NCBI GenBank assembly: GCA_003553485.1
Contig: PWEJ01000017.1
Coordinates: 62,001 to 126,000, forward strand
Direction of reading: 5' to 3'
Length of the DNA stretch: 64,000 bases
Source: Halanaerobiaceae bacterium
GTDB taxonomy: Bacteria; Bacillota; Halanaerobiia; Halanaerobiales; Halarsenatibacteraceae
Within the stretch, counting starts at the first letter, position 1. Each line of letters starts with the position of its first letter. This document shows positions 1 through 64,000 of the stretch, piece by piece. The position numbers were made by a program, and so were the translations under genes. Under the pieces are notes generated by a model. That model had not been told where the DNA came from and did no database searches. It saw nothing but the letters and a program-made list of their open reading frames with translations.

Positions 1-746
1 GCCATTTCTTCTGGGGATTTATAGTAAAATTGCTCACCGCGAAATTGCAATCTATCCTCATCGTTAATGTCAGTTCCTGTCTGTAGCGCTAAAAGCAGAT
101 CATGTAACTGAGCATCTTCCTTATTAAGGTAATGACAATCATTGGTAGCAATCAAATCCAGCTGGTAATTATCGGCCAGTTTAATTAATTCCGGGTTAAT
201 CCTTTTCTGTTCTTCCAGGCCCTGATCCTGAAGTTCTATAAAAAAGTTTTTCCTGCCAAAGATATCGATATATTCCTGTAAAGCCTCCTCAGCCTGCTGC
301 TTTTTGTTTTCAACTAATAAAGCAGCTAATTCTCCCTGCAGGCAGGCAGAGGTGGCAATCATGCCCTCGGCATGCTGGTATAATAACTCTTTATCAACTC
401 TGGGTTTATAATAAAAGCCCTCTAAATGAGCTTTAGAGACCACTTTAATTAAATTATGGTAACCCTTTTTGTTTTCTGCTAATAAGATAAGATGATAGCG
501 CTCTTGACTCTTCTTTTCAAATCTGCTCTCTGGAGCAAGATAAACTTCACAGCCTAAAATTGGCTTTATTCCCTTCTTTTTTGCTTTGCGATAAAACCTT
601 ATCATGCCATATAAAGAACCATGATCTGTTAGAGCCACTGCTGGTTGAGCAAATTCCTGGGCTCTATCTATAAGCTCAGTAAGTCTTATAGCTCCATCCA
701 GAAGGCTGTACTCGGTGTGATTATGAAGGTGAATAAAGTTAGCCAT
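1..746 (-). CDS. dnaE: DNA polymerase III alpha subunit, N-terminal PHP part (partial)
   Basis: This is the replicative DNA polymerase catalytic subunit, cut by the left window edge after about 248 codons. Translation of the minus strand from ATG 746 begins with MANFIHLHNHTEYSLLDG, the metal-binding HxH motif of the PHP domain. It continues with TDHGSLYGMIRFY and CEVYLAP, typical of DnaE. An AGGAG site lies just upstream of the ATG. Only the PHP domain and the start of the polymerase region are visible, so PolC is not formally excluded, but PolC carries an OB/exonuclease region before its PHP, which is not seen here. It is divergent from the nfu-like gene. Confidence 0.95.
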   Translation of the reverse strand, partial: MANFIHLHNHTEYSLLDGAIRLTELIDRAQEFAQPAVALTDHGSLYGMIRFYRKAKKKGIKPILGCEVYLAPESRFEKKSQERYHLILLAENKKGYHNLIKVVSKAHLEGFYYKPRVDKELLYQHAEGMIATSACLQGELAALLVENKKQQAEEALQEYIDIFGRKNFFIELQDQGLEEQKRINPELIKLADNYQLDLIATNDCHYLNKEDAQLHDLLLALQTGTDINDEDRLQFRGEQFYYKSPEEM

Positions 747-809
747 AATTTGCTCCTTTCTTCTCTGCCAGGAAATAAACTCAAAGATGATAATAGTAAA
801 TAGTTAACT

Positions 810-837
810 TTGTTTTTTAATTGCTGTATGTTATAAT
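810..837 (+). promoter_or_regulatory. Sigma-A type promoter for the nfu-like gene
   Basis: A TTGTTT box at 810-815 and a consensus TATAAT at 832-837 are separated by 16 bases. They stand about 40 bases before the ATG of the only plus-strand gene. Read by eye. Confidence 0.7.
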
Positions 838-875
838 ATGGTCAGTTATTATCAAGTAGCAGGAGGTGAAGTAAA

Positions 876-1103
876 ATGAATAAAGAACAAGTAGAGGATG
901 TTTTAAATCAAATCCGACCCGGTCTTCAGGCTGACGGCGGCGATGTAGAGCTTGTTGATGTTGAGGATGATGGCACAGTCAAGGTTCGCCTCACTGGAGC
1001 CTGTGCCGGCTGCCCAATGTCTACTATGACCTTAAAATCAGGAATTGAAAGAGTTTTAAAGGAAAACCTATCTGAAGTTAAAGAGGTTATCAATGTAGGC
1101 TAA
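876..1103 (+). CDS. NifU-like C-terminal domain protein (Fe-S cluster scaffold/carrier)
   Basis: A 75-residue protein made only of the NifU C-terminal (Nfu) domain, which binds a bridging Fe-S cluster and passes it to apo-proteins. The hallmark CxxC pair is in GACAGCPMS, at about residues 43-46, preceded by the conserved [11 protein letters not shown] segment. A strong AGGAGGTGA site precedes ATG 876. It is the only clear plus-strand gene in the window, is transcribed alone from the promoter at 810-837, and converges on the YlbF-like gene with a hairpin between them. The length matches the stand-alone Nfu proteins of Firmicutes. Confidence 0.93.
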
Positions 1104-1129
1104 TAAAGAATAGATTAATATAAATTAAT

Positions 1130-1171
1130 GAACAGGGATAGTCCTAAAAGATCTTAAGGACTTCCCTGTTC
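1130..1171. terminator. Hairpin between convergent nfu-like and ylbF-like genes
   Basis: Arms 1130-1145 (GAACAGGGATAGTCCT) and 1157-1171 (AGGACTTCCCTGTTC) pair with one bulged base and an 11-base loop. The T-tract after it is broken (CTTACTATTCTTATT). Lying between convergent genes, it probably terminates both transcripts. Confidence 0.7.
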
Positions 1172-1180
1172 TTACTATTC

Positions 1181-1525
1181 TTATTCCTCTTCTCTTAACT
1201 TTAACTCCAGATCTCCAAAGAGTATCTCCTCTATATCATTGACTAAGGTATACATTCTATTTTGAGCCTGCAAAAATTCTTTCACCGGCTGGTTCATCTC
1301 AATTAACTGTTGCAATTCTTCCAGTTTTTCTCTCTCTTCTGAAGCAGCCTCTTCCCCCTGCATCTCTTGACTCCGCACCTTCAAGAGCTGATTTTGAAAG
1401 TCCTCTAGAAGCTCAATCCTGGTCTCATCGTTCTTCATCTTTTGGCGAGCTTCTTGAAAATTTTGATATTCATCAGACTCCTTAAGAGCCTTAGCTAATT
1501 TATGGGCAGTACCATAAACAGACAT
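1181..1525 (-). CDS. YlbF/YmcA family protein
   Basis: A 114-residue, mostly helical, highly charged protein of the YlbF/YmcA (DUF964) family. In Bacillus subtilis, YlbF and YmcA form the Y-complex with YaaT, which modulates RNase Y activity; the role here is inferred by family only. Evidence is the coiled-coil character and the family-like N-terminus MSVYGTAHKLAKALKESDEY. The ATG at 1525 is chosen because an AGGAGGG site sits 5 bases upstream. A longer reading from 1552 would overlap the phosphodiesterase gene and has no better site. It is last in the fmdB-DUF362-phosphodiesterase operon. Confidence 0.8.
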   Translation of the reverse strand: MSVYGTAHKLAKALKESDEYQNFQEARQKMKNDETRIELLEDFQNQLLKVRSQEMQGEEAASEEREKLEELQQLIEMNQPVKEFLQAQNRMYTLVNDIEEILFGDLELKLREEE

Positions 1526-1526
1526 T

Positions 1527-2018
1527 TTATCCCTCCTTTTTGATAAATTCAAGGTTGATTATCCTGCCAGCTTCTATTTCTACCAGAGCAAAACTATAAA
1601 AACTTTTTCTCTTTCTCACTGTGGCAGAACCAGGGTTTAAAAAGACCTGACCGGCAATTTGCTGGTGGAAGGCGTTATGAGTATGACCAAAGATTATTAA
1701 ATCAGCAGAACTAAATTTATAAGAAAGTCCAGTTATTAAATCGCCCTCGATTAAGTGACCATGAGTGATTCCCAGTTTTAAATTTGCTAAAGTCAATTCC
1801 TTATAGGGTTTTAACTGACTGACCAGCTCACCTCTATCACAATTCCCCCTCACCGCCTTTACTGGAGCAAGCTCTTTAAGTCTCTGCAAAAATTTAAAAC
1901 CAGTAATATCACCGGCATGAATGATATAATCGCAATCCTTTAAACCGGCGGTCACCCAGGTGGGAATCTCTTTTTTGATATCGGGAATATGAGTGTCTGA
2001 AAGTATACCTAATTTCAT
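1527..2018 (-). CDS. YfcE/MJ0936-family metallophosphoesterase
   Basis: A 163-residue calcineurin-like phosphodiesterase. The metal-binding motifs are in order: LSDTH (about residues 6-10), GDIT (about 37), GNCD (about 58), THGH (about 85) and GHTHNA (about 111). The family hydrolyses phosphodiesters in a metal-dependent way; natural substrates are mostly unknown. Its length is normal for the stand-alone YfcE group. The AAGGAG site is about 12 bases from ATG 2018, longer than ideal. The next gene (ylbF-like) starts immediately after its stop, so the two are likely co-translated. Confidence 0.9.
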   Translation of the reverse strand: MKLGILSDTHIPDIKKEIPTWVTAGLKDCDYIIHAGDITGFKFLQRLKELAPVKAVRGNCDRGELVSQLKPYKELTLANLKLGITHGHLIEGDLITGLSYKFSSADLIIFGHTHNAFHQQIAGQVFLNPGSATVRKRKSFYSFALVEIEAGRIINLEFIKKEG

Positions 2019-2116
2019 CTATAACAAGCTCTCCTTTTCCAATCTAGCAGATAATTATATCTCAGGTAGTGTTAATATATTTATTCGTAAAATATGAGTT
2101 CTTTTCCTGCCTCTCT

Positions 2117-3277
2117 TTAAAAAAATAAACGGCCTAACAAAGGTTTTTTTATTCCCACTGCTTCGTGGGGACAAAGCTCCTGACAACAAAAACAGCGGAT
2201 ACAATCATCCAATTCTGCTTCGGCCTTTTTATCTTCAATCTCGATTACCTCCGGGGGGCAATTATCCTGACAAATACCACAGGCTACGCAATTAGCATTA
2301 AAGACTGGCCGGGGACGCAGTAGTTTATTTAAAAGCTCAGCTAAAAAATCTGGCATCTTATGAGCCAAAAACTCAGCAGTTCTATCTACCTCAGGCAATT
2401 CCACATTTTTAAAGGCAGCCTTAATCCAGTCTGGCAGTTCAGTAATATTTCCTTCCTCTAAATTATATTGCTCATATCTCTCATAAATAGCCCGGGGAAA
2501 AGGGTCCTGACGATAAGTATCATCTCCTCGCAAAAGTCGGGAAACTAAGAGGTCAAGCTGATAGGGATCCTCAGCTGCCAGAAGCAGACCAAAATCACGG
2601 GGGGTGCCACTGGAGGGACCCGCTCCTTCCATCCCGGTAATGGCATCCATGATGGTGAGATCCACTGAGATAAGTTCTGCTATATCAAGAAGAAGGTGAG
2701 TGAAATCAGTCAATTGTGACATTTTTAAGTGATATTCAGCTTTTATAGTACCTGGTATCAGGCCAAAAAGATTTTTCACTGCCCCGGTGTAGAGGGTCAG
2801 CCCATGGGTTTTAAGTTTAGGCAGATTGATGATAAAATCGGCTTTCTCCGCAAAATCACAGATCTGATAGGATTTTCCTCGCCAGCCAGCAGGTAAATCC
2901 TTGCTGCTGGCCGAGGTATCATAATTTAATGAATAAAGACCACTATCTGCCCCCTGCTGATAACCACTTTTTTTATAGGCCAGCTTTAAAGCAGCTTTGT
3001 TAAAGGGCCCGCCAGGGCTATCAGCCAGAAGAGGTCTGGCCCCCAGTTCTAAAAGTTTGGCTCCTAAAACTTCAATAAGTTTAGGGTGAGTAGTGACTGC
3101 CTCAGCTGGGTCTTTACCCATCAGCAGGTTTACTTTAAGTAAAACAGTATCCCCTGCTGATATCTTCTCTGACAATTTAAACCTGGTAAAAATAGCCTCT
3201 ATTTTTTCTACTAATAGCGATTTTTGATAGGATTTAGCCCTTTGAATATAAATATCTTTATGCCTGAAGTCTGGCAA
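2117..3277 (-). CDS. DUF362 protein with C-terminal 4Fe-4S ferredoxin domain
   Basis: A DUF362 family protein of about 386 residues. The N-terminal two thirds hold the DUF362 fold (LLKVNLLMGKDP, NLPKLKTHGLTLYTGAVKNLFG). The C-terminus carries two ferredoxin motifs, CVACGICQDNCP and CIRCFCCQELCP, which would bind two [4Fe-4S] clusters. A redox role is likely but the substrate is unknown. TTG 3277 is chosen as start because GGGGAG lies 7 bases upstream. An upstream TTG at 3322 would add 15 residues but has no SD. It sits between the fmdB-like gene and the phosphodiesterase gene. Confidence 0.87.
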   Translation of the reverse strand: MPDFRHKDIYIQRAKSYQKSLLVEKIEAIFTRFKLSEKISAGDTVLLKVNLLMGKDPAEAVTTHPKLIEVLGAKLLELGARPLLADSPGGPFNKAALKLAYKKSGYQQGADSGLYSLNYDTSASSKDLPAGWRGKSYQICDFAEKADFIINLPKLKTHGLTLYTGAVKNLFGLIPGTIKAEYHLKMSQLTDFTHLLLDIAELISVDLTIMDAITGMEGAGPSSGTPRDFGLLLAAEDPYQLDLLVSRLLRGDDTYRQDPFPRAIYERYEQYNLEEGNITELPDWIKAAFKNVELPEVDRTAEFLAHKMPDFLAELLNKLLRPRPVFNANCVACGICQDNCPPEVIEIEDKKAEAELDDCIRCFCCQELCPHEAVGIKKPLLGRLFF

Positions 3278-3354
3278 GATTTTTCTCCCCTTAAACTTTA
3301 AACCCGGACTTTTGTGGAACAAACAAATCCAGGTTTATAGTCAAATTTATAGTT

Positions 3355-3585
3355 TTAGGAAGCCTTTTCTTCACCTTTAGCTTCCTTATTTTCCTCTGGC
3401 TTAGAGCTTTTATCTCTAGTATCAGTGCAGTAAAAGCCTGACCCCTTAAAGATAACACCAGGTGAGCCGATGATCCTCTTAACACTTGAGCCACATTGAG
3501 GACATTCCGATAAGGGCTCGGCTTTGATGCTCTGCATCTTCTCAAAACGACCGCATTCTTCACATTCATACAGATATGTTGGCAT
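3355..3585 (-). CDS. FmdB-family zinc-ribbon protein
   Basis: A 76-residue protein with an N-terminal zinc ribbon, MPTYLYECEECGRFE followed by CPQCGS, characteristic of the FmdB/CxxC_CxxC_SSSS family. The remaining tail is Lys/Glu-rich and probably disordered. FmdB was named as a putative regulator of formamidase; for most members no function is established. ATG 3585 is preferred over GTG 3594 because AGGGAG is 8 bases upstream. It is the first gene after a strong promoter and heads a four-gene unit. Confidence 0.85.
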   Translation of the reverse strand: MPTYLYECEECGRFEKMQSIKAEPLSECPQCGSSVKRIIGSPGVIFKGSGFYCTDTRDKSSKPEENKEAKGEEKAS

Positions 3586-3654
3586 TTCTCTCACTCCCTA
3601 TTTAGTTTTATTAGCCAGTATTAAAGTTAAAGTATTTTTTTAACCTTAAATTAA

Positions 3655-3683
3655 TTTATATTATATTTTCTTTAGTTTGTCAA
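3655..3683 (-). promoter_or_regulatory. Promoter of the fmdB-DUF362-yfcE-ylbF unit
   Basis: On the minus strand a consensus TTGACA (3683-3678) and TATAAA (3660-3655) are 17 bases apart. They lie between the small membrane protein gene and the fmdB-like gene. Confidence 0.75.
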
Positions 3684-3691
3684 GAAAACAC

Positions 3692-4039
3692 TTATCTTTC
3701 TTGCTCTTCTTTTTCCTGGTCAGCAGAACTTTCAGTTAAGCCACTAAAACGTCTATAACCCCAATAATTATATATCATGACAAAAATAAAGGCTAAAAGC
3801 AGGGTATACCAGCCAATTAGAATAAAGTAACCAATTCCTACTAAAGCAGCTAAAATTAACACATATTTGTAAGCCTTTTGAGGAAAACCTATTCTGCCCA
3901 ACTGCCAGGGCAAGAGGGCTAAACCTACAAAAACTCCTATTTCATTGTTAAAATATAAGCCAACAGCTGCCAGGACTAAAAAGAAAATAGCTAAAAACTT
4001 GTGCACAAAAAACTCTCCTTTCCCCTTTAGTGAAGGCAA
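3692..4039 (-). CDS. Small membrane protein of unknown function
   Basis: A protein of 104 to 115 residues with about three or four hydrophobic segments (FLAIFFLVLAAVGLYF; GVFVGLALLPWQ; YVLILAALVGIGYFILIG; LLLAFIFVMIYNYWGY) and a charged tail ending in DQEKEEQER. No family is recognised. Two starts are almost equally supported: TTG 4039, with AGGAG 8 bases upstream, and GTG 4006, with AAGGAG 8 bases upstream. The GTG start gives a more natural short cytoplasmic N-terminus. It follows the rRNA methyltransferase gene closely and is probably the last gene of the pcrA-ligA-gat unit. Confidence 0.65.
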   Translation of the reverse strand: MPSLKGKGEFFVHKFLAIFFLVLAAVGLYFNNEIGVFVGLALLPWQLGRIGFPQKAYKYVLILAALVGIGYFILIGWYTLLLAFIFVMIYNYWGYRRFSGLTESSADQEKEEQER

Positions 4040-4057
4040 AATGATATCTCCTTTAAT

Positions 4058-5413
4058 TTACCTGAGCTCCAGACGGACCAGGGTCTCTACATGGTAGGTC
4101 TGGGGGAACATATCAAAGGCCATCAAAGCAGTAATTTTATACTTCTCCTTTAAATCCTCTAAATCTCGAGCTAAAGTGGTGGGATTACAGGAGACATAGA
4201 GCAGACCGGCAGGAGCAATAGTTAAAATATCCTTTCTAATCTCAGAGCTTAGACCCTTTCGAGGCGGGTCCACTATTAAAAGACTATTAGAATCAACTAA
4301 CTCAGGCAAAACCTCCTCGGTCTTGGCTGTAATAAATTTAGTCCTTCCCTCAAGTTGATTTAACTTAGCATTAGCCTGAGCTGCTTCTATAGAGGCTTTA
4401 TTGCTATCTATTCCATAGACTTCTGAGCTAAGATCAGCCAGATAAAGAGCAATAACTCCACTGCCACAATAGGCATCTATGATAGTCCTGGGATTAAACT
4501 TTTCTGCCAACTGCCGGGTAGCTCTATACAATCTTTCTGCCATCAGAGAGTTGATCTGAAAAAACGAAGAGGGATAGATCAAAAACATTTTCTCCCCTAA
4601 ATATTCTTCAATAGCAGGCTGGCCGGCTAATAATCTGCTTCTGGCCCCTAAAATGACATTGGTCTGGCGGGGATTAATATTTTGGTAGACTCCCTTAAGA
4701 GCCCGATTTTCTTCCTTCAGCTCCTGGGCTAGCTGCTGCCAGGGAGCCCTTTGCTCCAGTCTGGTTATAAAAGTCAACTGCAGCTGCCCGCTGCAGCGAG
4801 CTGAACGCAGAAGAAGATGGCGAAGCGTACCACTATGTTCTTTCTCCTGATAGGGCTCTATCTGCTGCTCTCTGACCTTCGATACTGTCTTCTGCAATAA
4901 ACGATTTATGGGCTGATCTTGAATCTTACACTCGGCAAAAGGGATGAGTTTATGGCTGCCAGCCTGATAAAAACCAGCTTTAAGCTCATCATCGATATAG
5001 CTTAGAGGAAATTGACCTTTATTGCGATAATACCAGGGGAATTCCATGCCCTGGACCTGAAATTGAGAACCAATGGCATCAAATTCTAAACCAGCAATTC
5101 TCTCCAAAGAGTCAGTTATCATCTTTTTTTTAGCTGCCAGCTGCTCCTTATAATCAAGATGCTGCAGCTGACAGCCACCACAATTATCATAAACAGGACA
5201 GTCAGGTGTAACTCTTGCTGATGAAGTTTCGATAATATCTAAGACTTCTGCCCGAGAATAGTTTTTTTTGCTTGCTGTTATTTTTGCCTCAACCAATTCA
5301 CCAGGCAGAGCCTGAGGCAAAAATACTACCGGCTGGTTTTCCGGTCGAGCAACCCCTTCCCCTCCATAGGCTAAATCAACAACTCTTAATTTAACTCTTG
5401 CTCCCCTGTCCAT
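4058..5413 (-). CDS. rlmD: 23S rRNA (uracil-C5)-methyltransferase, RlmD/RumA family
   Basis: A TrmA/RumA-family SAM-dependent enzyme of about 451 residues that methylates uracil C5 in 23S rRNA. An N-terminal TRAM domain (about residues 1-60) is followed by the Fe-S cysteine cluster C-x5-C-G-G-C (about 72-81). The SAM-binding motif is DAYCGSGVIALYLA. The DPPRKG motif and the SCNPTTLARD motif with the catalytic Cys come next. Firmicute members may modify U747, U1939 or both, so the exact target is not resolved. ATG 5413 is chosen for its AGGAG site 7 bases upstream; the longer reading from TTG 5431 would overlap gatB. Confidence 0.88.
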   Translation of the reverse strand: MDRGARVKLRVVDLAYGGEGVARPENQPVVFLPQALPGELVEAKITASKKNYSRAEVLDIIETSSARVTPDCPVYDNCGGCQLQHLDYKEQLAAKKKMITDSLERIAGLEFDAIGSQFQVQGMEFPWYYRNKGQFPLSYIDDELKAGFYQAGSHKLIPFAECKIQDQPINRLLQKTVSKVREQQIEPYQEKEHSGTLRHLLLRSARCSGQLQLTFITRLEQRAPWQQLAQELKEENRALKGVYQNINPRQTNVILGARSRLLAGQPAIEEYLGEKMFLIYPSSFFQINSLMAERLYRATRQLAEKFNPRTIIDAYCGSGVIALYLADLSSEVYGIDSNKASIEAAQANAKLNQLEGRTKFITAKTEEVLPELVDSNSLLIVDPPRKGLSSEIRKDILTIAPAGLLYVSCNPTTLARDLEDLKEKYKITALMAFDMFPQTYHVETLVRLELR

Positions 5414-5417
5414 AATA

Positions 5418-6866
5418 TTACTCCTCTGCAATTTCCTCTCTAATTAACTGATTGGCCAATTGAGGATTGGCCTTGCCTTTAGTCTTTTTCATAACCTGAC
5501 CGACTAAAAAGCCGATGGCCTTATCTTTACCGTTTCTAATATCCTCAACAGCTCCGGGATTATCAGCTACTATCTCTGCAATAATCTCGCCCAGTTCATC
5601 TTCATCACTTATCTGTTTCAAACCTCTTTCTTCTACTATCTCTTCTGGATCTTTACCGGAGTTGAAAGTTTCAGCAAAGACCTCTTTGGCAATGTTGGAA
5701 CTAATAGTGCCGGAATCAATGAGCTCTAACAGGCTGGCCAGCTTCTCTCCAGTAAGCTCGCTGGTACCGGGGGCAATGTTTTCTTCTTTTATCAAACGGA
5801 GATATTCACCCATCAACCAGTTGCTAACTTCCTTTGGATCCTGGTCCTGGCCTACAGCCTCTTCAAAAAGTTTAGCAACCTCTTTATCCTGGGTTAATAC
5901 TCCAGCATCATATGCCGGCAGATCATACTCCTGCTGTAAACGCTCCTTTTTCTCTAGAGGCAACTCAGGCAGGCTAGCATCGATCTCATCAATATAATCC
6001 TGGGAAATCTGCAGGGGCATGAGATCAGGCTCCGGGAAATAACGGTAATCCTCGGCCTCTTCTTTCCCGCGCATTGAAAGGGTTTTCTGTTTGCCTTCAT
6101 CCCAGGTTCTAGTCTCCTGCACTACCTCTCCTTGAGAGTTTAATACTTCTCTCTGCCTTTCAACTTCGTAGGCCAGAGCCCTCTCCACAGCTCGAAAGCT
6201 ATTCATATTCTTGACCTCAGTCTTGGTGCCAAATTTTTCTTCTCCCACAGGTCTCAGGGAAACATTGGCATCACAGCGCAGGGAACCTTCCTCCATATTG
6301 CAGTCAGAAATTCCAAGATAAAGTATCAACTGTTTTAAAGCTTTTAGGTAAGCTCTAGCTTCCTGAGGTGAACGGATATCTGGCTCTGAAACTATTTCAA
6401 TTAAAGGGACACCACCTCTATTATAATCTACATAGCTGTGATCAGAGTCACCCACTGTACCCTGGTGGACTAATTTGCCTGCATCTTCCTCCAGGTGGAT
6501 TCTAGTTAAACCTATATCCTTCGTTCCTGTTTCACTTTCAATAGTTATCCTGCCGTCATATCCCAGGGGCAAATCATACTGGGAAATCTGATAACCCTTA
6601 GGGAGGTCAGGATAAAAATAATTTTTCCTGTCGAACTTGCAGAATTTATTAATTTTACAATCAGCCGCCCTGGCAGCTAAAAGAGCATAGCGAAGCGCTT
6701 CTTTATTTAGCACCGGTAGAGTGCCAGGCAGCCCCAGGCAGACCGGGCAGGTATGGGCATTGGGCTCTGCTCCATATTCGGCGCTACAGCCACAAAAGAG
6801 CTTAGACTCCGTCAGGAGCTGGACATGAACTTCCAGGCCGATTACAACTTCATATTTATTACTCAT
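5418..6866 (-). CDS. gatB: Asp-tRNA(Asn)/Glu-tRNA(Gln) amidotransferase subunit B
   Basis: The tRNA-binding and kinase subunit of the GatCAB complex, which converts Glu-tRNA(Gln), and in many species Asp-tRNA(Asn), to the amidated form. It opens with [15 protein letters not shown] and carries zinc-type cysteines in LFCGCS and CPVCLG. The signature [14 protein letters not shown] and the helical YqeY-like tail ([17 protein letters not shown]) complete it. Length of about 482 is normal. ATG 6866 is chosen because AGGTGAT precedes it at good spacing; GTG 6875 and ATG 6872 are in-frame alternatives overlapping the gatA stop. It is third in gatC-gatA-gatB. Confidence 0.97.
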
Positions 6867-6871
6867 TACCA

Positions 6872-8305
6872 TCACCTTCCTTGATCCAGGGTAGCCAGGG
6901 TGGGAACAGCCAGCCTTTTTTCCAGTCCTCTGGCAGCCTGTAATAATTTTACTTCCCCAAAGGCCGGTCCAATCAACTGCACGCTTAAAGGCAGTCCCTG
7001 CTCGGTAAAACCTGCTGGCAGTGATAGGGCCGGAAAACCACTTATATTAACTGGAACTGTAAAGATATCAGCATAATAGACATCCAGGGGATTTTTATCT
7101 TCTCCCAGCTTAAAAGCTGGAGTTGGTGAATTGGGCCCTAAAATTAAATCCACCTCTTCAAAGACTTGAGCATATTTATCTTTTATAATCGTCCTGACCT
7201 TTAGAGCTTTCTTATAGAGTTCATCCTGGTATCCGGCGCTTAAGGCATAGGTGCCTAACATTATCCTTCTTTTGACCTCGGGGCCTAGATTTTTGCTGCG
7301 GGTTTTTGCAAACATTTCCATAACATTCCCGGCTTCTTCCCGGGCTCCATAACGGACTCCATCGTAACGAGCCAGGTTGGAACTTGCTTCAGCAGTGGCA
7401 ATGATATAATAGGCAGCTAATGCTAAATCCACTGGCGGAAGCTCAATCTCCTTAACTTCAGCACCCGCCTCTTTAATCTCCCTGACAGCTTTTTGCACCT
7501 TTGATTTAACTTCCTCATCTATATCCATCTCCAGATAGGAGCCTGGCAGGCCAAAGGTCAATCCAGCTAAATCTTTATCCAATCCCTGCCTGTAATCAGG
7601 ATATTCCATGGCCGCTGAAGTAGAATCTTTTTCATCATGGCCACTGATTATATTGAGCATTAAAGCAGCATCTTCTACTGTTCGAGCTATGGGACCTATT
7701 TGATCTAAGGAAGAGGCAAAGGCAACTAGCCCATAGCGAGAGACCACTCCATAAGTAGGTTTCAAACCCACTACCCCACAAAAGGAGGCAGGCTGTCTGA
7801 TCGAGCCTCCAGTATCTGAACCCAGGGCACAGGGCACCTCTCCAGCTGCAACAGCAGCAGCCGCCCCTCCACTGGAACCTCCTGGAACATGGTTCAAATT
7901 CCAGGGGTTTTTAGTCGTCTGTAGAGCTGAATGTTCTGTAGTCGAACCCATGGCAAATTCATCCATATTAGTCTTGGCCACAATTGCTCCGCCCTCTTTC
8001 TTAATCTTACTGGCTACAGTGCTCTCATAGGGCGTTTTATATTCGGCAAGCATTTTAGAGGCACAGGAAGTAGTTAATTCTCTGGTGGCCATATTAGCCT
8101 TTAAAGCCACCGGGATTCCCTGTAAAATCCCATTCTCTTGGTCTTCTTTGCTAGCAAAATCAGGTATTATATCGACAAAGGAAGCCACCTTATCTTCCAC
8201 TGCTGCTGTTCTTTCAGCAAAGGCAGCTAAAATTTCCTCTGGTTTAAGCTCTTTCTCCTCTCTGGCTGCTATCAATTGGGCCAGAGTCATTTCATAAATA
8301 TTCAT
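6872..8305 (-). CDS. gatA: Asp-tRNA(Asn)/Glu-tRNA(Gln) amidotransferase subunit A
   Basis: The glutaminase subunit of GatCAB, 477 residues, amidase-signature family. The Ser-cisSer-Lys machinery is visible: the Lys in PVALKANM, the Gly/Ser-rich [14 protein letters not shown], and the catalytic Ser in [24 protein letters not shown] site precedes ATG 8305. It lies 14 bases after gatC and is followed directly by gatB, giving the subunits together in one transcript. The stop codon TGA at 6872 abuts the gatB start region. Confidence 0.97.
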
Positions 8306-8319
8306 TCCTTTACCTCCCT

Positions 8320-8610
8320 CTAATCATTTTGTTCAATTCCTGGAACTTTAAACTGGCCATCTTCTTCAGCCGGTGCTTCTGCTAACATTTCCTCACGGCG
8401 ATTTTCCTTCGTTACCTCATCTTCGCGAAAAACATTGCTGCTGGGAAGAGGATAGTAGGTAGGCTCTACACCTTCGGTATCCACTTCGGAAATCTGTTTG
8501 ATATATTCTAATACTTCACCTAATTCTTCTGTGAACTCTTCTTTTTCTTTCTCCGTTAACTTAAGACGGGCCAGTTGAGCAATATGGGTAACTTCTTCTT
8601 TAGAAAGCAA
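8320..8610 (-). CDS. gatC: Asp-tRNA(Asn)/Glu-tRNA(Gln) amidotransferase subunit C
   Basis: A 96-residue stabilising subunit that wraps GatA and GatB together. The start MLSKEEVTHIAQLARLKLTE and the central VDTEGVEPTYYPL are typical of GatC. The start codon is TTG at 8610 with GGAGG 7 bases upstream. It begins 2 bases after the ligA stop, so it is very likely part of the same operon as ligA and pcrA. Confidence 0.96.
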   Translation of the reverse strand: MLSKEEVTHIAQLARLKLTEKEKEEFTEELGEVLEYIKQISEVDTEGVEPTYYPLPSSNVFREDEVTKENRREEMLAEAPAEEDGQFKVPGIEQND

Positions 8611-8612
8611 TA

Positions 8613-10625
<2,013 letters not shown>

Positions 10626-12764
10626 TCACCTCGTTACCTTCTGCAGTGGCGCATATTCAGCCAGCAGCTCTCTCTCTTTTCCATCTCGTTTAAATCTAAT
10701 TTTAAGTCTGGTCCGCCCCTCATCTTCCTGATAACAATTGATTATTTCACCTTTTCCCCATTTTGAATGAAGCACCACTTCCCCGCTATGATATCCGCCT
10801 CTTCTCCCTCTACTTTTTTCTTCCTGGACCTGGCTATCTTGTGCCGGTTCCTCTGCTAAAATCTGATCCGGCATTTCAGCTAAAAAGCGGGAAGGCTGAT
10901 AGTATTTGTTGCGACCAAAGACTCTTCTCCTTCTAGCTCTTAAGAGATAAAGCTTATCCTCAGCCCTGGTCATGCCGACATAACACAATCTCCTCTCTTC
11001 CTCAATATTCTCAGGATCCTCCAGACAATTTTCATGGGGAAAGAGCCCTTCATCCAATCCTGTGAGAAAGACCACAGGAAATTCCAGACCTTTAGCGGCA
11101 TGCAAGGTCATTAAATTAATATAATTTTCCTCTTCATCCCAGGTATCAACGGCTGTAATTAAAGCTACTTCTTCTAAAAATCCAGCCAGAGAGGCCTCTT
11201 CATTTTCCTGGAGATATTCAATCATAACATTTTGCAGTTGACCAATATTAGCTCTGCGTTCTTCATACTTATCATCTATCTTTTTTAAATAATCCTTATA
11301 ATCTATCCGATCCACTACAGCCATTAATAGATTATCCAGGGTTAGCCCGGCAGCTTTCTCCTGCAATTCTTCAATCAAAGCAGCAAAATTAGCCACTCGG
11401 CCCTGATATGCAGGGGAAAGCTCTGCTATATCTTCAGCTTGCTGGCAGGCAGCCAGCAGAGATAGACCGTTTCTGGCTGCATATTTTTCCACTGCCTGCA
11501 GGGTTTTTTTACCTATACCTCTTTTAGGGGTATTTATCACCCTTAAAAAACTGGCAGTATCAGCGGGATTATTAATAAGATTTAAATAAGCCATTAAATC
11601 TTTAATCTCCCGGCGTTCATAAAATTTCAGACCTCCTACCACTTGATAGGGAAAGTTTTCCTTTATCATCATCTCTTCTATGACCCGGGACTGAGCATTA
11701 GTGCGATAGAGAATGGCGATATCACTATAATTATAATCTTCTTCCGCCACCAGCTTGTTGATCTCCCGAGCCATATAAGAAGCTTCCTGCCGGTCACTAT
11801 CAGCGGAAAAAAACTGTAAATCACCCTGGCCCTTACGGGCAGCCTTCAATTTTTTATCCAGACGAGAGTAGTTGTTTTCTATCACCTGTTGAGCGGCCAT
11901 GAGAATCTGAGCCCGAGAACGATAGTTTTTTTCCAATCTTATCACTTCGGCCTCAGGATAATCAGTGGTAAAGTTGAGGATATTATCAATATTAGCCCCG
12001 CGAAAACCATAAATGGACTGGTCTGGATCTCCTACTACAAAGATATTGTTATCGGGCCCGGACAAAAGTTTGCTGAGTTCATACTGAGCGTTATTTACAT
12101 CCTGAAATTCATCGACTAACAAAAAGCGATACTTTTCATTATAATATTCCCGGACCAGAGGGTACTCCTGCAACAAAAAACAGCTCTTCATCAATAGATC
12201 AGCAAAATCAAAGGCATTACTGCGGCTTAGTTCTGCTTCATACTTTGGGTAAATTTTAGCTACCTGCTGTTGGAAAAAACTCTCTGCTCCTCTAAAGTCT
12301 TCAGGACCTATGAGCTTGCTTTTGGCACTGCTTATCCTTTTGCTTATTGCTGCTGGTTTAAAGCGTTTTTGGTCTAAATTCAGATCAGATAAAATTTCTT
12401 TGATAATCTTTTTCTGGTCAGAAGTATCATAAATCGTAAAATTACTGCTGCGGTTAACTTTTTCTGCTTCCTGTCTTAATAGGCGAGCTCCAAAGGAGTG
12501 GAAGGTTCCTAGCCAGCCCCGAAAAGATTCTCCTAAAAGCTCCTTCACCCGCTCTTTCATCTCATCGGCTGCTTTATTGGTAAAGGTGACAGCTAAAATC
12601 TCCTGATCCCGGGCGATGCCGGCAGCAACTAAATAGGCAATCCTCCTGGTTAAGACTCTAGTCTTACCACTGCCTGCACCGGCCAGCACCAGGGCAGGCC
12701 CTTGAGCTAAACTCACTGCCCTTTGTTGGTTTTCATTTAAATTTTGCAATATTTCGGCTGTCAT
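10626..12764 (-). CDS. pcrA: ATP-dependent DNA helicase PcrA/UvrD
   Basis: An SF1A 3'-5' helicase of about 712 residues for DNA repair, rolling-circle replication and clearing of conflicts with transcription. Visible motifs: Q-motif region LNENQQRAV; Walker A GAGSGKT; Ia TFTNKAADEM; II LVDEFQDVN; III GDPDQSIYGFRGA; IV NYRS; V TLHAAKGLEFPVVFL; VI YVGMTRAEDKLYL. A C-terminal Tudor-like piece (VLHSKWGKGEI) is present. ATG 12764 overlaps the stop of the DUF123 gene as ATGA, implying translational coupling. A longer reading from 12833 would run into that gene. Confidence 0.97.
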   Translation of the reverse strand: MTAEILQNLNENQQRAVSLAQGPALVLAGAGSGKTRVLTRRIAYLVAAGIARDQEILAVTFTNKAADEMKERVKELLGESFRGWLGTFHSFGARLLRQEAEKVNRSSNFTIYDTSDQKKIIKEILSDLNLDQKRFKPAAISKRISSAKSKLIGPEDFRGAESFFQQQVAKIYPKYEAELSRSNAFDFADLLMKSCFLLQEYPLVREYYNEKYRFLLVDEFQDVNNAQYELSKLLSGPDNNIFVVGDPDQSIYGFRGANIDNILNFTTDYPEAEVIRLEKNYRSRAQILMAAQQVIENNYSRLDKKLKAARKGQGDLQFFSADSDRQEASYMAREINKLVAEEDYNYSDIAILYRTNAQSRVIEEMMIKENFPYQVVGGLKFYERREIKDLMAYLNLINNPADTASFLRVINTPKRGIGKKTLQAVEKYAARNGLSLLAACQQAEDIAELSPAYQGRVANFAALIEELQEKAAGLTLDNLLMAVVDRIDYKDYLKKIDDKYEERRANIGQLQNVMIEYLQENEEASLAGFLEEVALITAVDTWDEEENYINLMTLHAAKGLEFPVVFLTGLDEGLFPHENCLEDPENIEEERRLCYVGMTRAEDKLYLLRARRRRVFGRNKYYQPSRFLAEMPDQILAEEPAQDSQVQEEKSRGRRGGYHSGEVVLHSKWGKGEIINCYQEDEGRTRLKIRFKRDGKERELLAEYAPLQKVTR

Positions 12765-13174
12765 TCCGGCATCACTTCCTCTATCTTTTCGGAAGCTAAG
12801 GGGTTGGGAGAATGAATTAAGTGAGTAGGACATTGACAGTCGCTAGAACCCAAACCCTTATGAACCATCTCTGTTTCCTTAAGATTTAAAAGTTTCTCAG
12901 CTAATTTACATTCTTCCTCAGCTCCCACCTCTCGAGCAAAAATTCTTTTGATGATTGCCCTATCCAAAAAGTAATCTATATGCCAGTGTTTATTTGCTGG
13001 CCCCTCCTGATAACGTTTTAAACGAGCTGATAAGTTTTTTTGAGCAGTTCCTACATAATAATAATATCCCGGAGGAAAACTCAATTTTCCTCTAGCCCCA
13101 ATTTCTATTTTATAGGGTTTATATAGAAAAAGCTCCAAAAGATAGATTCCTGCATCAAAGGAAAAACTCTGCAA
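12761..13174 (-). CDS. DUF123 / GIY-YIG-like nuclease domain protein
   Basis: A 137-residue protein of the DUF123 family, related to the GIY-YIG nuclease fold and seen elsewhere fused to archaeal endonuclease III. The GIY half appears as AGIYLLELFL and the YIG half as PGYYYYVGTAQKNLSARLKRY. A later HWHIDYFL motif and C-terminal cysteines (SSDCQCPTHL) are also family features. Nuclease activity has not been shown for this family, to my knowledge. The start is TTG 13174 with GGAGGGG 7 bases upstream. It is coupled to pcrA by a 4-base overlap, hinting at a DNA-repair role. Confidence 0.8.
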   Translation of the reverse strand: MQSFSFDAGIYLLELFLYKPYKIEIGARGKLSFPPGYYYYVGTAQKNLSARLKRYQEGPANKHWHIDYFLDRAIIKRIFAREVGAEEECKLAEKLLNLKETEMVHKGLGSSDCQCPTHLIHSPNPLASEKIEEVMPE

Positions 13175-13261
13175 CTTTCATCCCCTCCAGTTATGTCTCT
13201 TACCTGCTTTTTTAAAACAAGTTAACTTGACCATATCTTTCTTTTTTCTCTAGTAACAAAA

Positions 13262-13298
13262 CCGGGCAAAAGAAAACCGCCCGCTTCTTTGCGGACGA
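13262..13298 (-). terminator. Intrinsic terminator of the his operon
   Basis: Minus-strand stem GTCCGC/GCGGGC (with wobble pairs, extendable to 7-8 pairs), loop AAAGAA, followed by GGTTTTCTTTTG. It lies 35 bases after the hisIE stop at 13333 and before the DUF123-pcrA unit. Confidence 0.8.
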
Positions 13299-13332
13299 TT
13301 ACCATTTACCCTTTTATTATATCATGATAGCT

Positions 13333-14010
13333 TTAGTTAGCAAACCTTTCCCGCAATTTTTTCTGGACAGACTTAAAATCTTGCTCCTTTGCTCTAAGCA
13401 ATACCAGCAGGTGATAGAGCAGATCAGCAGCTTCAGCCTCCAATCTATCCGGTGATTCCTTTAAGGCGGCTAAAACGACCTCCAGAGACTCTTCTCCTAC
13501 TTTTCTGGCCACTTCCTCCACCCCAGCCTGGAAAAGTTCTGCTGTATAAGAACCTGCTGGCAGGTTCTCTTTTCTCTCAGCAATAATTTTTTCTAGTTCC
13601 GGTAAGATTTCATTAAGAGCCAGGGAAAGATCTTTTTCCTCTCCTGGATTACTTACTCGCCTATAAAAGCAGCTCTCCTCTCCTGTATGGCAGGCAGGCC
13701 CCACTGGTTCAACCTGCAGTAACAGAGTATCACCATCACAATCCAGCCTAATATCTTTAACAAGCTGATAATTGCCTGAAGTCTCTCCTTTAAGCCAGAG
13801 TTCTTCTCGAGAGCGAGAATAAAAACAGGCTCTACCTTCAGCTAAAGTCCTGTTCAGAGCCTCTTTATTCATATAGGCCATCATCAGCACTTTACCAGTA
13901 GCTTCATCCTGCAGGATAGCTGGCACCAGACCCTCTTCGTCAAATTTAATTTCAGCGGCTAATTTTTTAGCCGGCAGATTAGTTTTTTTCTTATTTTTAT
14001 CAGCTGTCAT
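13333..14010 (-). CDS. hisIE: Bifunctional phosphoribosyl-AMP cyclohydrolase / phosphoribosyl-ATP pyrophosphatase
   Basis: The fused HisI-HisE enzyme for steps 2 and 3 of histidine synthesis, 225 residues. The HisI half has [10 protein letters not shown], the metal-binding [10 protein letters not shown] and [13 protein letters not shown]. The HisE half has [23 protein letters not shown] and the [13 protein letters not shown] helix. ATG 14010 is the start; it overlaps the hisF stop by 11 bases. An unusual Lys-rich N-terminal leader of about 22 residues ([14 protein letters not shown]) precedes the HisI core. Last gene of the his operon, followed by a terminator. Confidence 0.96.
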
Positions 14011-14788
14011 AATCTGAATTTCCTTCCTTGATAGGCCGCACCGGTATTCCCCGGTCGGCCAGATATTCTTTGCATTGAGCAATAGAATAAATATCCTGAT
14101 GCCAGATAGAGGCCGCTAAGGCAGCATCAGCTCGGCCTTCTTTGAAGGCTTCATAGAGATGTTCAGGCTTACCAGCTCCACCGGAGGCAATTACTGGAAT
14201 TGAAACATTATGGTTTATTTCTTTCAGCATCTCAAGGTCATATCCATCCCGGCTGCCATCGCGATCCATGCTGGTTAAGAGTATCTCTCCGGCTCCTCTC
14301 TCTTCCGCTTCTTTAGCCCAATCCATCAAATCCAGCCCGGTCTCTACAGTACCGCCAGAGATCAGCACTTCCCAGCCACCCTGACTCTTACGCCGGCCAT
14401 CTATAGCCACTACCACCGCCTGACTGCCAAATCTTTTAGCGGCTTTAGTTATCAATTCTGGGTTGCGCACAGCTGCAGAATTGATAGAAATTTTATCTGC
14501 TCCAGCAGCTATTAAACTGCGAAAGTCAGATATGTCGGTTATACCTCCGCCTACGGTGAAGGGGATAAAGAGCACCTCGGCTGTTTTGAGAACTATCTCC
14601 TTCATTATCTCTCTTTTTTCCTTAGTGGCAGTTATATCAAGAAAAACCAGTTCATCAGCTCCGGCTTTATTGTAAGCTTTAGCCATCTCCACGGGGTCAC
14701 CCTGGTCTTTAAGGTTAACAAATTGCTCTCCTTTAACCACCCGGCCATCCTTCACATCAAGACAGGGTATTAATCTTTTAGTCAGCAT
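14000..14788 (-). CDS. hisF: Imidazole glycerol phosphate synthase, cyclase subunit
   Basis: A TIM-barrel cyclase that uses ammonia from HisH to make imidazole glycerol phosphate and AICAR. It starts [20 protein letters not shown] with the catalytic Asp near residue 11; the second catalytic Asp is in VVAIDGRR. Other signatures are GGGITD and [12 protein letters not shown]. Length is 262 residues. ATG 14788 shares one base with the hisA stop (TAATG), a clear coupling signal; the longer reading from 14806 lacks support. Confidence 0.97.
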
Positions 14789-15501
14789 TATTCTCTCACC
14801 TGCCATAGTTTTTCAGGATCTAACTTACCACGATAAAGGGCTTTTCCAATAATGGCCCTGGAAATGCCTATCTCCTCTAAATATTCGAGATCTTCCTGAG
14901 AAGAAATGCCACCAGAGGCTGTTATTTCACAATCCTCAGCTGCCAGAGATTTTAGAGTGGTAAGATCCGGGCCCTTTAAGGTGCCATCGCGAGATATATC
15001 GGTATAGACAAAGCGTCTCACTCCCCGCTCCAGCAACAGAGGAAAGACCTGATTAAGTTTCTTGCCGGACCCCTCTTCCCAGCCCGATATGGCCAGTTCA
15101 CCATCTCTAGCATCCAGGGAGATGATAATCCTCTTTGGTCCCCACTCTGTTAGCAGTTCTGTTATTAGCCTGGGTTTTTGCAAAGCCGCCGTCCCCAATA
15201 CTACAGCCTGAGCACCTAACTCTAAGTACTCAGCAGCTATTTCCTTACTTCGTATCCCGCCTCCAAGCTGAATTTTTAGCTCAGTAGACTGTAAAATATC
15301 GGCTATAACCTCTTTGTTAGCTGGTTTACCGCTGCGTGCCCCATCTAAATCTACCAAGTGTAACTCCGGTGCCCCCTGGGCTCTAAAATATTGAGCTGTC
15401 TTTAAGGGATTATCATTCATTACTTCCTGGCGCTCAAAGTCTCCCTGGGTCAATCTGACTACCCTGCCATCCTTTAAATCTATTGCTGGTATCACTAACA
15501 T
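14788..15501 (-). CDS. hisA: ProFAR isomerase
   Basis: 1-(5-phosphoribosyl)-5-[(5-phosphoribosylamino)methylideneamino]imidazole-4-carboxamide isomerase, 237 residues, the TIM-barrel sister of HisF. The N-terminal catalytic Asp is in [15 protein letters not shown] and the second in [14 protein letters not shown]. The phosphate-binding GGGIRS and ASGGISS loops are present. The start ATG 15501 overlaps the hisH stop by 7 bases (ATGTTAG). It lies between hisH and hisF. Confidence 0.97.
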
Positions 15502-16109
15502 CTTTTAACCACCTCGGCAAAATTAGCTAAAATTTTCAGTCCTGTGCTGCCGCTTTTCTCTGGATGGGGTTGAAAACCCCAGATATTATTTTTCTTCACT
15601 GCAGCCATAAATTTATTGTCACCATACTGACAGCTGGCCAGTAAAATTTCTTTTTTTATCGGCACATAAAAACTATGGACAAAATACAAATAACTATCAG
15701 GCAAGTCCCTGATTAATTTATCCTCTTTGTTAAACGCCAAAGAGTTCCAGCCCATATGAGGGACCTTTATAACCTCCCGGGGAGAAAATTTGCGGCATCT
15801 GCCGGAAAAAATCCCTAACCCCTCTGCTTCTAAATCCTCAAAGCTGCCCTCAAAAAGGAGCTGCATTCCCAGACAAATACCTAAAAAGGGATGTCCCTCT
15901 CTGACAAATTCTTTTAAAGGAGTTACCAGGTTTCTTTTTTTAAGGCCAGCCATACCACTGGCAAAGGCTCCTACCCCTGGCAAGACTGCCCCCTTAGCTC
16001 CACTCAAATGAGCTGGAGTGCTGACAATCTCCGCTCTGATATTTAAATAGTCAAAGGCCCTTTTTACATTCCCTAAATTGCCTGCCCCATAATCAATGAT
16101 AGCAATCAA
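15495..16109 (-). CDS. hisH: Imidazole glycerol phosphate synthase, glutaminase subunit
   Basis: A class I glutamine amidotransferase, 204 residues, feeding ammonia to HisF. The nucleophile Cys is in FLGICLGMQLLFEGS and the His-Glu pair in GFQPHPEKSG. The N-terminus IAIIDYGAGNLGNVKRAF is typical. The start codon is TTG at 16109, overlapping the hisB stop by 4 bases. Adjacent hisA and hisF supply the partner subunits. Confidence 0.96.
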   Translation of the reverse strand: MIAIIDYGAGNLGNVKRAFDYLNIRAEIVSTPAHLSGAKGAVLPGVGAFASGMAGLKKRNLVTPLKEFVREGHPFLGICLGMQLLFEGSFEDLEAEGLGIFSGRCRKFSPREVIKVPHMGWNSLAFNKEDKLIRDLPDSYLYFVHSFYVPIKKEILLASCQYGDNKFMAAVKKNNIWGFQPHPEKSGSTGLKILANFAEVVKRC

Positions 16110-16705
16110 TGGCGGCCACTCTCTCCTAGCTGCCCCTTGGTTGATAGGGGATTGCCAGCCAATCTTTCCTCTGGCTTTAAGGCAGCATCAAGAGCCCGGG
16201 CAAAGGCTTTAAATAAAGCTTCCAATAAATGATGGGTATTGCCCTTCCTTAAAATAATAAAATGGAGATTAATTTCAGCATTGGCAGCTAAAGAGGAAAA
16301 AAACTCTTCTATTAATTCCACTGGAAAACCATTTACCTCCTGCCGTTGAGTCTCAATATCTCCCCGATAGTAAGAGCGCCCCCCTAAATCCAGGGCGACC
16401 TGGACTAACACCTCATCCATGGGTAAAGTTATATCAGCATAACGGGTAATCCCACTTTTATCTCCCAATTCTTTTTTTATGGCCTGGCCTAAAAGAATAC
16501 CAATATCTTCTACAGTATGGTGCTTGTCTACCTCCAAATCTCCTGATGCCTTGAGCTCCAGATCAAAAAAACCATGGCGGCAGAAAAGCTCTAGCATATG
16601 ATCAAAAAAACCAATGCCGGTGGTAATCTGATAATTGCCTTCACCATAGAGAGCTAACTTCAATTTAATATCAGTTTCAGCTGTTTTACGAGATAATTCT
16701 ACCAT
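16106..16705 (-). CDS. hisB: Imidazoleglycerol-phosphate dehydratase
   Basis: A 199-residue manganese enzyme for step 7 of histidine synthesis. Two metal-binding repeats are visible, HHTVEDIGILLGQA and NTHHLLEALFKAFARA, along with FFDHMLELFCRHG. Only the dehydratase domain is present; the histidinol-phosphatase domain of the enterobacterial HisB fusion is absent. AAGGAGG lies 9 bases before ATG 16705. hisH overlaps its stop. Confidence 0.97.
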   Translation of the reverse strand: MVELSRKTAETDIKLKLALYGEGNYQITTGIGFFDHMLELFCRHGFFDLELKASGDLEVDKHHTVEDIGILLGQAIKKELGDKSGITRYADITLPMDEVLVQVALDLGGRSYYRGDIETQRQEVNGFPVELIEEFFSSLAANAEINLHFIILRKGNTHHLLEALFKAFARALDAALKPEERLAGNPLSTKGQLGESGRH

Positions 16706-16720
16706 GCTTACTTTCCTCCT

Positions 16721-17734
16721 TCAACGAACTTCTTTTATTATTTCATCCAGGCTATTGATAAACTTTTGGTTTTCTTCCTGCTGACCGACACTTACCCTCA
16801 GAGCCTGGCCAAAAAGAGGTAATTCCTCCCAGTAACGAACTTTAACTCCTTTGGTCAAGAGGCTTTGATATACCTTCTCCTCTGATAATTTGTCAGTCTG
16901 CCACAATAAATAATTAGCCTGAGAGGGAAAGACTATAATCTCTTCCCGGGCCTCTAATTCTCGGTAAAGCCACTCTCTCCCCTCTTTGATCTTTTCCCAG
17001 CAGGCCTGGTAATGCTTTTGGGCCTGGAGCAATATTTCTGCTGCTCCAGCGCTGAATCGATTAATATTATAGGGGGAGCGCAGGTCTTCTAACATATTGC
17101 AAATATCTCGACCTGCCAGCAGGTAGCCAACTCTTAAACCCGCCATACCAAAGGCTTTAGACAGAGTTCTTAATATGATCAAATTATCATGATCTGCCAG
17201 TAATTCTTTGGCAGTATTCCCACTAAACTCATAATAGGCTTCATCTACCACCACCGGTAGTTCTGTAGCTGTTAGAATATCTTCAAGCCACTGACGGGAA
17301 CGGATTTCACCGGTGGGATTATTGGGGGAACAGAGAAAAATAATTCCCTGCTGGCAATTTTCTATAGCCTGCTCGACTTCAGCTTTAGGAAAGGTCAACC
17401 TGGCTCCCTGCTTATTATAAAATATATTGCTTAAAGCTGTTTTAGTAGCCTGGGCATAATGGTTATACATGGTAAAGGTCGGTTCTACAGTTATCAGCTT
17501 ACTGTCAGGACCGCCATAGGCCAAGAGAAGGAGCAGGATCAACTCATCAGAGCCATTGCCGGCGATAATTTTCTCAGCTGGCCAGCCACTATAGAGAGCC
17601 AGGCTCTCCCTTAACTTACGATAAGTTTTATCAGGATACCGATTGTAAGCTAAGCCACGGGAAAAATCAGCTAATTTAGCACAGAGATCAGCTGGAGGTC
17701 GGTAGGGATTCTCGTTGGCATCCAATTTAATCAT
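16721..17734 (-). CDS. hisC: Histidinol-phosphate aminotransferase
   Basis: A fold-type I PLP enzyme, 337 residues. Motifs: LDANENPYRPP near the start, AGNGSDELILLL, CSPNNPTGE, VVDEAYYEF and the PLP Lys in TLSKAFGMAGLRVGY. It begins almost directly at the ANENP motif, about 20 residues shorter at the N-terminus than most HisC. In-frame stops just upstream inside hisD rule out a longer form. ATG 17734 overlaps the hisD stop as ATGA. Confidence 0.95.
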   Translation of the reverse strand: MIKLDANENPYRPPADLCAKLADFSRGLAYNRYPDKTYRKLRESLALYSGWPAEKIIAGNGSDELILLLLLAYGGPDSKLITVEPTFTMYNHYAQATKTALSNIFYNKQGARLTFPKAEVEQAIENCQQGIIFLCSPNNPTGEIRSRQWLEDILTATELPVVVDEAYYEFSGNTAKELLADHDNLIILRTLSKAFGMAGLRVGYLLAGRDICNMLEDLRSPYNINRFSAGAAEILLQAQKHYQACWEKIKEGREWLYRELEAREEIIVFPSQANYLLWQTDKLSEEKVYQSLLTKGVKVRYWEELPLFGQALRVSVGQQEENQKFINSLDEIIKEVR

Positions 17735-19032
17735 CTGCTCTTCTCTCCCTCTGCTAGCTCACTATCCAGCCTAATCAAGGCTGCCCGGGCATGGGCTGGC
17801 AGACCTTCAGCTTTAGCTATTAGGCTGGCCTCTCTGGCATCCACCGCCAGTTCCTGTTGGTCATAATAAATCAATCCTGAAGACTTTAAGAAGTCCTCTG
17901 TCCCTAAACCTGATGAGAATCGAGCAGTAGCAGCCGTTGGCAGGACATGGTTGGGGCCAGCCAGATAATCTCCCAGCACTTCAGGAGTCCAGTTCCCTAA
18001 AAATATTGAACCGGCATTTTTTATTCTGGCTGCTCTGGCCAGTGGCTCCTCAGTTAATATCTCCAGATGTTCCGGGGCATATTGATTGGTTATAGCAATG
18101 GCTTCATTTAAATCTTTGACTTCTAAGAGAAGTCCATAATCTTTAAGGGCCTGACGGGCAGTAGCAGCAGTAGTCAGGTTTTTAAGCTGGACTTCTAACT
18201 CCTGCTTTGTTTCTGCTAATATTTCAGGCTCAGGACTAACTACCACAGCTCGAGCCTCGGGGTCATGCTCAGCCTGGGCTAAAAGATCAGCGGCAATAAA
18301 ATCTGGTCGGGCATTTTTGTCAGCAATAATAAGGACCTCACTGGGACCGGCCAGCATATCAATATCTACCTGTCCATAGAGTATTTTTTTGGCCATAGTA
18401 ACATATTTATTGCCGGGACCTACAATTTTATCCACCGCTTTGATGGTCTCAGTACCCAGTGCTAAAGCGGCAATGGCCTGCGCACCTCCCAGGGTATAGA
18501 CCTCTTCTACTCCACAAAGATCTAAAGCCTTTGCTGTCACAGGATTAATCCCCTGAGAGGAAGGTGGAGTTACCGCCACTAACTCTTTCACCCCTGCTAC
18601 CTGGGCTGGAATTGCTGTCATCAGGACCGAGCTGGGGTAGGCTGCTCTTCCACCAGGAATATAAAGCCCCACTCTGGTCAGAGGAGTTACCTGCTCGCCA
18701 ACAAAACTATTTCCCCGGTAGCTAAACCAACTCTGCTTTTTACTCTGTTGACGATAAAATTCTTCCAGTTGACTTTTGCTTTTTTTAAGGGCCTTTAATA
18801 AATCAGCAGCTATTTCGTTCTGGGCTAAAGATTGGGTATCTACCCTGAAGTCATCTATAACCACCCCGTCAAATTTCTCGGTAAGTTCCCTCAGGCTTTT
18901 ATCTCCGCCCTCTGCCACCTCGTTTATTATTTTATTGGTCTCTTTAAAAAGCTCTCCAGTAAACAAATTCTTGCGTTCCTGTAAATGCTCCTGCCAGATC
19001 TCTTTATCTTCTGGTAATTTAATCTGTCTCAT
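17731..19032 (-). CDS. hisD: Histidinol dehydrogenase
   Basis: A zinc- and NAD-dependent four-electron dehydrogenase for the last two steps of histidine synthesis, 433 residues. Signature stretches: [65 protein letters not shown] and [18 protein letters not shown]. It overlaps hisG upstream and hisC downstream by 4 bases each (ATGA). Confidence 0.98.
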
Positions 19033-19697
19033 TTAGAACACCTCGCCTCTTGACTGGCAGCAGTTAACTGCGTTACCAGTCGGGATATATCTTCACTATT
19101 GGTCTTATAGGAAATTCTATTGACAACCATTCTGACAGAGGAGGTTAAAACCTCTCCCACCTCTATCAATCCATTTTCTCGCAGAGTAGTACCAGTAGAA
19201 GTAATATCAACAATTATATCAGATAAGCCTACCTGGGGCGCCAGCTCCACTGAGCCGCCTAATTCAATTATTTCTGCCTTCACTCCCAAACTCTGAAAAT
19301 ATTTTTCAGTCAGATTAGGGTAAGAGGTGGCTACTCTAATATTATCAGGCATCTCGCCAGGTTTTTGGTGGGGATAATCTTCAGGAACAGCTACCACCAA
19401 GCGGCAGCTGCCTAGGCCAAGGTCCAAAACTTCATAAAGTTCTCTTTCCTTTTCAGCTATAATATCTTTACCGGTAAAACCAATATCAGCTGCACCATGC
19501 TCTACATAAGCCGGTACATCTACTGGTTTAGCCAGCAAAAAGAGATGGCCAGTCTGGGGAAATACCTGGACCAATTTGCGAGATAACTTGCTGAGATTCT
19601 CTTCGCCTGCTAGTAAATCGGTATGGTGACATTTCTCTACCACATTTTTAAATAATCTCCCCTTGGGCAAAGCCACCTTCAACTTATTGTTTAACAA
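19029..19697 (-). CDS. hisG: ATP phosphoribosyltransferase, short-form catalytic subunit
   Basis: The first enzyme of histidine synthesis, 222 residues. This is the short form (HisGS), lacking the C-terminal regulatory domain, which matches the presence of hisZ directly upstream. Motifs: KVALPKGRLF, HGAADIGFTGKD, and the PRPP loop IIVDITSTGTTLRENGL. The TTG start at 19697 lies inside the hisZ end, overlapping by 14 bases, with GAGGTGAT at good spacing. A second in-frame TTG at 19682 is possible. Confidence 0.95.
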   Translation of the reverse strand: MLNNKLKVALPKGRLFKNVVEKCHHTDLLAGEENLSKLSRKLVQVFPQTGHLFLLAKPVDVPAYVEHGAADIGFTGKDIIAEKERELYEVLDLGLGSCRLVVAVPEDYPHQKPGEMPDNIRVATSYPNLTEKYFQSLGVKAEIIELGGSVELAPQVGLSDIIVDITSTGTTLRENGLIEVGEVLTSSVRMVVNRISYKTNSEDISRLVTQLTAASQEARCSK

Positions 19698-20958
19698 TAT
19701 TCATCACCTCAGATAATTGGTCTGCTGTATAGTGATTATTATGGGATAACTCTCTTAAACTATATTTTAAATTATTTTCTTCTTCCTGGAGCTGAATCAC
19801 CCAGCTATAATTACTGGCTGACTCGAAAAGTTCAGGTTCGTCTTTGTCTTTGTTAGATTTTTCTAATTGAGTATGCCAGCCCTGCTGGTGCAAAGATGTA
19901 ATTAAGTTGAGAGCCTGAGACTTGTAGTTATTTTCTGCTAATAAGATTAAAACATTTTTATCTGCTTTAAAATTTTCCTGCTCCTTTTGGTTAAGCCAGG
20001 CTAATCTTAACCTTTCAATCCCCAGAGCAAAACCAACTGCTGGTATGCTTTCAGAGCCATAGTTACCCAACAGGTTATCATAACGACCTCCCCCACAGAT
20101 GTTATAACCTAAATCGGGGGTCATAATTTCAAAGACAATTCCAGTATAATAATCTAAATTTCTCACCAGGGTCAGATCAAAGAAAATTTCATCATTATCG
20201 GAGCCCTTTTTTAGGCCCTGATAAATATTTCGCAGGCTGACTAAGGTTTCACCTGCTTCTGCTGAGACTAAATCAGCAGCCTGATCTAATATTTCAATTC
20301 CACCTCTTAATTGCAATAACTTATTGAGTCTATCAGCTTTATCTCCCGTTAATTGAGAAGAAATCCTTCTAAAGGCCACCAGATCTCTCTCTGCCAGAGA
20401 TTTTTTCACTCTTTTGCGAACTTCAGGGGTTAGACCTAATTCCTCTAGATACTGCTGTAAGAAATCAACCTGACCAATCTCCAGCCGATAATTTTTCAAG
20501 CCACAGCTGGCAATAATCTCCTGAGCTATGGCCAGGACCTCAAAATCAGCCAGCTCGGAATCACCAAAGAATTCCGCTCCCAGTTGATATATCTCCCTCT
20601 CTTTACCACTCTGGGTACTTTCATGGCGGTAAACAGGAGCAAAATAATAGAGGCGAGCCGGTGTTGATAAATTTTCTCTCTCTCTAGCCATCATAGCAGC
20701 AATTGCCGCCGTCATTTCCGGTCTAAGAACTAATATGTCTCCCTGATAATCGATTAATTTATAATAATCTCGGGCTCTCTCCTGGGACATACCGCTAACT
20801 ATCAACTCATAGGGCAGTAAAGCCGGTATATAAAGGGGCTCATAATTCCAGTTTTCTAATACCTGCTTCCCCCTATCTCTGAGCTCATTCATCGCTCTAG
20901 CTTCTGCCGGCAGGTAAAATCTCATCCCTTCGGGAAGTCCATTAAATTTTCCTGACAT
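19684..20958 (-). CDS. hisZ: ATP phosphoribosyltransferase regulatory subunit
   Basis: A catalytically inactive histidyl-tRNA synthetase paralog, about 424 residues, required by short-form HisG for activity and histidine feedback. It shows class II synthetase-like pieces: VLRPEMTAAIAAMMARE (motif 2 region), the YYTGIVFEIM loop, GGGRYDNL and VGFALGIERL. The last third is divergent and lacks the usual anticodon-binding consensus. ATG 20958 follows GGAGG by 6 bases. It is the first gene of the his operon. Confidence 0.95.
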   Translation of the reverse strand: MSGKFNGLPEGMRFYLPAEARAMNELRDRGKQVLENWNYEPLYIPALLPYELIVSGMSQERARDYYKLIDYQGDILVLRPEMTAAIAAMMARERENLSTPARLYYFAPVYRHESTQSGKEREIYQLGAEFFGDSELADFEVLAIAQEIIASCGLKNYRLEIGQVDFLQQYLEELGLTPEVRKRVKKSLAERDLVAFRRISSQLTGDKADRLNKLLQLRGGIEILDQAADLVSAEAGETLVSLRNIYQGLKKGSDNDEIFFDLTLVRNLDYYTGIVFEIMTPDLGYNICGGGRYDNLLGNYGSESIPAVGFALGIERLRLAWLNQKEQENFKADKNVLILLAENNYKSQALNLITSLHQQGWHTQLEKSNKDKDEPELFESASNYSWVIQLQEEENNLKYSLRELSHNNHYTADQLSEVMNIVKQ

Positions 20959-21004
20959 TGTTAACCTCCTAGACAGCATACTTTAATTGTTTATCATACT
21001 AAAG

Positions 21005-21033
21005 AATATAACAGATAAATTGCCCCCTGTCAA
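21005..21033 (-). promoter_or_regulatory. Promoter of the his operon
   Basis: A perfect TTGACA (21033-21028) and TATATT (21010-21005) are spaced 17 bases on the minus strand, about 47 bases before the hisZ ATG. The -35 box sits partly inside an 8-base inverted repeat (21022-21043), which could act as an operator. No T-box leader is visible in the short space before hisZ. Confidence 0.8.
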
Positions 21034-21050
21034 CCCAGGGGGCTCTTTTT
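21022..21050. repeat. GC-rich inverted repeat overlapping the his promoter
   Basis: GCCCCCTG (21022-21029) and CAGGGGGC (21036-21043) pair perfectly around a 6-base gap. On the plus strand a TCTTTTTTC tract follows, like an intrinsic terminator, but no plus-strand gene leads into it. On the minus strand it stands between the ABC transporter operon and his, and overlaps the his -35 box. It may serve as ABC operon terminator, his operator, or both. Confidence 0.65.
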
Positions 21051-21114
21051 TCTGCTGATATTCAAATTTTATTGAGGATTTAACAGGAAAAACTGTAAAA
21101 TACCTGGAATCTTT

Positions 21115-21957
21115 TTATCTGTTTTTACCTAATTTAGGATCAAAAATATCCCGCAGTCCATCTCCCAAAAGATTGAAACCCAGGACAGAGAATACTATGG
21201 CCAGTCCTGAATAGGTGGTTACATGGGGAGCACTGCGAAGAGCATCCCGCGCTCCAGATAACATTCTACCCCAGCTTATCGTTGGCGGCTGGGCACCTAA
21301 GCCTAAGAAGCTCAAACCGGCTTCGGTGACAATAGCTGTACCCATACCCAGAGTAGCTATAACCATCATAGGAGCAAAACCATTCATTAAAATATGTTTA
21401 AAAAGGATCTTAAAATGCGAAGCCCCTAAAGCCATAGCTGCCTCAACAAATTCTTCTTCCTTCAAACTTAAGACCTGACTTCTGGTGACCCGGGCCATTG
21501 AAGGTATCCTTACGATAGCAATTGCTATCATAGCATTGACCACCCCGGAGCCCATGACAGCCACAATAAAAATAGCCAGTAATATCGACGGAAAAGCCAA
21601 TATAACATCCATCAACCTCATAATAACCTCATCAAGCCAGCCTCCCACATAACCGGCTATAGCACCTAAAATGATGCCGAGAATGAGGGAGATGCCCACA
21701 GCCACAAAACCAACTAGCAAAGAAACCCTGGTTCCAACGATAATTCGACTGAGGACACAGCGCCCTAAATTATCGGTTCCCAATACATATTCTCCCCCTG
21801 GGCCATCTGGTGACTGATAGCGCAAAAAGAGATTCTGTTCATAGGGATCGTGGGGGGCTATTTCGTAGGCAAATATTGCTATAATAGCCAGTATACCAAT
21901 TAATATTATACCTACAATGGCTTGTTTACTGCTTAAAAATTTCTTCTTGGTATCCAT
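21115..21957 (-). CDS. Peptide/nickel-type ABC transporter permease (DppC/OppC family)
   Basis: A 280-residue inner-membrane permease with an N-terminal transmembrane helix (VGIILIGILAIIAIFAYEIA) followed by the DppC signature GTDNLGRCVLSRIIVGTRVSL. About five more helices follow. The ATPase-docking EAA loop reads EEFVEAAMALGASHFKILFKHILMN. It pairs with the DppB-type permease upstream. The SD (GGAGG) is about 12 bases from the ATG, rather far. No ATPase genes follow; the his operon is next. Confidence 0.93.
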   Translation of the reverse strand: MDTKKKFLSSKQAIVGIILIGILAIIAIFAYEIAPHDPYEQNLFLRYQSPDGPGGEYVLGTDNLGRCVLSRIIVGTRVSLLVGFVAVGISLILGIILGAIAGYVGGWLDEVIMRLMDVILAFPSILLAIFIVAVMGSGVVNAMIAIAIVRIPSMARVTRSQVLSLKEEEFVEAAMALGASHFKILFKHILMNGFAPMMVIATLGMGTAIVTEAGLSFLGLGAQPPTISWGRMLSGARDALRSAPHVTTYSGLAIVFSVLGFNLLGDGLRDIFDPKLGKNR

Positions 21958-21985
21958 TATTGTCTATATCCTCCCTTTCAGCTTA

Positions 21986-22969
21986 TCAATCATATCTAAT
22001 TCGGGGATTTAACCAGGCGTAACTTAAGTCAACTAAAAGATTAATTATGGTAAACCCAGCAGCCAGCATCAAAGTACCTGCCTGAACTATTGGAAAATCC
22101 CGCTGGGTTATGGAGTTATAGATCAAACGACCTATTCCAGGCCAGGCAAAGACAGTCTCAGTTATAACTGCTCCTCCCAGCATAACCCCTAATTGTAAGC
22201 CCATAACCGTAACAACTGGCAATAAAGCATTTCTTAAAGCATGCTTAAAGACAACCACTCTCTCACCTAAACCTTTAGAGCGAGCTGTTCTGATGTAATC
22301 TAACTTTAGAACATCTAGCATACTAGAACGGGTCAATCTGGTTAATAGAGCAGCTGAGGCCGTTCCTAAAGAAAAGGCCGGCAATAATACATATCTAAAG
22401 GCATCATAAAGCTCGGTGATATCTCCTTCACTGAAAAGCGCCATAAATCCACCAGCAAAGGAGGCTCCTCTGCCGAAAAGAGGAAAGAAATCAACATGCA
22501 GAGCCACATGGGTTAAGAGCATCAAAGCTAGCCAAAAACCTGGCATGGAAATTCCGAGCAGGGCTACCACCATCGTCGAAAGATCCAGCCAGGATGCATG
22601 CTTTAAAGCGGCCAGCACCCCTAACGGAATCGAAATCATTACGGCAATAATAAGCGAGGCAAAGCCTAACTCAAAGGTAGCCCCCAACCGGTTTAAAATC
22701 AAACCGGTAACCGGCCTTCCCTGCCTGATAGAAGTGCCCAGGTCCCCCTGTAGCACATTACCCAGCCAGCGGCCATACTGAATATGGACGGGCTGGTCTA
22801 AACCATAAACCTCTCTCAGCCTTTCAACCTCTGCTGGACTGGCATCTTCACCCAACATAATCCTAATGGGATCGCCAGGTGCCAGATAAACCAGCATAAA
22901 AACCACAATAGAAACGCCCAGTAGTATTAATATCAGGTTTAAAAGGCGTCTAATGATATATTTAGACAT
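21986..22969 (-). CDS. Peptide/nickel-type ABC transporter permease (DppB/OppB family)
   Basis: A 327-residue permease with about six helices. It begins MSKYIIRRLLNLILILLGVS and continues VYLAPGDPIRIMLG, the DppB/OppB N-terminal signature. The cytoplasmic EAA-type loop is LKLDYIRTARSKGLGERVVVFKHALRNALLP. It forms a heterodimer with the DppC-type protein encoded 28 bases downstream. The SD (AGGA) is weak compared with those of the binding proteins, which would match lower permease output. Confidence 0.94.
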   Translation of the reverse strand: MSKYIIRRLLNLILILLGVSIVVFMLVYLAPGDPIRIMLGEDASPAEVERLREVYGLDQPVHIQYGRWLGNVLQGDLGTSIRQGRPVTGLILNRLGATFELGFASLIIAVMISIPLGVLAALKHASWLDLSTMVVALLGISMPGFWLALMLLTHVALHVDFFPLFGRGASFAGGFMALFSEGDITELYDAFRYVLLPAFSLGTASAALLTRLTRSSMLDVLKLDYIRTARSKGLGERVVVFKHALRNALLPVVTVMGLQLGVMLGGAVITETVFAWPGIGRLIYNSITQRDFPIVQAGTLMLAAGFTIINLLVDLSYAWLNPRIRYD

Positions 22970-23148
22970 ATTTTTTTCCTAACTCCTTCCTGAAATTTTT
23001 TTCTACTAAACAAAGGATATTTGCTCTTAATTATAATAAAAATAAGGCCAAAGCCTTTAGACCAATTAAAACAATAAACAATTATAAAAATATCAGTCAA
23101 ATAAATAATTAAAATTTAGGTAAGCAAATAATAATTCATGGACTAAGA

Positions 23149-23183
23149 TTGCTAAAACACCGGTAAAACCGGTGTTTTAGCAA
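23149..23183 (-). terminator. Perfect hairpin between binding-protein and permease genes
   Basis: Arms 23149-23163 (TTGCTAAAACACCGG) and 23169-23183 are perfect 15-base complements around a 5-base loop. The 277-base gap 22970-23246 holds little else: a lone TATAAT (minus strand, 23035-23030) without a good -35, and a small AAGGC/GCCTT hairpin at 23044-23057. It likely acts as a partial terminator or a 3'-end stabiliser for the binding-protein mRNA. Confidence 0.65.
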
Positions 23184-23246
23184 TTTAATTATTTATTTCT
23201 AAATACCAGCTCTATAAAACAGGAACAAAGAATCACCTTTGCCTAT

Positions 23247-24767
23247 TTAATTATCTCTAGTTACCTCATCAACGAGCTGCAACCAGGCGTTAGCCTGATA
23301 GGGGTGAACTCTAAATCCAGAAAATTCGGGTTGTACCAGAGCTACCTCTTCTGAATAATTGATAAAGATCTTTGGCTGTTCTTCATTGAGGATCTCTTGA
23401 ACTTCCCAGTAAATCTCCCGGGATTCCTCAGAGTTTGGATCTACCTGACGACCTCTCTCCAGTAGCTCATCCATTCTGGAATTGCTGAAGTTAACATGAT
23501 TGGCACTACCATCGCTATGGAACTGACGATAGGAAGCTCTATCAGGGTCTACCTGACCAGCCCAGCCTAGAATAAAGAGCTCATAATCATCGGTATCATA
23601 TATCCTATCAAGATAAGCTCCCCACTCTTCAATATTTACACTGGCATCGATACCTATCTGGCCAAGTTCATAGGCCATAATCTCAGCAATCTGCATTCTA
23701 TCGGGATTCTCATTAGTAAAGATGCGAATTTGATCGGGCATTTCTTCCACCTGTTCTAAATATTCCTCGGCCTTTTCAGTATCGAAGTCAACAAAATCCA
23801 GCTCGGAGTGGAAATGGAACATGTCTGGAGTTATATTGCTTTTACCTTTAACACCAATACCACCCATTACATGCTCGACTATAGCTTCACGGTTTACAGC
23901 ATGGGAGATAGCCAGACGCAGATTTTTATCGGTAACTACGTTATTGTTGAAACCGGCATAGGAATAACCGGTACCACCTGTACGATAAACCGATACATTT
24001 TCGTCAGCTTCCAGGCGGTCTATCTCATCCGAGACAATTCCGCTGTGGAACATGTCAATTTCTCCAGCCTCAAAGGCCAGAAGACGGGAAGAATCTTCAG
24101 GAATGGGACGGAATTCCAGGTTAGAGAAAGTAGGTGTTCCTCCCCAGTAATCTTCATTAGCACTCAGACGATGATAATCATCATCAGCCCATTCTTCATG
24201 TACATAGGGACCAGTTCCCAGTGGGTTTTGGCGAAATTCTTCATAACCCACCTCTTCGTGATAGTCCTTAGGAATAACTCCTACTCTAGCCATGTTATTG
24301 ACCAGAAAAGTATAGGGCTCAGAAAGATGGAAGACAACATTGTAGTCATCAACTATTTCAATCTCATCGATGGCTGCATAGAGATCTCTATTTGCGGCAG
24401 CTGTTGTCTCATCCAGTATCCACTCAAAAGTGTACTGGACATCTTCAGCAGTGAAGTCATCACCATTATGCCAGAGAACTCCTTCGCGAAGCTCGACATC
24501 AAGGCGCATGGCATCCTCAGAAATTTCCCAGTCTGTGGCCAGGCCTGGTTTTAAGCTTAAATCATAATCAATAACAAAAAGTGGCTCATTAATAAGATTG
24601 ATACGCTCAAAAGCAGGTATATCAACCTCTACCAGGGTATGAAGCCCGGGTGCATCTGCTCCCTGCCCTATTACCAGAGTATCAGCTGCTACTCCAGCTG
24701 TTCCAGCGAAGAGAAAAGTCATCGCCAAAAACAAGACAAAGAAACCCTTAATAAAATTTTTCAACAT
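23247..24767 (-). CDS. ABC transporter substrate-binding protein, family 5 (copy 1)
   Basis: A 506-residue extracytoplasmic binding protein of the SBP_bac_5 family (peptides, opines, nickel or sugars). An N-terminal signal peptide (MLKNFIKGFFVLFLAMTFLFA, cleavage probably after GVAA) has no Cys, so it is not a lipoprotein. Family motifs: LATDWEISEDAMRLDVELREG, AEDVQYTFEWIL, GTGPYVHEEW, LRLAISHAVNREAIV. The mature protein is very acidic. It closely resembles the neighbouring copy at 25015. It has its own strong promoter, and AGGAGGG precedes ATG 24767. Confidence 0.95.
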   Translation of the reverse strand: MLKNFIKGFFVLFLAMTFLFAGTAGVAADTLVIGQGADAPGLHTLVEVDIPAFERINLINEPLFVIDYDLSLKPGLATDWEISEDAMRLDVELREGVLWHNGDDFTAEDVQYTFEWILDETTAAANRDLYAAIDEIEIVDDYNVVFHLSEPYTFLVNNMARVGVIPKDYHEEVGYEEFRQNPLGTGPYVHEEWADDDYHRLSANEDYWGGTPTFSNLEFRPIPEDSSRLLAFEAGEIDMFHSGIVSDEIDRLEADENVSVYRTGGTGYSYAGFNNNVVTDKNLRLAISHAVNREAIVEHVMGGIGVKGKSNITPDMFHFHSELDFVDFDTEKAEEYLEQVEEMPDQIRIFTNENPDRMQIAEIMAYELGQIGIDASVNIEEWGAYLDRIYDTDDYELFILGWAGQVDPDRASYRQFHSDGSANHVNFSNSRMDELLERGRQVDPNSEESREIYWEVQEILNEEQPKIFINYSEEVALVQPEFSGFRVHPYQANAWLQLVDEVTRDN

Positions 24768-24823
24768 GTAAAACCCTCCTCCAGGTTTTTAATAAAAATT
24801 AAATAAAAATAATCTACCCTTAG

Positions 24824-24852
24824 ATTATACCACCCGGTGGTGTCAAAGTCAA
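24824..24852 (-). promoter_or_regulatory. Promoter of binding-protein copy 1 with palindromic spacer
   Basis: TTGACT (24852-24847) and TATAAT (24829-24824) are 17 bases apart on the minus strand. The spacer contains ACCACC-C-GGTGGT (24829-24841), a 13-base palindrome that would be well placed as a repressor operator. Confidence 0.75.
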
Positions 24853-24918
24853 GATAAGGAGGGTTTTGTAATTTGTCAAAAAACTCCTTTGTTTTAGAGC
24901 TTTTATAAAAATTTTATA

Positions 24919-24951
24919 GCCAGGATTTAAGGTTAACCCTTAAATCCTGGC
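24919..24951 (-). terminator. Hairpin after binding-protein copy 2
   Basis: GCCAGGATTTAAG (24919-24931) and CTTAAATCCTGGC (24939-24951) form a perfect 13-base stem with a 7-base loop. On the minus strand TATAAAATTTTTAT follows. It lies 64 bases after the stop of the copy 2 gene and before the copy 1 promoter. Confidence 0.7.
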
Positions 24952-25014
24952 ATTATTTTACTTGCTTTTATCTAACAAAGTTAAACAATCAAGTAATTGG
25001 TTAGCTGAAAAAAG

Positions 25015-26541
25015 TTATTCTGCTAACTCGACATCATCAACAAGTTGCAGCCAGTTATTAGCAGGATAAGGATGAAGTTCAAAGCCTTCATACTCATCAT
25101 GGACTAGGGCTATCTCTTCACTGTAACTGACAAACATCTTGGGCTGTTCTTCATTGAGAATCTCCTGTACTTCACCATAAATCTCCATGGATTCCTCAGA
25201 ATCAGGGTCGATGGCCCGACCTTCTTCTAGTAATTCATCCATTCTTTCATTTTCGTAATTGACATGGTTTGAACTTCCTTCACTGTGGAACTGACGATAG
25301 GAAGCTCTATCGGGATCTACCTGACCGGCCCAACCGAGAATAAACATTTCATAGTCATCGGTATCATATACTCTATCCAGGAAGGCCCCCCATTCTTCAA
25401 CTTCCACCTGAGCATCGATGCCGATTTCGCCCAGTTCATATTCTAAAATCTCAGCTATCTGCATTCTTACTGGGTTTTCATTGGTGAAGATTCTCAATTG
25501 ATCTGGCTTTTCCTCTACCTCATCAAGATACTCCTCTGCAATATCAGGATCATAATGTACAAAATCTAACTCTTCATTATAGTGAGCCATATCAGGAGTC
25601 AAATTACTTTCACCGGGCATGCCAACTCCACCCATTACATGCTCAACGATTGCTTCCCGGTTCAGAGCATAGGAAATCGCCAGGCGCAGGTTTTGATCTG
25701 TTACTACATTATTATTAAAGCCAATGTAGTCATAACCGGCTCCTCCGACTCGATGGACCTCAATATCTTCATCTGCTTCCAGTCTTTCCACTTCATCAGG
25801 AACTACTCCTCCTTCAAACATATCTATTTCTCCGCCTTCAAAGGCTAATAGACGGGAGGAGTCTTCCGGGATAGGACGGAATTCCAATTCGGCAAAATTA
25901 GGCTCGCCACCCCAATAATTTTCATTGGCTGATAATCTATGATAGTCATCATCAGCCCACTCTTCGTGGATATAGGGTCCTGTACCACTGGGGTTCTGGC
26001 GGAATTCTTCATAGCCCACTTCTTCATGATATTCTTCTGGAATTATACCTACCCTAGCCATGTTATTGACTAAAAAGGTATAGGGCTCATCGAGATGGAA
26101 AACTATATTATAATCATCTACTATTTCTATCTCTTCGATGGCTTCGTAGAGATCCCTATTTTCAGCAGGATTATCTTCATCTAAAATCCACTCAAAGGTA
26201 TAGGCAACATCTTCTGCTGTCATCTCACCACCATGGTGCCATTCTACTCCCTCTCTCAATTCCACATCAATCTGCAGAGCATCATCGCTTATTTCCCAAT
26301 CAGTGGCTAAATTTGGTTCTAAAGTAAGATCATAATCAATGAAGAAGAGCGGCTCATTGATAAGATTAATTCTCTCATAGGCTGGAATATCGACTTCCAT
26401 CAGGGTATGGAGCCCTGGAGCATCTCCACCCTGTCCTATAACCAGAGGATCTTCTTCTGCGGCTACTGCTGCAGTTCCTGCTAGCACAAAGGCTAGAGCC
26501 AGAACTAAAGCTAAAGACTTTTTCCACCAAGTATAATTCAT
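25015..26541 (-). CDS. ABC transporter substrate-binding protein, family 5 (copy 2)
   Basis: A 508-residue SBP_bac_5 protein, clearly paralogous to the one at 23247: long stretches match almost residue for residue (GYEEFRQNPSGTGPYIHEEW, FILGWAGQVDPDRASYRQF). The signal peptide (KKSLALVLALAFVLAGTAAVAA) lacks a lipobox Cys. The mature chain is extremely Glu/Asp-rich, a halophile trait. It is first in the transporter unit, with its own promoter, and is followed by a hairpin before copy 1. Substrate is not predictable. GGAGGG lies about 10 bases before ATG 26541. Confidence 0.95.
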   Translation of the reverse strand: MNYTWWKKSLALVLALAFVLAGTAAVAAEEDPLVIGQGGDAPGLHTLMEVDIPAYERINLINEPLFFIDYDLTLEPNLATDWEISDDALQIDVELREGVEWHHGGEMTAEDVAYTFEWILDEDNPAENRDLYEAIEEIEIVDDYNIVFHLDEPYTFLVNNMARVGIIPEEYHEEVGYEEFRQNPSGTGPYIHEEWADDDYHRLSANENYWGGEPNFAELEFRPIPEDSSRLLAFEGGEIDMFEGGVVPDEVERLEADEDIEVHRVGGAGYDYIGFNNNVVTDQNLRLAISYALNREAIVEHVMGGVGMPGESNLTPDMAHYNEELDFVHYDPDIAEEYLDEVEEKPDQLRIFTNENPVRMQIAEILEYELGEIGIDAQVEVEEWGAFLDRVYDTDDYEMFILGWAGQVDPDRASYRQFHSEGSSNHVNYENERMDELLEEGRAIDPDSEESMEIYGEVQEILNEEQPKMFVSYSEEIALVHDEYEGFELHPYPANNWLQLVDDVELAE

Positions 26542-26588
26542 ATTAATACATCCCTCCTTTTTAATTTTAAAAAACCTTTCAATATCAA

Positions 26589-26617
26589 ATTATAACAAAC
26601 TTGCGCTCCCAGTTCAA
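26589..26617 (-). promoter_or_regulatory. Promoter of binding-protein copy 2
   Basis: TTGAAC (26617-26612) and TATAAT (26594-26589) spaced 17 bases on the minus strand, about 48 bases before ATG 26541. Confidence 0.75.
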
Positions 26618-26693
26618 TATCATAGCACAATACTTCACATTTTTATAACAACTTAACCCCAGGCACTTTAACTCTTTAATATGAGCGGGTTTG

Positions 26694-28088
26694 TCATGAA
26701 CGGGAAATGATCTCCTCAGCAATAACTAGACCAGCTACAGAGGCCTGCATTAAACCCCTGGTAATGCCCGCTCCATCTCCTCCGGCAAATAAGTTTTTCA
26801 CCTCAGTCTCTAAAGCTGAAGAAACTGCTAACCTTGAAGAGTAAAACTTTACCTCTACTCCATAAATCAAAGTATCCTTGGAGTATAAGCCAGGAGCAAT
26901 CTTATCTAGAGCTTCTATCATCTCAATGAGACTGGTTAAATGTCGGTGGGGCAGAACTAAACTTAGATCACCGGGGGTGGCTTCTTTTAATGTAGGTTCA
27001 ACTATGCTGCGGCCAATCCGGGCTGGGGTTGAGCGGCGCCCGGCCAGCAAATCACCCAGTCTCTGTAGCAAAACTCCTCCTCCCAGGAGATTGGCTAACT
27101 TGGCAATGGCTCTTCCATAAGTAATCGGTTCTTTAAAAGGTTCAGTAAAGGTTTTGCTGACCAGCAGAGCAAAATTGGTATTGGCAGTCTTAATATCAGC
27201 ATGACTATGACCATTGACTGTAATAAGTCCCTGATTATTTTCACTGACCACCTCTCCTTCGGGGCAGGTGCAGAAGGTGCGGACTTTATCGTCAAAGGTC
27301 GGAGATTGATAAATTAGCTTTGATTCATAGAGGTTTTCTGTCAGGGGTCGGGCAATGGCAGCGGGAGTTTCCACTCTAACCCCTATATCCACTGGATTTA
27401 AACTGGTCTCCAGTCCCATCTCTTTAACCTGGCTGGTAAGCCAGCTGGCATTCTCTCTCCCTGGAGCTACCGAAATAAAATTAGCTTCAATCTCTTCGCC
27501 AGAAGTAAGCCTTACTCCTCTAGCTTTATTATTTTCAATAATAATCTCCTCAGCCTGGGTGTTAAATTTGATCTCCACCCCTTTATCCAGCAAATAATCC
27601 CGCATCTTCTGCAATACTTTTTTGGTATGGCCGGTTCCTAAATGTCTCAGGCGGGCCGGGATAAATTTCAATCCAGCCTTAACAGCTTCATCTCTAAATT
27701 TTTCTAATTCCTTTTCTTCAGCCCCAAAAATTCTTTCCGGTGCTCCAAACTCAAGATACCAATCATCAGCATATTCTATTAAGGATTCCAGTTCTTCCCG
27801 TCCAATATACTCTTCCATGTTGCCGCCGATATCGGCTGAAAGAGATAATTTTCCATCACTATAGGCTCCCGCTCCTCCCCAGCCAGAGACAATTGCACAG
27901 GATGAGCAGGAATAACAGCCACTTCCACTGCCTGGTTTTTCTTTCATTGGACAGGTCCGCTGCTCAATATCGTCACCTTTTTCCAGCAATAATATATCTA
28001 GCTCTGGTCGCCGTTCGCTGAGCTCTAGAGCTGTAAAAATTCCCGTCGGTCCGGAACCAATCAGGATAACATCATAGATATTTTTCAT
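26694..28088 (-). CDS. FAD-dependent oxidoreductase, COG2509 type
   Basis: A 464-residue flavoprotein. The N-terminal Rossmann motif is DVILIGSGPTGIFTALEL, followed by ILLLEKG. A distinctive Cys-rich segment (GSGCYSCSSCAIVSGWGGAGAYSDGKL, about residues 54-80) and the C-terminal FAD motif AGGDGAGITRGLMQASVAG match the uncharacterised FAD-dependent dehydrogenases of COG2509. The reaction is unknown. Its ATG directly follows the TAA of the PTS IIC-like gene with GGGAGG upstream, so the two are co-translated. Confidence 0.88.
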   Translation of the reverse strand: MKNIYDVILIGSGPTGIFTALELSERRPELDILLLEKGDDIEQRTCPMKEKPGSGSGCYSCSSCAIVSGWGGAGAYSDGKLSLSADIGGNMEEYIGREELESLIEYADDWYLEFGAPERIFGAEEKELEKFRDEAVKAGLKFIPARLRHLGTGHTKKVLQKMRDYLLDKGVEIKFNTQAEEIIIENNKARGVRLTSGEEIEANFISVAPGRENASWLTSQVKEMGLETSLNPVDIGVRVETPAAIARPLTENLYESKLIYQSPTFDDKVRTFCTCPEGEVVSENNQGLITVNGHSHADIKTANTNFALLVSKTFTEPFKEPITYGRAIAKLANLLGGGVLLQRLGDLLAGRRSTPARIGRSIVEPTLKEATPGDLSLVLPHRHLTSLIEMIEALDKIAPGLYSKDTLIYGVEVKFYSSRLAVSSALETEVKNLFAGGDGAGITRGLMQASVAGLVIAEEIISRS

Positions 28089-29132
28089 TTAAGCAACCTC
28101 CCTGCTTAATTTTAAATCTCCAGCAGCAATAAATCCCTGGCGCTGCAGGGGCAAATAAATCAAATAAGAAAGTACAGCAGGTAAAACAAAATGCATTAAA
28201 ATTAAAACTGGCAGCACCTCAGTACCCATAACTTCTAAAGTGGTGACCTGGCCCACCAGGCCACTGGTGCCCATCCCGGCACCTATCCTGCTATTCTCCA
28301 GACCCAGTAGCACAGTAGCCACTGGTCCCAGCAAAGCAGAGGCTAAGGTAGGTGGTAACCAGATCAGGGGGTTTTTTACGATATTTCCTATCTGGAGCAT
28401 AGAAGTTCCCAGACCCTGGGCAAAAAGACCACCTGGTCCATTATCGCGATAGCTGATAACGGCAAAGCCCACCATCTGAGTTGAACAACCCACCGTAGCA
28501 GCGCCTGCTGCCAGGCCTTCCAAACCCAGAGAGATGGCTAAGGCAGCACTGGAAATAGGCAGTGTTAATAACACTCCCATAATAGTAGAGACCACTATCC
28601 CCATGGGCAGGGGTCGTAAGGCTGTAGCTGCATTGATGGTGGCTCCCAACCAATAAGTAAAGCTAATAATTGCTGGAGCCATTATTATCCCAGCTGCTCC
28701 CCCTGAGATAATAGTCAGGGCAGGGACTATTATTATATCGACAGGAGTCTTACCGGCAATTCGGCGAGCTACTTCAGCTCCAATAAGAGCAGCAATTAAA
28801 GCACCCACTGGTTCTCCAATCTGGAGCATGGGCCCGGCTGCAGCAAATTCTACAGTACCTGCCCCTAAAGCCCCTGTTACTATCGAGGCATAAAGTCCCA
28901 GACCTTTAACCCCCAGACTGGCAGCCACCCCGGCTCCTATAGCAGGCCCCATGAAATATTGAGCTGTCTCTCCCAGTCTGAACAAAATATTAAGCTGGAG
29001 GATGTCCCCCAGCTGAGTGATAATGACCCCGATTATTAAGGAAGCAAAAAGCCCCAAGGCCATACCATTGAGCATTTTTATAAAATATTGCCGCAGATCT
29101 AAAAGGTGTTCTTTCATAACGAGCTTTTTCAT
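28089..29132 (-). CDS. PTS IIC-like membrane protein (PTS_EIIC_2 family)
   Basis: A 347-residue, very hydrophobic protein with about eight to ten membrane segments, rich in Gly and Ala. Segments such as FMGPAIGAGVAASLG, PLPMGIVVSTIMGVLLTLPISSAA and GGLFAQGLGTSMLQIGNI fit the PTS_EIIC_2 family, which resembles sugar-permease IIC proteins. No IIA or IIB gene is next to it, so phosphotransfer-driven transport is uncertain. Start 29132 has a GAAAGG element too close to the ATG; ATG at residue 6 is an alternative. It lies between the yerC-like and COG2509 genes. Confidence 0.8.
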   Translation of the reverse strand: MKKLVMKEHLLDLRQYFIKMLNGMALGLFASLIIGVIITQLGDILQLNILFRLGETAQYFMGPAIGAGVAASLGVKGLGLYASIVTGALGAGTVEFAAAGPMLQIGEPVGALIAALIGAEVARRIAGKTPVDIIIVPALTIISGGAAGIIMAPAIISFTYWLGATINAATALRPLPMGIVVSTIMGVLLTLPISSAALAISLGLEGLAAGAATVGCSTQMVGFAVISYRDNGPGGLFAQGLGTSMLQIGNIVKNPLIWLPPTLASALLGPVATVLLGLENSRIGAGMGTSGLVGQVTTLEVMGTEVLPVLILMHFVLPAVLSYLIYLPLQRQGFIAAGDLKLSREVA

Positions 29133-29164
29133 CCTTTCTGGCTGGCCTAGATTATTTTTCTATT

Positions 29165-29452
29165 TTATTCTTCCAATCTCTCCAAAATAATATTGTAACC
29201 ATCTTCCCCATATTCTAAAGCCCTTTTGACTCGACTTATAGTAGCAGTACTAACACCAGTCTTTTCCACAATTTCTTCGTAGGTAACTCCCTCTTTCAAC
29301 ATTTTAGCTACCTCTAATCGCTGTGATAAAGCCTGAATCTCTCCAACAGTGGCTACATCGGTGAAAAACTGATAACACTCTTCCCTGGTTTTAAGCTTTA
29401 AAATAGCATCAAAAAGCTGGTCCGTCAATTCATTTTCAATCTTTTTGGCCAT
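29165..29452 (-). CDS. YerC/TrpR-like DNA-binding regulator
   Basis: A 95-residue protein of the YerC/YecD family, which has the TrpR fold. The helix-turn-helix is VTYEEIVEKTGVSTATISRVKRAL (residues about 53-76), preceded by REECYQFFTDVATVGEIQALSQRLEVA. Family members have been linked by comparative genomics to control of histidine or tryptophan genes; here that is inference. ATG 29452 has an SD-like GAGAG upstream. It is 16 bases after guaA, with the PTS IIC-like gene next, and a complete his operon is only 8 kb away. Confidence 0.85.
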   Translation of the reverse strand: MAKKIENELTDQLFDAILKLKTREECYQFFTDVATVGEIQALSQRLEVAKMLKEGVTYEEIVEKTGVSTATISRVKRALEYGEDGYNIILERLEE

Positions 29453-29467
29453 TTTATTTCTCTCCTT

Positions 29468-31048
29468 TCACTCCCATTCAATGGTTCCTGGGGGTTTTGA
29501 AGTTATATCATAAACAACCCTATTCACTTCTTCCACTCTATTTACTATCCTTCGGGAAATCTTATCAAGTTCCTCCTCTGGAATTCTAACCCAATCAGCA
29601 GTCATGGCATCGCTGCTGGAAACAGCCCGCAGAATTATCGGATAACCATAAGTCCGGGCATCGCCTTTAACGCCAACACTGCGGATATCCGGCAGTACTG
29701 CAAAGGCCTGCCAGATATCTTCCTTAACGGCAGAGTTTTCCAGCTCTTCCCGAAAGATTGCATCAGCCTCTCGCAAGATGGCTAGCTTCTCTTCAGTCAC
29801 CTCACCAATTATTCTTATAGCCAGACCAGGTCCAGGAAAGGGTTGCCGGTAGATAATCTCCCCTGGCAGACCTAACTCTTCTCCCAGTTTGCGAACCTCA
29901 TCTTTAAAAAGGTCTCTAAGAGGTTCGATTATTTTAAGCTCCATCTTCTCTGGCAATCCGCCAACATTATGATGGGATTTTATCGTTTCTGCCTGCTGGT
30001 GCTCACCACTTTCAATGACATCTGAGTAGATAGTTCCCTGGGCTAAAAAAGTAATTCCCTCTAATTTCCGGGCTTCCTCTTCAAAGACCCGGACAAAGGT
30101 TTCGCCAATAATCTGCCTTTTTTCCTCGGGCTCCTGTACTCCAGCTAGTTTTTGCAAAAATTTATCCCGGGCTTCAACCTTGAGCAAGGGAATAGCAAAC
30201 TCTTCAGCAAAGGTTTTTTCCACCTGTTCAACCTCTCCCTGACGCAAAAGGCCATGATCGATAAAGATACAGCGCAGTCTATCTCCAATCGCTTCATGGA
30301 GCAGGGCAGCCGTTACCGCTGAATCAACTCCCCCTGAAAGACCTAAAACCACCCCATCTTCCTCACTTAAGTTTTCTTTTATGGTAGCTATCTTATCGGC
30401 TTTGATTTCTTCTATACTCCAGCTCTTTTCCACCTGACAGATATCAAACAAAAAATTCTGGAAGATCTTCTGGCCTCTCTCAGTATGTTCTACTTCAGGA
30501 TGAAACTGCAGGCCATATAACTGCTTTTCTCTGTTTTCTAAGGCTGCAATGGCAGTCTCAGCTGTTTCTGCTACTACTGTAAAACCCTGAGGAGGCTTAT
30601 CCACACTGTCTCCGTGGCTCATCCAGACTGTAAGCTCTGCTAAACTATGGCCATTTTTAGATGAGCTGTCGCCGTTTTTAAAAGCAATACCAGAAAAAAG
30701 CGGTGATTTTTGGCTGACCTTTAACTCAGCTCGGCCATACTCTGATATACCCCGGGTCGTCAGTCTTCCTCCTGGCAGAAGATCAGCCATCAATTGCATA
30801 CCATAACAGATACCTAAAATTGGTTTGCCTAACTGAAAAATCCTTTCATCAATACCGGGAGCTCCACTTTCAGCCAGGCTAGCCGGTCCACCAGAAAGAA
30901 TTATGCCTGCCACTTCTTCCCTGGCAAAATAATCCAACTCCTGCTCAGGGGATACTATCTCACTAAAAACCCCTAATTCTCTAATCCTTCTGGCAATAAC
31001 TCTTACATATTGCCCACCAAAGTCCACCACTAATATTTTTTTGTTCAT
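29468..31048 (-). CDS. guaA: GMP synthase (glutamine-hydrolysing)
   Basis: Converts XMP to GMP with glutamine and ATP; 526 residues. The N-terminal class I amidotransferase has the nucleophile in ILGICYGMQLMA and the His/Glu in GLQFHPEVEHT. The ATP-pyrophosphatase P-loop is LGLSGGVDSAVTAALL. The C-terminus ends in the conserved KPPGTIEWE. GAGGAG precedes ATG 31048. It is first after its own promoter and may be co-transcribed with yerC-like and the PTS IIC-like gene. Confidence 0.98.
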   Translation of the reverse strand: MNKKILVVDFGGQYVRVIARRIRELGVFSEIVSPEQELDYFAREEVAGIILSGGPASLAESGAPGIDERIFQLGKPILGICYGMQLMADLLPGGRLTTRGISEYGRAELKVSQKSPLFSGIAFKNGDSSSKNGHSLAELTVWMSHGDSVDKPPQGFTVVAETAETAIAALENREKQLYGLQFHPEVEHTERGQKIFQNFLFDICQVEKSWSIEEIKADKIATIKENLSEEDGVVLGLSGGVDSAVTAALLHEAIGDRLRCIFIDHGLLRQGEVEQVEKTFAEEFAIPLLKVEARDKFLQKLAGVQEPEEKRQIIGETFVRVFEEEARKLEGITFLAQGTIYSDVIESGEHQQAETIKSHHNVGGLPEKMELKIIEPLRDLFKDEVRKLGEELGLPGEIIYRQPFPGPGLAIRIIGEVTEEKLAILREADAIFREELENSAVKEDIWQAFAVLPDIRSVGVKGDARTYGYPIILRAVSSSDAMTADWVRIPEEELDKISRRIVNRVEEVNRVVYDITSKPPGTIEWE

Positions 31049-31111
31049 TATTTGCTCCTCTCTCTTATCAACTATATCGGCTTAGGAATCAAATTTTTTC
31101 TGACCATAAAA

Positions 31112-31140
31112 ATTATACCACAAATTATATCTGCAAGCAA
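31112..31140 (-). promoter_or_regulatory. Promoter of guaA
   Basis: Minus-strand TTGCTT (31140-31135) and TATAAT (31117-31112), spacing 17. Its -35 box overlaps the T-tract of the groEL terminator. No purine riboswitch is visible in the roughly 60-base leader. Confidence 0.7.
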
Positions 31141-31169
31141 AAAGGCAGCCCCCCTCTAAGGAGGCTGCC
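31137..31169 (-). terminator. Intrinsic terminator of groES-groEL
   Basis: Minus-strand stem GGCAGCCTCC (31169-31160) with GGGGGCTGCC (31153-31144), one wobble pair, then TTTTT. It is 44 bases after the groEL stop. Confidence 0.88.
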
Positions 31170-31212
31170 TTAACTTCTAACAATTAATTCTATTTTTGTA
31201 GGGGAAGGGGGC

Positions 31213-32901
<1,689 letters not shown>

Positions 32902-32906
32902 TTATG

Positions 32907-33188
32907 TTATTCAATAACTGCCAGCACATCTTCCAGGCTTAAAACGATAATTTCTTCTCCTTCAACTTTAACATTGGTTCCAGCAAACTTATCAAAGACT
33001 ACTACATCTCCAACCTCTACAGCTTCCAGCTCAGAATCTGCACAGCCGTTACCTACTGCTATTACTTCACCCTGCTGGGGCTTTTCTTTTTTAGCAGTAT
33101 CAGGTAAGACAATACCGCTGTCGGTCTTTTGTTCTTCTGGTTCAATCTGTTTGATAGCTATTCGTTCATTAAGTGGTCTTAATTGCAT
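32907..33188 (-). CDS. groS: Co-chaperonin GroES (10 kDa)
   Basis: A 93-residue lid of the GroEL chamber. It begins MQLRPLNERIAIKQIEPEEQKTD with the mobile loop SGIVLPDTAKKEKPQQGEVIAVG, and later has VGDVVVFDKFAGTNVKVEGEE. A GGGGG-type SD lies before ATG 33188. First gene of the groES-groEL operon behind a promoter and CIRCE operator. Confidence 0.98.
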   Translation of the reverse strand: MQLRPLNERIAIKQIEPEEQKTDSGIVLPDTAKKEKPQQGEVIAVGNGCADSELEAVEVGDVVVFDKFAGTNVKVEGEEIIVLSLEDVLAVIE

Positions 33189-33228
33189 TTAAATTAACCC
33201 CCTTCTTGATAACTTAATTTATTTTTTG

Positions 33229-33255
33229 TTAGCACTCAATAATGTCGAGTGCTAA
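33229..33255 (-). promoter_or_regulatory. CIRCE operator (HrcA-binding site)
   Basis: A perfect TTAGCACTC - 9 bases - GAGTGCTAA inverted repeat, identical to the consensus CIRCE element bound by the heat-shock repressor HrcA. It lies between the promoter and groES, in the 5' untranslated region. hrcA itself is not in the window. Confidence 0.97.
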
Positions 33256-33269
33256 TATTCACAGTTTAT

Positions 33270-33298
33270 ATAATAATAAAGGGATTAAAAGATTTCAA
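33270..33298 (-). promoter_or_regulatory. Promoter of groES-groEL
   Basis: Minus-strand TTGAAA (33298-33293) and TATTAT (33275-33270), spacing 17, directly upstream of the CIRCE element. The rest of the 222-base gap (33299-33410) is AT-rich with no clear terminator for the upstream gene. Confidence 0.75.
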
Positions 33299-33410
33299 GC
33301 AGCATTTAAGGCTTTTTAAACCTTTCTGAAACGATTAGCTAACAATATATAGTTTTTACTTCTTTATTCTTTGTTATTCTTTATTTAATTTTTGCGAGAG
33401 AATAAAAAGT

Positions 33411-34796
33411 CTATAAAAGAGAAATTTCACAGGATAGTCTTTCCTCAATAGCAGTATAATAATCTCCTTTAAGGTCTCGTCCCTGGTTATCAAAGGGCAG
33501 TGAAGACATGATTACCCTGCTCTTTTTTATTTTTGGTTCTTGTTTTAAGGTTTTAAAAATATCACTAACAGTCAGTAGACCGGTGGCGGAAATGTTGCCA
33601 CCAAAAAATTCAGGTTCAGAGATTTTTAACTGCCAATTTTTATCTAGTTCTTTTTCTAAGCGCAATAATGCCGCCTGTAACCTTTGAACAGCAGCGGGCG
33701 CTGTTAAAATAATAATATTTTTTCTATCAGTCTTAATTATCTCTTCTTTTAAGTTTTCATAATCCGGCCGGGAAAAATCATAGGCCATAACCAATCCCCC
33801 GTAGTCAGTCGTCGATTGAAAACCCTCTTTACTCCTGACCTCTTTAGTCAAACTTTTTGCTCCTCGTTTAATTATTACTTTAAAGCTTTCCTTTTTTTCC
33901 AGCAGATTATTAAATCTATGAAAAGCTGCCACTCTAGAAAAGGGCTTATCCCCCTCTATCTCCTCTAAAATATCTCCAGCTTTAAGGCCGGCTTCATGGG
34001 CGGGGGTATCCCTGATTATTCCCTGAATAACTGGTAGTAAATCAACGATTTCTGCCGACTCATAAATCAAAGGCAACTCCACTTCTCTCTGTAAATCAGC
34101 TATCTTTTCTTTAAGCTTTTTATCTGCAACTGATAAAACCTGCTGTAAGTTTTGGGTAGCAAACCTGGTATACCCAGGTTTAAATAATCTCACCACTTTA
34201 AATTTATTTGTTTGTGCTAAAAATTTTATAGTTTTGCTGATTTCAGAAAAACCAGTAAGCCTGGGCAAGACCACCATACTTCCTTCTAACTCAATTTCGG
34301 TGTTAGCAAGTTCTGTAATGACTGTTTTTATCCGGGCAGGTTTTTTGACACCTAAATATTTTTGGCGATAATCAGGGGAGATTAGATTTAAAGAAAGACA
34401 GAGTCTTAGGGGTTTCAAGTCCTGGAGAAGCTTTATATCTTTGATTTTTAGGCCCTCTCCAGAGCTGGTGATCTTTAGTGGGGTCTCAGGGTATTTTTGC
34501 CGCAGCTTCAGTAATATCTCCTGCCATCGAGGATGGGAAAAGGGTTCTCCCTCATTGATCCTCGTTGCTGACTCTCCTATTACTACCGGGTTATCAGTAT
34601 CAAGGTAGGGGAAAAGATCCTCTAATAAAGCCAGCGAGAGATGACCTAACTGAAAGCTTTCTATTTCCCGGGGGTTAAATTTATGACTGCAAAAAATGCA
34701 GGACTGAGGACAGGCCGAGGTCAGGGGGAGAATATTGAACTGCTGAACACTTTGATATAAAACACTTAAAGCATAATCATCTATCACAAATTCCAC
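33411..34796 (-). CDS. Radical SAM protein with internal PDZ domain and DUF512-like C-terminus
   Basis: A 461-residue protein. The radical SAM CxxxCxxC motif is CPQSCIFC at about residues 29-36. A PDZ-like domain follows (IQGIIRDTPAHEAGLKAGDILEEIEG, about 228-300). The C-terminal part has FFGGNISATGLLTVSDI, resembling the DUF512 family core. In typical DUF512 proteins the PDZ comes first; here it lies between the other two parts. Function unknown. GTG 34796 is the start, with GGAG 9 bases upstream. It follows tsaD on the same strand. Confidence 0.8.
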   Translation of the reverse strand: MEFVIDDYALSVLYQSVQQFNILPLTSACPQSCIFCSHKFNPREIESFQLGHLSLALLEDLFPYLDTDNPVVIGESATRINEGEPFSHPRWQEILLKLRQKYPETPLKITSSGEGLKIKDIKLLQDLKPLRLCLSLNLISPDYRQKYLGVKKPARIKTVITELANTEIELEGSMVVLPRLTGFSEISKTIKFLAQTNKFKVVRLFKPGYTRFATQNLQQVLSVADKKLKEKIADLQREVELPLIYESAEIVDLLPVIQGIIRDTPAHEAGLKAGDILEEIEGDKPFSRVAAFHRFNNLLEKKESFKVIIKRGAKSLTKEVRSKEGFQSTTDYGGLVMAYDFSRPDYENLKEEIIKTDRKNIIILTAPAAVQRLQAALLRLEKELDKNWQLKISEPEFFGGNISATGLLTVSDIFKTLKQEPKIKKSRVIMSSLPFDNQGRDLKGDYYTAIEERLSCEISLL

Positions 34797-34838
34797 CTGC
34801 TTTTTCTCCTTGTCTAAAAAACAATTTGTAAAGTGCTT

Positions 34839-35864
34839 TCAAAGTTTTAAGGTAGGCTCAACCTCCTGACTCAAAGGGTCACTCTCTCCCCTAAGTCTTC
34901 GATAATAGGCAGCTGCAGCAATCATAGCCGCATTATCAGTGCAGTATTCCAAAGGAGGCAAAAACAGGGGTATATCATAATTAGCAGCTAAACTTTGAAA
35001 ATCAGTCCGCAACTTCTGGTTGGCTGCCACCCCTCCAGCCAGCAACATCGCTTGAGGCTGATAATTAGCCAGAGCTTTATCAACCTTTATTTTTAGACTA
35101 TCTATTACCGCCTGCTGAAAAGAAGCCGCCAGATCGGCTAAATCCACCTCTTCTCCACGCTGCTTTTTATTATGAACATAATTGATTACCGCTGTTTTCA
35201 ATCCACTAAAACTAAAATCATAGTCAGGAGAATTTTCCAGAGCTCTGGGTAGATTAATATTATCAGCACCATTTGTTGCCATTTTTTCTACTGCCGGTCC
35301 TCCAGGATAGCCTAACTCCAGATATCTAGCCACTTTGTCAAAGGCCTCCCCGGCTGCATCATCTCTAGTGCGACCTAGAATTTTATAATTTCTCTGGTCA
35401 GTAAAATATATCAGATCAGTATGGCCGCCAGAGACTGTTAAACAGATAAAGGGAGTTGGTATCTTTTCATGGACTAAAAAGTTAGCATAAATATGTCCGG
35501 CTACATGATTTATGCCCAGAAAGGGAATATTAAGACTAAAGGCTAAAGCTTTAGCTGCAGCCATACCCACCAGCAGGGCTCCTACCAGTCCTGGACCCTG
35601 GGTAGCCGCTACGGCTTCTAGATCAGCTAAAGATACTTCAGCTTCCTTTAAAGCTCTTAGAATTATGCGGTCAATGGCCCGCAAATGCTGGCGAGAAGCA
35701 ATTTCTGGAACCACTCCGCCAAACTCCTCATGCCAATCAACCTGAGAGGCTACAATGTTGGCAAGTAGTTTAGGCCCTTTAGCTGTACCCTTGACGATAG
35801 CAGCCGATGATTCGTCACAGGAAGTTTCTATGGCTAAAATTAATGAACCCTTAAAATCAGTCAT
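34839..35864 (-). CDS. tsaD: tRNA N6-adenosine threonylcarbamoyltransferase
   Basis: Transfers the threonylcarbamoyl group from TC-AMP to A37 of ANN-decoding tRNAs, working with TsaB and TsaE; about 341 residues. ASKHA-fold motifs: LAIETSCDESSAAIV, the metal-binding HVAGHIYANFL, CLTVSGGHTDLIYF, MLLAGGVAANQKLR. ATG 35864 is chosen because AAGGAG lies 9 bases upstream; ATG 35882 lacks an SD. It follows tsaB closely in the tsaE-tsaB-tsaD operon. Confidence 0.97.
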   Translation of the reverse strand: MTDFKGSLILAIETSCDESSAAIVKGTAKGPKLLANIVASQVDWHEEFGGVVPEIASRQHLRAIDRIILRALKEAEVSLADLEAVAATQGPGLVGALLVGMAAAKALAFSLNIPFLGINHVAGHIYANFLVHEKIPTPFICLTVSGGHTDLIYFTDQRNYKILGRTRDDAAGEAFDKVARYLELGYPGGPAVEKMATNGADNINLPRALENSPDYDFSFSGLKTAVINYVHNKKQRGEEVDLADLAASFQQAVIDSLKIKVDKALANYQPQAMLLAGGVAANQKLRTDFQSLAANYDIPLFLPPLEYCTDNAAMIAAAAYYRRLRGESDPLSQEVEPTLKL

Positions 35865-35883
35865 GGAAATTTTCTCCTTCATC

Positions 35884-36609
35884 TTAATTTTGTTTCTTAT
35901 TGCGATTTAACACTGCCTGAGGTTTCTTTAAATAATTAGGCTCCAGCTCTGATGGCAAAATCGTCAGGTCTTCTTGCAGGTAATAGCTTCCCAGTTCAGC
36001 CAGCTTACCTCCCCAGCCCTGGCTTTGATAAGCCTTAAATAATTCTAAAGAAAATTTTCCATGGGAGACTGCTGATAATTGCTGCTGATAATTCTTTACT
36101 GCCGGCCCCACTGCTAAAACCCGGGAGTTGTTTTTGACTTTATCCTGGATAAATTGTGGAATTTCTGTCAGGGAGAGGGCTAAATCCTTACACTGGCGAG
36201 CTTTATGGGGTAAAGTTTCGGTTTCACCCTGAAAAAGAGCAGTATAGACCCGATTATTGCCAGCATCTAATAAAGGCAATATATAATCATCATGATTTAG
36301 ATATCCTGCTGTCATTATTTCCAGGCTGGAGATTGCTACAATCTCAATCTCCTGGACCAGAGCAAAACTTTTCACTGAAGCTAAAGCAATCCTCAAACCG
36401 GTAAAGGAGCCTGGGCCAATATCTACGGCTACAGCCGATAAGTCAGCAAAGGCAAGGTCAACCTCTGTCATGATATTTTTAAGAGTCGGTATCAATCTTT
36501 CGTTATGACGATGGCCAAGGTGAATATTGTAATCAACAATCACCTGACCCTCCGACCAGATTCCCAAGGAAAGCTGCTTGCTGGAGGTGCTAATCCCTAA
36601 TAAATTCAT
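35884..36609 (-). CDS. tsaB: tRNA threonylcarbamoyladenosine biosynthesis protein TsaB
   Basis: A 241-residue non-catalytic partner that dimerises with TsaD. The start MNLLGISTSSKQLSLGIW and the segment AVDIGPGSFTGLRIALASVKSFAL are diagnostic. The metal-binding residues of TsaD are absent, as expected. ATG 36609 lies inside the end of tsaE (20-base overlap), with AAAGGAG upstream. The rimI acetyltransferase gene often found after tsaB is not here. Confidence 0.96.
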   Translation of the reverse strand: MNLLGISTSSKQLSLGIWSEGQVIVDYNIHLGHRHNERLIPTLKNIMTEVDLAFADLSAVAVDIGPGSFTGLRIALASVKSFALVQEIEIVAISSLEIMTAGYLNHDDYILPLLDAGNNRVYTALFQGETETLPHKARQCKDLALSLTEIPQFIQDKVKNNSRVLAVGPAVKNYQQQLSAVSHGKFSLELFKAYQSQGWGGKLAELGSYYLQEDLTILPSELEPNYLKKPQAVLNRNKKQN

Positions 36610-37135
36610 CTTTTTCTATCTCCTTTAATAATTGCTGACTCTTTTCTCCCCGGGCACTAAAACTTAGGCTTCTCTTCTCTGCCCCGGTTTTGCTAAATTC
36701 AATCTTGAGGTAATCTAAGGCCTCAGACAAAATTAATTCAGGCCACTCAACTAATATTAAACACTCCTCTGTCAGGAGGTCATATAAACCCAGATACTCC
36801 AACTCCGCCTCTGATTCTAAACGGTAAAGGTCAACATGATAAACAGTATAAGTGGCTAAAGAAAATTCATTGATAAAGGTATAGGTGGGGCTGGTAACCC
36901 TCACCTCTGGAGCCAGTTCAGCCATCACTCCCTGTACCAAAGAGGTCTTGCCTGCCCCTAGCTCTCCTGAGAGAAAGACCTTCACTGCCCCCTTTAATTT
37001 ATCCTGCTCATTATTAATTATCCTGTCTGCTGCCCTGGCTATAACTCCACCAATTTTTTGAGTGAATTTAGCAGAGTTGCTCTCCACTATCAGTTTCTGC
37101 TGTGGCGACTCATTATTTAGCCCCTTATTATCCAT
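36590..37135 (-). CDS. tsaE: tRNA threonylcarbamoyladenosine biosynthesis ATPase TsaE
   Basis: A P-loop ATPase of about 181 residues that drives the TsaBD cycle. Walker A is LSGELGAGKTSLVQG; the following VTSPTYTFINEF and YHVDLYRLESEAELEYLGL are family signatures, as is ILVEWPEL. ATG 37135 is chosen with AGGTGA 8 bases upstream; GTG 37153 is an in-frame alternative. It is slightly longer than usual through an N-terminal extension of about 25 residues. Confidence 0.96.
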   Translation of the reverse strand: MDNKGLNNESPQQKLIVESNSAKFTQKIGGVIARAADRIINNEQDKLKGAVKVFLSGELGAGKTSLVQGVMAELAPEVRVTSPTYTFINEFSLATYTVYHVDLYRLESEAELEYLGLYDLLTEECLILVEWPELILSEALDYLKIEFSKTGAEKRSLSFSARGEKSQQLLKEIEKDEFIRD

Positions 37136-37178
37136 TAAATTTTTCACCTGCACTCTTAAATTTCTAGCTCTTAAATAA

Positions 37179-38324
37179 TTAAATCTCTTCCCCGGTTATG
37201 AAGACAGCTTCTACTTCTGTTGAGACTTGAAAGGGATCAGCAGAGAAAACAGCCAGATCAGCATCTTTCCCTTTCTCTAAACTGCCCACCCGATCAGCTA
37301 TACCTAAAATTTTAGCTGGATTAATGGTAATAGCCCTTAAGGCCTCTTCCTTCTCCAAACCGGCCTTAGCAGCTAAAGCAGCATAGAGAGTTAAATTATG
37401 AACAGGAATTACAGGGTGGTCGCTCATGATAGCCACTGTAACCCCGGCTTCAGCCAAAACAGCTGCTGTTTTAAAGTCTCTTTCCCTAACCTCCACTTTA
37501 GAACGGGTAGTCAGGCTAGGGCCTACTACTGCTGGCACTTCCGCCTCAGCCAGTTTTTCAGCAATTTTATGGCCCTCGGTGCAGTGTTCTATGGTGAGTT
37601 CAAGGGAAAACTCCTCTGCTATCCTCAGGGCGGTCATAATATCATCAGCCCTATGGGCATGAGTTTTTAAGGGTAATTCACCCTTTAAAACCGGGATTAA
37701 TGTTTCGTATTTAAGGTCTTTATCAAAGGGTTCATCTTCTTTTTGGTTAATCTTTTTGGCCAGATAATTTTCTGTTTCCTGAAAAGTTTTGCGCAGGAGG
37801 GCAGCTATTGCCATTCTGGTGCTGGGAGATTGATTTTTCTCTTTATAGACTCTCTTGGGGTTTTCTCCAAAGGCTGCCTTGATTCCCACAGGACTTTTAA
37901 CGACCATCTCATCTACTATGCTGCCACTGGTTTTTAAAGCCATACACTCTCCGCCTATGACATTGGCACTTCCAGGGCCAGCCATCACAGTGGTAACCCC
38001 ATGCTCCCGGGCATCTTCCAGGCCCTGATCATCGGGGTTAATAGCATCTATCGCCCTTAACTCCGGTGTTATAGGGTCGGTCATCTCATTATAATCAGCG
38101 CCTTCCCAGCCTATGCCCTCTTCCCCAATGCCCAGATGAGTATGAGCATCAATTAATCCCGGTGTTATAACTTTATCGGAATAATCATAGACTTCAGCAT
38201 CTTCTGGGAGAGAAATATCCTGGCCAAGGTCCTTTATTGTTCCATCTTCGATAATTATTAAACCATCTTTAATGACACCTTTTTTACCCATTGTCCTAAT
38301 TTCTCCAGCTTTAACTGCAATCAT
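37179..38324 (-). CDS. Amidohydrolase family protein (imidazolonepropionase/dipeptidase-like)
   Basis: A 381-residue metal-dependent hydrolase of the amidohydrolase superfamily. The N-terminal small domain leads into the HxH motif TPGLIDAHTHLG. Later metal or catalytic residues appear in KTHAHRADD, TIEHCTEGH and the terminal Asp in IMSDHPV. The composite end RVGSLEKGKDADLAVFS is typical. It resembles COG1228 members; substrate not predictable. GGAGG precedes ATG 38324. It is between the asparaginase-like gene and tsaE. Confidence 0.87.
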   Translation of the reverse strand: MIAVKAGEIRTMGKKGVIKDGLIIIEDGTIKDLGQDISLPEDAEVYDYSDKVITPGLIDAHTHLGIGEEGIGWEGADYNEMTDPITPELRAIDAINPDDQGLEDAREHGVTTVMAGPGSANVIGGECMALKTSGSIVDEMVVKSPVGIKAAFGENPKRVYKEKNQSPSTRMAIAALLRKTFQETENYLAKKINQKEDEPFDKDLKYETLIPVLKGELPLKTHAHRADDIMTALRIAEEFSLELTIEHCTEGHKIAEKLAEAEVPAVVGPSLTTRSKVEVRERDFKTAAVLAEAGVTVAIMSDHPVIPVHNLTLYAALAAKAGLEKEEALRAITINPAKILGIADRVGSLEKGKDADLAVFSADPFQVSTEVEAVFITGEEI

Positions 38325-38368
38325 TTTATCTCCTCCTAGATGTGGTCTTGCTTAAAAATTACGTTCCT

Positions 38369-39358
38369 TTAAAAAACCGGCTCCAAAAAACCAACTTCTT
38401 CCCCTCGATGATTAGTAACTACAGGTTTGAAATATTTAGCCAGCGAATTCTCTTCTTCTTCATTTAAAACTTCAAGTTCAGATAAAATCTTCATTACCAC
38501 CGGCGGCAGGGCTCGTCTATGGCCATCAATTATTTTAATGGCCACCCCTTTATCCTGATAACCAAAACAAAAGACACCTTCAGCCCCTGACTTGGCTATT
38601 AATTTCTTGTTGGTAGCCTGCAACAGGACAGAATTAAAGCGCCCTTCTCCTCCTATTGCCAGGGGGTGGGCTAGCATGGCTGCCTTTATTTTATGAGCTG
38701 CCCGGGCTAAATCCTCGCTCACCGTAAGGGGGCTGCTCAACCTGGCAAAGGCTAAAGCCATATTTTTTAAGGGCAGACCATAAACTACCACTCCACAGCC
38801 ATCTGTCCCTCTTACTATCTTTTCCTGCGGGTAATCAGTGAATAGACTGATATAATCCAATAAATATTTTTGTAAAGGATGGGCCTCCTTTAAGTAATTT
38901 TCCACATCCCAGCCCTGATGCTGGCAGAGAGCTAACATGCCAGCATGCTTGCCAGAACAATTATTATACAGGGGGCCAGGTTTCCTGCCCGCCTGGCGGA
39001 GCTTCCTCTTTGCCTCCCTGCTATAAGGTAGATGACTGCCACATTTTAAGTGCTCTTCTCCCAGGTTAATTTTAGCCAGGATAGAACGGACCAGCTCTAA
39101 ATGTCTCTCCTCGCCACTGTGAGAAGCTGTTATAACTGCTAATTCAGCTGGAGATAAATCAAAAGCAGCAGCAGCTCCAGAATCTACCAGCGGAAGAGCC
39201 TGGATGGGTTTGGCTGCTGACCTCCAGTAGGTTTTCAAATCTGCCTCTCCATAACTGAGCACTAATGTTCCACTATTATCAACAACTGCAATCGAACCCA
39301 AGTGCTGGCTTTCAGTCAATTCTCCTCTAACTACCTCTACCAACCTGGCCTGTGCCAA
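38369..39358 (-). CDS. L-asparaginase II family protein
   Basis: A 329-residue protein of the asparaginase II family (COG4448, PF06089), unrelated to the classic type I/II bacterial enzymes. Family stretches: YWRSAAKPIQALPLV, ITASHSGEERHL, NNCSGKHAGMLALC and GTDGCGVVVYGLPL. Members hydrolyse asparagine in some species; substrate not tested here. The start is TTG 39358 with GGAGGT 8 bases upstream. It follows the mazF terminator and may head the unit leading to tsaE-tsaB-tsaD. Confidence 0.92.
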   Translation of the reverse strand: MAQARLVEVVRGELTESQHLGSIAVVDNSGTLVLSYGEADLKTYWRSAAKPIQALPLVDSGAAAAFDLSPAELAVITASHSGEERHLELVRSILAKINLGEEHLKCGSHLPYSREAKRKLRQAGRKPGPLYNNCSGKHAGMLALCQHQGWDVENYLKEAHPLQKYLLDYISLFTDYPQEKIVRGTDGCGVVVYGLPLKNMALAFARLSSPLTVSEDLARAAHKIKAAMLAHPLAIGGEGRFNSVLLQATNKKLIAKSGAEGVFCFGYQDKGVAIKIIDGHRRALPPVVMKILSELEVLNEEEENSLAKYFKPVVTNHRGEEVGFLEPVF

Positions 39359-39407
39359 AATAGCCTACCTCCTATTCTAATTTTCAAACCCGGCAAAAAT
39401 TTGCCTA

Positions 39408-39435
39408 ACAAAATTAAAGCCCCCTATTCGGGGGC
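39408..39435 (-). terminator. Intrinsic terminator after mazF
   Basis: Minus-strand GCCCCC (39435-39430), loop GAATA, GGGGGC (39424-39419), then TTTAATTTTG. It lies 24 bases beyond the mazF stop and ends the small ORF-mazE-mazF transcript. Confidence 0.88.
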
Positions 39436-39458
39436 CAGTTATGTATTTTTCAATCAAG

Positions 39459-39818
39459 CTAAAATTCTATCAAACCCAGGCTTATCTCAATAGCTCTATT
39501 TACCTGGGTTATTATTTTAGAATCTAATCTGGTTATATGTCTCTCCAATCTCTGCTTATCTAAGGTTCTGATCTGTTCTAATAAAATAACAGAATCTTTA
39601 TCAAGTTCACTATCGCCTGCTTCGATTTCAACATGGGTGGGTAATTTAGCTTTTCTGATACGAGAGGTAATAGCAGCCACAATCACTGTGGGGCTGTAGC
39701 GGTTACCGATGTCATTTTGAATGATAACAACTGGACGGGTACCTCCCTGTTCAGAGCCTACTACCGGGTTTAAGTCAGCATAAAACACATCACCGCGTAA
39801 TATCTCCAATTTTTTCAC
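39459..39818 (-). CDS. mazF: MazF/EndoA-type endoribonuclease toxin
   Basis: A 119-residue toxin of the MazF/PemK family that cuts mRNA at short sequences. Key pieces: [29 protein letters not shown] with the catalytic Arg, [19 protein letters not shown] with the catalytic Thr/Ser region, and [16 protein letters not shown]. It closely resembles B. subtilis EndoA. Start GTG 39818 has its SD-like GGAGA too close; TTG 39809 (MEILRGDV) with GGAG about 10 bases upstream is a good alternative. Paired with the antitoxin gene 29 bases upstream. Confidence 0.95.
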
Positions 39819-39847
39819 TCTCCACTAAACAATTATTGCTGGCTAAT

Positions 39848-40126
39848 TTAATCACAATCGGCTAGATTATCTTCGTAAAAAGAAATAGCCCTGTGATTAT
39901 TCAACAATCCTTCATCAGCCAAATCTCTATTTAAATCACTCATTTCCCTGTAGCCATTTTTTAGTTGTTTTTTTATCTGATCTTTCTTTAAATGAGCAAG
40001 ATACAATCTGACAGCTTCTTTAAAAAACTCACTATTATTACTAACCTCACTGGATCCCAGATGACCCTGTACCTCTTTCATCAAATTAGCCGGAATACTT
40101 ATCTGCAGCCTTTTATTTTCCCCCAA
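39848..40126 (-). CDS. mazE: Ribbon-helix-helix antitoxin (MazE/EndoAI type)
   Basis: A 92-residue antitoxin. The N-terminal ribbon-helix-helix is visible (KRLQISIPANLMKEVQG followed by SEFFKEAVRLYLAHLKK), and the acidic C-terminus (FYEDNLADCD) should wrap the toxin, as in EndoAI. The start codon is TTG at 40126. RHH antitoxins usually repress their own promoter; repeats at 40361-40400 are candidate sites. It lies between the 47-codon ORF and mazF. Confidence 0.9.
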   Translation of the reverse strand: MGENKRLQISIPANLMKEVQGHLGSSEVSNNSEFFKEAVRLYLAHLKKDQIKKQLKNGYREMSDLNRDLADEGLLNNHRAISFYEDNLADCD

Positions 40127-40188
40127 CTAAATCCACCCCCGCTGTTATTTTTTATATTAAATTAGCAAAAATGAGCTAAAAAATAATA

Positions 40189-40332
40189 TTAGTCCGGAAT
40201 CTTGCTGCTGTCAACCTTGCCCTGTTTCTTCTCTTTTTTGATTAGCTTTTTATAACCCTCAATCATTTCCTTGGCTATTTTTCTCCGCTCCTCTTTGCTT
40301 AAATTCCTGTGCTTTTTTAAAAAATCTTTCAT
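40189..40332 (-). CDS. Small basic protein of unknown function, 47 residues
   Basis: A short gene that starts at ATG 40332 with an AGGGAG site 7 bases upstream and stops at TAA 40189. The product (MKDFLKKHRNLSKEERRKI and onward to VDSSKIPD) is rich in Lys, Arg and Glu and predicted largely helical. No family is recognised. It is the first coding region after a near-consensus promoter and leads into mazE with a 62-base gap, so it may belong to the toxin-antitoxin operon. Confidence that it is translated is moderate. Confidence 0.65.
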   Translation of the reverse strand: MKDFLKKHRNLSKEERRKIAKEMIEGYKKLIKKEKKQGKVDSSKIPD

Positions 40333-40360
40333 CTTATCTCTCCCTCTAATCCTAAGATGT

Positions 40361-40400
40361 AGGAATAAAATATATAGGAATAAAAATGATTAAGGAATAA
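40361..40400. repeat. Three AGGAATAA direct repeats in the mazEF leader
   Basis: AGGAATAA occurs at 40361, 40376 and 40393 (spacings 15 and 17 bases); the first two extend to AGGAATAAAA. They lie between the -10 box and the 47-codon ORF, in the transcribed leader. Candidate binding sites for the RHH antitoxin. Confidence 0.7.
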
Positions 40401-40416
40401 CCTATACCTATTAATA

Positions 40417-40445
40417 AGTATATAGCAATTGGAGTGAGCTGTCAA
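40417..40445 (-). promoter_or_regulatory. Promoter of the small ORF-mazE-mazF unit
   Basis: A perfect TTGACA (40445-40440) and TATACT (40422-40417) with 17-base spacing on the minus strand. It gives the unit transcription independent of the helicase-like gene upstream. Confidence 0.85.
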
Positions 40446-40525
40446 CCTAAAATGCTTGAGCTATCAGCCTTTTGACAAATTTTTGCAACATTTATCTCCG
40501 GTTTGATTAATAATATTGCTTTGTT

Positions 40526-42691
40526 TTATAATTTTAGATAAAGTCCCTCGTTTTGACAGTGTTCTATGACTTTATTATAGAAATCTTCCCTGGACAACAG
40601 AGAAGAATCTCCTAAGATTATTGCTTTACCAACGGTCCTTGATAAAGCCTTTCTTAAAAGGGAGGGTTTTTGCAAAGGCCCTAGATAGCCATAATCATTA
40701 CTCCTGACGGTACTTAATATAATGATCTCTCTTTCTAAGCCCTGCCAGGACTCCAGCGGGGCCAAAAAAAGGTTTTCCCTGTTTAGTTTACCTTTAAGAT
40801 AGCGATACTGGTCTGAAAAAAAAGTGAGCGCTCCAATATTATCAGCCTTTAAACCTGAACTTAAAGCTGTAGAGAGTAAATCTAATACTATTTCGGCTTC
40901 TCTACTATTATAATAAGAGTTAGAGCCTGGATATTGTTCTTCTTTAGCCAGCAGATTTTTAGTATCGATAAAAACCAGCTCTTCTCCGCCCAGTAAAGCT
41001 TTTTCCTCTGGCATCCCTAGCTCCTCTAACTTTGACTGTCTCTCTCTTTGCTGCTGATTTTCTTGCCCCCTTTTCTTATAGCTAGCCCCGATATCCCCTA
41101 CACAGTTATTTTCCTGGCAGAGATTATCATTAATAAAATCCATCAGATCAGAGGAAAGGCGATGCTGTATTTTCAAGTGCTGATAAAAATGCTGATTTTT
41201 TTCGCTATAGAGGCGATTATAGAGTTGATTATTTTCTTCCTCCTTTGCATCACCAGCCAGCACAAAGCGCCGGGCTTTGGTTAAAGCCGGTAAAAGTTCT
41301 ATTTCAGCTATCGAATTAGCATCATCAACAATCAACAGATCAAAGAAGGATTCAGTAAGTTTGGTTCTAGCCAGTTCAGTAGGAGTGGCAAAAACAAGCT
41401 GAGCCTCTTCAATAACACTGGCAACTGCACTCTCCTTTTTATCTTTAATTCTTTCGGCCAAAACCTGCAACCTTTCTTGCAGTCTTTGGTTTACCTGCTG
41501 TTTATCAATATCTATACCAGCTATCTTTTTTCCTGAGGATATCCTATCTTTTTCTAACTTGAGATCTAAAGCCTGAATTTCCAGACGACGGGCAGCAAGA
41601 TAATTTTTATCCTCCAGCACCTGATTGATTAGTCTAATTTCCTCTAATTCCTTATCTTGAAAAACCATGGAGCCCAGCCAGACCTTTTCTTCTTTCAGGG
41701 GCAACAGGCGCCGGGCTATATCTGCCAGCATCTCTTTATATTTGCCAAGCAGCAGCACTTTCTCACCATTACCTAAAGCCTGTTTTAAGATCTCAATAAG
41801 GGTCTCAGTTCTGCCGGTACCGGCTCCACCGTCTACCAGGAAAAAGTTTTGGGCCTTCCGGGCCCGCTGAACTGCTGATTTTTGTTCCGGCACCAGGTTA
41901 TTATTATACCAGTTCTTTAAACGGACCTTACCTGGCAGCCACTGCGGCTCTTCCCGGTCCAGAAGAGCTACATCCCGCAATTTCTTTAAAGAACCTTGAG
42001 GATTTTTAAGTTCTTCAAGGACCTGTAAAGATTGGTTATAAAGCCCGTCATGATAGAATTTATCCAGCATAAGTTTCTCTTCAGTCAGAAAATCAGGAAA
42101 CTCTCCCTCTATAGCTAAAAGAAGATAATAAGAAGATATATCAACTATTTCTACAGTGATCTCCTCCTCAGTTTCCTCCTGCTGCGGTCTGACTAAAGCC
42201 TGATCTCCTATTGTTAAAAAAGTTACAGGTAGCTCCTGTCCTGCCTTTACCCGATAAAGCAATAATAACTTTCGATTATCAAAATAACGGCCATTATATC
42301 TCCCCTTAAGCCCTGTGAGGGCCTGACCTCTTCTCTCCCTTATTTCAGGAGAATAATGCTTTATCTCTAAAGAAAATTTATTATTATAATCATCTCTTTC
42401 CTGCTTTACTTCTCGCTGTTTCTCCTTCAAATAACTGACCAGATCCGGCGGCATTACATTATTGGGATTGGCAGGATTAACCTTAACCTTTACCCCCCCA
42501 ATTTGATTGTTGTCCATGGTATCAATGACGCGAGCGGCAACCCTGTCTTCCAATTCTACTTCTGCTTTATTATTGGTGATATTAATTTTACCGATATCTT
42601 TATTGGAAACACCGCATTCATTGATAAAAGCTCCAACAATATCTCCTGGACCAATATTTTTTTCAAAGCCACTGATTATTATTTTTATCAT
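40526..42691 (-). CDS. SF1 helicase-like protein with N-terminal DbpA-type RNA-binding domain
   Basis: A protein of about 721 residues. Residues 1-75 (IKIIISGFEKNIGPGDIVGAF ... NQIGGVKVKV) look like the DbpA/CsdA RNA-binding domain. A UPF1/IGHMBP2-like SF1 helicase region follows. Its Walker A reads GGAGTGRTET, with Arg for the essential Lys, and its Walker B reads IVDDANS, with Asp for Glu. Motif III (VLAGDAKE), motif V (SWQGLEREIIILSTVRSN) and motif VI (KALSRTVGKAIILGD) are recognisable. ATP hydrolysis may be weak or lost. ATG 42691 has AGGAGG 9 bases upstream. Function unknown. Confidence 0.82.
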   Translation of the reverse strand: MIKIIISGFEKNIGPGDIVGAFINECGVSNKDIGKINITNNKAEVELEDRVAARVIDTMDNNQIGGVKVKVNPANPNNVMPPDLVSYLKEKQREVKQERDDYNNKFSLEIKHYSPEIRERRGQALTGLKGRYNGRYFDNRKLLLLYRVKAGQELPVTFLTIGDQALVRPQQEETEEEITVEIVDISSYYLLLAIEGEFPDFLTEEKLMLDKFYHDGLYNQSLQVLEELKNPQGSLKKLRDVALLDREEPQWLPGKVRLKNWYNNNLVPEQKSAVQRARKAQNFFLVDGGAGTGRTETLIEILKQALGNGEKVLLLGKYKEMLADIARRLLPLKEEKVWLGSMVFQDKELEEIRLINQVLEDKNYLAARRLEIQALDLKLEKDRISSGKKIAGIDIDKQQVNQRLQERLQVLAERIKDKKESAVASVIEEAQLVFATPTELARTKLTESFFDLLIVDDANSIAEIELLPALTKARRFVLAGDAKEEENNQLYNRLYSEKNQHFYQHLKIQHRLSSDLMDFINDNLCQENNCVGDIGASYKKRGQENQQQRERQSKLEELGMPEEKALLGGEELVFIDTKNLLAKEEQYPGSNSYYNSREAEIVLDLLSTALSSGLKADNIGALTFFSDQYRYLKGKLNRENLFLAPLESWQGLEREIIILSTVRSNDYGYLGPLQKPSLLRKALSRTVGKAIILGDSSLLSREDFYNKVIEHCQNEGLYLKL

Positions 42692-42713
42692 CAACTGCAC
42701 CTCCTGGAAAAAC

Positions 42714-43259
42714 TTATTCCGCTGGCTTATTTTCGCTATCAAGATAAATTTTGCTACCTACCGCTTTCCGTTGCTGCTGATATTTGCCATCATAGGGCTC
42801 AGCCGCAGCTTGATCCATCCGGGCAAAGACTAACTGACATATCCGTCTCCCTGCCAAAAGTTTTATCGGTAGACGATTAGCATTGAAAAGTTCTAAAGTA
42901 ATCTGACCGGCAAAACCTGGATCGACCCAGCCGGCATTTTGAATAAAAAGCCCCATTCTACCGATTGAGCTGCGGCCCTCAACGAAAGCGGTAAGATTAT
43001 CTGGCAATTTTATATATTCTCTGGTTGCCGCCAGCAGAAAGGAATGAGGTGGAATAACTATCTCCTGCTGCTCTAAACTCTGATATTTTAATTCCTCCGT
43101 TAAATCCATACATTCCATGGAATTTTCATTAACCTTAAGAAAACTGTTATCAAGTCTTAAGTCCACTGAAGCCGGTTGGATCTGTTCTGGCTCCAGCGGA
43201 TTTATCTCTAAATCTCCCCTATCAATTAATTTCTTTAGAGTTCTATCCGATAAAATCAT
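42714..43259 (-). CDS. dcd: dCTP deaminase
   Basis: A 181-residue trimeric enzyme of the dUTPase superfamily that deaminates dCTP to dUTP; some relatives also hydrolyse it to dUMP. Motifs: PASVDLRLDNSFL, VEGRSSIGRMGLFIQNAGWVDPGFAGQITLEL with the catalytic residues, and the C-terminal substrate lid YDGKYQQQ. Start ATG 43259 with AAGGAG. It is 31 bases after the CBS protein gene. Whether it is monofunctional or a DCD-DUT enzyme cannot be told from motifs alone. Confidence 0.94.
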   Translation of the reverse strand: MILSDRTLKKLIDRGDLEINPLEPEQIQPASVDLRLDNSFLKVNENSMECMDLTEELKYQSLEQQEIVIPPHSFLLAATREYIKLPDNLTAFVEGRSSIGRMGLFIQNAGWVDPGFAGQITLELFNANRLPIKLLAGRRICQLVFARMDQAAAEPYDGKYQQQRKAVGSKIYLDSENKPAE

Positions 43260-43290
43260 TTATCTACTCCTTTTGAAAATTTAAATTCTA

Positions 43291-43737
43291 TTACTCTGCC
43301 ATGTTGCGTACTAAATCTCCTCTACTTACAATGCCAACTAATTTTCCATCTTCCACCACTGGAAGGCGGTTAATCTCCTCCCGACTCATAAGCGTTGCTA
43401 TTTCAGCTATAGGAGTATCTGGTTCAATTATTTCCAGTTTAGTGGTCATTAGCTCGCCAACCTTGATGGCTATATATTTTTTGAATTCCTCCTTGAATTT
43501 TCGATAACTCTCAATATATATTATTCCACCAATCAAATTGATATATTCAGGAAAATGCAATTTTTTATCCTTAACAATTAAATCCTTCTCGCTGACTATC
43601 CCTACCAATTTGCCATCTTTTAAAACTGGCAGTCCACTTACCTGATGTTTACTCATGATCTTTGCTGCTTCCTCAACGCTAGTCTCTGGCTCTACAGTTA
43701 TTACATCGGTGGTCATAATATCTTTAGCTGTTTTCAT
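43291..43737 (-). CDS. CBS-domain pair protein
   Basis: A 148-residue stand-alone Bateman module. The first CBS repeat (TAKDIMTTDVITVEPETSVEEAA) ends in GIVSEKDLIV, the second (VGELMTTKLEIIEPDTPIAEIA) ends in GIVSRGDLVR. Such pairs bind adenine nucleotides and act as energy sensors; the target here is unknown. ATG 43737 lies within the end of the nnr gene (14-base overlap), with GGGAGGG upstream. Confidence 0.92.
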   Translation of the reverse strand: MKTAKDIMTTDVITVEPETSVEEAAKIMSKHQVSGLPVLKDGKLVGIVSEKDLIVKDKKLHFPEYINLIGGIIYIESYRKFKEEFKKYIAIKVGELMTTKLEIIEPDTPIAEIATLMSREEINRLPVVEDGKLVGIVSRGDLVRNMAE

Positions 43738-45301
43738 TAGCTTTCCCTCCCGGGAAATTAGTTTTTTTCTTAAGCGATTTAAAGGCTCCAGGCAAATAAT
43801 TTAAAATATCACCAGCAGTAACGGCGTAACTGGACAAATCTTCTGCTGCCAATTCCCCGGCTCTGCCATGAAGATAAGCACCTATGGTGGCCGCTAAATC
43901 TTCCGCCAGGCCCTGGGCCATTAATGCAGCGATTAAACCGGTTAGAACATCGCCGCTACCAGCAGTTGCCATTGCCTCCGTGCCGGTGGGATTGATAAAT
44001 AACTCTCCCTGGGGCAGGGCTATTAAAGAATCAGCCCCCTTTAATAATAATACAAGTTCTTCTTTTTGAGCAAAGTCTTTAGCTATCTCTTTGCGGTTAG
44101 CAGTTATATCTGTTATTTGGCCATCACTGAGGCGGGCCATCTCTCCCGGATGGGGAGTGATAATCAGCTCCTGGTCAAAGTCTCTCAAAGATTCCAGCGA
44201 AGTCAAATTATTGAGACCATCGGCATCTAATACTAAAGGCTTATCTAGTTTTGTTAGGAGCTTGGAGAGCAATCTCTTCAGCTGCTGGTTTTGTCCCAGG
44301 CCAGGGCCTAAGGCTATAACTTCTGCCTCCTTAGCCGCCTTTAAAATAGCTGTCAGAGAATCTTCCGCTATTTTTCCTTCTCTGGCTGGAAGTTCTCTGG
44401 TAATTATCTCTGGAGTAGCCGCTGCTGCCGCTCTAACCACAGCTGCTGGTGCAGCCAGTTCAACTAAGCCGGCCCCTCCCTTCAAGGCAGCCATCGCCGT
44501 CAGCAGAGCAGCTCCTGACATCCCCTGAGAACCAGCCACTACCAACACCCTGCCAAAATCTCCTTTATGGCCAGTAGTAGACCTGGCTGGAATTAATTTA
44601 GCAACCTCTTCATCGGTTAGCATATAATGGCTTACAGCCAGCTTTTTATATATCTGAGGTGGGAAGCCTAAATCAACTAGCTGTATCTCCCCGCAATAAG
44701 AACGACCGGGATAGAGCACCTGTCCCAGTTTTAAATTGGCCATGGTCACAGTCCAGTGGGCTTTAACCACCGGGCCAGGTATCTCACCACTGTCAGCCTG
44801 CAAACCTGAGGGAATATCGACGGCTAAAGTGGGCTGGGGGTTATTATTAATCAGGGAAATTACTCTGCCAGCCAATCCCCGGGCTGCTCCTGTTATTCCT
44901 GTGCCTAAAAGGGCATCAACAAAATAATCTGCTCCTTTGAGGTAATGGTTTATTTCAGTTTCTGATAATTCTTCCATCTCTAAAGTTTTAACTTCAGCCA
45001 ATTGACAGAAGCGATAATTATCAGCAGTTATTCCAGTGAAATTATCTGGTGATTTTAATAAGAGCAGAGTTACTTGATAGCCCCAGCGTTTTAAATAACG
45101 GGCAGCAACCAGGCCATCACCGCCATTATTGCCGCTGCCGGCTAAAATTATAATCTCTTCCTTTGGTTTAGGATTGGCAAATTCCAGCAGTTGAGCAGCC
45201 GTGGCTCTGCCTGCCGTCTCCATCAATAAAATCTCAGGAATGCCCAGCTCCACGGCTAACTTATCTGCCTGTTGCATCTCTTCACCAGTTAATAATAGCA
45301 T
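43724..45301 (-). CDS. nnr: Bifunctional NAD(P)H-hydrate epimerase / ADP-dependent dehydratase
   Basis: Repairs hydrated NADH and NADPH; 525 residues. The N-terminal YjeF_N epimerase domain has EEMQQADKLAVELG and IILAGSGNNGGDGLVAARYL. The C-terminal YjeF_C kinase-like dehydratase has KGDFGRVLVVAGSQGMSGAALL, ALGPGLGQN, LDADGLNN, ITPHPGEMARL and GSGDVLTGLIAALMAQG. Gene neighbours acpS upstream and the CBS gene downstream overlap it by a few bases. The fused form is the usual one in bacteria. Confidence 0.97.
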   Translation of the reverse strand: MLLLTGEEMQQADKLAVELGIPEILLMETAGRATAAQLLEFANPKPKEEIIILAGSGNNGGDGLVAARYLKRWGYQVTLLLLKSPDNFTGITADNYRFCQLAEVKTLEMEELSETEINHYLKGADYFVDALLGTGITGAARGLAGRVISLINNNPQPTLAVDIPSGLQADSGEIPGPVVKAHWTVTMANLKLGQVLYPGRSYCGEIQLVDLGFPPQIYKKLAVSHYMLTDEEVAKLIPARSTTGHKGDFGRVLVVAGSQGMSGAALLTAMAALKGGAGLVELAAPAAVVRAAAAATPEIITRELPAREGKIAEDSLTAILKAAKEAEVIALGPGLGQNQQLKRLLSKLLTKLDKPLVLDADGLNNLTSLESLRDFDQELIITPHPGEMARLSDGQITDITANRKEIAKDFAQKEELVLLLKGADSLIALPQGELFINPTGTEAMATAGSGDVLTGLIAALMAQGLAEDLAATIGAYLHGRAGELAAEDLSSYAVTAGDILNYLPGAFKSLKKKTNFPGGKANENS

Positions 45302-45690
45302 TCTTGACTCTCCCTCCTTTGCTCAGCAATCAGAGAGGCCACCGCTTGCTCTCGCTCGTGGCTTAAACTAAGATGAAAATGAGTGATACCCATCTTTTTA
45401 GCAGCCTCTCTGGTTCTACCTGCTAATTTAATCTCAGGTTTCTGCTGAGAGTTAATCTTTACTTCTATTTCCTGCCAGTTCAAGAAATTTTTCTCCGGCG
45501 ATATAACTTTATAAAGGGCTTCTTTAGCAGCAAAGCGGACTGCCAGGGATTCCGCCGGATTGCTGCTCTGCTGACAGTACTGCCGTTCTTGCTCGGTAAA
45601 TATGCGGGTAAGAAATTTATCGCCAAATCTCTCCACCAGATGAGCTATTCTCCTGACATCAACCAGGTCTATACCATGTCCAATTATCAT
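45289..45690 (-). CDS. acpS: Holo-[acyl-carrier-protein] synthase
   Basis: A 133-residue 4'-phosphopantetheinyl transferase that activates acyl carrier protein for fatty acid synthesis. The motifs GHGIDLVDVRRIAHL and LAVRFAAKEALYKVI, which hold the magnesium-binding Asp and Glu, are clear; SLSHEREQAVASL follows. Start ATG 45690 with GGAG 7 bases upstream. It lies 5 bases after glmS and overlaps nnr by 13 bases. The acpS-nnr pairing is common in Firmicutes. Confidence 0.96.
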   Translation of the reverse strand: MIIGHGIDLVDVRRIAHLVERFGDKFLTRIFTEQERQYCQQSSNPAESLAVRFAAKEALYKVISPEKNFLNWQEIEVKINSQQKPEIKLAGRTREAAKKMGITHFHLSLSHEREQAVASLIAEQRRESQECYY

Positions 45691-45694
45691 TTTA

Positions 45695-47515
45695 TTACTC
45701 CACCGTCACACTTTTTGCCAGATTCCTCGGTTTATCTATAGAACGCCCCAGAATTTTAGCAGTATGGTAGGCTAATAATTGCAGGGGTAAAACTGTAAGA
45801 ACCCCGGCCCAGAGTCCATTACAGAGAGGTACCTCTATAACTTCATCAAGGTCCTCCTGAGAAGTAATTATGCCCCCACTGACAACGGCAATCACCCTGC
45901 CATTGCGAGCGGTGACCTCTTTTATATTGCTTAAAGTTTTTGGGGCCAACTCTTTCTGGGTCATTATGGCAATCACCGGCACCCCTTCTTCTACTAAAGC
46001 TAGAGTGCCATGCTTTAATTCTCCTGCTGGATAGGACTCGGCATGGAGATAAGAAATCTCCTTGAGCTTTAAAGCCCCTTCTAGAGAAAGGCTATAATCT
46101 AAATTTCTTCCGATAAAAAATATGCTCTGCTGGTCTTTAAGATAATCTGCAATTTTTTGACATTGTTTTTCTACCCGATTTAAAGTAGCAGTTATTTTTT
46201 CTGGCAGTCGCAGTAATTCCCGGCGATGGACAGCCAGTTTTTTGCGTGAGAGCTCCTCCCGCAGTTCCGCCAATTTTAAGGCCAATAGATAAAAAGCAAT
46301 CAACATAGCCAGATAAGCTTTAGTGGAGGCTACTGCAATCTCTGGCCCGGCCATAATATTGATAACCACATCGCTGCTTCGGGCTATACTGCTGCCTGGA
46401 GTATTGGTAATGGCCAGGACCTTACAACCCTTAGCCTGAGCTTTTTTCAAAGCCGCCAGGCTATCAGCTGTCTCACCAGACTGGCTAACAACAATCACCA
46501 GCGTATTTTCAGTTAAAAAATCTCTTTGATAGCGCAACTCCGAAGCAATTTCTACCTCAACGGGTAGATGAGCCAGCTCTGCCAGAACATGTTTGCCCAC
46601 TAAACCGGCATAGTAGGCGGTACCACAGGCAGTAATCATAATCCTTTCAATATCCTTATCCCAGATATCATTTAATTCAGGGATTTTTACCTGATATTCA
46701 TCAAGGTATTCACCTAAAATCCTTCGAGCTACTATGGGTTGTTCGTAGATTTCCTTCAACATGAAATGCTCATAACCTTTTTTCTCCACCATTTCAGCAT
46801 CCCAATCTGCCTTAAAAATAGCACGCTTTACTGTCTGATTATCAGCTGAAATAATCCTGACATTTTCACTATCGATAACTGCCATCTCACCATCCTCCAG
46901 AATCTTAAACTCACTGGTGACATTTAGCAGAGCTGGCATATCAGAGGCCAAATAATTTTCTTTTTCTCCCAGACCAATTACCAGGGGGCTATCCTGGCGG
47001 AGAGCATAGATTTTGCCAGGATTTTTTCTATCTATAACAGCCAGTGCATAGGAACCCGTTGTTTTCTCCTTTAATTTTTGCAGGGAGGAAATCATGTCTT
47101 TTTCATAAATTTCCTCAATAAGATGAGCAAGAACCTCTGTATCGGTATCAGAGGAAAAAGTATGGCCTTGAGCCTCCAAATCTTCCTGTAGCTCTTGATA
47201 ATTTTCAATAATACCGTTATGAACCAGAGCAAACCTCTCCTGACAATCCTGGTGGGGGTGTGAGTTCTCATCACTGGGAATGCCGTGAGTGGCCCAGCGA
47301 GTATGGCCAATCCCCAGAGAACCTTCCAGACTCCTGGAATTTAGCTTTTCTGCTAATTTATTAAGCTCTCCCTCTGCTTTCACTACTTTAAGTTCATCAC
47401 CATTAAGAACAGCCAGACCAGCAGAATCATATCCTCTATATTCAAGTTTCTTTAAACCCTGCATTAAAAATTCCTGAGCTTTTTTCCGTCCAGCACATCC
47501 AATAATTCCACACAT
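45695..47515 (-). CDS. glmS: Glucosamine-6-phosphate synthase (glutamine:fructose-6-phosphate aminotransferase)
   Basis: Makes glucosamine-6-phosphate for cell-wall amino sugars; about 606 residues. Cys2 directly after the start Met (MCGIIGCAG) is the glutaminase nucleophile, so ATG 47515 must be the start; GGAGG lies 7 bases upstream. The N-terminal Ntn domain has GHTRWATHG. Two SIS domains follow (ITACGTAYYAGLVGKHV, VSQSGETADSLAAL, FIGRNLDYSLSLEGALKLKEI), and the end is KPRNLAKSVTVE. It is controlled by the glmS ribozyme in its leader. Confidence 0.98.
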   Translation of the reverse strand: MCGIIGCAGRKKAQEFLMQGLKKLEYRGYDSAGLAVLNGDELKVVKAEGELNKLAEKLNSRSLEGSLGIGHTRWATHGIPSDENSHPHQDCQERFALVHNGIIENYQELQEDLEAQGHTFSSDTDTEVLAHLIEEIYEKDMISSLQKLKEKTTGSYALAVIDRKNPGKIYALRQDSPLVIGLGEKENYLASDMPALLNVTSEFKILEDGEMAVIDSENVRIISADNQTVKRAIFKADWDAEMVEKKGYEHFMLKEIYEQPIVARRILGEYLDEYQVKIPELNDIWDKDIERIMITACGTAYYAGLVGKHVLAELAHLPVEVEIASELRYQRDFLTENTLVIVVSQSGETADSLAALKKAQAKGCKVLAITNTPGSSIARSSDVVINIMAGPEIAVASTKAYLAMLIAFYLLALKLAELREELSRKKLAVHRRELLRLPEKITATLNRVEKQCQKIADYLKDQQSIFFIGRNLDYSLSLEGALKLKEISYLHAESYPAGELKHGTLALVEEGVPVIAIMTQKELAPKTLSNIKEVTARNGRVIAVVSGGIITSQEDLDEVIEVPLCNGLWAGVLTVLPLQLLAYHTAKILGRSIDKPRNLAKSVTVE

Positions 47516-47594
47516 TGGCAATCCTCCATTTATTTAAGCAAGTTTTTATTTGCAAAAAATCAATCAATTTATTTTATTAGAATTAGAATTGCTG

Positions 47595-47614
47595 TCTAGA
47601 TAATTCTAGATAAT
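47595..47614. repeat. Tandem 10-base repeat in the glmS leader
   Basis: TCTAGATAAT is repeated twice head to tail, between the ribozyme and the glmS start; the TCTAGA units also form a short hairpin. Purpose unknown. Confidence 0.6.
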
Positions 47615-47624
47615 TAATAAACAA

Positions 47625-47765
47625 GGACCTCAGTTGAGTCTCTGTCCCCCCAGTTACCTGGTGGTTTTACCTCAACCATTAGGGCTGGTCAGACCCGGAA
47701 GCATCCGCCGAACCTTCGATAACTTCCTCCTCGTCATCCTGTCAGGCAGGATCAGGCGCTTTTGC
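47625..47765 (-). ncRNA. glmS ribozyme (glucosamine-6-phosphate-activated riboswitch)
   Basis: On the minus strand the sequence reads AGCGCCTGATCCTGCCTGAC, then GATGACGAGGAGGAAG, TATCGAAGGTTCGGCGG and ATGCTTCCGGGTC, matching the conserved core of the B. subtilis glmS ribozyme. Self-cleavage is expected between A at 47760 and G at 47759. P2 is ATCCTG/CAGGAT, and a 3' hairpin (GACTCAACTGAGGTCC) ends it near 47625. It lies upstream of glmS and begins only about 25 bases after the glmM stop, so cleavage would cut a glmM-glmS transcript when GlcN6P is plentiful. Boundaries are approximate. Confidence 0.93.
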
Positions 47766-47789
47766 TTTTTAACAAAGACTAAAAGGGCT

Positions 47790-49136
47790 TTAATTAAGTT
47801 CTTCAGCTATCACTGCAGCTATTTTATCCTTCCATTTCTTTAATAAAGCCAGGTCCTTTCCCTCCAGCATCAGACGAATCACCGGCTCCGTTCCTGAAGC
47901 TCTAATAAAAATCCGGCCCTGGGTTAACTCTTCTCTCCCCTCTTTCACAACGGACTTAATAGCCTTATTATCTTCTAGTTCCTCTTTTTGGGCAACTTTA
48001 ACATTTTCTAAGAGTTGAGGCCACTCCTCTAATCCCTGAGCTAATTGGCTTAAGGGTTTATTCTCATTAACCATCACCTCCATAACCTGTAAAGCTGTAA
48101 GCATTCCATCACCAGAGACATTATGATCTCTAAATATAATATGACCCGACTTTTCTCCCCCTAAACTTAAGTCCAATTCCTGCAATTTAGCCAAAACATA
48201 CTTATCACCATTGGACGCATAGATTACCTCTACCCCCTCTTTTTTCAGGGCTTCTGAAAGACCTAAATTGCTATATTTAGTAGCCACTATCTTTTTATCT
48301 GCTAATTTATTTCTTTGAGCTAAATGCTTAGCGCAGATATAAAGAATATAGTCACCATCTATTTCCTGGCCTTTTTCATCTACCAGGATGGTTCTGTCAG
48401 CGTCTCCATCAAGGGCAATACCAATATCTGCTTTGCTAGTTAAAACTCTTTCCTTGAGTTCAGCAGTATCGGTTGAACCGCAGTTGACATTGATCAATTC
48501 TCCCTGGCCAGAATTATTAATAACCTGCAAATTATCCACTCCGGCTAATTTAAATAATTCCGGGGCCAGCCTATAGGCAGCTCCATTACCACAGTCCAAA
48601 ATTATCTTTAGTTCAGAAATATCACTGGAGAAAGAACGCAGGACCTGGTCAAGATAAGATTCCAGCAAATATTCTCCCTCCAGTTTACGTCCTACCTGCT
48701 CATGGGTAGGGCGAGGAAGACCGCTATTAAGATTTTCCTCTATTTGCTCCTCCAGTGCAGCAGAGATTTTAATTCCCCGGTCATCAAAAAATTTGATACC
48801 GTTATCTTCAATGGGATTATGGGAGGCAGAAACCATTATACCGCCCAAAGCAGGTCTAGTTCTACTAAGATAAGATACTGCTGGTGTCGGCACTATCCCC
48901 AGGTCTACCACTTCTACTCCCACAGCATTAATTCCAGCAATTAATGCTGCAGCTAACATGTCACCTGAAAGCCTTGTATCTCGCCCCAGCAAAACTTTTC
49001 CTTTATTCCCGCTGCTAGAATTATTATATTGCGATAGGACATAAGCTCCACTCTTACCCAATTGAAAAGCAAGTTCCGGGGTCAAATCCTGATTAGCTAC
49101 CCCTCTGACCCCATCAGTTCCAAACAACTCTCCCAA
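47790..49136 (-). CDS. glmM: Phosphoglucosamine mutase
   Basis: Interconverts glucosamine-6-phosphate and glucosamine-1-phosphate on the way to UDP-GlcNAc; about 448 residues. Motifs: FGTDGVRGVANQDLTPE, the phosphoserine loop GIMVSASHNPIEDNG, the metal loop ALDGDADRTILVD, GEKSGHIIFRD and the phosphate-binding RASGTEPVIRLM. TTG 49136 is chosen because it gives the typical start MGELFGTDG and AGGAG is 9 bases away; ATG 49142 and 49145 are too close to that SD. glmS follows after the ribozyme. Confidence 0.96.
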   Translation of the reverse strand: MGELFGTDGVRGVANQDLTPELAFQLGKSGAYVLSQYNNSSSGNKGKVLLGRDTRLSGDMLAAALIAGINAVGVEVVDLGIVPTPAVSYLSRTRPALGGIMVSASHNPIEDNGIKFFDDRGIKISAALEEQIEENLNSGLPRPTHEQVGRKLEGEYLLESYLDQVLRSFSSDISELKIILDCGNGAAYRLAPELFKLAGVDNLQVINNSGQGELINVNCGSTDTAELKERVLTSKADIGIALDGDADRTILVDEKGQEIDGDYILYICAKHLAQRNKLADKKIVATKYSNLGLSEALKKEGVEVIYASNGDKYVLAKLQELDLSLGGEKSGHIIFRDHNVSGDGMLTALQVMEVMVNENKPLSQLAQGLEEWPQLLENVKVAQKEELEDNKAIKSVVKEGREELTQGRIFIRASGTEPVIRLMLEGKDLALLKKWKDKIAAVIAEELN

Positions 49137-49154
49137 AGACATCATCTCCTTTTT

Positions 49155-50156
49155 TTAGTTGAATATACCTGCTATTACATGCCTGCATTCAGGACAACGG
49201 TTCTTTTGCAAATAATTATGAGCTGAAAAGCCCTCTCTAATAATAACCTGGCTGCCACAATTAGGGCAGCTGGTGTTACTCTTGTCATTGCCTGGTACAT
49301 TGCCCAAATAAACATAGGATAAGTGCTCTTTAGCCAACGCATAGGCCCTTAATAGATCTTCAATATCAGTGGCTGGTTCTCTAAATTTATAGGCTGGATG
49401 GTATCTGGATATATGCAGGGGAATTTCTGGCTCCAAATCTGCTAAAAATTTAACCAGCTCTTCTATCTCTGACTGAGAAGTATTTTTCCCAGAAATCAGG
49501 AGGTTGGTAACCTCTAGGTGGGTAGAAGAAGCAGCAATATACTCTAGGTTTTTCTTAACAGGAGCTAACTCCCCCTGACAAAATTTCCGATAAAATTCAT
49601 CTCTAAAGGACTTAAGATCTATATTGCAGGCTGAAATTTTGGGGATCAACTCCGCTAAGGGTTCAGGGTTTACAAAACCATTGCTAACTAACACCGTAGC
49701 TATCTTTTCAGCCTGAGCCAGCTCAGCCGTTTCACTGACAAATTCATACCAGATCAGGGGCTCAGAGTAGGTGAAGGCCAGAATTTCCACTCCTCTATTC
49801 TGACAGAGTTCCACTACCTCCTGAGGTGATAACTCTCTTACCTGAGGGCTATCCTGGCTAATGCGCCAGTTTTGACAGAAGCCACAGCTCAAATTACAGC
49901 CCCAGGTACCTACAGAGAGGGTTCTGGCCTCAGGATGAAAGTGATAAAGGGGTTTCTTTTCTATAGGATCCAGGGATATAGAGCTAACTTCCCCGTAATT
50001 TAAGGAATTTAGTTTTCCAGCTATATTTTTTCTGGTCCGACAACGACCTAGAGCTCCCGGAGTGAGCTGGCAGTTATGGGGGCACAGTAAACAGCGGACT
50101 TCTTTACCTTCTTCAACCTGATAAAATCTAGCAGGATAACCTTGAGAATTATTCAT
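49155..50156 (-). CDS. amrS: AmmeMemoRadiSam system radical SAM enzyme
   Basis: A radical SAM protein of about 333 residues. The core motif is WGCNLSCGFCQNW (CxxxCxxC). An N-terminal Cys segment (CLLCPHNCQLTPGALGRC) precedes it and a zinc-ribbon-like tail (CPNCGSQVII ... CPECRHVIAG) closes it. It resembles pyruvate formate-lyase activating enzymes but belongs to the AmrS family, whose product is unknown. ATG 50156 has AAGGAG upstream and overlaps the AMMECR1 stop by 8 bases. Third gene of the operon. Confidence 0.93.
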   Translation of the reverse strand: MNNSQGYPARFYQVEEGKEVRCLLCPHNCQLTPGALGRCRTRKNIAGKLNSLNYGEVSSISLDPIEKKPLYHFHPEARTLSVGTWGCNLSCGFCQNWRISQDSPQVRELSPQEVVELCQNRGVEILAFTYSEPLIWYEFVSETAELAQAEKIATVLVSNGFVNPEPLAELIPKISACNIDLKSFRDEFYRKFCQGELAPVKKNLEYIAASSTHLEVTNLLISGKNTSQSEIEELVKFLADLEPEIPLHISRYHPAYKFREPATDIEDLLRAYALAKEHLSYVYLGNVPGNDKSNTSCPNCGSQVIIREGFSAHNYLQKNRCPECRHVIAGIFN

Positions 50157-50694
50157 CTTTTTGCTCCTTAAAGCGATGGACTGGAAAACGATAAAGGTCA
50201 AAATCCCCCTTAGCTATTTCTTCAGGAGAAAGCCCCGCCTTTTTACCAGCTATTTCAAGCTGTTTTTCCACTGTCTCCACCCCATCTAAATCAGGGAGCA
50301 AAACTCCCTTTCTCTGTCCCTTAACCACTACCAGACCATATTTCCTGGGGTCTAGCTGATCATAGTCGACTACCCCCTGCTGTTCCCCTAAAATATCAAC
50401 GGTAATATAAATATCTGTCAGCTCTCCTGGTGATAAACCGGGAAAACGGGGATCACGCAGGGCAGCAGCTAAAGCATTGCCAGCTATCTCATATGCTAGA
50501 GAATCTCTGGTAGGCTCGGTGGTGCCGATACAACCTCTTAAAGAGCTGTCAGCCTTTTTCTTTAGGGAAACGAAACAGCCAGCTTTGATATCATCATTAT
50601 ATTCCAGGTTGACTGCTGTACTATCCCGGGAAAAGAAATGATTTTCCAGTATTTTTCTAGCTAAAGCAGCCGGGTCATAGGGTAATTCCAACAT
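50149..50694 (-). CDS. amrA: AMMECR1-domain protein (AmmeMemoRadiSam system protein A)
   Basis: A 181-residue protein made of the AMMECR1 domain. The diagnostic motif SSLRGCIGT (about residues 52-60) is present, along with FPGLSPGEL and the segment PRKYGLVVVKGQRKGVLLPDLDGVETVEKQL. No catalytic activity is established for the family. GGGAGG precedes ATG 50694. It lies 3 bases after the dioxygenase-like gene, which in many Clostridia is fused to it as one protein. Confidence 0.92.
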   Translation of the reverse strand: MLELPYDPAALARKILENHFFSRDSTAVNLEYNDDIKAGCFVSLKKKADSSLRGCIGTTEPTRDSLAYEIAGNALAAALRDPRFPGLSPGELTDIYITVDILGEQQGVVDYDQLDPRKYGLVVVKGQRKGVLLPDLDGVETVEKQLEIAGKKAGLSPEEIAKGDFDLYRFPVHRFKEQKDE

Positions 50695-50697
50695 CTT

Positions 50698-51522
50698 TTA
50701 CCTCCCATCATTAAAACTTGCCACGCCATAGCCTACGCCAAAGGGTGCTTCATAAGATAATACTTCAATATCAAGGTTGCTTTCACCTGCCATGAGCTCA
50801 GAAAAACCCAGGCCTACTAAGAGGGGACGATAGCCACATTCTCCAGCCTCTTCTATCAGCGCAGGGTCGAGGTTAAGAACTCCAGAAATATCATTGGCTG
50901 CCAGAGCATCCATTAATTTACGGTCAAATTCTTCCCCGGCAGGAGAATAACCTCCAGGAGCACCGGGTTCAGTGCGATGAGAAAGATCGCCACTTACTAA
51001 AAATAATGGTTTGCTGACAGCAGAGCTCTCTTTCAGATAACGGGCTAACTCCTGGCCGAAGTTATATAATTTCTCTGATTTCCAGAAAGTCATATTTAGA
51101 ATTAGCCAGGGAACCTCCTGCAGGCCAGCCTGCTGCAAAAAATAAAGGGGCACCAAAATCCCATGATCCAACTCCCCCCATTCTTTACCCTGCTGGAGCA
51201 ATTTTACCTCTTTGTCAGTGCCAGAAAAATTAGCAGCTATTTCTTGTGCTAATCCGGGCTGGCCTGGCAGGGAAAAGTTCAATTCTGGAGCACCAAAATA
51301 TCCTAAATCCCCTCGATATTTTTCAACAGCACTGATCGTAATCCTCTGGCGGTCTACTGGACCATGGGGGCCAATAGCAACTATTAAATCTGCTTCTCTA
51401 GCCGCCATCTCAGACGCCAAATTTTCACAGGCCTCAATGGTAGCAGTCGCCTTAAATCTGCGCTTTCCTCCTATTTCTGGAATAATAATCGGCGGATGAG
51501 GAAAAAGACCTCCCCTTAGCAT
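50698..51522 (-). CDS. LigB/Memo-like class III extradiol dioxygenase family protein (AmmeMemoRadiSam protein B-like)
   Basis: A 274-residue protein of the LigB/Memo superfamily. Likely metal ligands are the His in LFPHPPIIIPEIGG, the His in VAIGPHGPV, and the later ELDHGILVPL and SGDLSHRT. It is closest to the COG3885-type proteins that are often fused to AMMECR1, rather than to strict Memo. Oxygenase activity in an anaerobe would be odd, so its true reaction is open. ATG 51522 follows AGGAGGG. First gene of the three-gene operon. Confidence 0.82.
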   Translation of the reverse strand: MLRGGLFPHPPIIIPEIGGKRRFKATATIEACENLASEMAAREADLIVAIGPHGPVDRQRITISAVEKYRGDLGYFGAPELNFSLPGQPGLAQEIAANFSGTDKEVKLLQQGKEWGELDHGILVPLYFLQQAGLQEVPWLILNMTFWKSEKLYNFGQELARYLKESSAVSKPLFLVSGDLSHRTEPGAPGGYSPAGEEFDRKLMDALAANDISGVLNLDPALIEEAGECGYRPLLVGLGFSELMAGESNLDIEVLSYEAPFGVGYGVASFNDGR

Positions 51523-51631
51523 ATTATCCCTCCTTTCTCTGCTGGTATTTTAGATAGCTTAAAAAAATCACCATCATTATCATAGTTCTAGCCCAAGAGA
51601 AAGGTTCCTTCTTAACTGGAATAATAATTGT

Positions 51632-51665
51632 AAAAGAAAAACCCCTCTCCAAAAGAGAAGGGGTT
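51632..51665 (-). terminator. Intrinsic terminator of the rplM-rpsI unit
   Basis: Minus-strand AACCCCTTCTC with GAGAGGGGTT (one bulged T), loop TTTTG, then TTTCTTTTAC. It is 31 bases after the rpsI stop. Confidence 0.85.
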
Positions 51666-51696
51666 ATTAAAAGCCCGGCTAAAATAAAACATAATA

Positions 51697-52089
51697 TTAT
51701 CTTTTGGAAAATTGAGGAGCTTTACGAGCTTTTTTGAGTCCAGGTTTTTTCCGTTCTTTCATCCGGGCGTCCCGGGTCAAATAACCGGCTCTCTTCAAGG
51801 GGGTTCTAAATTCCTCATCAACATCAAGGAGGGCTCTGGCGATACCGTGACGGATTGCTCCTGCCTGTCCTGCCAGGCCACCACCATTTACATTCACCTC
51901 TACATCAAGACTACCCAGCTGGTTAACTGTCTCCAGGGGGGACTTAAGATCTTTAATCTGAGAGCGACGATGAAAATAATCCTCTACATCTCTGCCATTT
52001 ACAGTTATATTTCCACTTCCGGGCAACAAACGAACTCTAGCAGTCGAGGTCTTTCTTCTGCCAGTTCCCCGGTATTGAACATCAGCCAT
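51697..52089 (-). CDS. rpsI: Ribosomal protein S9
   Basis: A 130-residue small-subunit protein whose C-terminal tail reaches the P-site tRNA. It starts [21 protein letters not shown] and ends in the conserved [36 protein letters not shown] is diagnostic. It follows rplM by 21 bases and is terminated by a hairpin. Confidence 0.99.
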
Positions 52090-52110
52090 ATTTATTTCCT
52101 CCTTCCCATA

Positions 52111-52542
52111 TTATAGTTCTAATTCTTCCGGTTGTTGAGCTTCATGGGGATGATCGGGTCCTGCATAAACTTTAAGCTTCTTGACAACCTGTCTGCCTAA
52201 TTTATTATGAGGAATCATACCCCTCACAGCCTTCTGAATAATAAATTCCGGTTTCTTTTTTCGCAGCTCCTCGTATGGGGTCTTCTTCAAACCACCGGGA
52301 TAATTAGAGTGCTTATAATGGAGCTTATCTTCCCATTTATTGCCAGTTAGCTCTACTTTTTCGGCGTTAACAACGATCACATAATCACCGGTATCCACAT
52401 GGGGAGTAAACTCGGGCTTGTGTTTGCCTCGCAAAATTTTTGCTATCTCTGAAGCTAGCCTGCCCAGAGTTTTTCCAGCAGCATCAACTACATACCAGTT
52501 GCGTTCAACTTCATCTGGTTTAGCCATATAAGTGTTAGTCAT
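52111..52542 (-). CDS. rplM: Ribosomal protein L13
   Basis: A 143-residue large-subunit protein. Signatures: [42 protein letters not shown] and [20 protein letters not shown]. Start ATG 52542 overlaps the truA stop by 4 bases (ATGA), giving the truA-rplM-rpsI order usual in Firmicutes. Confidence 0.99.
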
Positions 52543-53312
52543 TTTTTTACCTCCTTAGCTAAAATCTCTTGATCATAATATATTTCTTGCAGGGTTAAAC
52601 CCTTAGCTGGAGCAGTGAAGCCAGCCTTAGTGCGATCCTGAGAAGCAATTATGGAAGAAATATCCTCAGGAGCAAGTTTGCCTTTACCTACATTTATGAG
52701 CGTTCCTGCTATTATCCTCATCATTTTATATAAAAAGCCCGAACCAACTACCTCAAGCCAGATCTCACCATTATCCTTTGGGGTGATCCGGGACTGATAA
52801 ATTTCTTTAACCGTGGTGGAGTTACTACAGCCCTGAGCCTGAAAGGCTGAAAAATCCTTTTCTCCGGTAAAATAACTGGCAGCTTTCACCATATCTGCTA
52901 CCTTCAAATCATAATAACAATGATAACTATATTTCCGCAAAAAGACATTGGCATAAGTTCTATTATAAATACGATAAATATATTTTTTGGCCAGAGCGTC
53001 ATGACGAACATGAAAATCAGGTGGAGTCTGCCAGGCTTTAAGGCAAACGATATCATCAGGCAACTCTCCGTTAAAGGCCTGAGGTATTTTGGCCAGCGGA
53101 ATATCCACCTCCAGCTGAAATTGAGCCCGTTGACCAAAGGCATGAACTCCGGCATCAGTCCGGCTGGCACCATAAATGCGAGTCGGTCTGTTGTTAAATT
53201 TGCTCACTACTTTTTCCACTTTTTCCTGTATTGTCTGGGAGGTATTGGCCTGTACCTGCCAGCCACTATAATTACTTCCATCATAGGATATTTTTAAATA
53301 TACATTTGCCAT
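52539..53312 (-). CDS. truA: tRNA pseudouridine(38-40) synthase
   Basis: Makes pseudouridine in the anticodon stem-loop of tRNAs; about 257 residues. It opens [19 protein letters not shown]; the catalytic Asp is in [18 protein letters not shown]. Other signatures: [17 protein letters not shown] and [23 protein letters not shown] 53312 with GGAGG 9 bases upstream is preferred to GTG 53318. It lies between ecfT and rplM. Confidence 0.97.
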
Positions 53313-53329
53313 CAACACTTTCCTCCAGC

Positions 53330-54121
53330 TTAAAAAAAACTTATAAAGACTGCTATTATAACTGCCAGGAAAAAGAGTATTAAATCGGATTTTTTCAATT
53401 GTAACTCATGTAACCTGGTCCGGTTACTGCCTCCGCGATAACATCGAGATTCCATGGCTAGAGCCAGCTCATCGGCTCGACGAAAGGCACTTATAAATAA
53501 AGGAACTAATAAAGGAATTAAAGCCTTGGCTCGCTGAATAATATTACCGCTTTCAAAGTCAGCCCCTCGGGCCTGTTGGGCCTTCATGATTTTTTCTGCC
53601 TCTTCCAGTAGAGTGGGAATAAATCTTAAAGCTATGGTCATCATCATAGCCAATTCCCCTGCCGGCAGACCAAAGCGGGCCAGCGGTTTTAGCAAATACT
53701 CAATACCATCAGTTAATTCTAAGGGGGAAGTAGTTAGAGTTAAAATTGAGGTGAACATAATTAACAACAGTATCCTGGCCACCATAAAAAAGCCGGTAAA
53801 TACTCCAGCTTCTTCAATCCTTAAAAATCCCCATTGCCAGAGCACCTCTCCTCCTCTTGTTAAAAACAGATGCAGTACCAATGTTAAAATAACTAAGAAA
53901 AATACAGGCTTCAAACCTCTCAATACCCTTTTTATAGGCAACTTAGCAGCCAATAAAATCCCCACTACCAGCAATAAAAAGAGTCCAAACCCCCAAAAAG
54001 TATCGATTAAAAAGAGAATGGTGATTTTTATTAAAGTAATTAAAATTTTTATCCTGGGGTCCATCCGATGAACAATTGATTTCCCGGGGATATATTGACC
54101 GATGGTGATATCAGTTAACAT
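53330..54121 (-). CDS. ecfT: ECF transporter transmembrane protein EcfT
   Basis: A 263-residue membrane protein with about six helices that couples the ATPases to substrate-specific S components for vitamins and metals. It begins IGQYIPGKSIVHRMDPRIK. The coupling motifs QQARGADFE and ESRCYRGG are clear. It overlaps ecfA2 by 7 bases (ATGTTAA). No S-component gene is nearby, so this is a shared (group II) module. Confidence 0.96.
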   Translation of the reverse strand: MLTDITIGQYIPGKSIVHRMDPRIKILITLIKITILFLIDTFWGFGLFLLLVVGILLAAKLPIKRVLRGLKPVFFLVILTLVLHLFLTRGGEVLWQWGFLRIEEAGVFTGFFMVARILLLIMFTSILTLTTSPLELTDGIEYLLKPLARFGLPAGELAMMMTIALRFIPTLLEEAEKIMKAQQARGADFESGNIIQRAKALIPLLVPLFISAFRRADELALAMESRCYRGGSNRTRLHELQLKKSDLILFFLAVIIAVFISFF

Positions 54122-54990
54122 GTTTTACTCTCCCTGGACTTTTCTATTTTCTTTAAACCTGCCAGGATCTCATCCCGGGCTTTCTCCAGCGAAAAGATGT
54201 CAGTTCTAACCGGTAAACCTCTAGCCTTTAAATCAGTCAATATTTGAGTTAGGACAGGTAAATCCAAATCCATTTTTTTAAGATCCTCCCCGCGGTTAAA
54301 AACCTCGGCCGGGGTCCCCTCTAAAGCAATTTTTCCCTGATCCATAACCACCACCCTGGAGGCCAGCCGCGCAACCTCTTCCATTCTATGAGATATCAAG
54401 ATGATGGTTAGATTGAGTTCCTGGTGCAAATAAACCAGGAGATCTAATAGCTTTTGTCTGCCTTCGGGGTCCAGGCCTGCAGAGGGTTCATCAAGAATTA
54501 AAACCTCTGGTTTTAAGGCCAGCACTCCAGCTATAGCCACTCTCCGTTGCTGACCACCGCTCAAGTTGAAGGGAGAGCGATCTTTAAATTCTTCATAATC
54601 AAGCCCCACTAGCTGCAGAGCTTCCTTTACTCTCTTTTCTCTTTCTTCTCGAGAAAGACCGACATTTTTAGGGCCAAAGGCCACATCTTCAGCCACTGTT
54701 TCTTCAAAGAGCTGATGTTCAGGATATTGAAAGACCAGACCTATTTTTTTGCGTATGTCCTGCAAAGAGGCCCTATCAGCATTGATGTCCTGACCCTGAA
54801 AAAAAACCTGGCCTGCTGTGGGTTGCAAAAGTCCATTTAATAATTGCACCAGGGTAGACTTGCCGGAACCGGTATGGCCTATAAGACCAATAAATTCCCC
54901 CTGGGTTATTTCTAAATTAATGTTCTCCAGAGCTACTACAGGATCATCGAGGTTGTAGACGTGACGAATATCCTTCAATTCTATTAACAT
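54115..54990 (-). CDS. ecfA2: ECF transporter ATP-binding protein EcfA2
   Basis: One of two ATPases of the energizing module, 291 residues. Walker A GHTGSGKSTLVQLL, Q-loop VFQYPEHQLFEETV, signature LSGGQQRRVAIAG, Walker B VLILDEPSAGLDP and H-loop ISHRMEE are intact. A C-terminal extension (about residues 225-291) is typical of EcfA2. It starts 7 bases inside ecfA1 and ends 7 bases inside ecfT. Confidence 0.97.
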   Translation of the reverse strand: MLIELKDIRHVYNLDDPVVALENINLEITQGEFIGLIGHTGSGKSTLVQLLNGLLQPTAGQVFFQGQDINADRASLQDIRKKIGLVFQYPEHQLFEETVAEDVAFGPKNVGLSREEREKRVKEALQLVGLDYEEFKDRSPFNLSGGQQRRVAIAGVLALKPEVLILDEPSAGLDPEGRQKLLDLLVYLHQELNLTIILISHRMEEVARLASRVVVMDQGKIALEGTPAEVFNRGEDLKKMDLDLPVLTQILTDLKARGLPVRTDIFSLEKARDEILAGLKKIEKSRESKTC

Positions 54991-55799
54991 AGAGCCTCCA
55001 CCAACTCATCTGCTGTCATTATATCCGGTAGAGAGATACCTCTCTCCTGCAATTCCTTGGCCAACTTAACAGCTTCTGGAATATCCAAACCAGCTTCAGA
55101 GATTAAAGCAGTATTGGAAAAAATCTCTCGAGGAGGAGCTACCTCAGTCACAACCCCTCTTTGCATAACGGCAATTTTGTTGGCCAGACCGGCCTCTTCC
55201 ATAAAATGAGTTATTAAAACTACCGTTATATTCTCTTCCTGATTTAAACGAAGGATGGTATTTAAGACCTCTTTTCTGCCCATAGGATCTAACATGGCTG
55301 TGGGCTCATCTAATACGATACAGTCAGGTTTCATAGCCAGTATGCCAGCTATAGCTACCCGCTGTTTTTGACCTCCAGATAATTTATGAGGTGGATGAGA
55401 TTGATAACCATCCATACCAACAACCTGTAAAGCCAGATCCACTCTGCGGCGGATCTCCTCTGAGGGCAGAGCCAAATTCTCCGGGCCAAAGGCCACATCA
55501 TCTTCTACCATAGTAGCCACGAGCTGATTGTCAGGATTTTGAAATACCATACCTACCTGCTGTCTAATCTGCCAGATATTATCAGGATCAGAGGTTGATA
55601 ACCCCTCTACGGTCACTGAACCTCTGTCAGGTACCAGAAGAACATTCATCATTTTAGCCAGAGTTGATTTACCTGAACCATTGGCCCCAATTATGGCCAC
55701 AAACTCTCCCTGATTAATCTCCAGGTCAACACCATCTAAAGCTTTATCCTGTTGACCTCGATATGAAAATTCGACATCCTGAATAACAATCTGGCTCAT
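54984..55799 (-). CDS. ecfA1: ECF transporter ATP-binding protein EcfA1
   Basis: The second ATPase, 271 residues. Walker A GANGSGKSTLAKMM, Q-loop VFQNPDNQLVATMV, signature LSGGQKQRVAIAGILA, Walker B IVLDEPTAMLDP and H-loop ITHFMEEA are all present. It lies 22 bases after rplQ, the conserved position at the end of the alpha ribosomal operon in Firmicutes. Confidence 0.97.
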   Translation of the reverse strand: MSQIVIQDVEFSYRGQQDKALDGVDLEINQGEFVAIIGANGSGKSTLAKMMNVLLVPDRGSVTVEGLSTSDPDNIWQIRQQVGMVFQNPDNQLVATMVEDDVAFGPENLALPSEEIRRRVDLALQVVGMDGYQSHPPHKLSGGQKQRVAIAGILAMKPDCIVLDEPTAMLDPMGRKEVLNTILRLNQEENITVVLITHFMEEAGLANKIAVMQRGVVTEVAPPREIFSNTALISEAGLDIPEAVKLAKELQERGISLPDIMTADELVEALC

Positions 55800-55821
55800 C
55801 TTAACCTACACCTTCTTATAG

Positions 55822-56163
55822 TTATTCTACTAATTCTAAGATAGCTCTCTTTGAAGCATCACCGCGTCGGGGGTACATTTTAATGATCCTGGTATATCCT
55901 CCCGGTCGGTCATAAAAGCGCGGGGCAATCTCATCAAAAAGCTTAATCAATACCTCACGGTCATTTATTTTCTTGCGCACCTTTCTCCGAGCATGAAGGT
56001 TGTTATCTCTGGCAGTGGTAATTGTTTTTTCTGCAATAGGCTGCAGCTCTTTAGCTTTAGCCAGGCTGGTCTCTATTCTTTCATGCCGAAAGAAGTCCGT
56101 TAGCATATTCTTAAACATTGCTTTTCTATGCGCACTCTTTCTTCCCAATTTTCTTTTCGGCAC
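55822..56163 (-). CDS. rplQ: Ribosomal protein L17
   Basis: A 113-residue large-subunit protein, short form. It starts MPKRKLGRKSAHRKAMFKNM and has RPGGYTRIIKMYPRRGDASKRAILELV. The start is GTG 56163 with GGAGG 8 bases upstream. It follows rpoA by 16 bases. Confidence 0.98.
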   Translation of the reverse strand: MPKRKLGRKSAHRKAMFKNMLTDFFRHERIETSLAKAKELQPIAEKTITTARDNNLHARRKVRKKINDREVLIKLFDEIAPRFYDRPGGYTRIIKMYPRRGDASKRAILELVE

Positions 56164-56179
56164 CTTTCATCCCTCCTTA

Positions 56180-57124
56180 TTATTCTTCCTCTTGCTTCAA
56201 TTCCAAATCTAGCTCGCTCAATTTATCCTTTATCTCCTGCAGCGATTTCTTTCCTAGATTGCGAACTTTCATAAGATCATCTTCTGTTTTGTCCACTAAC
56301 TCTTCTACGGTATCGATTCCCGCTCTTTTCAAGCAGTTAGAAGAGCGCACAGAAAGTTCCAGCTCTTCAATGGTTGTCTCTAAAATTTGATTTTTATCTT
56401 CTTCTTCAGTTTCCACCATTATATCCAGTTCATCTATATCATCAGTCAGGTTAATAAACAATTCTAAGTGCTCCATCATTATTCGAGCTGCCAGTCCTAC
56501 GGCGTCATCAGGGCTGATACTACCATTGGTATCAAGCTCTAACAGCAGGCGGTCATAATCTGTTACCTGACCAACTCTAGTATCTTCCACTTTGAAGTTA
56601 GCCCTTTCAATAGGACTAAAGGAAGCATCGATGGGGATTAAGCCGATTACATTATCAAAGGTTTCCTTCAGTTCTTCGGCGGTGACATATCCCCGTCCTT
56701 CTTCCACCGTTACTTCCATGGCCAGACTGCCTTCAGGAGCTAGGGTGGCAATTTTGTGGTCCTTATTTATGATCTCCATATTACCGGAGAAAGTAAAGTC
56801 ACCGGCTACTACCTCTTCTTTGCCAGCAACATCCAAGCTCATGGTTTCTCGCTCATCGCCGGAATACTTAACAACCACTTCCTTTAAATTTAAGATAATA
56901 TCAGTTACATCCTCTACCACACCTGAAATAGAGGTGAACTCATGGCGAGCTCCCTCAACCTTTACCGAGGTAATAGCAGCTCCCGGGAGAGAAGAAAGTA
57001 GGATTCTTCTCATAGCATTACCTAAAGTAATACCATAACCCCTTTCCAGTGGGCTCACGGCATATTTACCATAATACTGTTCTGATTCCAATTTTTCAAT
57101 TTTGGGTTTTTCAATTTCTATCAT
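56180..57124 (-). CDS. rpoA: RNA polymerase alpha subunit
   Basis: A 314-residue subunit that nucleates RNA polymerase assembly. The N-terminal domain has SPLERGYGITLGNAMRRILLSSLPGAA. An acidic linker (ETEEEDKNQ) leads to the C-terminal domain with LELSVRSSNCLKRAGIDTVEEL and VRNLGKKSLQEIKDKL, which contacts UP elements and activators. The SD (GGAGG) is about 13 bases from the ATG, longer than usual. Confidence 0.99.
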   Translation of the reverse strand: MIEIEKPKIEKLESEQYYGKYAVSPLERGYGITLGNAMRRILLSSLPGAAITSVKVEGARHEFTSISGVVEDVTDIILNLKEVVVKYSGDERETMSLDVAGKEEVVAGDFTFSGNMEIINKDHKIATLAPEGSLAMEVTVEEGRGYVTAEELKETFDNVIGLIPIDASFSPIERANFKVEDTRVGQVTDYDRLLLELDTNGSISPDDAVGLAARIMMEHLELFINLTDDIDELDIMVETEEEDKNQILETTIEELELSVRSSNCLKRAGIDTVEELVDKTEDDLMKVRNLGKKSLQEIKDKLSELDLELKQEEE

Positions 57125-57179
57125 GAAGAGTTAAAGCCCTCCTCTCACTAGACTCCCACTACAAAATATATTTTGTTTC

Positions 57180-57806
57180 TTAGAGGGAATAATACTCAAC
57201 GATTAGCTGTTCATTAATGTGCTGATCGATATCGTCTCTCTCTGGTAGGCTTACTACTGTACCTTCAGCTTTATCAAAGTCAACACTTAACCATTCCGGA
57301 GGAGTCTTTTCTTCATTGACCTCTAAGACATCTTTAATAAAGTTTTTCTTCCGGCTGGAATCTTTAATGCTGATAGTTTCTCCTTCCGAGACTTGATAGG
57401 AAGGAATATTGACTTTGCGTCCCTCTACATAGATATGTCCATGGAGGACAAACTGTCGAGCCTGAGCTCTAGAAGTAGCAAAACCCATTCTAAAGACAGT
57501 ATTATCAAGTCTGCTCTCCAGCAATTTTAAGAAATTTTCTCCGGTGACACCTCGTTGCTGAGCGGCCCGGGAAAAATAATTGCTGAACTGCTTTTCCATT
57601 ATGCCATAAATCCGGCGAACCTTCTGTTTCTCTCTTAACTGCTGTCCATACTCTGATTGTTTTCTTCTGCTATCCCCCTGTTCACCCGGGGCATAGGGTC
57701 TTCTTTCAAAGGCACATTTATCGGAGTAACAGCGCTCTCCTTTTAAATATAATTTTCCACCTTCACGTCTACAAAGCTTACATTTTGGTCCTGTGTATTT
57801 TGCCAT
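57180..57806 (-). CDS. rpsD: Ribosomal protein S4
   Basis: A 208-residue small-subunit assembly protein. It is the zinc-containing form: four Cys lie in PKCKLCRREGG and ERCYSDKCAF (about residues 9-31). The S4 RNA-binding domain reads LESRLDNTVFRMGFATSRAQARQFVLHGHIYVEG. It lies between rpsK and rpoA. Confidence 0.98.
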   Translation of the reverse strand: MAKYTGPKCKLCRREGGKLYLKGERCYSDKCAFERRPYAPGEQGDSRRKQSEYGQQLREKQKVRRIYGIMEKQFSNYFSRAAQQRGVTGENFLKLLESRLDNTVFRMGFATSRAQARQFVLHGHIYVEGRKVNIPSYQVSEGETISIKDSSRKKNFIKDVLEVNEEKTPPEWLSVDFDKAEGTVVSLPERDDIDQHINEQLIVEYYSL

Positions 57807-57839
57807 TTTTCTTAAATTACACCTCCTAAATATTTAATC

Positions 57840-58238
57840 TTATACCCGCCGTCTTTTGGGCGGCCTACATCCGTTATGAGGAATGGGAGTAATATCTTTT
57901 ATTAAAGTAACCTCTAAGCCAGCAGATTGCAAAGACCTTATAGCCGACTCCCGTCCTGAACCTGGACCCTTAACATAGATTTCAACTTCCTTAAGCCCCA
58001 TCTCCTTAGCTTCATCGGCCGCATTTTCAGCAGCTATCTGAGCGGCAAAGGGGGTGCTTTTTCGGGAACCTTTATAGCCAGCTTTACCAGCACTGGACCA
58101 GGCAATTACATTGCCTTCGCTATCAGTTACAGTTATAATTGTATTGTTGAAAGTGGAACGGATATATACCTGTCCCTTTTCCACAAATTTTTTATTCTTC
58201 TTCCTTCTTCTGCCATCTTTTTTTCTACCCTTGGCCAT
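57840..58238 (-). CDS. rpsK: Ribosomal protein S11
   Basis: A 132-residue platform protein of the small subunit. Signatures: [43 protein letters not shown] and the end [17 protein letters not shown]. The N-terminus is strongly basic ([15 protein letters not shown]). It follows rpsM by 44 bases. Confidence 0.99.
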
Positions 58239-58282
58239 TTATTTCTTCCCTCCTTTAATGGAAAATAAATTAATTTTGTTCA

Positions 58283-58666
58283 TTATTTCTTGGGAGTTGG
58301 AGCACTCCTGGTCTTACCAACGGTCTTTTTAGGTCCTTTTCTCGTCCGGGCATTAGTCCTGGTCCGCTGCCCTCTAACTGGCAGACCGCGGCGATGTCTC
58401 AAGCCTCGATAGGAGCCTATATCCTTAAGACGCTTAATATCAGCTCTAATCTCACGGCGCAACTCTCCCTCTACCTGATATTCGTCGATCTCACTGCGAA
58501 GACTGGTTATCTCAGCTTCGGTGAGGTCCTTTACTCGAGTATCGGGATCTACGCCAGAGTTATCCAATATTTCATTAGCCCGTGATCTACCTATACCATA
58601 AATATAAGTCAAACCTATTTCAACTCGTTTATTTTTAGGCAAATCTACCCCAGCTATTCTAGCCAT
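58283..58666 (-). CDS. rpsM: Ribosomal protein S13
   Basis: A 127-residue protein of the small-subunit head that contacts S19 and tRNA. It starts [30 protein letters not shown] and has [27 protein letters not shown]. It follows rpmJ by 21 bases. Confidence 0.99.
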
Positions 58667-58687
58667 TATTTCACCTCCAAAAATTTT

Positions 58688-59051
<364 letters not shown>

Positions 59052-59075
59052 TAAAGTGACTCCCCTCCTGGCTTA

Positions 59076-59093
59076 AGGCTTTTTAAAAAGCCT
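59076..59093. repeat. 18-base palindrome at the infA transcript start
   Basis: AGGCTTTTTAAAAAGCCT is a perfect palindrome located immediately downstream of the -10 box at 59101-59106, so it would sit at or next to the transcription start. It could be an operator or a 5' hairpin. Confidence 0.7.
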
Positions 59094-59100
59094 ACCTTTT

Positions 59101-59129
59101 ATTATAGCACAGAATTTAAGCTAGCAAAA
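59101..59129 (-). promoter_or_regulatory. Internal promoter before infA
   Basis: Minus-strand TGCTATAAT is an extended -10 element (TATAAT at 59106-59101). The -35 region (TTTTGC, 59129-59124) is weak, as is common with extended -10 promoters. It would give infA-rpmJ-rpsM-rpsK-rpsD-rpoA-rplQ an entry point separate from the spc operon. Confidence 0.6.
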
Positions 59130-59132
59130 GAT

Positions 59133-59888
59133 TTAATCTGTCAGCCTGCTCATTATCAATGGACTGTCCTTAGTTATAGCAATCGAATCTTCCCAGTGAG
59201 CTGAAAGACTACCATCAACGGTTACCACTGTCCAATCATCATCTTTAGTCTTCACAGCAAAATCTCCAACATTAACCATAGGCTCGATAGCAAAGGTCAT
59301 ACCCTCTTTGAGTTTTGCCCCCTTGCCGGGAGGACCAAAGTTAGGTATCTGAGGATCTTCATGCATATCCCGACCAATACCATGGCCAACATATTGTTTA
59401 ACAACTGAATAACCTCTGCCCTCCACAAACTCCTGGATAGCATGGGAAATATCTGTCAGATGATTGCCAATGACCGCCTCTTCAATGCCAACATCAAGAG
59501 CTTGACGGGTAGTCTCAAGCAATTGCTCAGCTTTATTGCTTATCTCTCCGACACCAACAGTCCTGGCTGCATCTCCATGAAAACCCTGATAAAAGACCCC
59601 AATATCTATGCTTACTATGTCGCCATCCTTTAGAGATTTGTTTGAACTGGGAATCCCATGAACCACCTCTTCATTTATGGATAGGCAGACCGAAGCCGGA
59701 TAGCCTCTATACCCTTTAAAAGAGGGTTGCCCACCTTCCTGCTTGATGAACTCTTCTGCCATAGCATCAAGTTCTGCAGTGGTGATACCAGGAGCAATCT
59801 TTTCCCGCAACAAAGCATGAGTCCTGGCCACAATTTGATTGGCAGCTTGCATTTTAGCTATTTCCCGCTGGGATTTTCTAATTATCAT
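59133..59888 (-). CDS. map: Methionine aminopeptidase, type I
   Basis: A 251-residue metalloprotease that removes N-terminal Met. Metal ligands are visible: Asp in [19 protein letters not shown], His in [18 protein letters not shown], Glu in FAIEPMVN and Glu in [12 protein letters not shown] 59888 is chosen with AGAGGA upstream; it overlaps the adk stop region by 11 bases. ATG 59897 is an in-frame alternative. Confidence 0.97.
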
Positions 59889-60537
59889 CGCCAGCATCCT
59901 CTAATAAATCTTGAATCTGCTGATTAATTTCTAAAATCTCTCCCCGGGCATCAATTTTTGCCAGCAAATCCTGGCGCTTGTAATAATCCACCAGCTTATC
60001 CGTCTTTTCTCTGCTTACCTCTAGCCGTCTCTTAACAGTTTCTGGTTTATCATCATCACGCTGCTCTAATTTGCCACCACATTCATCACAGATCCCCTCC
60101 TCTTCAGGGGGAGCAAAGTCCACATGAAAGGTGGCTCCGCAGTCCTGGCAGACTCTTCTGCCTGTTAAGCGTTTTATCAACTCTTCTTCTGGGGCAGCAA
60201 TTAACAGAGCCAGATCCAGCTGCTGCTCTAACTCCATTAAAACTTCATCAAGAGCCTTGGCCTGGGGAATAGTCCGGGGGAAACCATCAAGGATAAAGCC
60301 GGCTTCACAGTCCTTTTGGGCCAGTCGCTCTTGTACTATGCCGATGGTAACTTCATCGGGCACCAATTCACCGGCGTCCATATATTCCTTGGCCTTTTTG
60401 CCCAAAGGAGTTTCGTTCTTTACAGCTTCCCGAAACATATCTCCTGTAGAGATATGAGGTATATTATATTTATCTGCCAGCAGACCGGCCTGAGTGCCCT
60501 TTCCGGCACCGGGCAGACCTAATAGGACCAGATTCAT
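59878..60537 (-). CDS. adk: Adenylate kinase
   Basis: A 219-residue enzyme interconverting AMP, ADP and ATP. P-loop: [19 protein letters not shown] site: [32 protein letters not shown] with CDECGG, a four-Cys zinc-binding lid typical of Gram-positive and many anaerobic species. [13 protein letters not shown] is diagnostic. It lies between secY and map, the standard order. Confidence 0.98.
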
Positions 60538-60566
60538 AATTATTTCCTCCCTGTCTTAAGTCAAAA

Positions 60567-61841
60567 CTATTCCATAAAACCATCGTAGTGGCGCATTAAC
60601 AGATGGGATTCAATTTGTTGCATGGTCTGAAGGGCAACACCTACCATAATTAGTAGTGAAGTACCTCCCCAGTAAATCTCTACTCCTGTCAGAGGCCCCA
60701 TAGCAAAGGGCAATAGAGCAACAGTAGTCAAGAAAACAGCCCCTACTAAGGTGACTCTGACCAAGATTTTATCCAGATACTTAATGGTAGCTTTACCAGG
60801 TCTTATTCCCGGGATAAAGCCTCCATATTTTTTCATATTATCGGCAACCTCTTCTGGATTAAAGGTTATAGCCGTATAAAAATAGGTGAAGAAAAAGGTG
60901 AGCACACCATAAAGAACGATATAAAGTGTTGAACCAGGTCTGATAATATCCGCCATCCCCTGTGCCCAATCAAAGGGGATAACCTGAGCAACTACTCCTG
61001 GAAATAACAATACTGAAGAAGCAAAGATAACCGGCATAACACCAGCCTGATTTACTCGCATAGGAATATGAGTGCTCTTTCCACCGTAGACTTTACGGCC
61101 CACAATCCTTTTAGAGTACTGTACCGGGATTCTTCTTTCCCCTTCCTGTACATAAACAATTCCGGCGGTTATAATTACCGCTAAGATAGCAAATAAAATT
61201 AAGTTAAAAATCGTCAAAGCCCCAGCCTGGAATAACTGCCAGGTCTCTATAATCTCATAGGGGAAACGAGCAATAATGGAAGTGAAAATAAGGATGGAAA
61301 TACCATTCCCAATACCATATTCATTGATCTGCTCTCCCAGCCACATTAAAACTGTGGTTCCAGCGGTAAGACTTACAATAATAACAATAACATCAAAGGC
61401 ATTGGGATCAGGAACTGCTCCAAATTGCATGATATACATGGTGATACCTACACCCTGAATTAAAGCAAGGACAACGGTAAGATATCTGGTATACTGAGCT
61501 ATCTTTTTTCTTCCTTCCCGTCCCTGACGTTGCAGTTCTTCCAACCTTGGACTAACCACAGTCAATAACTGCAGAATAATTGAAGCAGTAATATAGGGGG
61601 TAATACTCATGGCAAAGACGGAAAAATTACTCAAAGCTCCGCCAGCAAACATATCAAGAAAGTCAAAAACACCACCGGCTTCGCCTGCACCGGCAAATAA
61701 AAATTCCTGAATTTGAGCGACATCCACCCCGGGAACTGGAATATGAGCACCAATCCGGTAGACCACCATAATTCCCAGGACAAATAAAACCCTATTTCTC
61801 AGTTCTTCTACTTTAAAAACATTACCTAAGGCCTTAATCAA
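60567..61841 (-). CDS. secY: Preprotein translocase subunit SecY
   Basis: The ten-helix channel of the Sec system, 424 residues. Signatures: FVLGIMVVYRIGAHIPVPGVD, SITPYITASIILQLL, QYTRYLTVVLALIQG, GIGNGISILIF, GFIPGIRPGKAT. The start is TTG 61841 with GAGGTGAT upstream, within the end of rplO. It is between rplO and adk. Confidence 0.98.
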   Translation of the reverse strand: MIKALGNVFKVEELRNRVLFVLGIMVVYRIGAHIPVPGVDVAQIQEFLFAGAGEAGGVFDFLDMFAGGALSNFSVFAMSITPYITASIILQLLTVVSPRLEELQRQGREGRKKIAQYTRYLTVVLALIQGVGITMYIMQFGAVPDPNAFDVIVIIVSLTAGTTVLMWLGEQINEYGIGNGISILIFTSIIARFPYEIIETWQLFQAGALTIFNLILFAILAVIITAGIVYVQEGERRIPVQYSKRIVGRKVYGGKSTHIPMRVNQAGVMPVIFASSVLLFPGVVAQVIPFDWAQGMADIIRPGSTLYIVLYGVLTFFFTYFYTAITFNPEEVADNMKKYGGFIPGIRPGKATIKYLDKILVRVTLVGAVFLTTVALLPFAMGPLTGVEIYWGGTSLLIMVGVALQTMQQIESHLLMRHYDGFME

Positions 61842-61842
61842 G

Positions 61843-62286
61843 TTAAATCACCTCTGTCTTCCCACCGGCTGAATCAATCTTCTCCCGGGCAGATTTGCTA
61901 AAGGCTTGAGCTTTAACAGTTAATTCTTTATTAAGCTCTCCAGCACCGAGAACCTTAACTCCAGCTGCAGCCAGTTTATCTATGAGCCCCTCTTTTTGCA
62001 GCAGTTCTGGAGTAACAACAGTTTCTGCAGGAAAATTGTTTAGTTGACTAACATTGACAATTGTGTATTCCTTTTTATTGGGATTATTAAAACCTTTTTT
62101 CGGCAGTCTCCTAAAAAGAGGGGTCTGTCCTCCCTCAAAGGTCAAACGAACACTACCACCAGAGCGAGAATTTTGACCGTTAGCTCCTCGGCCACAGGTA
62201 TAACCACGACCGGAACCTACCCCTCGGCCTACCCGCTGTTTTTTCTTTTTAGCTCCAGGAGCTGGTTTGAGATTATGAAGTTTCAT
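61843..62286 (-). CDS. rplO: Ribosomal protein L15
   Basis: A 147-residue large-subunit protein. The start [33 protein letters not shown] and the segment [17 protein letters not shown] are diagnostic. ATG 62286 with GAGGAGGTG 7 bases upstream is preferred to TTG 62289. It directly follows rpsE with only about 25 bases between, leaving no room for rpmD. Confidence 0.98.
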
Positions 62287-62311
62287 CAACTAGCACCTCC
62301 TCAAATACTAT

Positions 62312-62815
62312 TTATCTTTCTATTTCTTCCACTGTTTTCCCCCGTAGGGCTGCAACTTCTTCGATATTTTTTAACCTCTGCAATCCATTTGCTGTTGCTT
62401 TTACCATATTAATGGGGTTTGAACTTCCCAGAGATTTAGTCAAAATATCTTTAATACCAGCAAGCTCAACGACAGCTCTAACTGGTCCCCCGGCAATAAC
62501 TCCAGTACCCGGGGCCGCTGGCTTCAATAGCACACTGCCAGCCCCATATTCCCCTGTTATTTCATGAGGAATAGAGTTTTGAACCATAGGGACTTTAAAA
62601 AGGTTCTTCTGCGCATCATCTATGCCCTTGCGGATAGCTTCCGGGACTTCGTTGGCCTTTCCATAACCAACACCAACATGTCCTTTTTCATCTCCCACTA
62701 CTACCAGGGCAGTAAAACTAAACCTTCTACCACCTTTAACAACCTTAGAAACTCGATTAATATCGACTACTCTTTCTTCTAAGTCTAATTTGCTAGGATC
62801 GATTTTACTTTTCAT
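62312..62815 (-). CDS. rpsE: Ribosomal protein S5
   Basis: A 167-residue small-subunit protein important for decoding fidelity. Signatures: [45 protein letters not shown] and [27 protein letters not shown] 62815 with GGAGG 7 bases upstream is the start. It lies between rplR and rplO. Confidence 0.99.
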
Positions 62816-62833
62816 CAATTCGCCTCCTTCACC

Positions 62834-63199
62834 TTAAAAGTTTAAACCCTGTTCCCGGGCCGCTTCGGCCAGGGCCTTTACTCTTCCGTGGTACTTATAA
62901 CCGGCTCGGTCAAAGACCACTTTAGTAATTCCTTCTTCCTGGGCTCTTGCTGCTATTAACTTACCCACTTCAGCAGCAGCCTCTTTGTTGCCACCAAAAT
63001 CAATATCTTCTTTCACGGCTGGATCCAGACTGGAGGCAGAGGTAAGGGTAATTTCCCGTAGATCATCGATTAACTGCACGTAAATATTATTTGAACTTCT
63101 ATGGACACACATTCTCGGGCAATCTGGGGTGCCATTAATTTTATTGCGTATTCTTTTATGCCTGCGCTTTCTGGCAGCCTCTTTATCTAATTTACTCAT
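62834..63199 (-). CDS. rplR: Ribosomal protein L18
   Basis: A 121-residue 5S rRNA-binding protein. Signatures: [65 protein letters not shown]. It lies between rplF and rpsE. Confidence 0.99.
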
Positions 63200-63250
63200 G
63201 CCTAAATCACTCCCTTCCTACAATATAACAGTTAAATATATTGCTATAGA

Positions 63251-63784
63251 TTAACCGGTTTTACCCTCTTTTCTTCTTATTCTCTCGTCAACATATTTAA
63301 TGCCTTTACCTTTATAGGGTTCCGGTTCGCGGACTGCTCTAATTTGAGCTGCCACATCACCTACTAATTGTTTATCAATTCCTGAAACTGTTATGGTATT
63401 TTTTTTGCCGACTTCAAATTCAATCTCTCCTGGTGGATCTATTAATACCGGGTGAGAATAGCCAACTTCTAATTGCAGAGATTTACCCTGCAGGGAAGCA
63501 CTATAACCTACCCCCTTCATCTCCAGCTTTTTGCTAAAACCAGAAACTACACCTTCCACCATACTATCAACAATGCTACGGGTCATGCCCTGAAGAGATT
63601 TATCATCTTTACTGTCACTCTGTCTTTTTACAATAATTTTATCCTCTGAGATCTCTAAGGTTACTCGCTGGTGGATCTTTTTGCTCAGTTCACCTTTAGG
63701 ACCCTTTATGGTAAGCTCATCTCCCTGCTGGGAGGCCTGAACTTTATCCGGCAAATCAACCGGCAACTTTCCTATTCTAGACAA
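63251..63784 (-). CDS. rplF: Ribosomal protein L6
   Basis: A 177-residue large-subunit protein near the factor-binding site. The end EPEPYKGKGIKYVDERIRRKEGKTG is diagnostic, as is GVGYSASLQGKSLQLEVGYSHP. TTG 63784 is preferred because it gives the conserved start MSRIGKLPV and AGGAGG is 8 bases upstream; GTG 63793 would be too close to that SD. Confidence 0.97.
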   Translation of the reverse strand: MSRIGKLPVDLPDKVQASQQGDELTIKGPKGELSKKIHQRVTLEISEDKIIVKRQSDSKDDKSLQGMTRSIVDSMVEGVVSGFSKKLEMKGVGYSASLQGKSLQLEVGYSHPVLIDPPGEIEFEVGKKNTITVSGIDKQLVGDVAAQIRAVREPEPYKGKGIKYVDERIRRKEGKTG

Positions 63785-63813
63785 TTTTGCCACCTCCTAA
63801 ATCTTCATTTTTC

Positions 63814-64000
63814 TTACCAGACGTAGCAGAGAACTTCTCCTCCGATACCTTTTTCCCGGGCCTGTTTATCAGAGAGCACTCCATGAGAAGTAGAAATAAT
63901 TGCTACTCCCAACCCCCCTAGCACCCGAGGAATTTCATCTTTATTGACATAGACTCTTAAACCAGGTTTGCTTATTCTTTTCACCCCGGTAATAACTTTT
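63814..64000 (-). CDS. rpsH: Ribosomal protein S8 (partial, C-terminal part)
   Basis: The reading frame enters from the right window edge and ends at TAA 63814. The visible residues include [19 protein letters not shown], then [20 protein letters not shown] and [12 protein letters not shown], the conserved C-terminal half of S8, which binds helix 21 of 16S rRNA. It precedes rplF as in the standard spc operon. Its start lies outside the window. Confidence 0.96.

Follow-up and report, generated by a model that had tools for sequence, protein, structure and literature searches.

A lineage-fixed, probable pseudohelicase with a DbpA/YxiN-type RNA-binding domain, from an SF1 family with a repeatedly altered motor

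Locus and domain architecture

The window, by which we mean the whole 64,000-nucleotide stretch of DNA analysed here, encodes on its reverse strand a protein of 721 residues followed by a stop codon (40526-42691, as read from the open reading frame), which begins with ATG and is preceded, 8 nt 5' of this start, by the Shine-Dalgarno sequence AGGAGG (42700-42705, reverse strand, read from the sequence). A MazF/PemK-type toxin gene is located at 39459-40126 on the same strand, preceded by an ORF of 92 residues in the antitoxin position, for which no Pfam match was found; this pair adjoins the gene under study in almost all genomes that were compared across the class. A glmS ribozyme/riboswitch, also on the reverse strand (47622-47771; RF00234, 101.6 bits), is present directly 5' of the glmS gene (45695-47521).

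The window protein consists of an N-terminal DbpA/YxiN-type RNA-binding domain (RBD) and an SF1 core of the IGHMBP2/UPF1 type. The RBD spans residues 1-75 (42467-42691, reverse strand, as for all features below), and its PF03880 match (residues 9-72) reaches 54.6 bits against a curated cut-off of 25.6, which is also passed by intact and altered orthologs. A linker and 1B-like region follows (residues 76-262, 41906-42466), delineated from the structural model and segment comparison; the SMUBP-2_HCS1_1B model matches intact orthologs but not the window protein. The remainder is covered by AAA_11 (residues 267-483, 73.8 bits) and AAA_12 (residues 489-696, 85.7 bits). In agreement, the AlphaFold2 model (mean pLDDT 82) has IGHMBP2 as its best Foldseek match (4b3f, E 3e-39; also 4b3g), followed by Upf1 and Dna2, and the isolated RBD model (pLDDT 93, 92.8 before rounding) superposes on E. 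coli DbpA (7pli, TM 0.85) and B. subtilis YxiN (3moj, TM 0.83-0.87). The first-pass annotation had read the protein as such a fusion, which is borne out by the HMM searches it proposed, with PF03880 at the N-terminus and AAA_11 and AAA_12 in the rest, as well as by Foldseek and the solved structures. It had also regarded an RBD on an SF1 protein as an unfamiliar pairing; the fusion is real but not peculiar to this protein, being found in a mostly intact family of the class and in some other halophiles.

Several catalytic elements of the core have changed. Walker A reads GGAGTGRT (residues 288-295, 41807-41830), with lysine replaced by arginine at position 294 (codon AGA, 41810-41812), and Walker B reads FDLLIVDDAN (residues 450-459, 41315-41344), with aspartate in place of the catalytic glutamate at position 457, i.e. 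a D456-D457 pair. Both substitutions had been noticed in the initial reading and are confirmed in the sequence, whereas its view that motifs III, V and VI look conserved stands only in part. Motif III is reduced to a remnant, LAGDAKEE (residues 478-485, 41237-41260), in place of the GDHKQLPPT of intact orthologs, such that the glutamine and the residues following it are gone. Motif V is partly kept (WQGLERE, FQGREKE in intact orthologs; residues 649-655, 40727-40747), and motif VI (ALSRTVG, residues 682-688, 40628-40648) retains R685 in a changed context. Little remains of motifs Ia and Ic in the ortholog alignment, and motif IV (LKIQHRL, 41156-41176) retains R511. The Q-motif residue Gln270 is kept as well, as are Thr295 in Walker A and Asp456 in Walker B.

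Fixation in the genus and repeated alteration of the motor

The gene is present in 44 of 59 genomes of the class, in 42 at full length and in two (G007 and G010) ending at a contig end; some families lack it. The locus order is acpS-nnrD-(CBS)-dcd, the gene, the ndoAI position and mazF, mostly with glmS before and with small variations. In the window genome we find a single full-length RBD-SF1 copy and no other PF03880 protein. A scan of genome contigs with the window protein alone as query returned no match. With a single full-length copy per genome, in a constant gene neighbourhood, these genes are orthologs, not paralogs, and a divergent paralog residing beside an intact copy is ruled out.

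The 30 intact orthologs analysed carry motifs of the types GPPGTGKT, DEATQ and GDHKQLPPT. Such intact forms, which the first-pass annotation had considered a sign of sequencing error or local decay, occur outside the genus of the window organism (g1), also in two genera that belong to its family. Within g1 there are none: all four g1 species examined share GRT, DD and the loss of motif III, in full-length ORFs throughout. The window genome is a 172-contig draft, which might raise the question of a sequencing or assembly error at the motifs; however, the same residues recur in three further genomes of the genus, at 48% protein identity, which refutes an error and leaves it a negligible probability.

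Altered motors are not confined to g1. Nine altered proteins were identified in the alignment, distributed over five lineages. Besides the four g1 proteins, G005 of genus g3, in the same family as the window organism, has FEDS and no motif III glutamine, while G020 of g11, placed with Halanaerobium by the neighbour-gene tree, has PPATGKT, IEEAN and GDQKEL. G017 of g13 (IDDAN) and G039 and G042 of family f9 (IDDAH) have aspartate in place of the catalytic glutamate but still carry the lysine of Walker A, the glutamine of motif III and both arginines. The second acid of Walker B is aspartate in four of the five lineages.

Walker B has been altered independently at least four times. In a tree built from four genes that flank the RBD-SF1 gene at these loci (853 columns), four changes between the intact and altered states are required, and constraining all altered loci to one clade is rejected (p-AU 3.5e-48), as are a g1, g3 and g13 clade (p-AU 3.2e-17) and a pairing of G017 with G020 (p-AU 3.5e-5). 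There may also have been five events, in which case g1 and g3 would not share one loss, since the test does not reject a grouping of g1 and the intact g2 (p-AU 0.21). In the whole-protein tree most altered proteins fall together on very long branches, as long-branch attraction would give. A single origin of the altered state is ruled out by the neighbour-gene tree together with family-specific traits of the RBD, i.e. Cys26 in f1 and a two-residue insertion in f3.

GTDB genomes were scanned for relatives, and the following refers to the 80 loci listed. Among these matches, the RBD is present in Halanaerobium, Frackibacter, Halovenus, Halobiforma, Halopiger and Salinivenus, as well as in metagenome-assembled genomes (MAGs) of an Aliifodinibius type, of two Bacteroidetes, of Methanohalarchaeum and of a Bipolaricaulota labelled GSL; no RBD match was found in the listed proteins of methanogens, ANME archaea, Thermococcus, Campylobacterota and further groups. 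Among the matches listed, fusions outside the class were seen only in lineages that we take to be halophilic from record names and general knowledge, which belong to several phyla and to both prokaryotic domains. Among sampled genomes, the fusion occurs in 3 of 97 from the Halovenus class and in 6 of 247 from the Salinivenus phylum. In the tree, bacterial and archaeal fusions group together, which suggests that the gene was transferred between halophilic lineages. Every fusion inspected outside the class has catalytically intact Walker A, Walker B and motif III elements; the intact fusions L057, L059, L061-L066, L070 and L075 come from haloarchaea, Salinivenus-type bacteria, the Methanohalarchaeum MAG and the Bipolaricaulota MAG.

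DEAD-box content was surveyed in the genomes as well. No PF00270 match at E <= 1e-30 was detected in the window genome (G000), G001 or G002, with completeness of 95% or more for the former two and 77% for G002; such matches are present in G003, G005 and G007. Replacement by a DEAD-box protein carrying the RBD shows no clear pattern, as the window genome is without another PF03880 or strong DEAD-box protein and some other altered genomes have them.

Constraint on the two parts and RNA recognition

Across the 30 intact orthologs 169 positions are invariant, with 19 in the RBD, 29 in ATP motifs, 22 in RNA motifs and 99 elsewhere. Seven of the nine altered proteins (the four g1 members, G005, G017 and G020) keep all 19 of the RBD residues, of which 16 and 17 survive in the two proteins of f9. 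The window protein retains under half of the invariant core, namely 14 of 29 ATP-motif, 6 of 22 RNA-motif and 42 of 99 other residues. Compared with its genus mates, it is 79-83% identical in the RBD and 41-55% in core segments, whereas in intact pairs the RBD is no better conserved than the core (e.g. 54% versus 55-65% for G004 and G006).

The same shift is evident from dN/dS, estimated according to Nei and Gojobori, with dS exceeding 1 in some pairs. Intact pairs give 0.04-0.22 for the RBD and 0.05-0.14 for the core, and g1 gives 0.03-0.05 and about 0.24, the latter two to four times the value of intact pairs, with the reading frame open in every member. Hence the order is inverted in g1: the core is relaxed, yet still under purifying selection and not neutral. 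The persisting selection argues that the core does something, and the strongest constraint, acting on the RBD, argues that the job retained is RNA recognition.

Regarding the RNA that may be bound, the window RBD aligns to YxiN without gaps over residues 7-75. When YxiN is bound to its RNA, backbone contacts from I436, G437 and I439 recognise a guanine (PMC3695512). Using numbering transferred via construct residues 404-479, these correspond to I33, G34 and I36 of the window protein, within the segment I33-G34-K35-I36 (42584-42595) aligned with I436-G437-I438-I439, and they are invariant in 34 family members. The uridine-contacting K427 of YxiN is replaced by N24, and specificity may therefore differ. 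By analogy, the target is probably a guanine-containing element like hairpin 92 of 23S rRNA; since Hera reads another RNA with a similar RBD, we put forward hairpin 92 itself only as an inference.

Proposed function and relation to known systems

Based on these comparisons, we consider it likely that the window protein is a hydrolysis-dead pseudohelicase that retains an RNA-binding function directed by its RBD. The ancestor would belong to the RBD-SF1 RNA helicase family of the class, which is conserved and has stayed intact in most members. In the intact form, the DbpA/YxiN-like RBD would dock on RNA, probably on a guanine-containing element as YxiN does on hairpin 92, and the IGHMBP2/UPF1-type core would then act with ATP at the docked RNA. 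In g1 the core is without the lysine of Walker A, the catalytic glutamate and the glutamine of motif III, and most residues of motifs Ia and Ic have gone, such that ATP hydrolysis and translocation are not expected; the core would remain as a folded scaffold on which purifying selection is relaxed, and the protein would serve as an ATP-independent RNA-binding chaperone, clamp or adaptor. The first-pass annotation had offered an ATP-independent RNA binder or switch, and the former fits best with GRT and DD throughout the genus, the missing motif III and a constraint that has moved to the RBD, the loss of ATPase activity being predicted from the sequence. That the catalytic residues were changed or lost repeatedly with the RBD nearly unchanged suggests that it is the gripping of RNA, not its unwinding, that must be kept. 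More tentatively, and with more doubt than belief, this may extend to the halophile-associated RBD-SF1 family as a whole, with ATP-independent RNA recognition as its indispensable output, the motor having been modified or inactivated on four or more occasions with the RBD kept, possibly acting at the peptidyl transferase region of 23S rRNA.

Since GKT has become GRT and both the catalytic glutamate and the motif III glutamine are gone, hydrolysis by the window protein is very unlikely; it may still bind nucleotide, as the arginines on the gamma-phosphate side, the Q-motif glutamine, the Walker A threonine and the first Walker B aspartate are kept. The protein might thus be an ATP-binding switch, with hydrolysis very slow or nil and nucleotide occupancy closing the core on RNA as a clamp. 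We regard this as unlikely here, because the Walker A lysine and the motif III glutamine are also missing in g1 and the ATP motifs have decayed about as much as other core residues (14 of 29 versus 42 of 99 kept). For g13 and f9 a slow or non-hydrolysing ATP-bound clamp would nevertheless be a real alternative, given that the ATP residues other than the catalytic glutamate are retained there; the recurrence of aspartate as the second Walker B acid points the same way, and in degenerate ABC sites with the glutamate-to-aspartate change, ATP stays bound and is hydrolysed very slowly (PMC7756269). That the protein is an unusual SF1 ATPase, kept active by compensating residues, is improbable: the arginines, Thr295, Asp456 and Gln270 and the continuing selection on the core would be compatible with it, but the changes affect three distinct catalytic elements at once, motifs Ia and Ic are lost, and the lysine-to-arginine change alone abolishes the ATPase of E. 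coli PriA (PMC4504706). Marginally less probable still is a gene decaying towards loss with no retained function, as might be read from the raised core dN/dS and the absence of the gene from some families; the full-length frames in four species, the low dN/dS of the RBD with its complete set of invariant residues, and the fixed locus argue against it.

In conclusion, the window protein is a real, lineage-fixed pseudohelicase, of helicase ancestry and with catalytic residues lost throughout a clade, from a little-described RBD-SF1 family whose motor has been altered repeatedly; the accompanying loss of ATPase activity is predicted from the residues replaced. A literature search, to which most subscription journals were outside coverage, found no description of the RBD-SF1 fusion. 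If our interpretation is true, the family offers repeated natural experiments separating RNA docking from unwinding, in which comparing orthologs with a working and a dead motor would reveal the part of the helicase that the cell needs.

Several known systems share parts of this arrangement. With the IGHMBP2/SMUBP-2 SF1 helicases (TIGR00376; 4b3f, 4b3g) the window protein has in common the core fold, the domain order and the best PDB match. Intact orthologs exceed the TIGR00376 cut-off of 348.9 bits (L006 680 and L005 673, i.e. 670-680 bits), but the window protein scores 200.1 bits, has R294 and D457 and a lost motif III where that family has intact elements, and carries the N-terminal RBD in addition. 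DbpA/YxiN DEAD-box helicases (3moj, 7pli) share the RBD fold and the guanine-reading I-G-x-I positions; their RBD, however, is C-terminal on an SF2 core, whereas here it is N-terminal on an SF1 core (AAA_11/AAA_12), with N24 in place of K427. The degenerate sites of ABC exporters likewise have a catalytic glutamate-to-aspartate change in a conserved ATP site (PMC7756269), although these proteins are unrelated and have an active site as partner of the degenerate one. A precedent as a bacterial pseudohelicase, described from one phylum, is PriA of Deinococcus radiodurans, in which GKT has likewise become GRT with a poor Walker B, fixed in a clade, and which lacks ATPase activity but retains DNA binding (PMC4504706). 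PriA belongs to a different family and acts on DNA, whereas in the RBD-SF1 family an ortholog at one fixed locus has had its catalytic residues changed independently on at least four branches, with a separate binding domain kept.
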